In this document: one piece after another, positions 1 to 44,017 of the stretch
Layout: each line of letters begins with the position of its first letter
Position numbering within the stretch: the first letter of the stretch is position 1
Origin: Hellea sp.
GTDB lineage: Bacteria; Pseudomonadota; Alphaproteobacteria; Caulobacterales; Maricaulaceae
Direction: 5' to 3'
Length of the DNA stretch: 44,017 nucleotides
Assembly (NCBI GenBank): GCA_014238285.1
Contig: JABABK010000027.1
Location: 1 to 44,017, forward strand
Position numbers and translations under genes: made by a program
The notes under the pieces: generated by a model
Database searches by the model: none
What the model saw: only the letters and a program-made list of their open reading frames with translations
What the model was told of the DNA's origin: nothing

Positions 1-806
1 ACTCTGCAACCATATGGGAATCCTACGAAGTTGATGAAAACAAGTTTCTTATCAAAGTCCCCAACGGTTTACGTTTCTATGTGGAGGGCGGAGAAACCAT
101 CCGATATGAACGCCCTGACGATGTTACAGACCGGGATGTCCTCCTCTTCCTATTAGGCTCCGCATGGGGCGCTCTTTCCTATCAAAGACGTCTATTACCG
201 CTCCACGCCAGCGGCATCATCCATGAGGGCGATGTTTATTCATTTTCCGGTGTTTCCGGTGCGGGGAAGTCGACTTTATCAGCTGCCCTATCAAAAAAGG
301 GTCATCACTTTTTTTCAGATGATGTATTAATCATAGATCCAGCAGAACTTGGGACTAAAGCTCGGTGTTATGCGGGACAAAAAGATCTTAAATTATGGGC
401 CGACGCTCTGGAACTGACGGGCATTAAAGGCAAAAGTCTTGTCCGGTATTATGAAAATTTTGAGAAATATTATGCTGATCCCGAGCAGTATTCGGATCGG
501 ACAACAGGCGTCCTAAAAGAGATCTACTTACTGACCTCCCGAAATGAACGCCTTGATAAAGTGCCTTATTCGGTTGAACCCATAAAAGGTGCGATCGCTA
601 TTAAACGACTAAATAGCGTTATCTATAGATATTGGTATGGACGCGAAATTGTCGGGCAGCGTACAATGTTTGAATGGCTCGCTAAGCTGATGCAAAATAT
701 AGATTTATATGTCTATGATCGCCCAATCTGTAAAAAGAGATTCCCGGAAACAGTCGAATTTATGTCCAACCGCCTCCCCGTTCCCCATCCTTTCGAAACA
801 GAGTAA
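1..806 (+). CDS. HprK-like serine kinase, 5'-truncated by window edge (lasso-peptide K type)
   Basis: The frame is open from base 3, upstream of the GTG at 81, and the extra upstream residues read as the N-terminal beta domain of HprK-related kinases. The gene therefore starts outside the window. A Walker A loop (GVSGAGKST, bases 249-275) follows the LHAS segment that typically precedes it in HprK/PtsK-like P-loop kinases. Family members beside PqqD-like and B2 proteins phosphorylate RiPP precursors, for example the C-terminal Ser of paeninodin-type lasso peptides; that role is inferred here from the neighbours (sulfotransferase, PqqD-like, B2 protease, ABC exporter). The last 98 bases overlap the first possible start of the sulfotransferase frame. 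HPr kinase in a PTS cascade is less likely because no HPr or PTS gene is nearby. Confidence 0.82.
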   Translation, partial: SATIWESYEVDENKFLIKVPNGLRFYVEGGETIRYERPDDVTDRDVLLFLLGSAWGALSYQRRLLPLHASGIIHEGDVYSFSGVSGAGKSTLSAALSKKGHHFFSDDVLIIDPAELGTKARCYAGQKDLKLWADALELTGIKGKSLVRYYENFEKYYADPEQYSDRTTGVLKEIYLLTSRNERLDKVPYSVEPIKGAIAIKRLNSVIYRYWYGREIVGQRTMFEWLAKLMQNIDLYVYDRPICKKRFPETVEFMSNRLPVPHPFETE

Positions 807-1695
807 GCTAATTTCTACCAAAGCTATATCTTTACTCGCATCCTATCCTAAATCTGGAAACACTTGGACCCGGGTATTGCTGGCAAATTTCATGCAAGAT
901 GGTGATGCGCCTGTTGATATAAATGACATGGAGCTTAACTTGTCGATCTCCAGCGCCCGCCATAAATATGACGAGTTGGCTGGTCTAACATCATCTGATA
1001 TGACCCGTGATGAAATCGACGTCTTACGCCCTCAAGTTTACCAGCGCATGGCAGCTGAGGCTCAAAAAGAAAAACAGCGCCTCTTTTTGAAGGTCCACGA
1101 TGTCTACTATCTTAACAAAAAAGACCAACCGATCTTTCCAAAAAATGTCTGCCAAGGGGCTATATACTTACTACGCAATCCCCTGGATGTGGCCGTATCC
1201 TATACATTTCATAGAGGGCAAATTAAATTTGATAAAATGATCAAACATATGGCTGACCCTGCCGCCTATATGGCCGGCGAAGGATATATACAGCTTCACC
1301 AGCGCCTTATGACGTGGTCATCTCATGTGGAGAGCTGGACAACCCAAACTGAAATTCCGACTATGGTTGTGCGTTATGAAGACCTGAAATCCGATACGAT
1401 TAAAACATTTTCCAACATAGTTGAGTTTCTAGGTTTGGACGATGCAGGAAACGAAAGCCGTATTGAAAAAGCTGTCGCCTTTTCCAAATTTGATAAGCTG
1501 CAAAAAAATGAAGCCGAAAAAGGCTTTGGTGAACGTGTCGCCGGGGTCAAGAATTTCTTTAGATCTGGAACGACGGGGGATTGGAAAAACCATCTCAGCA
1601 AAGCCCAAGTTGCTTCTTTAATAGATACGCATAAACTGGTAATGCAAAAGTTCGGCTATTCAACCGAACCTGAATGGGAGTCCTTAAATGGGTGA
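709..1695 (+). CDS. sulfotransferase (Sulfotransfer_1 fold) in the RiPP cluster
   Basis: This is a PAPS-dependent sulfotransferase. The 5'-phosphosulfate loop SYPKSGNTW lies near the N-terminus, and a 3'-phosphate-binding segment (YLLRNPLDVAVSY) follows in the middle. The C-terminal GxxGDWKNH segment, which closes over PAPS in this family, is also present. The substrate is unknown. Its position between a peptide kinase and the RRE protein suggests it modifies the peptide product or an attached group. The start is doubtful. ATG 709 or 715 would overlap the kinase by about 95 bases and add a low-complexity leader. No ATG, GTG or TTG lies between 715 and the conserved core, but an in-frame ATT at 811, just after an AGAGTAAG purine run, would give MSTKAISLLASYPKSG, a normal family N-terminus. 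The 3' end overlaps the next gene by 8 bases. Confidence 0.88.
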   Translation: MSMIAQSVKRDSRKQSNLCPTASPFPILSKQSKLISTKAISLLASYPKSGNTWTRVLLANFMQDGDAPVDINDMELNLSISSARHKYDELAGLTSSDMTRDEIDVLRPQVYQRMAAEAQKEKQRLFLKVHDVYYLNKKDQPIFPKNVCQGAIYLLRNPLDVAVSYTFHRGQIKFDKMIKHMADPAAYMAGEGYIQLHQRLMTWSSHVESWTTQTEIPTMVVRYEDLKSDTIKTFSNIVEFLGLDDAGNESRIEKAVAFSKFDKLQKNEAEKGFGERVAGVKNFFRSGTTGDWKNHLSKAQVASLIDTHKLVMQKFGYSTEPEWESLNG

Positions 1696-1966
1696 TGCAT
1701 CAAACTTACGGCCTCAAAAAACCGATCAATTTGTCGAGACTGAAGTCGACGGCGACCGTGTTTTGATGCAAATTGAGAATGGCTATTTCTTTACCCTTAA
1801 CGAAACCGCAGAAGCTATTTGGACGCGGATTGACGGACAATTAAGCCTATCCGAAATCATTGAAGCTGTGGCAACCAAATTCAGTATCACAGTTGATGCC
1901 TGCCAGGCGCATATCACGGAATTTGTGCAAGAACTTGCCGACAATGAGCTTGTGAGCTTTGTTTGA
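1688..1966 (+). CDS. PqqD-like RiPP recognition element protein (lasso B1 type)
   Basis: A 92-residue PqqD-family protein with a winged-helix RiPP recognition element. Visible signatures are a beta hairpin ending in GYFFTLNETAEAIW (residues about 32-45), then LSLSEIIEAVATKF and a C-terminal helix with LADNELV. These proteins bind the leader peptide and deliver it to the processing enzymes. The ATG overlaps the sulfotransferase stop by 8 bases, and the stop overlaps the following B2 gene by 8 bases, so the genes are translationally coupled. A discrete PqqD-like protein beside an HprK-like kinase and a B2 protease is the split B1/B2 arrangement of lasso-peptide clusters. HPr-rel-A-type PqqD proteins of unknown function are an alternative assignment. 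Confidence 0.88.
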   Translation: MGDASNLRPQKTDQFVETEVDGDRVLMQIENGYFFTLNETAEAIWTRIDGQLSLSEIIEAVATKFSITVDACQAHITEFVQELADNELVSFV

Positions 1967-2444
1967 TCGCCTCGTAACTCTAACAGCCCTGCCCTGGAGC
2001 GAAAAAGCTCTAGTCGTCGAATCCTTATGGGAATTAGCGTTCGCACGCGGCCTCATAAAAACGGGACTTTTTAAAAAGTGGAAAAAACGGCTCGGCAAAG
2101 CAACGGCGACGCCAGATGGGTGTGATCCACCTCAGCCTGTAGACGCGCAAATAGAAGCGGCTGCTGACGCCATGGGCCGCGTCATTCGTAAAGTTGCGCG
2201 CAACGCCCCTTTTAAAGCCAATTGCCTGCCGCAAGCCAGCGCCGCTCAAATCATGTTAAAACGCCGAGGAATCATTGATGGTAAGCTTTTCATCGGTGGT
2301 CGCAAGGGCACTAAGGATGATCCACTGGACCTTCACGCCTGGCTCTATGTCGGGCAAATCTGCGTCACAGGCAATGATGGGCCCGGCGATTTAACAAGTT
2401 TCAAACCTTTGATCCGTTATGACCTAAATACTGGCGAGGGTTAG
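1959..2444 (+). CDS. lasso-peptide B2-type leader protease (transglutaminase-like)
   Basis: A 161-residue transglutaminase-core protein resembling lasso peptide biosynthesis B2. The N-terminus (LPWSEKALVVESLWELAFARGLI) is the usual helical stretch. Cys89 in NCLPQASAAQ is the expected nucleophile and His126 in DLHAWLYVG is the expected general base. The family cuts the leader from the precursor while the B1 (RRE) protein holds it. The start is TTG 1959, overlapping the PqqD-like stop by 8 bases; no better start exists in frame. The motif CLPQ replaces the CLxRS seen in many B2 proteins, so it belongs to a divergent branch. Without a lasso cyclase in the window, another RRE-dependent peptide class remains possible. 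Confidence 0.82.
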   Translation: MFDRLVTLTALPWSEKALVVESLWELAFARGLIKTGLFKKWKKRLGKATATPDGCDPPQPVDAQIEAAADAMGRVIRKVARNAPFKANCLPQASAAQIMLKRRGIIDGKLFIGGRKGTKDDPLDLHAWLYVGQICVTGNDGPGDLTSFKPLIRYDLNTGEG

Positions 2445-2448
2445 GCCA

Positions 2449-4278
2449 ATGCCAACCCCAACCATAGATATTGAAAAACTATCTGTCTTGCAGAGCTTTC
2501 GCGCCTTGGCGAAAAGCATATTAGGCTTTGAACGGCGACGACTGCCGCGCTTGACGGTCCTCATGGTCCTTGCAAGCTTATTGGAAGGCCTTGGGCTCGT
2601 CCTGATTTTTCCTTTAGCGAGTTTGATCTTCGAGGACTTACCAACAGCCCATCCACTCCTGAGCTCGACGACAAAAGCCCTGAGCGATATAGGTCTTGAA
2701 ACGACCCCTGAGCGATTATGGTTTTTCTCCGCCGTATATATTTTAATAATTTTAGCCCGTGCCTGGATATTGCTCCTGCGTGACGCGGAACTGGTCGATC
2801 ATAAAAACGGATTCATCAATAATGAGCGCAAGCTGCTTTATCGTGTTCTCGCCCATGCGCCCTGGCCCATAATTTCCAAACTGGACCGCGCCGACATCTT
2901 AAATACCCTAACCTATGATCTCTCCCGCGCGGGAACTTGTGTGCACTTTTTCTTCAACGGTGTAATGCAGTGCGTTCAGATTGCTATTTTCTTGATTGTC
3001 TCGGCACTGATTAGCCCTGCACTGACTCTAGCGTTTATAGCCCTTGGCGCAGTGGTTGGCGTCACAGCTGGCTTTTGGCTTAAACAAAGTCAAAAACTTG
3101 GCCGAGAGGAAACCATAGCCAGCCACGCCGTGATGTTTGAAACCAATGTCTTTCTCGCCGGATTAAAAACTGCTCAAGTCTACGGTGCAGAGATAGCTTT
3201 TCTAGACCGTTTTGATACCGCCATCAATAACGCGGCCAAGATCGATTTGACATTTGTTTTACAACAAGGGCGGCTTCGGCGCGGCCTTGAGATTTTAATG
3301 GCCATCGCTCTGCTCAGCCTGTTCCTCATTGGTTATTTGGGACTCCATGTTTCGGCGCCGGCTCTATTGGCCATTGCCGCCATATTAATGCGCTTAGCCC
3401 CTCAACTATTGTCCTTCATGAACGGTATGCAATTCGTCGCCAATTCCGCGCCTGCCTTTATTAGGGCTCAACACATCCGTTCCGACATAGCTTTGCAATC
3501 GGATGAATATGTCAATAAAGCTGCCCTCGAAGCCACAAAATCAACTAAAAAATTAACAGGCGTCGATCAGACCATCGAACCGGCATCCATCACTTTCAAT
3601 GATATTTCAGTCTCGGTTTCTGACCCATCAGGGCCGAAAACCCTGCTGACGATTAATGCCCTAACGCTCCCTCCAAAAGGGTTAGTGCTTATTGACGGGC
3701 CATCGGGTGCGGGTAAATCAACCTTTGCCGAAACCCTATGCGGACTAAGAGAACCCAGCAGCGGAACTATTAAAATCGGTGATCGTTTCATCAATGCTAG
3801 CAATCGCGGAAAGTGGCAGTCCATGTTGGCGCTGCTACCGCAAGAGCCATTTTTATTTCACGGTAGTGTCCGTGATAATTTAGGTTGGCCTCAAGCACCG
3901 GTAGAAGATAATTTGGCATGGACAAGTTTGAAAACGGCCAATGCCTTTGACTTGGTCAAAGACTTACCTTTAGGCCTTGATGAGCATCTCAGAGAAGGCG
4001 GGTCTCGGTTATCCAGCGGCGAACGACAGAGGCTTTGCTTGGCCCGAACCTTTTTAAGGGAAGCCTGGATTTATGTTTTAGATGAACCTACATCTAACCT
4101 TGATGGCGGCAGTGAACAGATCATCATGCAAAATCTTCTAGCATACGCCAAAACAAAATTAGTAATTTTGATCAGCCATAATCCAAGTCTTCAAACTCAA
4201 GCGGATATGGTCATTAGTTTTAATGACGGTCGTATCACAAGAATCAAAGACTCTAACGCTACGCGCTCAAGCTCTTAA
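2449..4278 (+). CDS. ABC transporter, fused permease-ATPase (peptide exporter, lasso D type)
   Basis: This is a half-transporter of 609 residues: five to six membrane segments in residues about 35-330, then an ATPase domain. Walker A is GPSGAGKST (residues 417-425), the signature is LSSGERQR (about 521), Walker B runs into DEPTSNLD (about 545), and the switch histidine is in ISHN (about 575). No N-terminal C39 peptidase is present, which fits leader removal by the separate B2 protease. It would act as a homodimer in the inner membrane to export the mature peptide. It starts 4 bases after the B2 stop and its stop is 1 base before the next ATG. A lipid or glycan exporter cannot be excluded, but the operon position favours peptide export. 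Confidence 0.85.
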   Translation: MPTPTIDIEKLSVLQSFRALAKSILGFERRRLPRLTVLMVLASLLEGLGLVLIFPLASLIFEDLPTAHPLLSSTTKALSDIGLETTPERLWFFSAVYILIILARAWILLLRDAELVDHKNGFINNERKLLYRVLAHAPWPIISKLDRADILNTLTYDLSRAGTCVHFFFNGVMQCVQIAIFLIVSALISPALTLAFIALGAVVGVTAGFWLKQSQKLGREETIASHAVMFETNVFLAGLKTAQVYGAEIAFLDRFDTAINNAAKIDLTFVLQQGRLRRGLEILMAIALLSLFLIGYLGLHVSAPALLAIAAILMRLAPQLLSFMNGMQFVANSAPAFIRAQHIRSDIALQSDEYVNKAALEATKSTKKLTGVDQTIEPASITFNDISVSVSDPSGPKTLLTINALTLPPKGLVLIDGPSGAGKSTFAETLCGLREPSSGTIKIGDRFINASNRGKWQSMLALLPQEPFLFHGSVRDNLGWPQAPVEDNLAWTSLKTANAFDLVKDLPLGLDEHLREGGSRLSSGERQRLCLARTFLREAWIYVLDEPTSNLDGGSEQIIMQNLLAYAKTKLVILISHNPSLQTQADMVISFNDGRITRIKDSNATRSSS

Positions 4279-4279
4279 C

Positions 4280-5488
4280 ATGAACTTCGAAGAGACTTTT
4301 TACAAATTATCGACCCTTGGATGGCCTTGGCACCCGAATTCATCTGAATTCCTTAAAGGCAATGACATGAGGAAACGATCCCGCGCCGCTAGGCTTTCAC
4401 GGTTTTCTGCACCACAAAGGTATGCTCTGCAAATCATTAGCACTATATTATGGCCCTTTGGGGCTCTGCATGAAAGTCTGTGGGTCTCACGTTTGCATGA
4501 TACGAATGTCAGAGAAGGAAAGCTGGTTGTATCAGGTTATAGCTGGGCTAGTGCTTTCAAGGCAGCCATAAAATATAATATTCCGCCTCGTGAATATTAT
4601 ATCTACCAATTATGCGCCGCGGATCGCGCTCAGGATCGAAACGCTTACATTTATCATCACGAGCGGCTTGGATTAATGCTGAGTTTGAACAGATATGTTT
4701 ACACGAAGGATGACGACCCTATTCAGGACAAATTGGCGTTTTCAAAATTTTGTGATAGAAATTCAGTGCCGCACCCGATCACGCTTTGGCATTGTGCTAG
4801 TGCCTCCACACCAGACTTACTAAGCGAAACTGATTTATGGGTTAAGCCCCAATACGGCTCTCAAGGCCGTGAAAACATTCCAATAAAATTTGTCCACCAC
4901 AAGCAATATTTGTTTGGCGAAAAAACCCTCAACCCCGATGAATTAATCAGAGAGCTCAGTGATTTATCTAGGGTGAACCCGGTAATATTACAGCCTCTAT
5001 TGAAAAATCATAAGATGTTTTCGAACCTTACGAATGGCGGCATCGTGGTTGTGAGATTGGTAAGCGGGAAAGAAAAAAACGGCGATGTCACGCCCATAGC
5101 CGCCACTATACAGTTCCCTACTGGAGCAGAGATGACCGCCCATAGCGGCATAATCGCAACTGTGAATTTGCAAAGTGGCCAGATGACCAACTTTCGCAGC
5201 CCTCAGCCTATTTATAGCCCTGTAACTCAGCATCCGGATACGGGCCAAATATTTCCAGATATGCCAATACCTGACTGGAACCTGCTCCTTGAGCTTACAA
5301 CGAAACTCCACAAAGCTCTTAAAGGCTATGTATTCATTGGCTGGGATATTGCCATAACGCCAGATGGTCCAGTATTCCTTGAAGGGAACTCCAGCTGGAA
5401 CGCGCAGCAACATCAGGAAAGCGCTCCGAAGCCAGCCCCGCTTGGACGAACGGCCCTATTGGGCATCGCGCAAAGTTATTGGATCTGA
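4280..5488 (+). CDS. sugar-transfer associated ATP-grasp protein
   Basis: A 402-residue protein of the ATP-grasp family named for association with sugar transfer (PF14397 type). Visible ATP-grasp elements are DKLAFSKFCDRNSVPHP, the WVKPQYGSQGRE nucleotide lysine loop, ILQPLL, and the metal-binding end IGWDIAITPDGPVFLEGNSSW. ATP-grasp enzymes join a carboxylate to an amine or thiol through an acyl phosphate; the substrate here is unknown. The ATG at 4280 is chosen because it lies 1 base after the exporter stop (TAACATG); the frame is open back to 4223, but that would overlap the exporter. It is the last gene of the plus-strand RiPP operon and ends 2 bases from the convergent nucleotidyltransferase. 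It could act on the peptide or on a glycan made by the genes to the right. Confidence 0.8.
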   Translation: MNFEETFYKLSTLGWPWHPNSSEFLKGNDMRKRSRAARLSRFSAPQRYALQIISTILWPFGALHESLWVSRLHDTNVREGKLVVSGYSWASAFKAAIKYNIPPREYYIYQLCAADRAQDRNAYIYHHERLGLMLSLNRYVYTKDDDPIQDKLAFSKFCDRNSVPHPITLWHCASASTPDLLSETDLWVKPQYGSQGRENIPIKFVHHKQYLFGEKTLNPDELIRELSDLSRVNPVILQPLLKNHKMFSNLTNGGIVVVRLVSGKEKNGDVTPIAATIQFPTGAEMTAHSGIIATVNLQSGQMTNFRSPQPIYSPVTQHPDTGQIFPDMPIPDWNLLLELTTKLHKALKGYVFIGWDIAITPDGPVFLEGNSSWNAQQHQESAPKPAPLGRTALLGIAQSYWI

Positions 5489-5490
5489 GC

Positions 5491-6717
5491 TTATTTTGGT
5501 TTGAGTATCGTCATCACAGCTTTTAAAACCTCAACAATAATGCGGACTAACCTTACGGGATAATACAAAAATGAAACTGGTCCTGGTAATTTGATCCAAT
5601 TCCAATCATCCGGTCCGGGCGTCAAATGTGCCAAAATAGTCCGCAGACGCCCTACTACACCGTATTGTAGCCCAGCATTGCGCCATTCCATCGAGACTTC
5701 ATCCAAAACATTATCATTCTTTGGGGCGTTGGAATAACGACGTTTCAATATTCGCTCGGCCCGTTTTTTCAAGGAAGGGTTGCCTTGCATTATCTCGGAA
5801 ATTGAAGGAGGTATGGGCGATCTAAAGACTCTATGAGCCATGAATACACTCAAAGCTATAACCTGTTCCAAACCTCGAGCTTTGGCCAGAGACATTGCTT
5901 CCGTCCAATCAAAATGCGGGTTTTGTGCAATGGCTGCAATGTCTAAAAGCCAATGCAATCGTTTCCATTCATGCTTACATCCATGAACACATAAAAATAG
6001 AGCCTCATGAACAGGGCTGAGGCTCAGAGTCTCCTCTCCGGCAATGATAATCTGAACTGCGGCCTCCCAAAGCTCTTGAGTGCTGAAAGGAAATTCATGT
6101 CGATAACGGCCGGGGCGCCAATGCAATTCGATTAAAACCGTATCCCTCTCGGAATGTCTAAATCCGATATTACTGCCCCAGTTTTGAAGACGATCAATAT
6201 CTTTATCCGTGAAGTCAGACTTTAGGACGGGCTTTGATTGAACATATCCAAGGCTTTCCAGCAATCGTACAGCACGGCCTGTATCTTCGGGCCGTGTCAT
6301 CATATCAATATCGTAAAGAACACGCCTATACGGGTCTTGATATAGCCGGGTCGCCGTCGCCGGACCTTTAATTGGCATGATATCAATACCGGCTTTTAAA
6401 AAGGCCTCTAAAATCGTTCGCAACTCTGAAACTTGTTCCTTGGTATATTGCTCGGCATAAACGGCTTTACGGACGAGTTGCAGCCGAAACGTTTTCGGTA
6501 AGTTCCGTTTTTTCAAAACATTTAAATTTCTCGCTGCATGAACACTTAATCGGTGAAATCGCAATAATTCAAATATGATTTGATCATCATAGTCCGTGTC
6601 TAAAAGGACAGATGCCTCATCAATATCGATTTGCATAAAAGGATATCTCGCGAGCGTAGAAACGATATCCAGTTCACGGGGCGCAGACCAGTCAGCGCCT
6701 ATGTCTGCTTGTTTCAC
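5491..6717 (-). CDS. NTP_transf_5-family nucleotidyltransferase
   Basis: A 408-residue protein of the uncharacterised nucleotidyltransferase family PF14907. The core reads IKGPATATRLYQDPYRR followed by VLYDIDMM, giving the acidic DxD pair of the nucleotidyltransferase fold. LIELHWRPG and LCVHGCKHEWKRLHWLLDI are further family landmarks. Members occur in lasso-peptide and exopolysaccharide clusters, and biochemical roles are poorly known. The start is GTG at 6717, preceded by a GAGG ribosome site about 6-7 bases upstream. It is convergent with the ATP-grasp gene and divergent from the GT2 gene, with about 100 bases between the two starts. Linkage to the RiPP operon is inferred from position. 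Confidence 0.82.
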   Translation of the reverse strand: MKQADIGADWSAPRELDIVSTLARYPFMQIDIDEASVLLDTDYDDQIIFELLRFHRLSVHAARNLNVLKKRNLPKTFRLQLVRKAVYAEQYTKEQVSELRTILEAFLKAGIDIMPIKGPATATRLYQDPYRRVLYDIDMMTRPEDTGRAVRLLESLGYVQSKPVLKSDFTDKDIDRLQNWGSNIGFRHSERDTVLIELHWRPGRYRHEFPFSTQELWEAAVQIIIAGEETLSLSPVHEALFLCVHGCKHEWKRLHWLLDIAAIAQNPHFDWTEAMSLAKARGLEQVIALSVFMAHRVFRSPIPPSISEIMQGNPSLKKRAERILKRRYSNAPKNDNVLDEVSMEWRNAGLQYGVVGRLRTILAHLTPGPDDWNWIKLPGPVSFLYYPVRLVRIIVEVLKAVMTILKPK

Positions 6718-6813
6718 GTCGACCTCGCTACGTCATTACTGTGATCGTCAAAATACTTTTAATGGCTAGCCCAGAGCGCCGTCAATTGATATTAAAACTT
6801 GCAAGCGACCTTT

Positions 6814-6827
6814 AGGAGGGGTGCATC
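6814..6827 (+). promoter_or_regulatory. strong ribosome binding site pointing at an ATC start codon
   Basis: AGGAGG at 6814-6819 is a near-perfect anti-16S match, the best in this part of the window. Five bases downstream is ATC 6825, which opens the reading frame of the GT2 gene as (M)VKLIIQIPCLNE, the conserved N-terminal strand of this family. The frame has a TAG at 6813 and no ATG, GTG or TTG until TTG 6855, which would delete that strand. GTG 6821 is out of frame and stops after 13 codons. Confidence 0.6.
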
Positions 6828-7787
6828 GTCAAACTTATAATTCAGATTCCCTGCTTGAATGAACAAGATACTCTTGGCTCAACTCTGGACGCGCTGCCGA
6901 CGCAGATAGACGGTATTGATATTATCGAACGGCTTATCATTGATGATGGAAGCTCCGATGATACTGTCAAACGCGCCAAAGAACTTGGCGTTGAGCACAT
7001 TATCTCTCACGGACGCAATCAAGGACTAGCATCAGCCTTTACCACAGGTTTGCGTTACGCCATTTCCAAAGGCGCCGATATTATTGTCAACACGGATGGC
7101 GATAATCAATATAACGGTGAAGACCTACCTTTATTAATCGAACCCATTCTTTCGGGCCGAGCTGAACTCGTTGTGGGGCAAAGACCCATCGCAAATAGTC
7201 GGCACTTTTCTTTTTTTAAAAAGGTTTTGCAAAAAATGGGGAGCTGGTTTGTCGGCATGATGAGCGGCGCCGTTATTCCTGACGCGCCTAGTGGATTTAG
7301 GGCTATGACCCGAGATACCGCCCTACGTTTGAATTTATTTTCTAAATATACATATACCCTTGAAATGCTCATTCAAGCTGGCCGTTCCGGGATTGCCATG
7401 GAGTTTGTGCCTATTCGCACAAACCCGCCAACACGCCCCTCTCGCCTTATGAGCAATATGTTCACCTACATCATCCGCTCAATCGTCACCGTTGTTCGTA
7501 TTTTTATCGTTTACCGCCCATTCCGGTTTTTTGCCATAGTCGGCACCCTTCCCTTTAGCATAGGCATGTTTTTATCCTTAAGGTGGCTATATTTTCAATA
7601 TGCTGATATTGGCGGCGACCATATTCAAAGCCTCATTTTGGCGGCAATACTTTTCATCACGGCTATGCTTTGCTGGGCGCTTGGTGTGATCGGCGATCTT
7701 CTGTCTATCAACCGCACAATTCTGCAAGAAGTGCAGTTTAAATTGCGCCGCGATGATCTTAACCGTCATAGTAAATCCCAAGACTAA
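6825..7787 (+). CDS. glycosyltransferase family 2, DPM1-like with C-terminal membrane segments
   Basis: A GT-A fold glycosyltransferase. The N-terminus KLIIQIPCLNEQDTL and the acidic pair in IIDDGSSDDT bind nucleotide-sugar, and NTDGDNQYNGEDLP carries the metal-binding DGD. The C-terminus has two hydrophobic segments (around FFAIVGTLPFSIGMFLSL and LILAAILFITAMLCWALG), so it is anchored in the inner membrane. It probably moves a sugar from a nucleotide donor onto a lipid carrier or a growing glycan. I start it at ATC 6825 because of the ideal ribosome site and the conserved N-terminus. A conventional call would be TTG 6855, giving 310 residues with a missing first strand. It ends 1 base before the next gene. 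Confidence 0.85.
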   Translation: MVKLIIQIPCLNEQDTLGSTLDALPTQIDGIDIIERLIIDDGSSDDTVKRAKELGVEHIISHGRNQGLASAFTTGLRYAISKGADIIVNTDGDNQYNGEDLPLLIEPILSGRAELVVGQRPIANSRHFSFFKKVLQKMGSWFVGMMSGAVIPDAPSGFRAMTRDTALRLNLFSKYTYTLEMLIQAGRSGIAMEFVPIRTNPPTRPSRLMSNMFTYIIRSIVTVVRIFIVYRPFRFFAIVGTLPFSIGMFLSLRWLYFQYADIGGDHIQSLILAAILFITAMLCWALGVIGDLLSINRTILQEVQFKLRRDDLNRHSKSQD

Positions 7788-7788
7788 T

Positions 7789-8862
7789 ATGCCGAAGCAA
7801 GCCTTACCGCCTGTTCTGTTCATAACCCGAAAATGGCCGCCTGCTATTGGCGGCATGGAGCGTTATAGTGAAGAGTTTGCAAAAGCGGCTGCTGAGTTTT
7901 CTGACCTCACCGTTCATAAGCTCAACGGACAAAATTCCGGCGCAGCGCCATCAATGTTTCAAATCATCAAGTTTGGAGTTTTCACGGCTTACAAATTGAT
8001 CTTTAGCCGCAAACAGTTTGACAACATCCACGGCGGAGACCTTGCCGTTTGGCCCCTGATTTGGATCGCCCAATTAAGACAGTCTTCAACAAAGACATCA
8101 ATCTCTGTCCACGGTACAGATATCGCCTATGCCTTTCGCAGCACATTTAAGGCCCGTCTTTATAGAGCTTATTTAAAATGGGCTATATTGTGCCTGGGTA
8201 ACACTAGGATCATTGCCAATTCAAAAGCGAGTGCCGATTTGGTGAAGCAACTGGGTTTTAATAAATCAGTTAATATTGTTCCGCTGCGTAACGCGCCGGA
8301 CATAAAACACTGCATGAATCCAGACGAAACAGTGAGTTCGCCATACATCCTTTTTGTTGGTCGTCTGATTAAACGAAAGGGGTGCGGATGGTTTATTCAA
8401 CATGTCCTGCCCCGCTTGCCAAAAACCATGAGTTTAAGAGTTGCAGGCACCATCATCGATGACAGCGAAGGCGCGGCATTAGAAAACCCAAGAGTAACGT
8501 ATCTAGGCCCGGTATTTGGGGAGAAGCTTGCAAAACTACGCCGGCAAGCTGATGTAGTGATCGTTCCCAATATAGACCTAGGTCCAGAGAGCTTTGAAGG
8601 CTTTGGCCTCACCGCTGTCGAAGGTGCTTGTGATCACGGTGTGGTTTTGGCGGCAAATGTCTTTGGTCTCAAGGACGCCGTCATTCCAGATATCACTGGG
8701 TTTCTTGTACCGCCCGGCAACGCCCAGGCCTGGGTAGAAAAAATCAATATTGTTCAATCTTGGTCGGCTCGCCAACGAAAACAGTTTATTCAAAACTCCA
8801 TAAAAACGCTTCAAGCGGAACCCAGCTGGGTGGATATTGTGCGCACAACACTCGATATTTGA
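7789..8862 (+). CDS. glycosyltransferase family 4
   Basis: A GT-B fold retaining glycosyltransferase of about 357 residues. The N-terminal domain begins with LPPVLFITRKWPPAIGGMERY, the usual glycine-rich acceptor loop. The C-terminal donor domain has ILFVGRLIKRKGCGWFI and the ESFEGFGLTAVEGACD segment, which is the E-x7-E region with the second Glu. ATG 7789 is preferred because it follows the GT2 stop by 1 base (TAATATG); the frame is open back to 7753 inside the GT2 gene. Together with the GT2 gene it forms a two-gene operon, convergent with the epimerase gene. It likely adds a sugar to a surface polysaccharide; donor and acceptor are unknown. Confidence 0.88.
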   Translation: MPKQALPPVLFITRKWPPAIGGMERYSEEFAKAAAEFSDLTVHKLNGQNSGAAPSMFQIIKFGVFTAYKLIFSRKQFDNIHGGDLAVWPLIWIAQLRQSSTKTSISVHGTDIAYAFRSTFKARLYRAYLKWAILCLGNTRIIANSKASADLVKQLGFNKSVNIVPLRNAPDIKHCMNPDETVSSPYILFVGRLIKRKGCGWFIQHVLPRLPKTMSLRVAGTIIDDSEGAALENPRVTYLGPVFGEKLAKLRRQADVVIVPNIDLGPESFEGFGLTAVEGACDHGVVLAANVFGLKDAVIPDITGFLVPPGNAQAWVEKINIVQSWSARQRKQFIQNSIKTLQAEPSWVDIVRTTLDI

Positions 8863-8871
8863 TAGATGCGC

Positions 8872-9801
8872 TCAAGTGACAATGGTATGTCGTAGTCCCG
8901 TTTTCATATCGGTTTGAGGCCCGTAATTTAGGTTAGATATAGCGCGGCTATTATCGCCAAGTGAATGCAATATATCTCCATCACGTACTGGTTCATGGGT
9001 CACATCTATTTTTGTTTCGCAAATATCGGCAATTATGTGGCTAAGTTCATTGATCGATATGCTCTTCCCGGTGCAGATATTATAGGTTTGCGAATTAGCA
9101 TCTGCCTTTTGATTAGCGCGGTAAAAATATTCCGCCACATCGCCCACATAAATAAAGTCTCGCGTTTGATCACCCGTGCCATGAATTGTTAAGGCTTCGC
9201 CGTTCATAATTTTAGATGCAAAGATTGAGATCACGCCCGAATATGGCGATGCCGTATCCTGACGGGGTCCATAGACGTTAAAGAGACGCAATACAGATGT
9301 GCGGATATTATGTATCCTTGATCCTATTTTGACATGATATTCCGACGCCGCTTTGTCGGCCGCATAAGCTGACAAAGGCGATAAAATCTCACTTTCAGAA
9401 ATCGGCATTGTTTTTGGGTTTCCGTAAACACTTGCAGAAGAGGATAGGACGAAGCTCTGTGGGCGCGATCTTTTGGTATTTGTAATGCAATCCAACAGAG
9501 TCACCGTTGACGATTGATTTGCGCGATGAGTTTCGAGCCAGTTTTCATGACTGGCCTGCACGGAAGCAATAGCGGACAAATGAAATATAGTATCAGCTTT
9601 ATCGACGAGCTTCTGAGCCATGTTCTTATCCGTCGTGCAGCCTTGAATAAATTCAATACCGCTCGATAAATTAACAAGCTTACCAGATGACAGATTATCC
9701 AAGACCAAAACTTCGAAGCCTTCACCGAGTAACTTATCGCCGAGATGGGATCCTATAAATCCGGCCCCGCCTGTTATGAGCGCTGTTGGTTTTTGTTTCA
9801 T
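8872..9801 (-). CDS. NAD-dependent sugar epimerase/dehydratase (extended SDR)
   Basis: An extended short-chain dehydrogenase of 309 residues resembling UDP-glucose 4-epimerases. The nucleotide loop is GGAGFIGSH (residues 11-19). The catalytic set is Ser121/122 in LSSSASVYG, Tyr146 and Lys150 in YAADK. RLFNVYGPRQ and FIYVGDVAEY are family landmarks for sugar-nucleotide substrates. It would epimerise or dehydrate a nucleotide sugar in the cytoplasm for glycan synthesis. It is the last gene of a four-gene minus-strand operon, 7 bases after the small sulfotransferase. The exact substrate cannot be read from the sequence. Confidence 0.9.
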   Translation of the reverse strand: MKQKPTALITGGAGFIGSHLGDKLLGEGFEVLVLDNLSSGKLVNLSSGIEFIQGCTTDKNMAQKLVDKADTIFHLSAIASVQASHENWLETHRANQSSTVTLLDCITNTKRSRPQSFVLSSSASVYGNPKTMPISESEILSPLSAYAADKAASEYHVKIGSRIHNIRTSVLRLFNVYGPRQDTASPYSGVISIFASKIMNGEALTIHGTGDQTRDFIYVGDVAEYFYRANQKADANSQTYNICTGKSISINELSHIIADICETKIDVTHEPVRDGDILHSLGDNSRAISNLNYGPQTDMKTGLRHTIVT

Positions 9802-9808
9802 TTCGCGT

Positions 9809-10501
9809 CTAATTTTCGATCAATGATAGATCATAGTCATTATCGACCAGCCAGGCTTTAACTTCATCTAAGTTTAAAATAGCGCTCGATAAGTTATTTG
9901 GTGTAGCTTTTTTAAAGGGCGGTTTGAAATTCGAATTATAATCTATGCCTAAAAATTCTGACACATTCTTAAACACAGACAACATGTCATTTGCCATATC
10001 TTCGTAATATATATCTATGTGCTGTTTTAATTCCAATGCCTTGAGATCGATCTGATCTTGCTCAATAATTTTTATTCTGTGAGCCAGTAATTTGACGTCG
10101 ATTTTTGTCGCGGGCAAAGGTTTATCAGATTGACGGACCCCCCATTTAGCGACGCCAGTTTCATCCTTTGTCAGTGTGGCATATTGTTCAGCGCGGATTT
10201 GCGATACAACGGTCTTTAAGTGATTCCGGCGAAACATTCGAATGACCTTCACGTCTCTTTTATTTAGAAAACGTTCAATTGGTCTTATTTTATCCAAGGA
10301 CCGCATTGATAGCTTTGCGAGACGATCAGGGCCATATTTACCCTGCAAGTAATAATCTCTCAACCAGGCTAATTGATCCTCTTTAATCTTAATGCGATTG
10401 AAAGGCTCATTGCGAACATCGCTGTTTAAAACAGAGTTGAGATAACTCATCATCAAATTGCTGCCGACCCGGCCCCACGGCATTAACACACAAACCTTCA
10501 T
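9809..10501 (-). CDS. sulfotransferase family protein (230 aa)
   Basis: A small sulfotransferase-like protein. The N-terminal CVLMPWGRVGSNLMMSYLNS is the phosphosulfate-binding loop, and VIRMFRRNHLKTVVSQIRA contains the Arg/Ser pair that holds the 3'-phosphate of PAPS. IYYEDMANDMLSVFKNVSEFLGI is the usual C-terminal helix region. It starts at ATG 10501 with an AGGA site about 7 bases upstream. The gene lies between the repeat-glycosyltransferase and the epimerase in one operon, so the acceptor is probably a sugar of the same glycan. A Stf0-like lipid or glycan sulfotransferase is an equally good label. Confidence 0.78.
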   Translation of the reverse strand: MKVCVLMPWGRVGSNLMMSYLNSVLNSDVRNEPFNRIKIKEDQLAWLRDYYLQGKYGPDRLAKLSMRSLDKIRPIERFLNKRDVKVIRMFRRNHLKTVVSQIRAEQYATLTKDETGVAKWGVRQSDKPLPATKIDVKLLAHRIKIIEQDQIDLKALELKQHIDIYYEDMANDMLSVFKNVSEFLGIDYNSNFKPPFKKATPNNLSSAILNLDEVKAWLVDNDYDLSLIEN

Positions 10502-10538
10502 ATAAGTCCTACCTATTTATTACAGCACCATCCTAGCC

Positions 10539-13500
10539 CTAACTATAGATATTCTTCAACGCGCCCACCATCGCATCGATACCGAATTTTTGCTTAGTTC
10601 CGTCACTAAGCTCCTGCTTTTGCTCGTCTTCAAACTCACAGTCAAGCATTCTAATCAACTCAACTGCGAAATCTTCTGGATTAAAGCCATCAATCAGTTG
10701 GAACATTTCTGGGTGGTTGCCCGCAAAACATTCATTCGAGCCACCGACGTTTGAAGCAACAACCGGCATTCCATTTGTCATGGCTTCAATCAAAACTGTG
10801 GGCAAGCCTTCCGTCCGGCTTGTTTGAAGCAGAACATTACAATCAGCGCTATGCTTGGTCGCATTTTGGACGCGCCCTGGGAGGAAAAAACGATCCCCCA
10901 AATCATGCTTTGTGATAAATTCCTTAAGTTCAGGCCTTAGTTCACCATCGCCGAAAATCACAAAAGCAACATCCTCTCTTTTTTCCGAAACTAAACGTGC
11001 AATTTCTGCCCATAACAACGGTTGTTTCACTTCATTTAATCTGAATATACCGCACACAATTTTCAAGCCTGGATCAATACTCAATTTCTCGGACAAAAAT
11101 TTACGGCTGAACTTTCGCTGCGTTTCAAGTGACTCTTCAGACCATTTAAAGCCATTATAGACGACGTGACAATTGTCAGTTTCAGCAATATCTAACCAAC
11201 CCAAATAATCATTTAACGAAGCTTGAGAGCAACAAATCAAGTGGGTGTCATCCCTAGAGAGCAAGGCCCGATAACACGCCCAAAATGACTTTGCAATTTT
11301 GGTTTTATGAACTAAGTCAGGCCGCATATTATGGGGGTGAAGAATTATTTTTGGGACGCCCGCTTCAATCCCGGCAAAGGCACACTCAATATTCGTACTA
11401 TCTTGCCACGCATGAATAACAGCAGGCTTTTCTTCCATAATTTGACGATAAACTTTATTGCTTTGATACCCAATATAGCCCTCAATATAGCTAAATGGTT
11501 TCGTTGTTTCAAAGATAGGCTTCATTAAATAAGTTTTTGATTTACCACCAAGTTCTACATCATATTGCCGTAAAAAATGGTCATGATTTAGATGCTCATC
11601 AATATTATGAAGCCACAAACTATTATCTACAGATTTGTTTTCCAATAGACCTAAATGCGCATTCACTAAAACATGTTCCGCACCACCGGCAGCCATATTA
11701 GCGCCTATTAACGCAACTTTATTAGGGGCAGAAGCTTCATACGGTTTCGATGAATTTGCCCTAAAAAACACGTCAAACAACCGATCATTGATACGGCCAT
11801 CAACCTGTTCCGGGGTTAGCAATGATGATTCCTCTATCATCGCAATCGCCTCTAACGCAGCCGAGACTTTCGGATGCATGTAATGAGACGTCGCGGACTT
11901 TTCCATGAATTCTTGAAAGACTTCGATATCACTATCCCATTTTCGTCTAAGATAAGCCGCCCGAGCCATTATCACTAAAAGCGTAAAGTTTTCGGGTTTT
12001 GCTTCCTTGAGATTTACAGCTAAGTCTAGGACCAAATCATACTGTCCAGCTTGGGTTAGGGCTGCCAACAATCGCATTTTTATTTCATACGGTGAATGTT
12101 CGAAAAAGTTGTCGATTAATAATTTTTCCAGCCGAATAGCCGTTTGCCTAAAATCAGCCGATTCAATTTTCGAAATTTCGCCAAATACCCGCTCAAGCAC
12201 CCAATCCATTTCCCCGGATGGATCATATTTGGCATGCACGGATTTTTCCAATCCCTCCCAATCATGCAACCCAGCAAGAACCGCCATTCGAAGCGCATTA
12301 TTTTGAGGTTCACTAAGGGAAAGACGGTCCAAAATCGTACGGGCCGTTTCATACTCCCCGGCCTCATAATGAACACGAGCGGCAATAAATTGAAGTTTTT
12401 TGGGGACAGTTACTATTTTCGGAATAACGCCAATTGCAGCCACAGCCTCTGAGTAATCTTGTTGATCCACTAAAGCGTCGATTTGCCCATAAACGCGGCC
12501 CAACACCCAATCCATATCACCTGATGGTTCATAATGGTTTCTCATTAAAATTTGCAAACTTGTCCAGTCTTGCAACCCCGCCATAGCAGCCATTTGAAGG
12601 GCGTGGTATTTTGGATCATCACCGGTTTTTTGTTTAAGATCGTGGATAATGGCTTGAGCTTTTGTGAAATCTCCAACCTCATAGTAAACGCGGGCCAAAA
12701 TAAATTTTAGACTGTCAGGAAATTCCACATTATTGGGCAAAACTTTGACCGCAGATAAAGCCTCTGAATAATTTGTCTGATCAACCAATAGTTCAATTTC
12801 ATCAAATATCCGTGCAATGACCCAATCCATATCTTTTGATGAATCATATTGTGTTTCCATTGTCGGTTTCAGCCCGGCCCAATCATGAGATCCCGCTAGA
12901 ACTGCCATGTAAAGCGCATGGTATTTTGGCTCACGGGCATCTACTTTAATCAGGCCATGAATAAGAGGTTTAGCTTTCAGCAATTCATCGGTTTCATAAT
13001 AGACTCGAGCGACCATAAATTGGAGCGCGGCTGGTATTACAAAACTATCAGGAACGACCTCTATGGCTGAACTCGCTTCCGAATAAGCTTCAAGGTCTAA
13101 CAGTGAACTAATCTCGCCATAGATTCGGTTTATGACCCAATCCAATTCTCTGGATGAATCATATTGAGACTGCATGACTGTCTGCAGCCTGTGCCAATCA
13201 TGCAGTCCGGCTAATACAGCCATGTTAAGGGCTTGATATTTAGGCTCACCAGCATCTTTGCTTATCAGTCCATCCAGGATAGATTGAGCCTTAGATAGTT
13301 CACCCGTCTCATAGTAAATTCGGGCCAAGGTAAAATGTAGATTTTGCGGTATGGCCACGCTTTCCGGTATAGCATTGACCGCCCATAGGGCTTGCGAATA
13401 GACTTCCTCATCTACTAGGGCTTCTATCTCACTATAGATACGGTCCAAGACCCAAGCCATGTCGCCAGAGGCGTTATATTGAGTTTTCATGGCCGATTGT

Positions 13501-14897
13501 AGTCCATGCCAGTCATGCAATCCGGATAATACAGCCATGTTGAGCGCTTGGTATTTAGGTTCACCAGCATCTATGCTCATCAGTCCATCAAGAATAGGTT
13601 GGGCTTTAGAAAATGCACCGGTCTCATAGAAAACGCGAGCCAAAGTAAAACGCAGTTTTTGTGGTATTGCCACACTATCAGGAATAGCGTTGACCGCGGA
13701 CAAAGCTTGAGAATAGGCATTCCCGTCAACCAAAGTTTCGATCTCTCCATAAATTCGGTTCACAACCCAAGCCATATCACCAGAAGTGTTATATTGAGAT
13801 TGCATGGCTGTTTGCAAACCATGCCAATCATACAGTCCGGTTAATACGGCCATGTTCAGTGCTTGATATTTAGGATCAGTGGCATCTTCAGCCATCAATT
13901 CATCTAAGATAGGCTGGGCTTTAGAAAATTCGCTGGCCTCGTAATATAAGCGTGCCAATGTAAAATTCAGCGTTTGGGGTATGTCCACGCTATCAGGAAT
14001 AGCGTTGATCGCAGACAAAGCTTGCGAATAGGCCTCCTGGGCAACCAAAGTCTCAACCTCACCATATATCCGCTGCAAAACCCAAGCCATATCCCCAGAA
14101 GCGTCATATTGAGTTTGCAGAGTTGTTTGCAAGCTGGGCCAATCGTGCAAACCCGCTAACACTGCCATTTGCAGAGCATAGTGTTTTGGTTCACCCAGTG
14201 ACATTTGGTCCAATACTGACTTGGCCTTAACATAATGACCGGTTTCATAACAAGCGCGTGCCAATGTGAATTGGTGACGCTCAGGAACAGTCAAAACACC
14301 TTCAATCGCTTGGACGCCTGATAATGCATCATCGTAAGCTTCGCGGTCTACGAGGGCATGAATATTTCCAAAAATGCGATCAACCACCCAGTCCATATTG
14401 CCGGAAGCGTCAAAATGATTATTTAATAGTTTTGTAAGCCCATCCCAATCCGAGAGGCCACAAAGCACGGCCATTTTAAGGGCTTGGTGTTGCGGCGCTT
14501 CTTCTGGAATTTGTTCCAAACTTGCCTGAGCTTGCAAATAATTTCCGGCTTCATAATGAGTGCGAGCTATCGTGAAACGATTTTGACTGTTAAGCTGTAT
14601 ACTCTCTGGAATGGCCTTAAGCGCGAGATTGGCACCGTCGTAAAATTCACGTCCGAGTAAGTCATCGATCTTTCCAAAAATATAAGTCAGAGATTTCTGT
14701 AATTCTTCGCTTTTGTTTTGATCACTATCCGCTTCATCTGGATAAGTTCCAGATAAATTTGACAGATAGGACATGGTCTTATCATAGTCAGCATCATCAA
14801 ATGTAATCATGGCCGGGAGTAGTTTAGTACCACTCTCGTCATTCGTCAGCTCATTTTGCAAGCTTTCACTATCTACCAGCTCCACTGAACCACCCAA
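10539..14897 (-). CDS. giant TPR-like repeat protein fused to a GT4 glycosyltransferase
   Basis: About 1450 residues in two parts. Residues about 73-905 hold eight tandem repeats of 102-106 residues, each running from [FY]G.I..LVD through FTLARVYYETGE, KAQ.ILD.L, ALNMAVLAGLHDW to SGDMDWVL.RI, followed by a degenerate ninth unit. The period equals three 34-residue TPR units. Residues about 1085-1452 are a GT-B glycosyltransferase: ALIGANMAAGGAEHVL at the acceptor side, VCGIFRLNEVKQPLLW, and the E-x7-E motif in TEGLPTVLIEAMTNGMPVVAS near the end. It probably elongates a polysaccharide, with the repeats as a protein scaffold or chain-length platform; that role is inferred. The start is uncertain: TTG 14897, GTG 14885 (after GGGTGG) or ATG 14810. 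No signal peptide, so cytoplasmic. Second gene of a four-gene operon. Confidence 0.85.
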   Translation of the reverse strand: MGGSVELVDSESLQNELTNDESGTKLLPAMITFDDADYDKTMSYLSNLSGTYPDEADSDQNKSEELQKSLTYIFGKIDDLLGREFYDGANLALKAIPESIQLNSQNRFTIARTHYEAGNYLQAQASLEQIPEEAPQHQALKMAVLCGLSDWDGLTKLLNNHFDASGNMDWVVDRIFGNIHALVDREAYDDALSGVQAIEGVLTVPERHQFTLARACYETGHYVKAKSVLDQMSLGEPKHYALQMAVLAGLHDWPSLQTTLQTQYDASGDMAWVLQRIYGEVETLVAQEAYSQALSAINAIPDSVDIPQTLNFTLARLYYEASEFSKAQPILDELMAEDATDPKYQALNMAVLTGLYDWHGLQTAMQSQYNTSGDMAWVVNRIYGEIETLVDGNAYSQALSAVNAIPDSVAIPQKLRFTLARVFYETGAFSKAQPILDGLMSIDAGEPKYQALNMAVLSGLHDWHGLQSAMKTQYNASGDMAWVLDRIYSEIEALVDEEVYSQALWAVNAIPESVAIPQNLHFTLARIYYETGELSKAQSILDGLISKDAGEPKYQALNMAVLAGLHDWHRLQTVMQSQYDSSRELDWVINRIYGEISSLLDLEAYSEASSAIEVVPDSFVIPAALQFMVARVYYETDELLKAKPLIHGLIKVDAREPKYHALYMAVLAGSHDWAGLKPTMETQYDSSKDMDWVIARIFDEIELLVDQTNYSEALSAVKVLPNNVEFPDSLKFILARVYYEVGDFTKAQAIIHDLKQKTGDDPKYHALQMAAMAGLQDWTSLQILMRNHYEPSGDMDWVLGRVYGQIDALVDQQDYSEAVAAIGVIPKIVTVPKKLQFIAARVHYEAGEYETARTILDRLSLSEPQNNALRMAVLAGLHDWEGLEKSVHAKYDPSGEMDWVLERVFGEISKIESADFRQTAIRLEKLLIDNFFEHSPYEIKMRLLAALTQAGQYDLVLDLAVNLKEAKPENFTLLVIMARAAYLRRKWDSDIEVFQEFMEKSATSHYMHPKVSAALEAIAMIEESSLLTPEQVDGRINDRLFDVFFRANSSKPYEASAPNKVALIGANMAAGGAEHVLVNAHLGLLENKSVDNSLWLHNIDEHLNHDHFLRQYDVELGGKSKTYLMKPIFETTKPFSYIEGYIGYQSNKVYRQIMEEKPAVIHAWQDSTNIECAFAGIEAGVPKIILHPHNMRPDLVHKTKIAKSFWACYRALLSRDDTHLICCSQASLNDYLGWLDIAETDNCHVVYNGFKWSEESLETQRKFSRKFLSEKLSIDPGLKIVCGIFRLNEVKQPLLWAEIARLVSEKREDVAFVIFGDGELRPELKEFITKHDLGDRFFLPGRVQNATKHSADCNVLLQTSRTEGLPTVLIEAMTNGMPVVASNVGGSNECFAGNHPEMFQLIDGFNPEDFAVELIRMLDCEFEDEQKQELSDGTKQKFGIDAMVGALKNIYS
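12185..14681 (-). repeat. eight coding tandem repeats of about 309 bases
   Basis: These are the in-frame repeats of the glycosyltransferase fusion. Units 3, 4 and 5 (roughly 13130-14060) are the most alike in both protein and DNA: short segments coding for AIPDSVAIPQ and KYQALNMAVL recur almost unchanged. The outer units have drifted. This pattern points to recent internal duplication, and copy number could vary between strains. Confidence 0.85.
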
Positions 14898-14915
14898 TTC
14901 TTAAGTGTGTTAAAA

Positions 14916-15689
14916 CTATGCATCATTAAATTCAAATTCACGCATATTATTATTTTTTTCTAATAAATAATAATAACACTCTAAATCCATCCCGTTCAAT
15001 TGATAAAGATTATTAAATAGCTTTGGACCAATATCACTCCGAAATTTTTTCAATCGATTCTGCAAACTACCATCTCTATTTGCCGATGAATTTAAATGTA
15101 CATTGCCTAATTCAAAATCCGGGAAAAATTTGTCGAATTGCGCCTTATAAATGTCCATAGACGGTCCGAACTCCTCCACTATTCCCACAAATGGCAAAGC
15201 ATCTATAGCCTGCAAACAATGCCGCCGATACAAATGCGCGTCCCTTATCTTGGTGGCTCTCACAAAATCTTTCATTTTAAAACACTGAAAATTTGTCACT
15301 TGCCAGGGCGCGCCGGAAGCAAGCCTCCATAAGTAATAATCTTCAAACCCACCACGACTGGCGACCTGACAGGCCAAGTCTTCACTGTCTTTTTGATGGC
15401 TTTCAAACGCATAGACTGACCTGATCCGGTCTATAGGGTGACGAAAAAATATAATGGGAATAGGCATTATATCCGGGATATCAGGCAGAGTAATTTCCGC
15501 CGTATGAGACGAAATTGCCTTAAGGTTTTTATTCTCTTGAATGAAAGTTTCTAAATCCGTCCTAGAGAGCTTTTGCCCGTTTTGGGTCTCAACTTCTACC
15601 CAGTCATCCCCAAAATTCGATTGCAAAATCGCATCAACAGAGGTGCCTGCATTTTTGTAAAGGTGATAATGGATTATGATTGGGCGCAT
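14916..15689 (-). CDS. sulfotransferase family protein (Sulfotransfer_2-like, 257 aa)
   Basis: The N-terminus IIIHYHLYKNAGTSVDAIL is the phosphosulfate loop of the Golgi-type sulfotransferase family (PF03567-like, HxxKtaGTS pattern), and PIIFFRHPIDRIRSVYAFE is the 3'-phosphate site with Arg and Ser. The family transfers sulfate from PAPS to carbohydrate hydroxyls. The gene is first in the minus-strand operon, 18 bases before the repeat-glycosyltransferase, which supports a glycan acceptor. It starts at ATG 15689 and is divergent from cpaB across about 180 bases. It is a different sulfotransferase subtype from the two others in this window. Confidence 0.85.
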   Translation of the reverse strand: MRPIIIHYHLYKNAGTSVDAILQSNFGDDWVEVETQNGQKLSRTDLETFIQENKNLKAISSHTAEITLPDIPDIMPIPIIFFRHPIDRIRSVYAFESHQKDSEDLACQVASRGGFEDYYLWRLASGAPWQVTNFQCFKMKDFVRATKIRDAHLYRRHCLQAIDALPFVGIVEEFGPSMDIYKAQFDKFFPDFELGNVHLNSSANRDGSLQNRLKKFRSDIGPKLFNNLYQLNGMDLECYYYLLEKNNNMREFEFNDA

Positions 15690-15786
15690 ACAAACTCTGT
15701 TTTTATTTCACTACCCTCATATTCCCAAAAAATCAAACCGTCTCATATTTGAATCATGTCAGCATATACACCAGACTGACTAAAAA

Positions 15787-15801
15787 TTAATCAAATTTTA
15801 A
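15787..15801 (+). promoter_or_regulatory. CtrA box upstream of cpaB
   Basis: TTAA at 15787-15790, seven bases, then TTAA at 15798-15801 followed by C, a perfect match to the CtrA consensus TTAA-N7-TTAAC. It lies about 70 bases before the cpaB start in the region divergent from the sulfotransferase operon. Two GAATC sites (CcrM type GANTC) are at 15751 and 15866. In Caulobacter, pilus genes are under CtrA control, which fits. Regulation here is inferred from the motif. Confidence 0.7.
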
Positions 15802-15871
15802 CCGGATAAATTGAGAATTTTTACACCCTGTTTTTTCATCAATGCTTTCAAGTTCCCCTGTATGAGAATCC

Positions 15872-16855
15872 ATGGAATGTCAAAAAAAGACATTTAAGAC
15901 TAGCGGGGATAGCGTGAGACAATCGACAATTATTACCTTGGGTGCATCTGTAGCATTTGGCATTTTCGCCGTTATTTTGGCCAAGGGCTGGATAAACGAT
16001 GCGATTCGAAATGAATACTCTAAGCGAGGCCCGGTCATTTCAAAGGTGCAGCAAACGGCTCATGCCAATACCATTCCGGTTGTGGTTATTGATGCTGATG
16101 TCAACTTCGGAGATATACTCTCTACGGACCTATTAAAAATCGTCGACTATCCAATCGATGCCATTCCGTTAGGGACTTATGAAAGTTTAAGTAATATTTT
16201 TGTTGATCCCTCTCAAGCGACAGTGGTTTTAAGATATATGGCCAGAAATGAGCCGGTCCTAGATTACAAAATCAGCGGCCCCGGCGCTAAAGGCTCTATG
16301 TCTGTATTGATCTCAGAAGGCATGCGAGCGGTTTCGATCCGCGTCAATGAAGTCGCTGGTGTTGCGGGATTCATTATGCCCAGCGATTATGTCGATGTCA
16401 TTTTTACAAGGGATGATGAAAGCCGAAGAAACGGTAACAATCTAAAATCTGATATACTTCTGCAAAATGTCAAAGTCTTGGGTGTTGATCAGGATCTCAA
16501 TGAGATGTCGAACACGCCAATTGTTGTCAATTCTGTGACCCTTGAAGTCACAAATATAGATGCACAAAAACTGCACCTGGCCCAAGACGCCGGAAAGTTA
16601 AGCCTCACGCTCAGACGTGCTGGTGACACAGATATCGAAACACCTAAAACGATCGGGCAAACAAGCTTACTGGCGACAGCGTCAGCCTATAAGCCTGCCG
16701 CGAGAGGCAAGACCAAGCCCGTCTACCGGGCTCCAAAACCTTCAAATACGGCAAATGTAACCATTATTAGAGGCGAAGAACGCGATCAGGTGTCCGTCTT
16801 AAAACACAAAGATCCAGTAAGTGATGATGTGGTGCTTGCTGGGGGTTCCCTATGA
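15872..16855 (+). CDS. cpaB: Flp pilus assembly protein CpaB (RcpC)
   Basis: First gene of the Tad operon. One N-terminal membrane segment (residues about 20-38, LGASVAFGIFAVILAKGW) is followed by a SAF domain (about 68-125, VVVIDADVNFGDILSTDLLK) and the RcpC/CpaB domain starting at VLISEGMRAVSIRVNEVAGV and containing SDYVDVIFTRDD. CpaB acts in the periplasm with the secretin. The length, 327 residues, is a little above usual. ATG 15872 gives a short polar leader; GTG 15914, preceded by GGGGA five bases upstream, would remove it and is a fair alternative. The stop overlaps cpaC by 4 bases. Confidence 0.92.
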   Translation: MECQKKTFKTSGDSVRQSTIITLGASVAFGIFAVILAKGWINDAIRNEYSKRGPVISKVQQTAHANTIPVVVIDADVNFGDILSTDLLKIVDYPIDAIPLGTYESLSNIFVDPSQATVVLRYMARNEPVLDYKISGPGAKGSMSVLISEGMRAVSIRVNEVAGVAGFIMPSDYVDVIFTRDDESRRNGNNLKSDILLQNVKVLGVDQDLNEMSNTPIVVNSVTLEVTNIDAQKLHLAQDAGKLSLTLRRAGDTDIETPKTIGQTSLLATASAYKPAARGKTKPVYRAPKPSNTANVTIIRGEERDQVSVLKHKDPVSDDVVLAGGSL

Positions 16856-18183
16856 AAACTTTAAAAACAATCTTTGCCTCAAGCCTAGCGATAAGCTTAA
16901 TGGCAAGCCCTGCTCTTGCGAAATCTTGGATCGATGATTTATCAGGCAGCCGCACCGCGACATCAGTCAATATTGACGATCTGATTGTTATGAAAACGGA
17001 TCAATCCTTTAAAGAGGTCCGTGTTGCCAATGCCGATATTGCCGATGTTGTTGTTCTGACCGACCGCTCCTTCCATGTTATGGGGAAAAAGAGCGGTAAA
17101 ACCAATGTGATGCTTTATGATTCAGAGAAACAGCTCATTGATATCATAAAAGTCACCGTTGGGTACGATCTCGCAGAACTCAAAAAAAGCCTCTTTGAAA
17201 CACTGCCAAATCAAACTGTCGAAGTCAGGCCAATGGGCGGCGGTATCTACCTCTCTGGCGAAGTTTCTAGTCCAGATGCGTCCATCAGGGCAGAACAAAT
17301 TGCGCAAGCTTATGCGCCGGGGCGCGTTACCAATGCCCTCGCCGTCAACGACTCCCATCAAGTCATGCTGGAGGTTCGCTTCGTCGAAGCCAGCCGCGAC
17401 GCTATCAAAGAAATCGGGATCGGTCTTTTAACGCAGCGCAATGGAAATAATGGTTTTGCATCAGGCGCAGGTCTTTTATCAGGAAACCTGCCTTCACTCG
17501 TGGGTTCGCTCTTAGGGAGCAGCGGCGAATTTTCACTAGATGCCAACATACAAGCACTTGAGGAACAAGGCATTATTCGTACGCTCGCCGAACCCAACCT
17601 CGTGTCCATGTCGGGTGACACAGCTAGCTTTTTAGCGGGCGGTGAATTTCCATTTCCTGTCGCGGCAGATGAAGGTCGTGTTGCCATTGAATTTCGTCAG
17701 TTTGGTGTCAGCCTATCATTTACACCAACGGTTTTAGATGACGGGATCATTAATCTGGAAGTCAAACCGGAAGTAAGTCAAATCGATACGTCCAACTCTG
17801 TTCGCCTCGGCGATGTTGAGATACCGTCGCTTCGTGTGAGACGCGCTGATACGACGGTTGAGCTGCGAAATGGCCAAAGTTTTGCCATTGCTGGCTTACT
17901 GCAAAATGACAGCTCCACTAGTAAAGTTCAGGTGCCATGGCTAGGTGATGTACCAATATTAGGATCATTGTTCCGCTCGAGCCGGTATAAAAAACATGAA
18001 ACCGAACTGGTTATAATCGTGACACCAAGATTGGTTAAACCAGCACCGGACATAAGTGATCTCGCCACACCTTTTGATCATATACGAGGACCTTCAGAGT
18101 TAGAGTTTTTCCTCAACGGAACCATGGAAAAAACATCTGATGCAGGCGGGTTATCTGGAAAATATGGTCATACACTACAATAA
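16852..18183 (+). CDS. cpaC: Tad pilus outer-membrane secretin CpaC (RcpA)
   Basis: A type II/III-type secretin of 443 residues. A signal peptide (residues 1-23, ending SPALA) precedes an N-terminal pilus-secretin domain (about 38-110) and a BON-like segment. The secretin core begins at QVMLEVRFVEASRDAIKEIG and ends with the diagnostic VPWLGDVPILGSLFRS and ELVIIVTPRLVKP. It forms the outer-membrane ring through which the Flp pilus leaves. The ATG overlaps the cpaB stop (ATGA). Its place between CpaB and the pseudopilins is standard for Tad loci. Confidence 0.95.
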   Translation: MKTLKTIFASSLAISLMASPALAKSWIDDLSGSRTATSVNIDDLIVMKTDQSFKEVRVANADIADVVVLTDRSFHVMGKKSGKTNVMLYDSEKQLIDIIKVTVGYDLAELKKSLFETLPNQTVEVRPMGGGIYLSGEVSSPDASIRAEQIAQAYAPGRVTNALAVNDSHQVMLEVRFVEASRDAIKEIGIGLLTQRNGNNGFASGAGLLSGNLPSLVGSLLGSSGEFSLDANIQALEEQGIIRTLAEPNLVSMSGDTASFLAGGEFPFPVAADEGRVAIEFRQFGVSLSFTPTVLDDGIINLEVKPEVSQIDTSNSVRLGDVEIPSLRVRRADTTVELRNGQSFAIAGLLQNDSSTSKVQVPWLGDVPILGSLFRSSRYKKHETELVIIVTPRLVKPAPDISDLATPFDHIRGPSELEFFLNGTMEKTSDAGGLSGKYGHTLQ

Positions 18184-18200
18184 TCTAGACAGGACTAGTC

Positions 18201-18458
18201 ATGAAAATTCGACATAAAATTCTATGTATTTTATCGGTGAGTGTATTGGGTGCCTGCACGACATCTATGGACTTATCGTCAGATAATTTCGGAAAATCGG
18301 TTCACCATAATATCGAGGTTCAACATGTAAAACCAACCGATGCGCAAAAGCAAAACACCTTTATTCGTCCAGATGTACAAAGATCCACTCTCGCCCAGCA
18401 AAGATACAAAACTGACGAGGTTGAAAAGCCCGTTGATTTACGAACCACTAGCGATTGA
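18201..18458 (+). CDS. small Tad-locus lipoprotein
   Basis: An 85-residue lipoprotein. The signal sequence ends in a lipobox, SVLGAC, with Cys19 as the lipidated residue. The mature part has NFGKSVHHNIEVQ followed by a polar tail with QQRYKTDEVEKP. I know this short pattern (DFGxAVxxNxxxQ, then a YxTxxVxxP tail) from small lipoproteins in alphaproteobacterial Tad loci, where they may replace or assist the CpaD pilotin. Full-length CpaD is about 200 residues, so this is not a normal CpaD. An AGGA site sits 8 bases before the ATG, 17 bases after cpaC. Confidence 0.75.
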   Translation: MKIRHKILCILSVSVLGACTTSMDLSSDNFGKSVHHNIEVQHVKPTDAQKQNTFIRPDVQRSTLAQQRYKTDEVEKPVDLRTTSD

Positions 18459-18468
18459 TCTCGATTAA

Positions 18469-19950
18469 ATGTCACAAGATCGCGGTCATCAATTAGTTAA
18501 ACGTCTCTGGCGCGAAAGCACCGGAGCTATAGCAATCTGGGCCGCATTTACGCTCCCTATTTTAATCGGGGGCGCCGCTTTATCTGTCGACGTGTCCCGT
18601 ATGTATAATATGGAACATGAGCTACAGATTGCAGCAGATGCCTTAGCTCGGTCAGGCGCGACGGAGCTTGATCAACGTAGCGATTCTATCGAACGATCCC
18701 GCCGAGCAATTGCCAATCTCGTATCCAACCGTCAAAAGTTTAGTGTTGACGGCGCCGATGAAGTTCTCGCCCAAAGTATTCGGTTTTTGCAAAACTTACC
18801 CGAAAATGATTATGAAGTGCCGGGCCCCGAATACGAAACAACAGACCCTTACAAAGCCCGCTTCGTTGAAGTCGTCGTTATTCCGGAAACGGTTCGAGTT
18901 ATTTTTTCTCAAAAACTCGCCGGAACGATTTCTTCAGTCACGCTGAGCGCTAGCTCAATTGCAGGCACAGAAAATGGAGTCTGCGGCGCGGCGCCGCTAT
19001 TCGTTTGCAACCCTTATGAAGATTCAGATACCAGCATCTATGAAGCCATGGAAACCAAAGAATTTCAACGCCGCTTAATTCAACTCAAGACCACCAATAA
19101 GAACACTGACACTTACGGACCCGGAAATTTTGGATTTTTGGATCCTTACGGAAACGGCGATAATTCTAAAATTGATGATGCTATTGCAATTAATAAATCT
19201 CCCATTTGTATCGGGAAAAGTTCCGGCGTTAATACTGAGCCCGGTAACATCGCTTCTCTGCGCGTCGCGTTCAACACACGGTTTGATATTTATGAAGGCA
19301 AATTCAAACAAAAATCCTCTGACCCCCTTTATGCCCCAGCTGAAAACGTAACCAAAGGATATTCCGGCAAGGCTTGTAAGGAAGAACCAGATCCAAATGC
19401 TCTGGGTCTGCCCCGTGATGATTGTTTCGCTACTGACTCTTGTACGCTTATGGATGGACGACAGGGTGATGGGGACTGGGATTTTGTATCTTATATGGAA
19501 GTCAATCATAACGCCGTAGCAAGTGTAACTATTGACAGCATCACTTATAACCTGAACTATAATAGCGGCAAATCCCAGCCCAAATCACCTCCAAGCCGTT
19601 ATGACGTTTATCGTTGGGAAATTGATACTGGTTCGATCCCAGGAGCTATATCATATGGAACTTCATCGACACCTGAAGAAGGCACACCGCAATGTCATAA
19701 ATCCGGACCATCCACGGCAGTAGTCGATCGCCGGATCATGTATGTTGCTGTTTTAAACTGTAATGCTATCGAGGCGAGTACGGGCATGAACGGTCGAGAA
19801 ACTAACTTACCCGTCGAAACGTTCGCGAAAGTTTTTGTAACCGAGCCTATGGGGAAATCTCATGAAAATACAATTTGGGGCGAAATGGTTGGCCCGATTG
19901 TTAAGGGCAAAGATAGCGGTGCAAAAGACCGAGTGACGGTAACGCGATAA
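18469..19950 (+). CDS. TadG-like pseudopilin with long extracytoplasmic domain
   Basis: A 493-residue protein with one N-terminal membrane segment, GAIAIWAAFTLPILIGGAAL, followed by DVSRMYNMEHELQIAADALA, the TadG/TadE N-terminal signature. The remaining roughly 440 residues are extracytoplasmic, contain several Cys (CGAAPLFVC, CKEE, CFATDSC) and resemble the beta-rich TadG domain, though no von Willebrand A metal site was recognised. TadG-type proteins are minor structural parts of the Flp fibre or its envelope anchor. ATG 18469 has no strong ribosome site and is 10 bases after the lipoprotein stop. The stop overlaps the next ATG by 1 base (TAATG). Confidence 0.85.
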   Translation: MSQDRGHQLVKRLWRESTGAIAIWAAFTLPILIGGAALSVDVSRMYNMEHELQIAADALARSGATELDQRSDSIERSRRAIANLVSNRQKFSVDGADEVLAQSIRFLQNLPENDYEVPGPEYETTDPYKARFVEVVVIPETVRVIFSQKLAGTISSVTLSASSIAGTENGVCGAAPLFVCNPYEDSDTSIYEAMETKEFQRRLIQLKTTNKNTDTYGPGNFGFLDPYGNGDNSKIDDAIAINKSPICIGKSSGVNTEPGNIASLRVAFNTRFDIYEGKFKQKSSDPLYAPAENVTKGYSGKACKEEPDPNALGLPRDDCFATDSCTLMDGRQGDGDWDFVSYMEVNHNAVASVTIDSITYNLNYNSGKSQPKSPPSRYDVYRWEIDTGSIPGAISYGTSSTPEEGTPQCHKSGPSTAVVDRRIMYVAVLNCNAIEASTGMNGRETNLPVETFAKVFVTEPMGKSHENTIWGEMVGPIVKGKDSGAKDRVTVTR

Positions 19951-20429
19951 TGAGTATCTTAAAGGCATATCAACGTGAAGACGATGGCAGCGTATTAGTC
20001 GAGTCTGCTCTTATCTTGCCCTTACTGATCGCTGCAGGCCTGGGAAGTATTGATGCGTCATATATGATGCTACAAAACCATAAGCTTGAAAGTCAGCTCG
20101 CCATGGCGGCCAGTTATTTGTCTCGTAGTGATAACCCTTCGAATTTGGAGAACACAGCCAAAACACTCGCTTTGACCGGAACTATTGATGGTTCCAAAGC
20201 TGTCCTAAAAGGTTGGGGTCTAGATGATATCAGCATAAGTTATTTGACGACCGACAACCAAACCAATGGTAATGGCGGTACATTATATAGAGGTGATGCG
20301 ACCGTCACGACTGTCGTGATTTCAAGTCAGTTTGATTATAAGGGCATGGGAATACTCTCCTCTGTCATACCCAATGGAACGTCTTTAAATGCAAGCGTAG
20401 AGGAACGCGTGACAGGGGGGGGCTTGTGA
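19950..20429 (+). CDS. TadE-like pseudopilin
   Basis: A 159-residue TadE-family pseudopilin. After a short basic leader the GSVLVESALILPLLIAAGLG segment combines the conserved Glu with the hydrophobic helix, followed by SIDASYMMLQNHKLE. TadE proteins are processed like pilins and help nucleate the Flp pilus. It overlaps the TadG-like gene by 1 base and the next gene by 4 bases. No separate prepilin peptidase is encoded nearby, so processing would depend on a gene elsewhere. Confidence 0.85.
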   Translation: MSILKAYQREDDGSVLVESALILPLLIAAGLGSIDASYMMLQNHKLESQLAMAASYLSRSDNPSNLENTAKTLALTGTIDGSKAVLKGWGLDDISISYLTTDNQTNGNGGTLYRGDATVTTVVISSQFDYKGMGILSSVIPNGTSLNASVEERVTGGGL

Positions 20430-21052
20430 GAACTTCGGTCATTACCTCGTCATATTTATCCGAGAAATCCGGAGCTGTTAGTATTTCCGCCAGTTTCGTA
20501 GTTGGCATCTTTATTTTCCTGATCGGCGGAGGGATTGAAATGGGACATGCCTATTGGAAAACGAATGCCCTCCAGCACGCCGCTAGGATGGGTGTGCGTA
20601 TTGCGACAACAGTTGATCCGGTCGCGCTGGGGCTTACGACGATAACAGGTTTGGAAGGTAGTGTTGAAGTAGGTGAACCAATGCCCAGTTACCTATTTAG
20701 CTGCTCAGGGAAAACCAAAAGCTGCAATCAAGGTGAATTTAATGAAGCCGCTTTCAATAGAATATTGTTTGGCCGAGATAACGATGGAACATGCGTCGGT
20801 ACCTCGCAAGAACGCCGCGGCATGTGTGACTATTTTGATGACATTAAGTCCGAAAACGTCACCATAAGCTATCAAAATTCTGGTATGGGGCGAGCCGGAT
20901 TTCCGCCGGATTTAATGCCCCTTGTAAAGATATCAATTTCAGACATTCAGCATGATTATGTCTTTGTTGATATATTCACATCAATAGGGAACATCGGGCT
21001 TTTAAGCGCAGAAGCAATTTCTCTAGCAGAGGATTTGAAATCGGGACTATGA
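20426..21052 (+). CDS. second TadE/TadF-like pseudopilin
   Basis: A 208-residue protein with an N-terminal SGAVSISASFVVGIFIFLIG helix, then GGGIEMGHAYWKTNALQHAARMG, the TadE/TadF pattern. A conserved Glu is present in GIEMGHAY rather than just before the helix. The C-terminal part includes CSGKTKSC and a second Cys pair, suggesting disulphides in the periplasm. The start is GTG 20426 in a GTGA overlap with the preceding stop; the stop overlaps the CpaE ATG by 4 bases. It probably acts as a minor subunit with its two neighbours. Confidence 0.8.
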   Translation: MRTSVITSSYLSEKSGAVSISASFVVGIFIFLIGGGIEMGHAYWKTNALQHAARMGVRIATTVDPVALGLTTITGLEGSVEVGEPMPSYLFSCSGKTKSCNQGEFNEAAFNRILFGRDNDGTCVGTSQERRGMCDYFDDIKSENVTISYQNSGMGRAGFPPDLMPLVKISISDIQHDYVFVDIFTSIGNIGLLSAEAISLAEDLKSGL

Positions 21053-21921
21053 ATCAATTTGCCGAAAATATTCACCCTATCCATGATAATTTGGCAATGC
21101 CTAAATATCTGGAAGACCAACCCACGTCCGAACCTTACATCTGGGGCATCACGGGCGGATCTGGCGGTGTCGGCGTTACAACCATATGCACGCAACTTGC
21201 CTATTGGCTAGCTAAACCTAAAAAACGACGGCCACTTCAAAGTTCAAAAACTTGTTTGGTCGAACTCGATTTTGAAAACGGAAGTCTATCCCAATATCTG
21301 GATAGTCCTGCCAAAGTAGAATTTGATGTATTTTGTCAGCCTCCTGATCGGTTAGATCAAGACTTGGTGAAATCCTGGCTCACCCGAACGGCTTTTGGTT
21401 TTTCACTTTTCAGCATCCCCACCGCTATCAATGGGAATCACTTAGTCAACAGCGACACAGTGCTAAAATGCCTAGATCATATCTGCACGCTTTTTGATTA
21501 TATTGTCATAGACATCCCTCAATTATGGGCGCCTTGGACGCAAGCGGCCCTAGCAACAGCTGACCGCATTGCCGTTGTAACTCAGCTTAATGTACCGGCA
21601 TTACATCTGGCCCGGCGCCGCAGCGAAGGGCTCATCAACGCTGTTGATGAACTCAATAAAACAGATTTTATTTTAAACAAAGTTGAGCGCCGAAGCTTTC
21701 GAAGCAATCTAAAAGTCGCAGATGCTGAAAGAGCGTTTGATGTTCCATATGTAAATCCTCTCGCACTTTGCAATGACCAAGTTCGCGAGGCGCTCAATCG
21801 CGGCGAACCTGTTGGCGCAACATATCCTGAAAGTCGGTTCGTACGTGATACTAATGATGTTTTTGAAACCTGGTTCAAACAATCACAATCCCGCGCAGAC
21901 GATCGTAAGGCCGTCATTTAA
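21049..21921 (+). CDS. cpaE: CpaE/TadZ-like pilus localisation ATPase
   Basis: A 290-residue ParA/MinD-superfamily protein. The P-loop region is GGSGGVGVTTICTQLAYW; both the signature Lys and the Walker A Lys of MinD are replaced (Ser and Val), as in atypical TadZ/CpaE proteins. CLVELDFENGSLSQYLD and YIVIDIPQLWAPWTQAAL are the Walker A' and Walker B regions. The N-terminal receiver-like domain of Caulobacter CpaE is absent. CpaE/TadZ places the pilus machine at the cell pole. ATG overlaps the preceding stop by 4 bases. ATP turnover is probably weak or absent given the altered loop; this is inferred. Confidence 0.85.
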   Translation: MNQFAENIHPIHDNLAMPKYLEDQPTSEPYIWGITGGSGGVGVTTICTQLAYWLAKPKKRRPLQSSKTCLVELDFENGSLSQYLDSPAKVEFDVFCQPPDRLDQDLVKSWLTRTAFGFSLFSIPTAINGNHLVNSDTVLKCLDHICTLFDYIVIDIPQLWAPWTQAALATADRIAVVTQLNVPALHLARRRSEGLINAVDELNKTDFILNKVERRSFRSNLKVADAERAFDVPYVNPLALCNDQVREALNRGEPVGATYPESRFVRDTNDVFETWFKQSQSRADDRKAVI

Positions 21922-21981
21922 CCAATCATTAAACTTGTTTTTAAACCGGGCCTTCAAACGGATTTGATAGGAATGATCATT

Positions 21982-23490
21982 ATGGGACGCTTTTCAAAGA
22001 AAATTCATTCTGACACACCAAAATATGTCACTGAGCATAGTCAGGAAACATCTTTGCCTGGCCCTGAGGCATTAGTGGAACTTGTGTCAGATGCCTCGAC
22101 AAAAACACATACCAAATCAAAAACTAAACCCGTTCGAGAGCGACGAAAGAAAACCTCTGAAACAGATAATCACATGCGCGATAAAGCGCTAGACACACAA
22201 ATATATCTTCATGGAAGACTACTCGATGAAATCGATTTAGGCCAACTTGAAAGTTTGTCCGAAGAAGATATGCGAGACCGTGTCAGTGTCGTGGTTCGTG
22301 ATCTAGCCAATAAAGAGGCCATGCAGCTTAACCGGTTAGAATTTGATGAAATTGTCAATGGCGTTCTTGACGAAATGACTGGGTTAGGCCCGCTAGAAAA
22401 ACTTCTGCGCGATGATACAATTACAGATATTCTGATTAACACCCACAAACAAATTTACGTCGAACAGAAAGGCGAACTTGAACTTAGCCCCATTCGCTTC
22501 GCCGACGAAAAACACTTGCTCAGGATTATTAACCGCATTGTCGCAACGGTCGGTCGCCGCGTTGACGAGAGCCAGCCCATGGCAGATGCCAGACTTCTTG
22601 ATGGCAGCCGGGTCAATGTCGCGATAGCGCCTATCGCAGTCGATGGTCCCCTTGTGTCTATTCGTAAGTTCTCAAAAACACCGTTTACTTTGGATAAACT
22701 TGTTGAGTTTGGAGCCGTACCAGATGTCGTTGCCCAGTTTTTATGGGCTGCTTGTAAATCGCGTGTTACCATCTTGATATCTGGCGGTACAGGCTCTGGC
22801 AAGACAACGCTTCTAAACGCTTTGTCTCAATCTATAAGCCCCAAAGAACGCTTGATCACCATAGAAGATGCCGCAGAGCTACAACTACAACAGCCACATG
22901 TTGCTCGTATGGAAACGCGGCCGCCGAATATTGAAGGCAAAGGCGAAATTCGCCAACGCGAACTCGTTAAAAATGCTCTGCGAATGCGGCCCGATCGGGT
23001 CATTTTAGGAGAAGTCCGGGGCGAAGAAGCCTTTGACATGTTGCAAGCCATGAACACAGGTCATGAAGGATCAATGGCAACTCTCCACGCCAACACGCCG
23101 CGCGATGCTGTGACGCGTCTGGAACAGATGGTTGCTATGGGAGACATGAAAATTTCCCCTGATGCTATTGCGGGCCAAATTGCCAGCGCTATTGGCATTA
23201 TTGTTCAAGCCCAAAGATTGTCGGATGGTCAGCGAAAAATCACATCTGTCTCTGAAATCACGGGAATGGAAGGCTCTGTCATTCAAATGCAAGAGATATT
23301 CAATTACACAAGGACGGGAACTGGGCCCGAACATGAGGTCATTGGCGAGTTTCGAGCAACCGGTATTCGCCCGCATTGTTTACCCGATATTGTCACGAAA
23401 AACATTACCCTACCTGAGGGTATTTTCGAACCTAAAAGCCTACCCGTAGGCAAAATCACTGACGAAACTATAAAAGAACGTGTGGGTTAA
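21982..23490 (+). CDS. cpaF: Tad pilus secretion ATPase CpaF (TadA)
   Basis: A type II/IV secretion ATPase of about 502 residues. The N-terminal domain includes [20 protein letters not shown] and [13 protein letters not shown]. The motor has Walker [15 protein letters not shown], the Asp box in [12 protein letters not shown], Walker B in [15 protein letters not shown] and the His box [12 protein letters not shown]. It powers pilus assembly as a hexamer at the inner membrane. I choose ATG 21982 (MGRFSKK), with AGGA 9 bases upstream; TTG 21964 and ATG 21973 are less likely. The 60-base gap after cpaE is the largest in the operon. Confidence 0.95.
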
Positions 23491-24453
23491 ATGAGCTGGG
23501 AAGCACAAACAGTCATTTTTTATGTTATGGTATTTTGTTGTGCCTTTTTAGGCTTGCAAGTAATTATGGGCATGGGACTTGAAGTACGTCGCCGCGTTCA
23601 ACATGCCAACCAAAGACAGAAACAACAAAATAAAAAAGTGACCACTGAAGAGATTCTTGCAAAAATGCGTCATGACCGAGGCCTAAACAAGGAGGGTTAC
23701 TTACGCGGATTAAACTACATTATTGGCAAAGCCGTTATGCAGTCAGGCTTACCAATTGGTCCGCATGCTATTTACCCTATTACACTCGTGAGTGGTTTAC
23801 TCGGAGCGGTAGGTGTGTACACCGTAACCCAGGACATCCAGAAAACCACATTGGCTTTCATAATAAGTACTTTATTACCTGTTTGGTATGTTAGACGTTC
23901 CATAAAAAAACGGCGTAACAAAGCTGCGAAGCAACTACCAGAGGCGCTCGAGGTTATCATTAGATCCCTTAAGGCGGGACACCCGGTTTCGGTTGCTATG
24001 TCACTTGTCGGACGAGAAATGCCCGATCCAATTGGGTCTGAATTTGGCATGGCCAGTGATGAAATTGGATTTGGCGGCACAGTGAGCGCCGCTATTCAAC
24101 GACTGGCCGACCGAGTGGGGCAAGATGACTTTAATTTGTTTGCTGCCATGATACGTCTCCAAGAAAAGACCGGCGGCAACCTTGCAGAATTATTACAGTC
24201 TAATTCAGAAACGATCAGGTCAAGACAGCGTATGCGACTTAAAGTGAAGGCTTCTTCATCAGAAGGCCGTATGTCAGCTCTTATTTTAAATGCCGCCCCT
24301 ATTGGCCTATTTTTTATGATCAAAACCGTTGCGCCTGATTTTTATGGCGATGTGTCGGATAACCCGCTTTTGCAGCAGACATTCATAGGTATCATAATAT
24401 GGATGATAATCGGTAATATCATCATGCGTAAAATGATAAACTTCAAGATTTGA
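23491..24453 (+). CDS. tadB: Tad pilus inner-membrane protein TadB
   Basis: A 320-residue type II secretion F-domain protein. An N-terminal membrane segment (VIFYVMVFCCAFLGLQVIMG) is followed by a cytoplasmic basic stretch, two further segments, the F domain (QLPEALEVIIRSLKAGHPVSVAM to LAELLQSNSETIRSRQRMRLKVKA), and a C-terminal pair of helices. With TadC it forms the membrane platform on which CpaF acts. It begins at the base after the cpaF stop, and its TGA overlaps the TadC ATG by 1 base. Confidence 0.94.
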   Translation: MSWEAQTVIFYVMVFCCAFLGLQVIMGMGLEVRRRVQHANQRQKQQNKKVTTEEILAKMRHDRGLNKEGYLRGLNYIIGKAVMQSGLPIGPHAIYPITLVSGLLGAVGVYTVTQDIQKTTLAFIISTLLPVWYVRRSIKKRRNKAAKQLPEALEVIIRSLKAGHPVSVAMSLVGREMPDPIGSEFGMASDEIGFGGTVSAAIQRLADRVGQDDFNLFAAMIRLQEKTGGNLAELLQSNSETIRSRQRMRLKVKASSSEGRMSALILNAAPIGLFFMIKTVAPDFYGDVSDNPLLQQTFIGIIIWMIIGNIIMRKMINFKI

Positions 24454-25388
24454 TGATGCCAGATTTCTCACCTTCAAATAACCTAATTATTATATTTGCC
24501 TTAGCCTTCATTGGAGTGGCCGTTATCTTAATATTTTTTGCTGTCCGCGAAGCCCTGACGGATGCTAAATTGATAAGAAACCGTCTTGCAGGCAATTGGA
24601 CTGACGACAGTAAGGGCTCTATATTACGACATCATCAAGCCTTTGACAGTTTTTCAAATCACTTAACCCTACCAGATGATGAAGAAGTTTCAAAAGTTAG
24701 AGCTTGGCTCGCCCGAGCGGGTTATTACGGAACGTCATCCGTCAAATATTATTATGCGTTGCGCATTTTATGCTTAGTCGTTCCGCAATTAATCTTCATG
24801 TTAAACACAGCCTTTTTTGCTCCAAATATAGATCCAGATATTAATGTCTATATTAGTTGCGGCTTGATCCTACTGGGTATGATTATGCCGCCTATTTTCA
24901 TTGGATGGCGCGTAAAACAAAGGCGTCAACAAATCAAAGATGGCTTTCCAGATATGATGGATTTGATGGTAGCGTCAATCGAAGCAGGCCTGGGTATGGA
25001 TGCTGCTCTTTTGAGAGTATCCAACGAAATTGGCGGTCGCTACCCTGCCCTAAAAATAAATTTAGACCTTTTAAACATGGAACTTCGAGCCGGACGTGAG
25101 CGGCATTCTGGCATGATGAATTTTGCCAACCGCGTCGATCTTGAACAAGCCAGAGCTTTGGCCGTTATGCTAAGACAATCCGAAGAAATGGGATCGAGTC
25201 TTGGAAAGGCACTTCGAACCTTCTCCGAAGATATGCGCAATAAACGCCTAATGCTTGCAGAAGAAAAAGCGATGGCCCTGCCAGCAAAACTAACCGTACC
25301 GCTAATCTTTTTCATCTTTCCGGCCATTATGACAATGCTTCTTGTGCCTGCGGGCATTCGAATAGCCGAAGGTTTGGGCGCGTCATGA
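24453..25388 (+). CDS. tadC: Tad pilus inner-membrane protein TadC
   Basis: A type II secretion F-domain protein of about 311 residues, paralogous to TadB. Membrane segments are near the N-terminus (IIIFALAFIGVAVILIFFAV), in the middle and at the C-terminus (VPLIFFIFPAIMTMLLVPAG). The F domain contains FPDMMDLMVASIEAGLGMDAAL and ALAVMLRQSEEMGSSLGKALR. ATG 24453 sits in a TGATG overlap with tadB; the second ATG at 24456 would give the same protein less one residue. The 3' end overlaps tadD by 4 bases. Confidence 0.94.
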   Translation: MMPDFSPSNNLIIIFALAFIGVAVILIFFAVREALTDAKLIRNRLAGNWTDDSKGSILRHHQAFDSFSNHLTLPDDEEVSKVRAWLARAGYYGTSSVKYYYALRILCLVVPQLIFMLNTAFFAPNIDPDINVYISCGLILLGMIMPPIFIGWRVKQRRQQIKDGFPDMMDLMVASIEAGLGMDAALLRVSNEIGGRYPALKINLDLLNMELRAGRERHSGMMNFANRVDLEQARALAVMLRQSEEMGSSLGKALRTFSEDMRNKRLMLAEEKAMALPAKLTVPLIFFIFPAIMTMLLVPAGIRIAEGLGAS

Positions 25389-26266
25389 GAATGTTATTGG
25401 TTATAAGCCTTGCGCTACTAACAGCCTGTTCGACCGCGCCTAATGTTGAAATTACGCCGGTCAATATTACACCTGTCACCGAAATAAAATCAGAACCTTT
25501 TGATCCGTCAGAAGTGCTTGAACTTGCCGACAGTCATTTTTCAGACGAGAATTATAGCGCCGCGTTAAAAGAATATTCGCGTTTGCTCACATTTGATGCC
25601 GCCAATATGAGCGCAAAATTGGGTGCTGGCGAAAGTTTACTGGCTATGGGTAAGTATGAAAATGCAGCACAATTATTCTGGGTTAGCAACTTTGATGGTA
25701 TCAATGAAATAGATCAGGAGCGTTTAGAAATTGGCCAAATTCTATCGGGACTACATACCCATAAATATGAAAGGCCTGAAACCGCCATACATGATGGGTT
25801 CTTAATTCGGCCAAATGACGCGCGGCTTTGGAATGCCAAAGGGCGGCTTCATGATAGTCAAAGCCAGTGGATGGAATCGTTGTTTTCCTATGTCACGGCG
25901 CTCGACATAGGTCAGTGGCGTTCTGGCACCATAAATAATATGGGGATGTCTTTGCTATTACAAGGACGCTACCAAGAAGCCCGCAAGAAATTTGATCAAG
26001 CCGTTAGGCTTAGTCCAGACACAGAAATTTACGACAATAATCGACGTATGACCCATATTCTACTGGGCGACTATCCGAAAGCTTTGGACAATATCCAAGA
26101 CGATCAGGCCTCGGATATATTCAATGATGCAGGCTATGTCGCCATGCAATCTGGCAGAGCAGGTCTAGCTCAAATATTTTTCTCAAAAGCTCTTGAGATT
26201 AGTCCTGTCCACCATGCCAAAGCCCAGGCTAATTTGGCTCATCTGATTAAGGAACAATCACCCTAA
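25385..26266 (+). CDS. tadD: TPR lipoprotein TadD
   Basis: A 293-residue lipoprotein with a lipobox ALLTAC (Cys at residue 15) and several TPR motifs, for example NYSAALKEYSRLLTFDAANM and RYQEARKKFDQAVRLSPDTE. TadD acts as the pilotin-like outer-membrane partner that helps assemble the secretin. It is the last gene of the Tad operon and is convergent with the large gene on the right. The 59 bases between them show no obvious terminator hairpin. Confidence 0.88.
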   Translation: MRMLLVISLALLTACSTAPNVEITPVNITPVTEIKSEPFDPSEVLELADSHFSDENYSAALKEYSRLLTFDAANMSAKLGAGESLLAMGKYENAAQLFWVSNFDGINEIDQERLEIGQILSGLHTHKYERPETAIHDGFLIRPNDARLWNAKGRLHDSQSQWMESLFSYVTALDIGQWRSGTINNMGMSLLLQGRYQEARKKFDQAVRLSPDTEIYDNNRRMTHILLGDYPKALDNIQDDQASDIFNDAGYVAMQSGRAGLAQIFFSKALEISPVHHAKAQANLAHLIKEQSP

Positions 26267-26325
26267 TTTGTAGGATGATTGAGCCCGCCACAGTTCAATC
26301 TTGACGCAAATTAGGCTGATTCAGA

Positions 26326-29300
26326 TCAGTCTGAGTAGCCGCGAATAAGTAGGCGCCTGACTCTTCTGCTTTTACTAGAAACCGTTATGACGGTTACCAC
26401 ATAGCGATCGAGCCAAGCCGTTCTGGCAATATCCAATATGGCCGTCTCTCGGCTAAAGAAGCGATAGTTTGAACCATTATAGGTTTCCAGAGTGAAGCCT
26501 TCAAAATCACCGAAGTGATCGTAAAGAAGCCCGCTGACTTTTCCTGATTTAGCGGCAGGTTTGACTTTCTTCGGATCGCCAAGTCCATCCGTTTCGGACA
26601 GCCAGTCATCATCGCCTGGCTCAAAGAATGGATCATCATCTCCGCCTGGTACGTCGTCATCACCCGGCTTTTCTCCATCACTACTTCCATCATCCGGATT
26701 GTCGTCACCGGGATCCGTTGGCAATGGAATGATACCGCCAACATGCGGAGGTATTTTATAGACATCGCCACCCAGCGCTTTGACCTTTTCTGTCAAGAGA
26801 TCAAGATAATGCATGAATGTTTCATACCAACGACTATTCAGCCTCAAATGTTCAGCTCGCCAACGAAATGCTGATAATAGCCGCATGTGGTAGATCAACA
26901 TATCATCTTTCATACTCACGGGTATTCCGAGCTGGAATGCCCCGACAACTTCGCGCCAGAGACCGGATTGTTGTCTCGCGCGCTCAACTTTTTTCGGATC
27001 GGGATGTTCAATGAGTAAAGCATGGTCACCCACAGCATCAAATATGGATAAATCTGTCACAAGCGTTTTATTGTCGCCTAAATCATAGACCCCTGCGGCA
27101 AACGTCTTACGTTTTGCATGTGTCGTTTCAGCTTTGTCATATTTTGCCAGTAGCTTGGCGGCTTCTTTTGCTGAGATTTCAGTCGTCTGCGTGGGCGGAA
27201 ATTTCCCTCTTCGGATTCTATTTGTGATTTGCTGAACCGCGAGATCAAATCTCTGCCCTTTTTTAACGCCCAGAGGAAATTGCAAAGATAGGACACCTGT
27301 CTGGCGCCCAAGATGTTGCGGAATAGGTACATAGCGACTGCCGCCTGCTGGTATTGCAATCGTATGATCATCTAGTACTCGAATTTCATGCCGCGCATAC
27401 ATTTTATCAGCAAGTTCAACGACTTTATGCGCCTTCCAACTCGGGATAAAAATACGAACTTCGGTTCCCTTTGGAACACCCTTATCCCAATCTAACAAAA
27501 GCTCATCTGCGGGCAGATTTGCTGTGATTGGACGCGGCGTTGCCTCAATTTCAAATGTATGCATCGCCATGCGGGACGCGTTAAGTCCCGGATTAGCAAT
27601 CGTACTCATGGCAAGATTACGTTGTGATAATTTATCGGAAGTCGAAGGTCTGGATCCACTTGGTATCGGGGTTCCGTCATATTCAATTTGAGCGACCAAA
27701 CATTGATGCTCTCCCATTAACAAGGTCGGAAGAGGCACGCTGCCACTTTCACTAGGTATGATAGGCAAATATGGGTCATCCAGGTTATTGTCGATCAGTG
27801 CCCCAAAAAAAGTTGTAACTTCTGATCCCGGATTAGGTGCAATATCTTTAACATTAAATCCATCCGCTTGCGACGATGTTGGCGACGTTCTAGCCTGCGC
27901 AAAAAACGGAAAAGACAACCATTCACCGCCTCCGCTCGTTGTTCCCGGTAAGGCAATAGGCGAAGCGTTATCAGTTCGCAAATATCCTTGTTGCGGCAGT
28001 TCCCCATCTGGATGGATATATGTAAGCGCCGCCGTTGTTTGAGACGTGAATATGCGAAAGAAAACCCGAACGTTTTCGGCAGACGCAGAATTTCCATTTA
28101 GCCGAACTCTAGCAACGGCGAAATTATAGACTTTCTTAGAATCCGCGCCAGTTGTCGTGGGCAAGGGGCTTAACGCCGATTCAGACTGTTGGACTGGCAG
28201 AGCATTAAATGCGGCGGTCGATAATCCCGTCACATAGTCTTGAATATAATCGAGTGCCTGAGCGCGAGACGCATTGGCCGGTAAACCGCCTTCTCCGGCG
28301 ATAACCGGAAATACCCTGACATCAGAACTGAGCCAGGTTTTTGCGTCTGAATGGTCTAGGTCTAACATAAAAGGATTGGCTGATTTCACAAGCTGTATCC
28401 AAGCTGTATCCGTTAAAGGCCCGGCAACAGCATCTGAAATCAATGTTCCCGTTACCGGAATATCAATATTATTCCCGTCAAATCCAAACGCATCCTCGGA
28501 ATCTATTGTCACGTTATAGGTGAAGGTAATACGCTGTACGCGGTCTGGATATCCTGGGTCATCCGTATCCACAGAATTAACTGCAATATTTACGCCCGTA
28601 ACATCATTGAAAACGGGAGCTCGGGATGCAAGCTGCGCAGCAGAAAGCCCGCCTGAAACACCGCCACCGGGAAATTGATTAGGCTTAAGACCGCTAACAG
28701 TCACCAACACAGCACCATTAAAATTTGGATTTCCGCTAACTTCATCCTGACTAAATGTGCTGCGCTCCAAAATAACTTCAAGACGGGGTCTTGGTCGTGC
28801 TAGCCAGTTTGTTATATTGATATAAACGGCCTTGATTTTTTCAAACACAGCCGGATCATCGTTAAACCCATGACCTTTTTCCGCTGACGGCCCCGTCCGG
28901 TCTTTTTTTTCATCCGTGTCAATCCGCGTATCTCCGGTGAGGTTTATATCGATGTAGTGATGAAATGTTGCGCCGGTAATTATTCTGCCAATACCGACCT
29001 TACGACCGTCATAGACACTAAATGTATTAACTGTTTTCGGATCAGCTATTGTCGTATCAAGAGAACTCTCGGACCAGCCGTAATATTGAGCATAACCTAA
29101 AGATTGGCCCGTCGCAATTATTTGAGGCTTTTCGACTACGCCTTCTAGAGCTGGAAACTCATCATTGGGAGAGCCAACGATATTTTGATCGTAGTCATAA
29201 TTAACTGCGTCAAGCTCAACCTCACCCAATGTTTGCCCCTCATGCATATGATCCGGGAACACATCGATGTCTTCATCATCATGCCGCAAAATCGCATGAG

Positions 29301-29907
29301 TTGGCGGCACTATTGTTAATGGCTGTGGAATTTTATCTGACTGGTTCTCGAAATAAATTCCGTTAGCGGGATAATTGCCAAGAGGGTTTCGCTGCACTGT
29401 ATCGGCGCGGCCAGTACCAATTTGATGATAATTTCGCGGAAAATTATCCGGCATAGGCGAAATATCGTCATTTGGACCAAACCACGCTCTCATCGCCCGA
29501 ATACGCGGCAAGTGTCCACACATGGATGTCCCAATACTATCATGATCACCGGTTGCAAACACCCCGCCGCCAGCATCCATAAATTCTGTAATGGCTAGAA
29601 TTTGTTCGTCGGGAATTGCCGGTAGGCTATCGGCCGTCGAGGTGGGTCCGCCATTTCTACCGTCTTTACCGAAAAGCCAGATTACGTCATATTGAAGCAG
29701 ATTATGATCGGCGAAATCAAACTCATGCAAAACGCCGGGTTCCGCGGGAGACGAAACTGTTGGCTCTCGGCGATGGGCTCGCGTGACGTCCATACCCTCA
29801 CCAGCCAAAGTATTGACGAGTTCGGTATAAGTGAAATCAGGTGTTGATCCCTGATCATCTGCAAATCTATAGGAACCGTCTAAGACTATAAGAACTTTAA
29901 TAGGCAT
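26326..29907 (-). CDS. 1193-residue protein: amidotransferase-like domain, beta-rich middle, acidic linker, small C-terminal domain
   Basis: I do not recognise the whole protein. Residues about 1-365 look like a class I amidotransferase/ThuA-like fold: an opening beta strand (PIKVLIVLDGS), DVIWLFG, then ITEFMDAGGGVFATGDHDSIG at the elbow. Residues about 370-900 are beta-rich and Ig-like in feel, with no known motif. Residues about 1057-1110 are an acidic Asp/Gly/Pro linker, and about 1117-1193 form a compact basic module (SGLLYDHFGDFEGFTLETY to the end). There is no signal peptide, so it is probably cytoplasmic. ATG 29907 is clear: an AGGAGG site lies 6 bases upstream. The frame is open back to 30006, but that part is not coding-like. 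It is divergent from the TIR gene and shares the CGTGA-N6-TCACG operator with it. Confidence 0.7.
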   Translation of the reverse strand: MPIKVLIVLDGSYRFADDQGSTPDFTYTELVNTLAGEGMDVTRAHRREPTVSSPAEPGVLHEFDFADHNLLQYDVIWLFGKDGRNGGPTSTADSLPAIPDEQILAITEFMDAGGGVFATGDHDSIGTSMCGHLPRIRAMRAWFGPNDDISPMPDNFPRNYHQIGTGRADTVQRNPLGNYPANGIYFENQSDKIPQPLTIVPPTHAILRHDDEDIDVFPDHMHEGQTLGEVELDAVNYDYDQNIVGSPNDEFPALEGVVEKPQIIATGQSLGYAQYYGWSESSLDTTIADPKTVNTFSVYDGRKVGIGRIITGATFHHYIDINLTGDTRIDTDEKKDRTGPSAEKGHGFNDDPAVFEKIKAVYINITNWLARPRPRLEVILERSTFSQDEVSGNPNFNGAVLVTVSGLKPNQFPGGGVSGGLSAAQLASRAPVFNDVTGVNIAVNSVDTDDPGYPDRVQRITFTYNVTIDSEDAFGFDGNNIDIPVTGTLISDAVAGPLTDTAWIQLVKSANPFMLDLDHSDAKTWLSSDVRVFPVIAGEGGLPANASRAQALDYIQDYVTGLSTAAFNALPVQQSESALSPLPTTTGADSKKVYNFAVARVRLNGNSASAENVRVFFRIFTSQTTAALTYIHPDGELPQQGYLRTDNASPIALPGTTSGGGEWLSFPFFAQARTSPTSSQADGFNVKDIAPNPGSEVTTFFGALIDNNLDDPYLPIIPSESGSVPLPTLLMGEHQCLVAQIEYDGTPIPSGSRPSTSDKLSQRNLAMSTIANPGLNASRMAMHTFEIEATPRPITANLPADELLLDWDKGVPKGTEVRIFIPSWKAHKVVELADKMYARHEIRVLDDHTIAIPAGGSRYVPIPQHLGRQTGVLSLQFPLGVKKGQRFDLAVQQITNRIRRGKFPPTQTTEISAKEAAKLLAKYDKAETTHAKRKTFAAGVYDLGDNKTLVTDLSIFDAVGDHALLIEHPDPKKVERARQQSGLWREVVGAFQLGIPVSMKDDMLIYHMRLLSAFRWRAEHLRLNSRWYETFMHYLDLLTEKVKALGGDVYKIPPHVGGIIPLPTDPGDDNPDDGSSDGEKPGDDDVPGGDDDPFFEPGDDDWLSETDGLGDPKKVKPAAKSGKVSGLLYDHFGDFEGFTLETYNGSNYRFFSRETAILDIARTAWLDRYVVTVITVSSKSRRVRRLLIRGYSD

Positions 29908-30206
29908 TTTTGCCTCCTGTTTAAGCGTCCCCCTGCTAATTAGAATTTTGATGTAACCGCACAATTGGCTGCGGGCACGGTTAAGGCCGCACGCGTCAAT
30001 AAGCACGAAAGTCGTGCCAATAACTGCTTTGTAAATGAGTCCAATTCCCGAGGCTTTTGCTCGGTCTCAATGTGCGCCCAGATTAGCTCATCACTTAGAG
30101 CAAATCGTTCAACCTCTATAATTCAAATCGACAGTCAATACGCGTGAGATATCTCACGCTGACAAGAATTATATAAATCTGAAGATTAAAGTTGCAGACG
30201 TAATAC
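29908..30206. other. divergent intergenic region between the 1193-residue gene and the TIR gene
   Basis: About 300 bases without a convincing gene. It holds a short hairpin (GCACGA and TCGTGC arms, 30003-30017), the perfect palindrome at 30142-30159, and an AT-rich stretch with TATAAA at 30172 that could be a -10 element for the TIR gene. A 60-codon open frame at 29965-30147 lacks a ribosome site and looks spurious. Confidence 0.6.
30142..30159. promoter_or_regulatory. perfect 18-base palindromic operator, CGTGA-N6-TCACG class
   Basis: GCGTGAGAT followed by its exact reverse complement ATCTCACGC. The core CGTGA-N6-TCACG recurs at 32722 and 34336. It resembles CRP/FNR-superfamily sites (CRP: TGTGA-N6-TCACA) with the outer base changed. 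The centre is about 21 bases upstream of a TATAAA, so it would overlap the -35 region of the TIR promoter, and it could also serve the divergent large gene. Confidence 0.75.
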
Positions 30207-31934
30207 TTGCGCTCATGGCTTTTTTCCACTTATAATCAAACTTATTGGGGAACGACTATCAAGGGCAAACACAAATACGCGGCATTTATATCCTATGCTC
30301 ATGCTGATGAAGCGCAAGCAAGGAAGCTGCATAATGCGCTTGAAACTTATCCTCTGCCAAGAGGTATGGACACGGAAAAGCGCGCGCGACTCACCCCTAT
30401 TTTCAGGGATGTGACCGAGCTAACGGCCCACCATTCATTGTCTGAAAAAATCCGCGACGCGGTTGAAACATCACGCTATTTGATTGTCCTATGCTCACCC
30501 GCTGCTAAAGCTTCCCACTGGGTCAATGAAGAAATTCGGTTGTTCCGGTCACTCCACGGCGAAAATGCCATTCTAACAGTAATCGTCGACGGCGCTCCCG
30601 ATACCGCCTTCCCGCCAGCCCTACTGGATGATGGCCGTGAACCTCTGGCTGCCGACATTAGCGGCCGCGAAGGATTTAAATTCGGCACGACACAGCTTGC
30701 TGCCTCGATGTTAGGGGTGGGGCTTGATAGGCTGGTTCAGCGGGATCAGAAACGGCGGCGGATACGGGCGCAGATGATTACAGCGGCAAGTACAGCGCTT
30801 GCCATTGTCATGGGCGGACTTGCTTGGAACGCTGTCGATGCAAGAGATGACGCGCAGGTCAGCCAAGCCAAAGCCGAAGTCAGCCGGAACGAGGCGGAAG
30901 AACTAGTAGAATATATGCTAGGCGATTTAAAATCAGAGCTCGATGCAGTTGGTAAACTTCCCATTTTAAACGGTGTTGGTGACAAAGTTGCCGATTATTA
31001 CGAAGATATTCCACTCTCCGATATGGATGATGATAGGTTGGCAAGAAGATCCGAAGCACGGCATTTATTGGGACAAGTTTACTTGAAGCAAGGCCTAAAT
31101 GATAAATCGCTCGCGGAATTGCAAGCTGCTTATGACGCAACTGAAGAAATCTATCAGCGTAATCCTGATGATCCAGAAACAATATATACTCATGCCCAAA
31201 GTGAATATTGGATGGGGGAACTTTATCATATTAAAAAAAATTATTTAAAATCTCTTGAGTATTGGAAAAACTACAACAAATTCGGACAAATTCTATACAA
31301 TTTCGACCAAAGCCATTCACGTTGGTTAAACGAAGCAGCTTGGGGAAATGGAAATTTAGGCCTTTTATATAAAAAGCTGGAAGATTTTGAGAAAGCAACT
31401 CAACATTACACTAAATCAGTTGAGTATTTTCATTTATCTCTAAAGCACACCCCAAATGCCCAAAATATTAAATTTGAGCTAGCAAATAGCTTGGCTGGCT
31501 GGTCAAATACTCTAGTAAAAACTCGCAAGTTTTCGGAGGCACGGAACAGACGCAATGAGCAAATAAAGATACTTTCCGAATTACGAACCTTAGCGCCAAA
31601 TAATAATGAATTCAAATATCGTTATATCGGTGGTCAATTACGCTTACAACGAATTTTGGTTCAGAAGGAAAAGCAATGCAATCTTTTCGAGCAAAAAACG
31701 TATTTAAACAAGTTATTTAAATTGTCCCAGTTTGATGATAGCAATTATGATTGGAAACATGATTATGTTTCTCATTCGTATTTTTTTCTTACCGAGTGTC
31801 CAAATTGGAAATTTGCTCCTGATTTAGAATTTACACTTGCAAAAGTTTTAAAATTTGCCACCGAAAATATTTCTCCAGACGACTTAACAGAAGAATTAAG
31901 TGAACTGGCTCAAATAAGAAGAGCCAGTCAATAA
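30207..31934 (+). CDS. TIR domain, transmembrane segment and TPR protein
   Basis: The N-terminal TIR domain (TIR_2 type) starts with KYAAFISYAHADEAQA and has PIFRDVTELTAHHSLSEKI and VLCSPAAKASHWVNEEI, where a Glu of WVNEE is the candidate NADase residue. A basic stretch (QKRRRIRAQ) leads into one membrane helix (ITAASTALAIVMGGLAW), so the TIR domain is cytoplasmic. After it come an AEELVEYMLGDLKSELDAVGKL segment, common in alphaproteobacterial TIR and kinase-type receptors, and several TPRs. The start is uncertain: TTG 30207 has no ribosome site, whereas ATC 30258, with GGGGA 6 bases upstream, would give (M)KGKHKYAAFISYAHAD. The 3' half is much more AT-rich than the 5' half. It is likely a signalling or defence effector. 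It ends 6 bases from the convergent 238-residue gene. Confidence 0.85.
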   Translation: MRSWLFSTYNQTYWGTTIKGKHKYAAFISYAHADEAQARKLHNALETYPLPRGMDTEKRARLTPIFRDVTELTAHHSLSEKIRDAVETSRYLIVLCSPAAKASHWVNEEIRLFRSLHGENAILTVIVDGAPDTAFPPALLDDGREPLAADISGREGFKFGTTQLAASMLGVGLDRLVQRDQKRRRIRAQMITAASTALAIVMGGLAWNAVDARDDAQVSQAKAEVSRNEAEELVEYMLGDLKSELDAVGKLPILNGVGDKVADYYEDIPLSDMDDDRLARRSEARHLLGQVYLKQGLNDKSLAELQAAYDATEEIYQRNPDDPETIYTHAQSEYWMGELYHIKKNYLKSLEYWKNYNKFGQILYNFDQSHSRWLNEAAWGNGNLGLLYKKLEDFEKATQHYTKSVEYFHLSLKHTPNAQNIKFELANSLAGWSNTLVKTRKFSEARNRRNEQIKILSELRTLAPNNNEFKYRYIGGQLRLQRILVQKEKQCNLFEQKTYLNKLFKLSQFDDSNYDWKHDYVSHSYFFLTECPNWKFAPDLEFTLAKVLKFATENISPDDLTEELSELAQIRRASQ

Positions 31935-31940
31935 CTAGTA

Positions 31941-32657
31941 TTAATTCCCTCCTCGAGTACCGTCACTATTTGAACCCGGATCAATAATGATATCCGTGCA
32001 CATCTGTTCGCCCTGCGTCGTCTGGGTAATGGAAACGTGCAAATTATATTTCATCCGAAATTTACCAATTTCAGGGAGTACGGCGGTGGACGCTTCTTCT
32101 TTTGTGGTTGCCGCAACCAAGCGCTGGACAAATGCATTATCCGGCGCCCAGTTATGGTTCATCACAAATAGGCTGTGACCATCCGGGCTAGTGCCCAAGA
32201 TTTCAAACAAATCATTCGGACCTTCTTTCGACCCGCATAAAGCAGGGACATTATCGACTGAATATTGTGTGTGATCTGTGAATGTCCAATTTTCCCTAGG
32301 AAGATGAAAAACATGCACAACCGGACAGTTGATCGCAAAATCAAGCGGTGTTGGCGGCGTACCACTTTGATTGCGGTCATGATCTCCGAAAAAGTCAATA
32401 TAGCTTTGAACGGCATCAGAAACACCAGCCATACCCGTTAGCTGCGTAGCGGCATTTACAATCGTCTCTAATTGAGGAACTTTAATACGCGTCCTATGAA
32501 CATTACCGCCTTTAATATCGACATTGATCGGTAGCAGAAGCGGCTTTTTCGATCCGCTTTGGAATTCTTTGCTATTCATCCAATCAAGCTGATAGTGGTC
32601 CCATTTTCTCAAATAGTTTTGATTGGCGGTTATCTCTCCGCGTGTGATTTTAGGCAT
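31941..32657 (-). CDS. 238-residue protein of unknown function
   Basis: I do not recognise a family with confidence. It has no signal peptide or membrane helix, so it is probably cytoplasmic. Landmarks are LLLPINVDIKGGNVHRTRI, CPVVHVFHLPRENWTFTDH, SLFVMNHNW, and a C-terminal KYNLHVSITQTTQGEQMCTD leading into IIIDPGSNSDG. The alternation of beta strands suggests a compact beta-sandwich. The ATG at 32657 has a GGGAG site about 7 bases upstream. A CGTGA-N6-TCACG operator lies about 65 bases before the start, so it has its own promoter although it follows the protease gene on the same strand. It is likely a partner in the TIR/protease module; function is open. Confidence 0.75.
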   Translation of the reverse strand: MPKITRGEITANQNYLRKWDHYQLDWMNSKEFQSGSKKPLLLPINVDIKGGNVHRTRIKVPQLETIVNAATQLTGMAGVSDAVQSYIDFFGDHDRNQSGTPPTPLDFAINCPVVHVFHLPRENWTFTDHTQYSVDNVPALCGSKEGPNDLFEILGTSPDGHSLFVMNHNWAPDNAFVQRLVAATTKEEASTAVLPEIGKFRMKYNLHVSITQTTQGEQMCTDIIIDPGSNSDGTRGGN

Positions 32658-32721
32658 GGTCTCTCTCCCAATTTGTTGCCGTTGGTCTCGCTGTTTTCTA
32701 ACAAATTTTAAACCCCTCTGA

Positions 32722-32737
32722 CGTGACCGGGATCACG
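32722..32737. promoter_or_regulatory. CGTGA-N6-TCACG operator before the 238-residue gene
   Basis: CGTGA at 32722-32726, six bases, TCACG at 32733-32737. The right arm overlaps the stop codon of the protease gene. On the minus strand a TAAAAT at 32710-32705 lies about 20 bases past the centre and could be the -10 element for the 238-residue gene. Same half-sites as the elements at 30143 and 34336. Confidence 0.7.
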
Positions 32738-34283
32738 CGAACTTTCCTTTATTGGCCGCCTCGGCTGACGCGACGAATTCTATGGCCATGGCCAGATTGG
32801 CGGCTTCTTCACCAAATAATGACCGCGAGCCTGCAAAGTGAACCCCTAAAAGCTCGCCCGTGCGGGCGCAAAGAACCGGCGATCCTGAATGGCCCGGCAA
32901 GGTGGAGGCGTTGTGACAAACCGCCTGCAAGCTCTCGCCGGAATTGATCAGAGCATCGACTTTGAACATAATGCCAAAGGGCGCATCCGTATCGGTTGAG
33001 TGGCGAAATACTTGGCCTTGGGACAGCCGCTTGACCGCAAATATTGGATCCGGCTCTACGGCGGATAGAGTAACCTCATCCACTTCAAACGGACAAGGAT
33101 AGCCAACCAAAACCACGTCGCGCGTATCAAGGTCACTTGCCGGCACGGCGACGCGATCAATAGGTGTGCGGTCTGTGACGCCGCGCGTGAGCCTGAAAAT
33201 CGCGATGTCGAGTTCAGGTAAGACAAGCGGGGGCTGACCGTCAAATTCATAGTAATCCGAATGATCCCGGTCACGCTCTGCGATAAACTCAATCCCGCCG
33301 CACTCATCCCCGTGCAAATATTGCTTGTAAGTTTCCCAGACATGCTGATTGGTCATGACATGGCGCGGCGTGATTAAAAACCCAGTCCCGAGCGAAACAT
33401 CATCATTAGTAGGCACGCCTTCTTGAGCAAATCCAATACGTCCTGTGGCCTTGTATGCTGGGCGTAGAGCCGCATATTGCCCCGTCAGTGTCTGAAGACC
33501 TGATGGCATCGTATGTCCCAGAGGCGCCACTGGCGGCGGCCCTGGCGTGATTGCAGACATAGGAAAGGCGCTTTGCGCGAAAACAACGTGCTCGTCATTG
33601 GGTTTGCGCGGCCTAGGACGGACTCTCAAGTTTTCAGGAGAACCTGCCGGTGTGTTTTTTCCGCCCATAACATTCCGAAGCAATAAGCTCGCCGCCAAAA
33701 GACCCGCCGCTCCAATGGCAGGTATGAGCCAATTTATGGAGGGGGAAACAATCGAAGGTTCGCCAACGAATTCTACTTCGCGAATTTCGATAAAATTCCC
33801 ATAAGCCTTAAAAACACTCGTAACAATTAAGTCCACTTTGGCGACTCCCTCAATTTTATGAGGAAAATCGAATTCCTGTACATCAAGTTGAGCGCGTGCG
33901 GCTAACATCTGATCAAGTACGACTAACTTTTGACCACTTTTTCCATAAAACTTCAATTTGAAAGTTTTGACACCTTCACCATATACAACAACGTCATTCC
34001 AAAGACGAAATCCTGTAACATCATATAATTTATCAAATTTAAGTGTAATCACGCCTTGCTGGACGTCACTTATGAAGCCTTTCTTGTTGGCATACTGAAT
34101 ATTTTTATTGTATTTTTGTGGGTCTACAATTCCATCATTTATTTGAGAGAGCGATGTTCCTCTATCTGCAGATAAGTTCGTGCTAGGCGTAATTTGAGAT
34201 GTGCGGATTTCCCCGGCCATCGCAAACTGGCCAAGCAAGAACCAACTTGCTAATATCGATACTAAAAATCTACCCCAATGCAT
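32733..34283 (-). CDS. membrane protein with discoidin-like sensor and trypsin-like protease domain
   Basis: A 516-residue protein. A signal peptide (residues 1-23, ending FAMA) precedes a discoidin/F5-8C-like beta domain (about 27-175, with ITLKFDKLYDVTGFRLWND and IEIREVEFVGEP). One membrane helix (about 184-203) is followed by basic residues (RNVMGGK, then RVRPRPRKP). Residues about 270-516 are a Trypsin_2-type serine protease: His314 in TNQHVW, Asp359 in ELDIAIFRL and Ser466 in LPGHSGSPV. With a cleaved signal peptide and positive-inside flanks, the sensor would be periplasmic and the protease cytoplasmic. ATG 34283 has a GGGGAGAG site. The 5' third is AT-richer than the protease part, suggesting domain shuffling. 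A CGTGA-N6-TCACG site precedes it. Confidence 0.85.
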   Translation of the reverse strand: MHWGRFLVSILASWFLLGQFAMAGEIRTSQITPSTNLSADRGTSLSQINDGIVDPQKYNKNIQYANKKGFISDVQQGVITLKFDKLYDVTGFRLWNDVVVYGEGVKTFKLKFYGKSGQKLVVLDQMLAARAQLDVQEFDFPHKIEGVAKVDLIVTSVFKAYGNFIEIREVEFVGEPSIVSPSINWLIPAIGAAGLLAASLLLRNVMGGKNTPAGSPENLRVRPRPRKPNDEHVVFAQSAFPMSAITPGPPPVAPLGHTMPSGLQTLTGQYAALRPAYKATGRIGFAQEGVPTNDDVSLGTGFLITPRHVMTNQHVWETYKQYLHGDECGGIEFIAERDRDHSDYYEFDGQPPLVLPELDIAIFRLTRGVTDRTPIDRVAVPASDLDTRDVVLVGYPCPFEVDEVTLSAVEPDPIFAVKRLSQGQVFRHSTDTDAPFGIMFKVDALINSGESLQAVCHNASTLPGHSGSPVLCARTGELLGVHFAGSRSLFGEEAANLAMAIEFVASAEAANKGKFA

Positions 34284-34335
34284 GTCTGACTCTCCCCAAT
34301 TTGGTCAGATACTCGCACAAAACTTACCATGCCGC

Positions 34336-34351
34336 CGTGATCTGCATCACG
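34336..34351. promoter_or_regulatory. CGTGA-N6-TCACG operator before the membrane protease
   Basis: CGTGA at 34336-34340, six bases, TCACG at 34347-34351, about 53 bases before the protease ATG and about 48 bases before the divergent radical SAM start. Third copy of the same palindrome in 4.2 kb. A TAAGTT about 18 bases past the centre on the minus strand is a weak -10 candidate for the protease. Confidence 0.7.
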
Positions 34352-34398
34352 CAAGGTTTAATATGAACACCGTCGAAATATAGTTCTTGATTTGTTCT

Positions 34399-35571
34399 AT
34401 GAGTTATGATTACATTCCTATTATGGCAAAACCTCATTTATCATCCTTCAAGCCTGTTAAAGGGGCCATCGAAAAGGGACTCACTGAAAAAGGACGGGGG
34501 GCGCGGACGAATGTTACGCCGCGCTATGAAAGCCTGATCCGCGAGCGCCATGATGATGGCTGGGAATCTTTAAGCGATGACTTTCAAAAAGGCACAAAAA
34601 CCGAAGTGCGTTTTGATACGACCCGTAAAATCATAAACTATATCAAATCGCCCTATGTCAATATGGACAGGTCCATCAATATGTATCGGGGCTGTGAACA
34701 TGGCTGTATCTATTGTTTCGCCCGGCCCAATCATGCCTATTTAGGCTATTCTCCGGGACTGGATTTTGAAACCAAATTATTTGCCAAACCCCACGCCGCG
34801 AAACTACTCGCGGAAGAGATGGCGCATCCGCGCTATAAAGTTCGCACCATGGCTATCGGCACAAATACTGATGCCTATCAACCCATAGAGCGAATTTACA
34901 GGATCATGCACGATATCCTACAAGTTTTATCGGATTTCAATCATCCCGTGTCTGTTTTGACCAAATCCAATTTGATCACCCGAGATCTCGAGATACTCGC
35001 CCCCATGGCCAAAAAAAACCTGACCCGCTGTATGCTTTCCATCACCACGCAAGACCGCAGGCTGGCCCGCGCCATGGAACCGCGCGCGCCAACCCCTGAA
35101 AAGCGCTTTGAGGCATTAAAGCAGCTCGCCGATAACGGTATTCCCACAGGTATTATGCTCGGCCCCATGATACCGGGTCTCAATGATACAGAGCTGGAAT
35201 CGATCATGGAACGGGCGGTCGATCTCGGCGCCTCGTTCTCCGCCTACACGATCCTGCGTCTTCCCATGGAAATAGCGCCTCTGTTTCAGGAGTGGTTAGA
35301 AGTGTTTGCCCCCAACCGCGCCGCCCGTATCATGCGCCATATAAGAGAAATGAATGGGGGTAAGAATTACGACCCAGCCTGGTCCAGAAACATACAAGGA
35401 GAGGGCAGCGAGCTTAAAGGTACTTTTTCCAAACTCATTAGCTTTCGATATCGAAAGTCACAGGAGCGCACGGGCATTATATCTTTAAGCCGAGGCCGCG
35501 TACCCCTTGATCATAGCCTGTTTCGCGTGCCGTCAAAAATATCAGGTCAAGGCGATTTATTTGGCCCATAA
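34399..35571 (+). CDS. PA0069-family radical SAM protein
   Basis: About 390 residues. The iron-sulfur motif is CEHGCIYC (CxxxCxxC), followed by FARPNHAYLGYSPGLDFE, typical of the SplB-like PA0069 family. Other landmarks are GTNTDAYQPIERIYRI, SVLTKSNLITRDLEIL and GIMLGPMIPGLND. The reaction is not known for the family. The frame is open from TTG 34387; ATG 34399 or ATG 34423 (MAKPHLSS) are plausible starts and none has a strong ribosome site. It is divergent from the membrane protease and ends 10 bases from the convergent lipoprotein gene. It is widely conserved, so it is probably chromosomal background rather than part of the TIR module. Confidence 0.88.
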   Translation: MSYDYIPIMAKPHLSSFKPVKGAIEKGLTEKGRGARTNVTPRYESLIRERHDDGWESLSDDFQKGTKTEVRFDTTRKIINYIKSPYVNMDRSINMYRGCEHGCIYCFARPNHAYLGYSPGLDFETKLFAKPHAAKLLAEEMAHPRYKVRTMAIGTNTDAYQPIERIYRIMHDILQVLSDFNHPVSVLTKSNLITRDLEILAPMAKKNLTRCMLSITTQDRRLARAMEPRAPTPEKRFEALKQLADNGIPTGIMLGPMIPGLNDTELESIMERAVDLGASFSAYTILRLPMEIAPLFQEWLEVFAPNRAARIMRHIREMNGGKNYDPAWSRNIQGEGSELKGTFSKLISFRYRKSQERTGIISLSRGRVPLDHSLFRVPSKISGQGDLFGP

Positions 35572-35581
35572 AGAGAGATAG

Positions 35582-37129
35582 TTATTCTTTGACCCGGTAA
35601 TAATATCGCACAGGGCGACCGCTCCGCATGACAGTAACAGCAATACTATCCGTAAGCCCTAAGGCGTTCCATAAGGGATTTTGGCCTGAATGCAGCCACT
35701 CATCATTGACCTGCATAATCACATCACCGGATTTCAGGCCTAGCGTTTCGTAAAACTCATTATCGTCAACATCCTCAAGCTTCATAAGGTTAAACCCGCT
35801 GGCCTTATGCTCGCCGGGCTTAAAATGCTCAGCCAAGGTTGCTTGCTGGGCTAATTGATTATTAAGCCAAGACCGCAATAGAACGATCTTGCTTTTATCT
35901 CGCAGAACTCGGTCTTCAGGCGCCGGGCGGATACGATCAGGATGATTTTGTCGCAAGCTATTTGAATCGCTCGCATCATTGCTACTAGTTTTATCTGAAC
36001 CCGCTTCTCCGAGGCTTTGTTGCATCAATATATATTCTGGCTTGCCGTCATTATCGATAATTACGCGGTCTTTAAGAACCTCAACCAGAATCACCTGCTC
36101 CAGCACGGAGTCACCTTGATAATAAGTTTGGACATGACCTGTATCTATGAGTTTTACTATCGCTCTGGATTCTTCAGCGACGTCTTGCACGAACGTGCCT
36201 TGCAAGCGCAGAGGCAGTTTGGATTTTTTCAGTTCTAGAGCTTTGGAGCGTTTAACATTTAGGCGCGCGAGCTCACCATCGATGTAATATTTATAGGCCG
36301 AGAATGACTGCGTCCCTTTAACATAGAGGCCATTAATCAATACGATCGGGACGCTGTTAAATCCGAGCGACTTACTCAGGTCGACATCTTGATCAATGGC
36401 ATCTGCAAATTTTTTTTGGGACAAGCAGGTTTTAAAAGCGGCTTGATCAAGACCTAATTGCTCGCCGATCAAAGTAAATCGTTTGACCTTAAGATCATCA
36501 GATGCCCCATAAATAGAGCTTTGGAAGTCCCACTTAACATCTGACTCGCTTTGCTGATCTGCAGCACAACGCACAGCATTGGCGGCCCCGCGTGCATAAC
36601 GGTGAAACCCTTGCGGAAAATCATAATATGAAAAACTAACCGCCTGCCCATAATGATTTTCAATTTTCTCTAAGGCCGGCTGTAAGCGCACGCAATGGCT
36701 CGACTGATAGCTACAAAACACGCTGAGGCGCACAGGGGCTTTAGAGTCCCCTTTAATAGGACGTTGATCGACTGGCAAAACAAGGCGCGGCGGAAATGGC
36801 GGCTCCAAAAATAACTCTGCTGAAAAAGGGTCAGAGCTACCCGATGCATTATGTTCTTGCTGAAGGGTTTTGACTAAATTTTTAAGCTGGTCTTTACGAA
36901 GTTGGTAAGTCTGCCACTTTGTATCAAACAAAGCGACCCGTAGCGGTTCATCAAGCTGTGCTAGGGTGATTTCGCGGCCATTGACCCGGCCAACCAATGT
37001 TTCTGAGGTTTTAAGTTTTGCATTAGATACACTCTGCGATATTTCCGGGGATGTGTTTTGGACAGACCCTTTTGGCTCACAAGCCGCTAACATAATTGCG
37101 CAAATTAAACTCAACCAAATTTTTGTCAT
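35582..37129 (-). CDS. lipoprotein fusing a DsbA-like thioredoxin fold to GspC HR and PDZ domains
   Basis: A 515-residue lipoprotein (lipobox LAAC, Cys17). Residues about 45-92 resemble a SurA-type N-terminal helix region (GRVNGREITLAQLDEPLRVAL). Residues about 115-290 are a DsbA-like thioredoxin fold, APVRLSVFCSYQSSHC to the cis-Pro region FNSVPIVLING. The expected CxxC is altered: the first Cys is Ser143 and only Cys146 remains, with an extra Cys139. Residues about 304-370 (LPLRLQGTFVQD, VQTYYQGDSV, VIIDNDGKPEYIL) match the homology region of GspC/PulC, and the end (LKSGDVIMQVNDEWL, ITVMRSGRPVRYYY-like) is its PDZ. It may chaperone or sort type II secretion substrates in the periplasm. The secreted PPC enzymes are next door. 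The function is inferred. Confidence 0.8.
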   Translation of the reverse strand: MTKIWLSLICAIMLAACEPKGSVQNTSPEISQSVSNAKLKTSETLVGRVNGREITLAQLDEPLRVALFDTKWQTYQLRKDQLKNLVKTLQQEHNASGSSDPFSAELFLEPPFPPRLVLPVDQRPIKGDSKAPVRLSVFCSYQSSHCVRLQPALEKIENHYGQAVSFSYYDFPQGFHRYARGAANAVRCAADQQSESDVKWDFQSSIYGASDDLKVKRFTLIGEQLGLDQAAFKTCLSQKKFADAIDQDVDLSKSLGFNSVPIVLINGLYVKGTQSFSAYKYYIDGELARLNVKRSKALELKKSKLPLRLQGTFVQDVAEESRAIVKLIDTGHVQTYYQGDSVLEQVILVEVLKDRVIIDNDGKPEYILMQQSLGEAGSDKTSSNDASDSNSLRQNHPDRIRPAPEDRVLRDKSKIVLLRSWLNNQLAQQATLAEHFKPGEHKASGFNLMKLEDVDDNEFYETLGLKSGDVIMQVNDEWLHSGQNPLWNALGLTDSIAVTVMRSGRPVRYYYRVKE

Positions 37130-37156
37130 AAGATTTTATATCTCTATTTTACATAA

Positions 37157-37179
37157 AACAAAAGCGGCCCAAGGGCCGC
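37157..37179 (-). terminator. intrinsic terminator after the PPC-SGNH gene
   Basis: GCGGCCC (37164-37170) pairs with GGGCCGC (37173-37179). On the minus strand it is followed by a T-rich run (TTTTGTTTTA). It lies 27 bases past the gene end and before the start of the GspC-fusion gene, so that gene needs its own promoter or read-through. Confidence 0.75.
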
Positions 37180-37205
37180 CCTTACCATTCCCCCAATATA
37201 TGGAA

Positions 37206-38519
37206 TTACTGGTCTGGGTTTGATGCCCACATAAAATCAGCAATGGTCGTTTGAGTTGCGACGTTCGGGTGGAAGCAATCTCCGCCATTGATATTATTTT
37301 TGGTAAAGTCAAAGTTCGCCATGCCATCATTATTTTGATCGACATATTCAGCGACAACTTCGATACCATTTGGGTTTTTCCCATTAGCATTGCTATTATA
37401 AGCAGCGGCTTCATCGCGCAGAACTTCATTATAAAGCTGCTGAGCTGCGGCAACAGCATTATGGCGCTTATTCTTGCCTTCGCCGTTATATTTGCCGCCT
37501 TTAGTCACAATCTGACAAACGTCAAATGTGGACCATAATGACTTACAATTCACACCTGAATCGTTTTGCTGTTTCCCGATGCCCGCATCACGAAGGTTCT
37601 GAACCTTTGCAACACTACCTAGGTAAACCGTGCCGCCCTGAGGCAGTCCTGTCATAAGCGTATCAAGACCGGCCTGAACCGCGCCGCGCCATTCACTTTC
37701 AGAATAGAGCGGATCATCACAAACTGAGGCGTCCGTGCAATTACGGCTACAAATGTCATTGCCGCCTAAAACGACTTCAACATGATCAGGAACAGGAGAC
37801 CGGGCTACGATTGCAGCCGCTTGCTCAGCAAAATTTGGCTCTGACCCATTGTCGCCGCCGTTAAACATCTCAGCACCAGTAGTCGCACCGTTATGAGCGG
37901 TAATCGAACTATCCAGAGACTTATAACGATCATGAACACTAAAGACTAAATCAGATGATCCATCGAACCATGAATGTTCAGGTTGATCGCCACCTAGCAA
38001 GCAAGCCAATTCCCAAAGCAAGACATTGCCGGAGCAATCCGCCGCAAAAGCACGGGTAATACTGTCACCAGCTGCCGCGGTATTCGAAACCGTTACGGTA
38101 GGCGGTGGCGGTGTTACGCTATAGCTGCCTGTTAATGTCGCGCCGCTAAAAGTCTCAGAAGCGTAAACAGAGATATAGTAAAAGCCGGTTTCTGGATTGG
38201 CAAAATAACAAGTCTCGTCATTTCCTTCCAGATATGGGCGACAATCATAGTCAAACCATCCAGGATCCTCACCGTGTTTGACATAGAGATCCGCATCACC
38301 ATTTCCGCCTGCCACTGAAATGACAAGATTTGTCGCCCCTGCCGGGACATCAATTTTGAAAAGGGCTTCATCCCACCAGCTTTCTGCAACGTTGACAGGT
38401 ACATTATTCTCTAGTGTAGACGTTTGCGCGAACGCAGGTGCGGCTGTCATAACAAGCGCTGCAACACTTAATAATAATCGTTTAACCATTACTTTTTCCC
38501 CAATTTTAGACATGTTCAT
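37206..38519 (-). CDS. secreted SGNH/GDSL hydrolase with N-terminal PPC domain
   Basis: A 437-residue secreted protein. The signal peptide ends near residue 31 (APAFA). A PPC domain (about 36-135, with GNGDADLYVKHG and the disulphide pair DCRPYLEGNDETC) precedes an SGNH esterase/lipase domain: Ser153 in AAGDSITRA, Asn254 in LGGNDIC, and Asp414/His417 in DCFHPN. It likely hydrolyses ester bonds in a lipid, carbohydrate or polymer outside the cell. ATG 38519 and the ATG two codons on share a GGAGGA site; the later ATG at 38489 also has GGGGA. PPC domains are common in type II-secreted exoenzymes and occur in the two complete subtilases here. Confidence 0.88.
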   Translation of the reverse strand: MNMSKIGEKVMVKRLLLSVAALVMTAAPAFAQTSTLENNVPVNVAESWWDEALFKIDVPAGATNLVISVAGGNGDADLYVKHGEDPGWFDYDCRPYLEGNDETCYFANPETGFYYISVYASETFSGATLTGSYSVTPPPPTVTVSNTAAAGDSITRAFAADCSGNVLLWELACLLGGDQPEHSWFDGSSDLVFSVHDRYKSLDSSITAHNGATTGAEMFNGGDNGSEPNFAEQAAAIVARSPVPDHVEVVLGGNDICSRNCTDASVCDDPLYSESEWRGAVQAGLDTLMTGLPQGGTVYLGSVAKVQNLRDAGIGKQQNDSGVNCKSLWSTFDVCQIVTKGGKYNGEGKNKRHNAVAAAQQLYNEVLRDEAAAYNSNANGKNPNGIEVVAEYVDQNNDGMANFDFTKNNINGGDCFHPNVATQTTIADFMWASNPDQ

Positions 38520-38624
38520 ATATCCTCCAAATGACTATGCTTAATTTATTTTGTATTTTGAATGAGCGTTCAATATAAACTCCACGCCCATTTGTCAAGT
38601 AGTTTTCACTACCTTATATTTTGA

Positions 38625-38653
38625 GACAAAAAAAGAGAGGCAAAAGCCTCTCT
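38625..38653 (-). terminator. intrinsic terminator after the first subtilase
   Basis: AGAGAGGC (38634-38641), loop AAAA, GCCTCTCT (38646-38653); on the minus strand a run of seven T follows. It is 43 bases past the stop at 38696. Confidence 0.88.
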
Positions 38654-38695
38654 CCTCATCACTAAACTCATTATGGAGTTCTATGCGTATTCTGC

Positions 38696-40498
38696 CTATT
38701 CGACGAAGAATTCCATCGTACCAGTTTCAGAAACAGTGATTTTACGTCTCTTTCTGTGCTTAGCACCATCGTCATCCTTTACGGTCAGGAAAGGACGATA
38801 AACGCCAGGAGCCGAGAATGTATGTGTCATGGATGCATCACTTTTGAAAGCCACACCAGGCTCCATCCACCAGTAATAGCTGACGATCTCTCCATCAGAA
38901 TCCGAGCTATTCGCACCGACAAAACGGCAAGTCAGACCATCACATTTCACCCACCAGCGAGCGACAGGTGCTTCGTTAGCACCACCGCCAGAACCATCAT
39001 CAAATGTGCCTTCCAAAGTTACGTTGGCAAATGACTCATATCCGTCAAGCATCACATGATAGGTTCCTATCTCAGGCGCAGCAAAAGTGCAGGTTTCTTC
39101 ATTACCAGTTAAATAAGGACTACAATCAAAGGTGGTTTGGGTCGGTTTTGATCCAAATCGCACATAAAGATCAGCATCGCCTGTACCGCCAGACATCTTA
39201 AACTCTAAGTTCGTAGCGCCAGCCGGAACTTCCATCGTGTAGTAGATTTTCTCATCGACGGCGCCTGCTATACCTGTCTTGGCAACACCGTTCTCCAGAA
39301 CATTATCTGAAGGCGGTGGCGGTGGCGGTGGTGGCGGTGGTGGGGTTGTCCCTTCGCATCCATCGACCAAAGAGTCAAAAGCCGCTTTTGCCTGAACGAT
39401 GCCATAACCATATTTTGTGTCACGTCCGGCAGCGCCCTTATCAAGGGCCGTAGCGTTTAAAGCCGCGCGGATTTCTTCGCCCGAACAATCTGGATAGTGA
39501 CTCCACACAAGCGCGGCTACACCAGCCACATGAGGCGTTGCCATGGACGTTCCGGACCATGTGGCGTATTTATTGCCGGGAATGGTAGACTTTACAGCGA
39601 CACCCGGAGCCGCGATTTCGACTTGGTTGTTATACTGGGAGAAATCGGCAACTGTTCCAGAAGAATCGACAGCAGCTACAGATACTACGCTATCATATGA
39701 AGCAGGGTAGCTTTTCGAGCTATTGCCATCATTACCAGCGGCAGCAATATTTAATACACCAGCGTCACGAGCTCTATCAAAGGCTGCTTCTTCAGCTGCG
39801 CTTGATCCGCCGCCGCCTAGGCTCATACTAATGATATTGGAACCAGCGTCAGTACACTGCTCAACTGCTTTAGCCATATCTGAACCATAGGCCCAGTTAC
39901 CATTATCGTCGAAAACTTTGACGATATGCAGGTTGAGTTTATTGCCAGGGTTTACGCCAACAACACCTTCGTTATTTCCGCCAAGCGCTGCGATAGTACC
40001 GGCTACATGAGAGCCGTGCCCATCGCCATCATTATACCAATTGCCCGAATCATTACCACCGTAACCGTCATTACCTGTTACGCGAACGGCCTGAAGATCA
40101 ATGTGAGACCGGTCAAAACCAGTATCTGTGATACACACAGTTTGATTACCTGTTCCAGCATCGCTCAACTGCTGAGCTTGAACCATTGTAATGCCATAAG
40201 GCGTTTCTTCGGCCATCAAATAACGTTTTGGGTCGATTTCTATGGATAGAATATTCGGATCACCTTTAAGTTTTTTGGCTTCTGCCTTTGGCAGAACCGC
40301 CGCGACAACATTTTGTCTTGGAATTACTGTTTTAATCTCGCCTTTAGCACTGGCAATTTGGGTTGAAAAATTCACCCGGGCATTGTCTTTATACTGAATA
40401 ACGTAGCGTTCTGAGTCTGATGATGTTTGCGCAGTTGCAATTGTGCTCATGCCCATAGCAATGGTTGAGAGCAATAATGTTCTTTTCAATGAAGTCAT
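38696..40498 (-). CDS. secreted subtilase (I9-S8-PPC-PKD)
   Basis: A 600-residue secreted serine protease. The signal peptide ends in IATAQ. The inhibitor I9 propeptide spans about residues 28-95. The S8 domain has Asp125 in DTGFD, His161 in DGHGSHVAG, Asn256 in AAAGNDG and Ser318 in SGTSMATPHVAG. A run of eleven prolines links to a PPC domain (GTGDADLYVRFG, DCSPYLTGNEETC) and a C-terminal PKD domain (SSDSDGEIVSYYWWM to the end). ATG 40498 is chosen because a GGAGGA site lies 8 bases upstream, inside the longer frame that opens at 40522. It is paralogous to the next two subtilases. Extracellular nutrient scavenging is likely. Confidence 0.93.
   Translation of the reverse strand: MTSLKRTLLLSTIAMGMSTIATAQTSSDSERYVIQYKDNARVNFSTQIASAKGEIKTVIPRQNVVAAVLPKAEAKKLKGDPNILSIEIDPKRYLMAEETPYGITMVQAQQLSDAGTGNQTVCITDTGFDRSHIDLQAVRVTGNDGYGGNDSGNWYNDGDGHGSHVAGTIAALGGNNEGVVGVNPGNKLNLHIVKVFDDNGNWAYGSDMAKAVEQCTDAGSNIISMSLGGGGSSAAEEAAFDRARDAGVLNIAAAGNDGNSSKSYPASYDSVVSVAAVDSSGTVADFSQYNNQVEIAAPGVAVKSTIPGNKYATWSGTSMATPHVAGVAALVWSHYPDCSGEEIRAALNATALDKGAAGRDTKYGYGIVQAKAAFDSLVDGCEGTTPPPPPPPPPPPSDNVLENGVAKTGIAGAVDEKIYYTMEVPAGATNLEFKMSGGTGDADLYVRFGSKPTQTTFDCSPYLTGNEETCTFAAPEIGTYHVMLDGYESFANVTLEGTFDDGSGGGANEAPVARWWVKCDGLTCRFVGANSSDSDGEIVSYYWWMEPGVAFKSDASMTHTFSAPGVYRPFLTVKDDDGAKHRKRRKITVSETGTMEFFVE
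39312..39344. repeat. GGC/GGT trinucleotide repeat coding for polyproline
   Basis: A run of GGN triplets on the plus strand encodes eleven prolines between the S8 and PPC domains of the first subtilase. Slippage here would change linker length in frame. Confidence 0.85.
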
Positions 40499-40582
40499 GT
40501 AGACTGTCCTCCAATTTTTCATCGAGAAAGGGGTTGGGTTATATTATTAAATTCCTCGATCCTCTTCTCTCTAAGGTATGTC

Positions 40583-40612
40583 GCTGACAGGAAACTGACC
40601 TGAGCTGTCAGC
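40583..40612. promoter_or_regulatory. inverted repeat with clustered GTCAG elements
   Basis: GCTGACAG (40583-40590) and CTGTCAGC (40605-40612) form an 8-base inverted repeat. Between and after it are two more copies of the GTCAG core (CTGACC at 40595, GCGTCAGC at 40617), giving four in about 40 bases. It is about 90-115 bases upstream of the first subtilase start, a good place for an operator array. The binding protein is unknown. Confidence 0.45.
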
Positions 40613-40633
40613 TTTGCGTCAGCTTTTAGAAGA

Positions 40634-40658
40634 CAAAAAAAGAGGGCCAAGGCCCTCT
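40634..40658 (-). terminator. intrinsic terminator after the second subtilase
   Basis: AGAGGGCC (40641-40648) pairs with GGCCCTCT (40651-40658); on the minus strand a run of six T follows. About 30 bases past the stop at 40688. Confidence 0.88.
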
Positions 40659-40687
40659 TTCTAACTCTACAATTTCAATTTTGAAAT

Positions 40688-42520
40688 TTAGTTCGGCGCA
40701 CCTGTCGGGCGTGAAACGACATCTGACTGAACAGTCACTGTAGGTCTCAGTCTCGATTTAGCTCCGTCATCATCTTTCATACTAAGAAGGATGCGATAAT
40801 CGCCAGGTGCAGTGAATGTATGCGTTACAACTGAGCCACGCATGCTCGGTACTCCCGGCTCCATTTTCCAGAAATAACGGACGATTTCACCATCGCTATC
40901 GTAAGAATCGCTGGCATCAAATGTACACGTTAGATTGACACATGAGTAGTCCAACGCAGCAACAGGTGGCTCATTAGGCGCATCACCGCCCGTATAGTCA
41001 CCCAGAAGTGTCGCACCCGTATAGGTGCTATAAGCGTTTAGCAACACATGGTAAGTACCGGCTGCCGGAGGATTGGCATAGGTACATTCTTCATCATTGC
41101 CGACATTCCATGAACGACAATCATAATCTGACGTAGTTGGAGCAGAACCATACTTAACATATAGATCGCCATCTCCGGTTCCGTCACCTTCAGTTAATGT
41201 AAAGATCAGATCAGATGCGCCTGCTGGCACTTCTAATGTGAAGAATTGCTGGTTACCTGTTTCGCCACCAAGATCAGGAATAGGCACGCCTTTTTCCATT
41301 TCTACAGGAGCAGGCGGAGGAGGAGGTGGTGGTGGTGTACCCGTATCACATCCATCTGCTAACAGATCGAATGCATCGCTAGCCTGAGCAATACCGTAAC
41401 CGTAACTATTGTCATAGCCCGCATCACCTTTATCCTTAGCAGAATTTGATAGTGCAAACCTAATCTCTTCAGCCGTACAACCTGGATAATGACTCCAGAC
41501 TAACGCAGCTACGCCAGAAACATGAGGGGTTGCCATAGACGTCCCGGACCATGCGGCATACGTATTACCTGGTAGAGTCGATAGGACACCTACACCAGGA
41601 GCTGCCAGCTCAACTTGATCATTAAATGCTGAGAATCCAGCCTTAACTTCAGAAGAGTCTACCGCTGCGATAGATACCACACTATCGTAAGACGCAGGAT
41701 ATAAATAATCACTCGTGCCGTGGTTACCAGCCGCAGCAATATTGATCGCGCCACCAGCAAATGCTGCATCAAACGCTGCTTCTTCTATATCACTTGGTGC
41801 GCCGCCGCCAAGGCTCATACTGACAACATTCGAGCCAGCATCGACACAAAAGTCCAAAGCATCGATAAGATCGGCACCACCGTACCAGCCGCCGCCATTG
41901 TCAAAGACTTTGACGATGTGCAAATTCAAATTGTCGCCTGGAATGACACCAACAACGCCTTCGTCATTGCCGCCAATGGCTGCAATCGTACCCGCGACGT
42001 GCGTCCCGTGACCGTGACCGTCAAAATCCCAATCGCCTGTAGCAGCGCCGAAATCACTTCCGGTTACGCGTAGAGCCTGATTGTCAATATGAGAAATATC
42101 ATAGCCAGTATCCATGACACAGACTGTCTGACTTCCAGCAGCTGCGCCGGAAACCATCGGCGCTTGTACCATATCAATACCATAAGGCACTTCTTCAGCC
42201 ATCAGAAAACGGCGAGGTTCAGGTTCCATCAATAGAACATTTGGATTGCCTTTTAGGCGGGCTGCGGCCTCTTTAGTCAAATAAACAGAAACAACATTGT
42301 GACGGTCTAATACTTTATGAACATCAGCATTCATGCGCGCCAAACCGCGCTCCATAGCGTCTCTTGCATTATCCTTATATTTAATCAGGAAACGTTGAGT
42401 GTCCCCCTTCATAATATATTGATTTTCGGATGCGTTAAAATTCGCATCTTGCGCGAAAGCTGGCGCACTGGCCATAGCAGTCACAGCGGATAGTAGTAAA
42501 CAGGTTTTAAAATACTTCAA
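40688..42520 (-). CDS. secreted subtilase paralogue (I9-S8-PPC-PKD)
   Basis: A 610-residue secreted protease with the same plan as its neighbour: signal peptide ending APAFA, I9-like propeptide (RFLIKYKDNARDAMERG), S8 domain with Asp137 in DTGYD, His171 in DGHGHGTHVAG and Ser328 in SGTSMATPHVSG, a proline linker, PPC domain (DGDLYVKYG, DCRSWNVGNDEEC) and PKD domain (SYDSDGEIVRYFWKM). The frame is open to 42562, but the start is TTG 42520 with GGGAG 6 bases upstream, which also gives a normal signal peptide. The promoter region holds two CtrA boxes and a 22-base inverted repeat. Tandem duplication with the flanking subtilases is clear. Confidence 0.93.
   Translation of the reverse strand: MKYFKTCLLLSAVTAMASAPAFAQDANFNASENQYIMKGDTQRFLIKYKDNARDAMERGLARMNADVHKVLDRHNVVSVYLTKEAAARLKGNPNVLLMEPEPRRFLMAEEVPYGIDMVQAPMVSGAAAGSQTVCVMDTGYDISHIDNQALRVTGSDFGAATGDWDFDGHGHGTHVAGTIAAIGGNDEGVVGVIPGDNLNLHIVKVFDNGGGWYGGADLIDALDFCVDAGSNVVSMSLGGGAPSDIEEAAFDAAFAGGAINIAAAGNHGTSDYLYPASYDSVVSIAAVDSSEVKAGFSAFNDQVELAAPGVGVLSTLPGNTYAAWSGTSMATPHVSGVAALVWSHYPGCTAEEIRFALSNSAKDKGDAGYDNSYGYGIAQASDAFDLLADGCDTGTPPPPPPPPAPVEMEKGVPIPDLGGETGNQQFFTLEVPAGASDLIFTLTEGDGTGDGDLYVKYGSAPTTSDYDCRSWNVGNDEECTYANPPAAGTYHVLLNAYSTYTGATLLGDYTGGDAPNEPPVAALDYSCVNLTCTFDASDSYDSDGEIVRYFWKMEPGVPSMRGSVVTHTFTAPGDYRILLSMKDDDGAKSRLRPTVTVQSDVVSRPTGAPN
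41313..41337. repeat. GGN triplet repeat coding for polyproline
   Basis: A GGA/GGT triplet run encodes the proline linker between the S8 and PPC domains of the second subtilase. It is shorter than, and differs in codons from, the matching repeat at 39312, so linker lengths have diverged. Confidence 0.8.
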
Positions 42521-42657
42521 TTTTTTCTCCCTTTTGAAGCTTAAAATCAATGCGAGACACATTGAAATTGCAAAAAAAATTCCCCAGCTTTCAACAATAG
42601 AAAACTGCTGTTAACCCACACTTCTATGTTGCGGTATTTATCTCGTCTCTTAGAAAC

Positions 42658-42679
42658 CTTATCACAAAACTGTGATAAG
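42658..42679. promoter_or_regulatory. 22-base perfect inverted repeat upstream of the second subtilase
   Basis: CTTATCACA (42658-42666), spacer AAAC, TGTGATAAG (42671-42679). The arms pair over nine bases. It is about 140 bases before the TTG start and 50 bases past the end of the EF-hand gene. It could be an operator or a weak terminator for the EF-hand gene; the poor T run on the minus strand favours an operator. Confidence 0.55.
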
Positions 42680-42690
42680 CAAAGCGAAAT

Positions 42691-42705
42691 TTAAAACTTT
42701 ATTAA
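42691..42705. promoter_or_regulatory. CtrA box 1, subtilase promoter region
   Basis: TTAA at 42691-42694, seven bases, TTAA at 42702-42705: a perfect TTAA-N7-TTAA. It is about 170 bases before the second subtilase start. The region is AT-rich, so a chance match is possible, but a second copy follows 6 bases later. Confidence 0.5.
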
Positions 42706-42711
42706 TGTGTC

Positions 42712-42726
42712 TTAAAGCTAAATTAA
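42712..42726. promoter_or_regulatory. CtrA box 2, subtilase promoter region
   Basis: TTAA at 42712-42715, seven bases, TTAA at 42723-42726. Second perfect TTAA-N7-TTAA, two helical turns (21 bases) from the first, ending next to the EF-hand gene stop. Phased tandem sites would allow cooperative binding. Confidence 0.5.
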
Positions 42727-42727
42727 T

Positions 42728-43282
42728 CTAAAATCTGCTGCGATTACGCTGGATTTGTTCCGCGCATTCTCGATCAGATAGTTTTTCCTTTGTCGGGTCC
42801 TTACGGCGGGGAACTTCTAAGACTTGCATTAACTCTGCATGTTTTAAGGTCTCACTATCATCCGTATCATGGCGCTTAAACAGCTTCATCAGCGCTGCCT
42901 CAAATTCGGGTCTTGAAACCTGGTTGTCATAATCAATATCAAAACTTAGGTTTCCGGGCAGAGCATCTAAGGAGCCAAGAGCAGCAACCCGCCAGTCTTC
43001 AAGTTCAAATAAGGATACACGGCCATTATTGTCCTTATCCGCCCGTGAAAAAGTATCTTGAACGCCCACCTTGGCCTCAGATTGACTAACAACATAATCG
43101 CCGTCTTGATCAAACCCCGCAAAAACCAAGGCCGCTGGCCGGATGACCGTAATAGGCCCCTGAACATGCGGAATAGACGGTAATTCCTGTTCCTGTTGAT
43201 CCAACGTTTCTATGGCGTCTTGGCCTAACGCCAAAGCCGACACGCTCAATAAAACCAAAACAATAATCAACAAACCGCGCAT
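42728..43282 (-). CDS. secreted four-EF-hand calcium-binding protein
   Basis: A 184-residue protein with an N-terminal signal peptide (RGLLIIVLVLLSVSALALG). Four 12-residue EF-hand loops are visible, all with Asp at positions 1 and 3 and Glu at 12: DQDGDYVVSQSE (58-69), DKDNNGRVSLFE (82-93), DIDYDNQVSRPE (115-126) and DTDDSETLKHAE (139-150). The ATG at 43282 has a GGGAG site 5 bases upstream; the frame opens at TTG 43294. It lies between two subtilase genes on the same strand. Subtilases are often stabilised by calcium, so a periplasmic calcium-buffering or chaperone role is possible but unproven. Confidence 0.88.
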   Translation of the reverse strand: MRGLLIIVLVLLSVSALALGQDAIETLDQQEQELPSIPHVQGPITVIRPAALVFAGFDQDGDYVVSQSEAKVGVQDTFSRADKDNNGRVSLFELEDWRVAALGSLDALPGNLSFDIDYDNQVSRPEFEAALMKLFKRHDTDDSETLKHAELMQVLEVPRRKDPTKEKLSDRECAEQIQRNRSRF

Positions 43283-43370
43283 GACAACTCCCAAGCCTAT
43301 AGACTTATATTAAAAGGTTTCCGGCAAATAAGCACTTTAATTCTTCGCAATATAGGGCGGATAGCAGTTA

Positions 43371-43396
43371 CAAAAAAGGGCCCCCAAAAGGCCCTT
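43371..43396 (-). terminator. intrinsic terminator after the third subtilase
   Basis: AAGGGCC (43376-43382), loop CCCAAAA, GGCCCTT (43390-43396); on the minus strand a run of T follows. It lies 24 bases past the stop at 43420. Confidence 0.85.
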
Positions 43397-43419
43397 CAAA
43401 TCAATATTATTCACTGTGA

Positions 43420-44017
43420 CTAGTTAAATGTAACCGTCACTTCGTCTGAGCAGACTGTAGCGCTATTCTGTTCACAAATTTTATAAGCATAAGTAACAAG
43501 ACCATTCTTATTTGTACGATGGGTCCAAGTACCATCATTTCGAGTTCTGCGACTATAAGCACCGTTAACATAGACATCGACACGATTCGTGGTCGCCCCG
43601 CTCCAATTTAATGTGGCAATATTTTTACGCTTCGTCTGACGCGTAGAAACTGTAAGATCTATAGGGTTTACTGGGCCTCCTAGATCACATCCATTTGCGA
43701 GTGCATCAAACGCGTCTTTGGCTTTAACAATGCCATGGCCATAAAAATCATCCCGGCCCGCAGCTCCTTTATCCTCAGCCGTTGCATTTAGGGCATTACG
43801 GATTTGAGCATTAGAACATTGCGTGTAATGGCTCCATACCAGCGCAGCAACACCTGAAACATGCGGCGTTGCCATGGATGTCCCAGACCAAGCGGCATAT
43901 TGATCATTTGGAAGCGTTGAATTTACACCAACACCTGGGGCTGCAAGCTCAACTTGATTGGTATATTGCGAGAAGCTTGCGCGGGTTCCATTAGAATCAA
44001 CGGCCGCAATCGACATA
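43420..44017 (-). CDS. third subtilase, 5' part outside the window
   Basis: This is the C-terminal part of an S8 protease. It begins in the strand SIAAVDSNGT, which aligns with the interior of both neighbouring subtilases, so the Met at 44016 is internal and the gene runs off the right edge. The catalytic Ser is in SGTSMATPHVSG. The C-terminus differs from its paralogues: no PPC or PKD but one small fibronectin/Ig-like domain (IATLNWSGATTNRVDVYVNG, AYKICEQNSATVCSDEVTV). The Asp and His of the triad are out of view. Same strand and organisation as the other two, with its own terminator. Confidence 0.9.
   Translation of the reverse strand, partial: MSIAAVDSNGTRASFSQYTNQVELAAPGVGVNSTLPNDQYAAWSGTSMATPHVSGVAALVWSHYTQCSNAQIRNALNATAEDKGAAGRDDFYGHGIVKAKDAFDALANGCDLGGPVNPIDLTVSTRQTKRKNIATLNWSGATTNRVDVYVNGAYSRRTRNDGTWTHRTNKNGLVTYAYKICEQNSATVCSDEVTVTFN

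Follow-up and report, generated by a model that had tools for sequence, protein, structure and literature searches.

A CRP-type palindrome as candidate operator of a TIR, pNTSase1-like and membrane-trypsin gene module in Hellea and its relatives

Background

Thoeris has a SIR2 effector fused to a SLOG domain, and in Pycsar the cNMP-binding domain is carried by the effector. The CRP protein of E. coli recognizes the site TGTGA-N6-TCACA, and the cAMP phosphate-binding residues of CRP are of the form G-E ... R-S/T. To our knowledge, the way in which modules of the TIR/TPR-S/pNTSase type are switched on is largely open. Threshold-type prokaryotic immune systems with TPR-S and pNTSase1 were reportedly proposed by Burroughs and Aravind in 2020. 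Kaur et al. 2020 (PMC7159879) describe conflict systems with combinations of trypsin, cNMP cyclase and TIR/SLOG, some of them with a linked CRP-like factor.

The window, that is the whole stretch of 44,017 nucleotides that was analysed, is one contig (C88) of the 168 that make up the 3.74 Mb genome of Hellea sp., a genus placed in Robiginitomaculaceae, Maricaulales. Its relevant features are as follows.

26326..29907, minus strand: gene for a 1193-residue protein, sharing operator 1
30143..30158: operator 1, CGTGAGATATCTCACG, within an 18-base palindrome (30142-30159), between the TIR and 1193-residue genes
30207..31934, plus strand: TIR-(TM)-TPR gene; start provisional (first TTG taken), TM judged by eye
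31941..32657, minus strand: gene for a 238-residue protein of a putative distant pNTSase1-type family
32722..32737: operator 2, between the trypsin and 238-residue genes, overlapping the trypsin gene end
32733..34283, minus strand: membrane trypsin-like protease gene; hydrophobic N-terminus 6-24, hydrophobic stretch 183-201, trypsin domain 299-481
34336..34351: operator 3, 5' of the trypsin gene
34387..35571, plus strand: PA0069-family radical SAM gene, divergent from the trypsin gene

Judged from sequence, the palindrome CGTGA-N6-TCACG is probably the operator of a CRP-family regulator which, together with a TPR-S/SLOG/cyclase-like sensor, would control a TIR/pNTSase-like/membrane-trypsin module of the immune-signalling type. 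This reading draws on synteny, on operators at two fixed positions, on sensor and CRP genes adjoining the module in 11 of 14 loci, and on the recognition helix of the sensor-linked CRPs, which reads RExxSR.

Comparison with described systems

The module shares TIR, a TPR-S sensor and pNTSase1 with the TPR-S/pNTSase1 systems, to which it adds a transmembrane trypsin and a mapped operator; it differs from them in that its pNTSase1 relative falls below the Pfam cut-off and in that most sensors lack the cyclase core. The assertion of the earlier note that the module matches no known system went too far, since Pfam has named families for both TPR-S and pNTSase1 and the combination of the two was reportedly proposed as an immune system in 2020. 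The parts of the module are known families, and the core system type has probably been proposed already. Thoeris is similar in joining a TIR gene (here with a ThsB_TIR match) to a SLOG-fold partner. However, no SIR2 match was found in the SLOG sensors scanned with Pfam, the SLOG domain of the module is part of a TPR-S/cyclase-like sensor, and its output seems to consist of transcription and proteolysis. Pycsar also encodes cyclase-type and cNMP-binding-type proteins side by side, but here the cNMP-type domain belongs to a transcription factor instead of the TIR protein or another effector (PF00027 was absent from the window TIR, trypsin and 238-residue proteins), and 18 of 22 sensors are without the cyclase core. 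The half-sites resemble CRP/FNR-type operators, as the earlier note had suggested: spacer length and GTGA core are those of the E. coli CRP site and the recognition helix is similar, whereas the outer base pair differs and the G-E ... R residues are missing from 18 of the 22 CRPs that are linked to a sensor. The combinations described by Kaur et al. 2020 (PMC7159879) also resemble the module, but no MoxR, vWA or NucA match was obtained among the module proteins scanned. No account of a CGTGA-N6-TCACG operator or of the protease branch was named among the matches listed in a literature search.

Conservation of the gene module

A profile scan of contigs with a trypsin alignment yielded 12 loci from Hellea, Robiginitomaculum, Litorimonas and uncultured Caulobacterales, five of which repeat earlier genomes; distinct loci, which are related and hence not independent cases, number 14 with the window. 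The order TIR, 238-residue gene, trypsin was kept in all 14 (in L120 the contig breaks off within the TIR gene, for which the match is weak). Among 61 genomes, own included, trypsin was found in seven, and the 238-residue gene in the same seven. These three genes, whose promoters had been described as unlinked, thus form a conserved syntenic block. The single four-gene module expected to recur in relatives is reduced to TIR, the 238-residue protein and the membrane protease. For the remaining 1193-residue gene, one 19-bit fragment was the only match across 60 related genomes, and its product matched nothing in Pfam, NCBIfam or PADLOC; since no clear relative was found in these genomes, the gene is, by sequence comparison, outside the conserved module.

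In the 11 loci mentioned above, trypsin has as neighbours the genes for a TPR-S/SLOG/cyclase-like sensor and for a CRP-family protein. There the sensor gene occupies the place of the radical SAM gene, which is probably a bystander in the window. In the window genome the sensor-CRP pair lies on another contig (C22) and not beside trypsin.

Module proteins and possible function

No hydrophobic stretch of the window TIR protein rose above threshold, hence the assignment of its TM by eye. The protein keeps the glutamate of WVNEE, common to 24/24 aligned TIR proteins, and matches ThsB_TIR (PF08937) with 45.4 bits for a cut-off of 21.2. The window 238-residue protein scored 12.2 bits (E 0.17) against pNTSase1 (PF20301), below the gathering score of 25 bits. 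Weak matches (E up to 1) were obtained for 7 of the 14 family members, the best score seen being 21.5 bits, and an Asp-Pro near the C-terminus is invariant in all 14. In the cassettes that we call type A (L125-L130, L082), which consist of TIR, small gene, sensor and CRP, six of the small genes (about 270-290 residues, one longer; the 157-residue one of L125 was left out) are related to this family according to a comparison of profiles (97%, some 100 columns). The Novosphingobium counterpart in the same slot is a clear pNTSase1 (229 bits), which ties the family together in a second gene order, in one case. By these profiles, the 238-residue family is a distant relative of pNTSase1.

The Novosphingobium cluster, on a replicon of Novosphingobium sp. 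RL4 (L183:5742-10160), has the order TIR, pNTSase1, sensor, CRP, with clear matches to TIR_2, pNTSase1 and TPR-S. An exact operator lies 5' of its CRP gene and a one-mismatch site lies in its TIR gene.

The trypsin triad (H314, D359, S466, assigned by position) is invariant in seven aligned proteins. The part before the trypsin domain, presumed to be outside, varies among relatives in length and domains, and the hydrophobic stretch between the two was above threshold in 13 of 14 proteins (not in L078). PADLOC matches were weak. The immune connection made in the earlier note from TIR and trypsin-like proteases stands as far as family ties to immune-type signalling (TPR-S, SLOG fold, pNTSase1) go, and it is from such family resemblance that we infer an immune role.

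Ig/cadherin-like repeats, which two of three relatives scanned have in the outer part of the protease, would also suit a stress or cell-surface response in place of an immune one, with this outer part sensing the surface and the regulon adjusting the envelope; products encoded next to other copies of the palindrome (SIMPL protein, reprolysin-like peptidase) look exported as well. We consider such a function rather unlikely in view of the glutamate conserved throughout the TIR proteins and of the TPR-S, SLOG and pNTSase1 families, reportedly tied by others to conflict systems (see Kaur et al. 2020, PMC7159879).

Distribution of the palindrome

The three exact palindromes and the perfect 18-base palindrome around the first are present as had been observed, and the window holds no fourth copy; 0.02 sites were expected and none of 100 shuffles reached three. 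The shared motif stands, but three sites serve the four genes whose promoters had been grouped, TIR and the 1193-residue gene having one in common. When up to two mismatches were allowed, 17 sites were found for 13.9 expected, so that only the strict motif is informative.

The genome contains 18 exact copies, against one for a reversed control, and 141 sites with at most one mismatch, against 50 for the reversed pattern. On a rough gene map (reading frames of at least 100 residues), 16 of the 18 are centred intergenically, one of these between convergent genes and another (operator 2) overlapping a gene end; the two intragenic copies are in purL and in a phage capsid-region gene. This is not the scatter without promoter bias that was to refute the regulon, whereas exclusivity to the module is contradicted by the 15 exact copies beyond those of the window, at sites adjoining thyA, serS, a subtilase, a SIMPL protein, an EamA transporter, a reprolysin-like peptidase and others. 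In the Hellea genome the regulon is thus wider than four genes and is not dedicated to the TIR/protease module.

Exact sites in other genomes were often intragenic. This was the case for 15/15 examined (of 26) in G012, G013 and G029, where a search for a C22-type CRP found nothing, and for 9/16 examined (of 22) in six further genomes; in G006, of the same genus, 4/5 examined (of 12) were intergenic. In two genomes that have the module, G010 and G027, 5/5 (of 10) and 4/5 (of 7) examined sites were intragenic, the module's own sites being left out. Raw motif counts are consequently a poor guide, and position matters.

Candidate regulators

The C22 CRP belongs to the CRP/FNR superfamily (PF00027, 54 bits, cut-off 27.5; PF13545, 31.2 bits, cut-off 27) and stays below the NCBIfam CRP equivalog cut-off (NF008732, 48 bits versus 266). 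It lacks the phosphate-binding residues, reading GQFMGCTALFYEQASSYQ instead. The C22 sensor matches TPR-S (PF20308) with 44.3 bits for a cut-off of 27.6, and the catalytic regions of class III cyclases (LFxD, WGDG) are absent from it; all 22 sensors match TPR-S at E 0.01 or better. The cyclase core is kept in 4 of the 22 sensors; in the other 18 sensor-CRP pairs, own genome included, it is lost together with the phosphate-binding residues of the CRP, and the two losses are probably one event. A one-mismatch site lies in front of the C22 pair.

A second CRP, on contig C104 (L014:1672-3014), has the usual cAMP residues (G-E, R-S) and a RETVSR helix. Its gene is divergent from a class III cyclase-AAA gene; past the 3' end of the CRP gene, an exact operator is situated between convergent genes. 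The sites might belong to an ordinary global cAMP-CRP regulon, in which the C104 CRP would control some 16 promoter regions, those of the TIR and protease genes among them. The intergenic sites at thyA, serS and the other genes listed are in keeping with this, as is an exact site in G020 whose end precedes a C104-type CRP match by 41 bases. We regard this explanation as unlikely, since relatives that have a sensor-linked CRP beside the module retain the operator there, the other examined sites of G010 and G027 are mostly intragenic, and a C104-type match above 140 bits occurs in 6 of 61 genomes, own included.

Some observations also count against the preferred reading, in which a C22-type CRP is the regulator. 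The C22 CRP gene is not adjacent to the module, and the C104 CRP, with the same helix, could use the sites. Further points are the wider regulon, the mostly intragenic exact sites in G010 and G027 despite their having the module, the lack of a TIR site in the 13 other loci, and deviations in L077 and L122.

Operators at the module

Near the start of trypsin, 13 of 14 loci have a site with at most one mismatch, and all 14 have one in the region of the trypsin stop and 238-residue gene start; the values expected from first-order random sequences are 0.05 and 0.03, respectively. CGTGA ranked first among all 1024 half-sites at both positions, spacers other than 6 occurred in two loci at most, and the columns flanking the operators are mostly unconserved. 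In L122 the trypsin-side site has two mismatches, and in L077 it lies inside the called reading frame. Between the operator and the earliest possible start codon there are 49-68 bases for trypsin in 12 of 14 loci (L122 included) and for the 238-residue gene in 13 of 14; L118 departs from this with 8 and 30. Operator 3 is, in addition, some 35 bases upstream of the earliest start that the divergent radical SAM gene could use. A reading without any regulator, in which the palindromes would be terminators, sites of recombination or matches by chance, is very improbable: one genome copy between convergent genes and two inside genes would agree with it, but not fixed positions kept in 14 loci with a spacer of 6 and mostly unconserved flanks.

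Conservation does not extend to the site before TIR, which was found in 1 of 14 syntenic loci, the window (L120 was readable for 30 bases only).

One half-site of operator 2 includes the TGA stop of trypsin (complement of 32733-32735), and in 10 of 14 loci the stop is found inside the half-site. Seven type A TIR genes carry an exact operator in their coding sequence, at one shared codon position before a hydrophobic stretch; the same position shows one mismatch in L134, L136 and Novosphingobium and more in L135, and the window TIR has no in-gene operator. Of the 101 columns with identical residue in the seven TIRs, seven have a single codon throughout, and three of these seven encode the Arg, Val and Thr of the site. 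Such codon constancy hints at selection at the DNA level, although the residues are conserved too.

Proposed circuit

Under the preferred reading, a C22-type CRP would bind the operator, acting in trans from contig C22 in Hellea. The TIR protein may make or answer an NAD-derived signal, which the TPR-S/SLOG sensor would read. The sensor would then relay its state to the CRP, either through contact or through some ligand that is not cAMP; signalling without cAMP is proposed because the lineage has lost the cyclase core and the usual phosphate-binding residues. The CRP would in turn act on the genes of the protease and the pNTSase-like protein, more likely by activation than by repression, given that a gap of 49-68 bases separates most operators from the earliest possible start codon. 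Sensing of some cue by the variable outer part of the protease might trigger cleavage of an intracellular target.

A more speculative and quite tentative extension is that of an immune-type circuit minus its cyclic-nucleotide messenger. The pseudo-cyclase/SLOG sensor and a cAMP-blind CRP would signal by contact or through a TIR-derived nucleotide, and the CRP would use the in-gene operators, at the protease stop codon and in the TIR coding sequence of sister cassettes, as a feedback brake or switch.

What is gained is a defined operator, a candidate regulator and a membrane protease as output. The marine relatives of Hellea, Robiginitomaculum and Litorimonas offer a natural series from active cyclase with cAMP-capable CRP to lost cyclase with altered CRP, and the question of what the TPR-S/SLOG sensor passes on becomes testable.

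Related genes at other loci

The Caballeronia plasmid pSBC2-4 encodes a TPR-S sensor whose cyclase domain is borderline (L184:5902-7668) and a TIR gene about 5.5 kb from it, with no CRP among 10 annotated features. A five-gene block of the window (15872-21052) has a counterpart in G028 (L076:14295-19642) that adjoins a CRP gene. CRPs of the same clade as the sensor-linked ones, with no sensor gene nearby, were observed in L131, L132 and L133, and in L133 the CRP gene is flanked by two one-mismatch sites.
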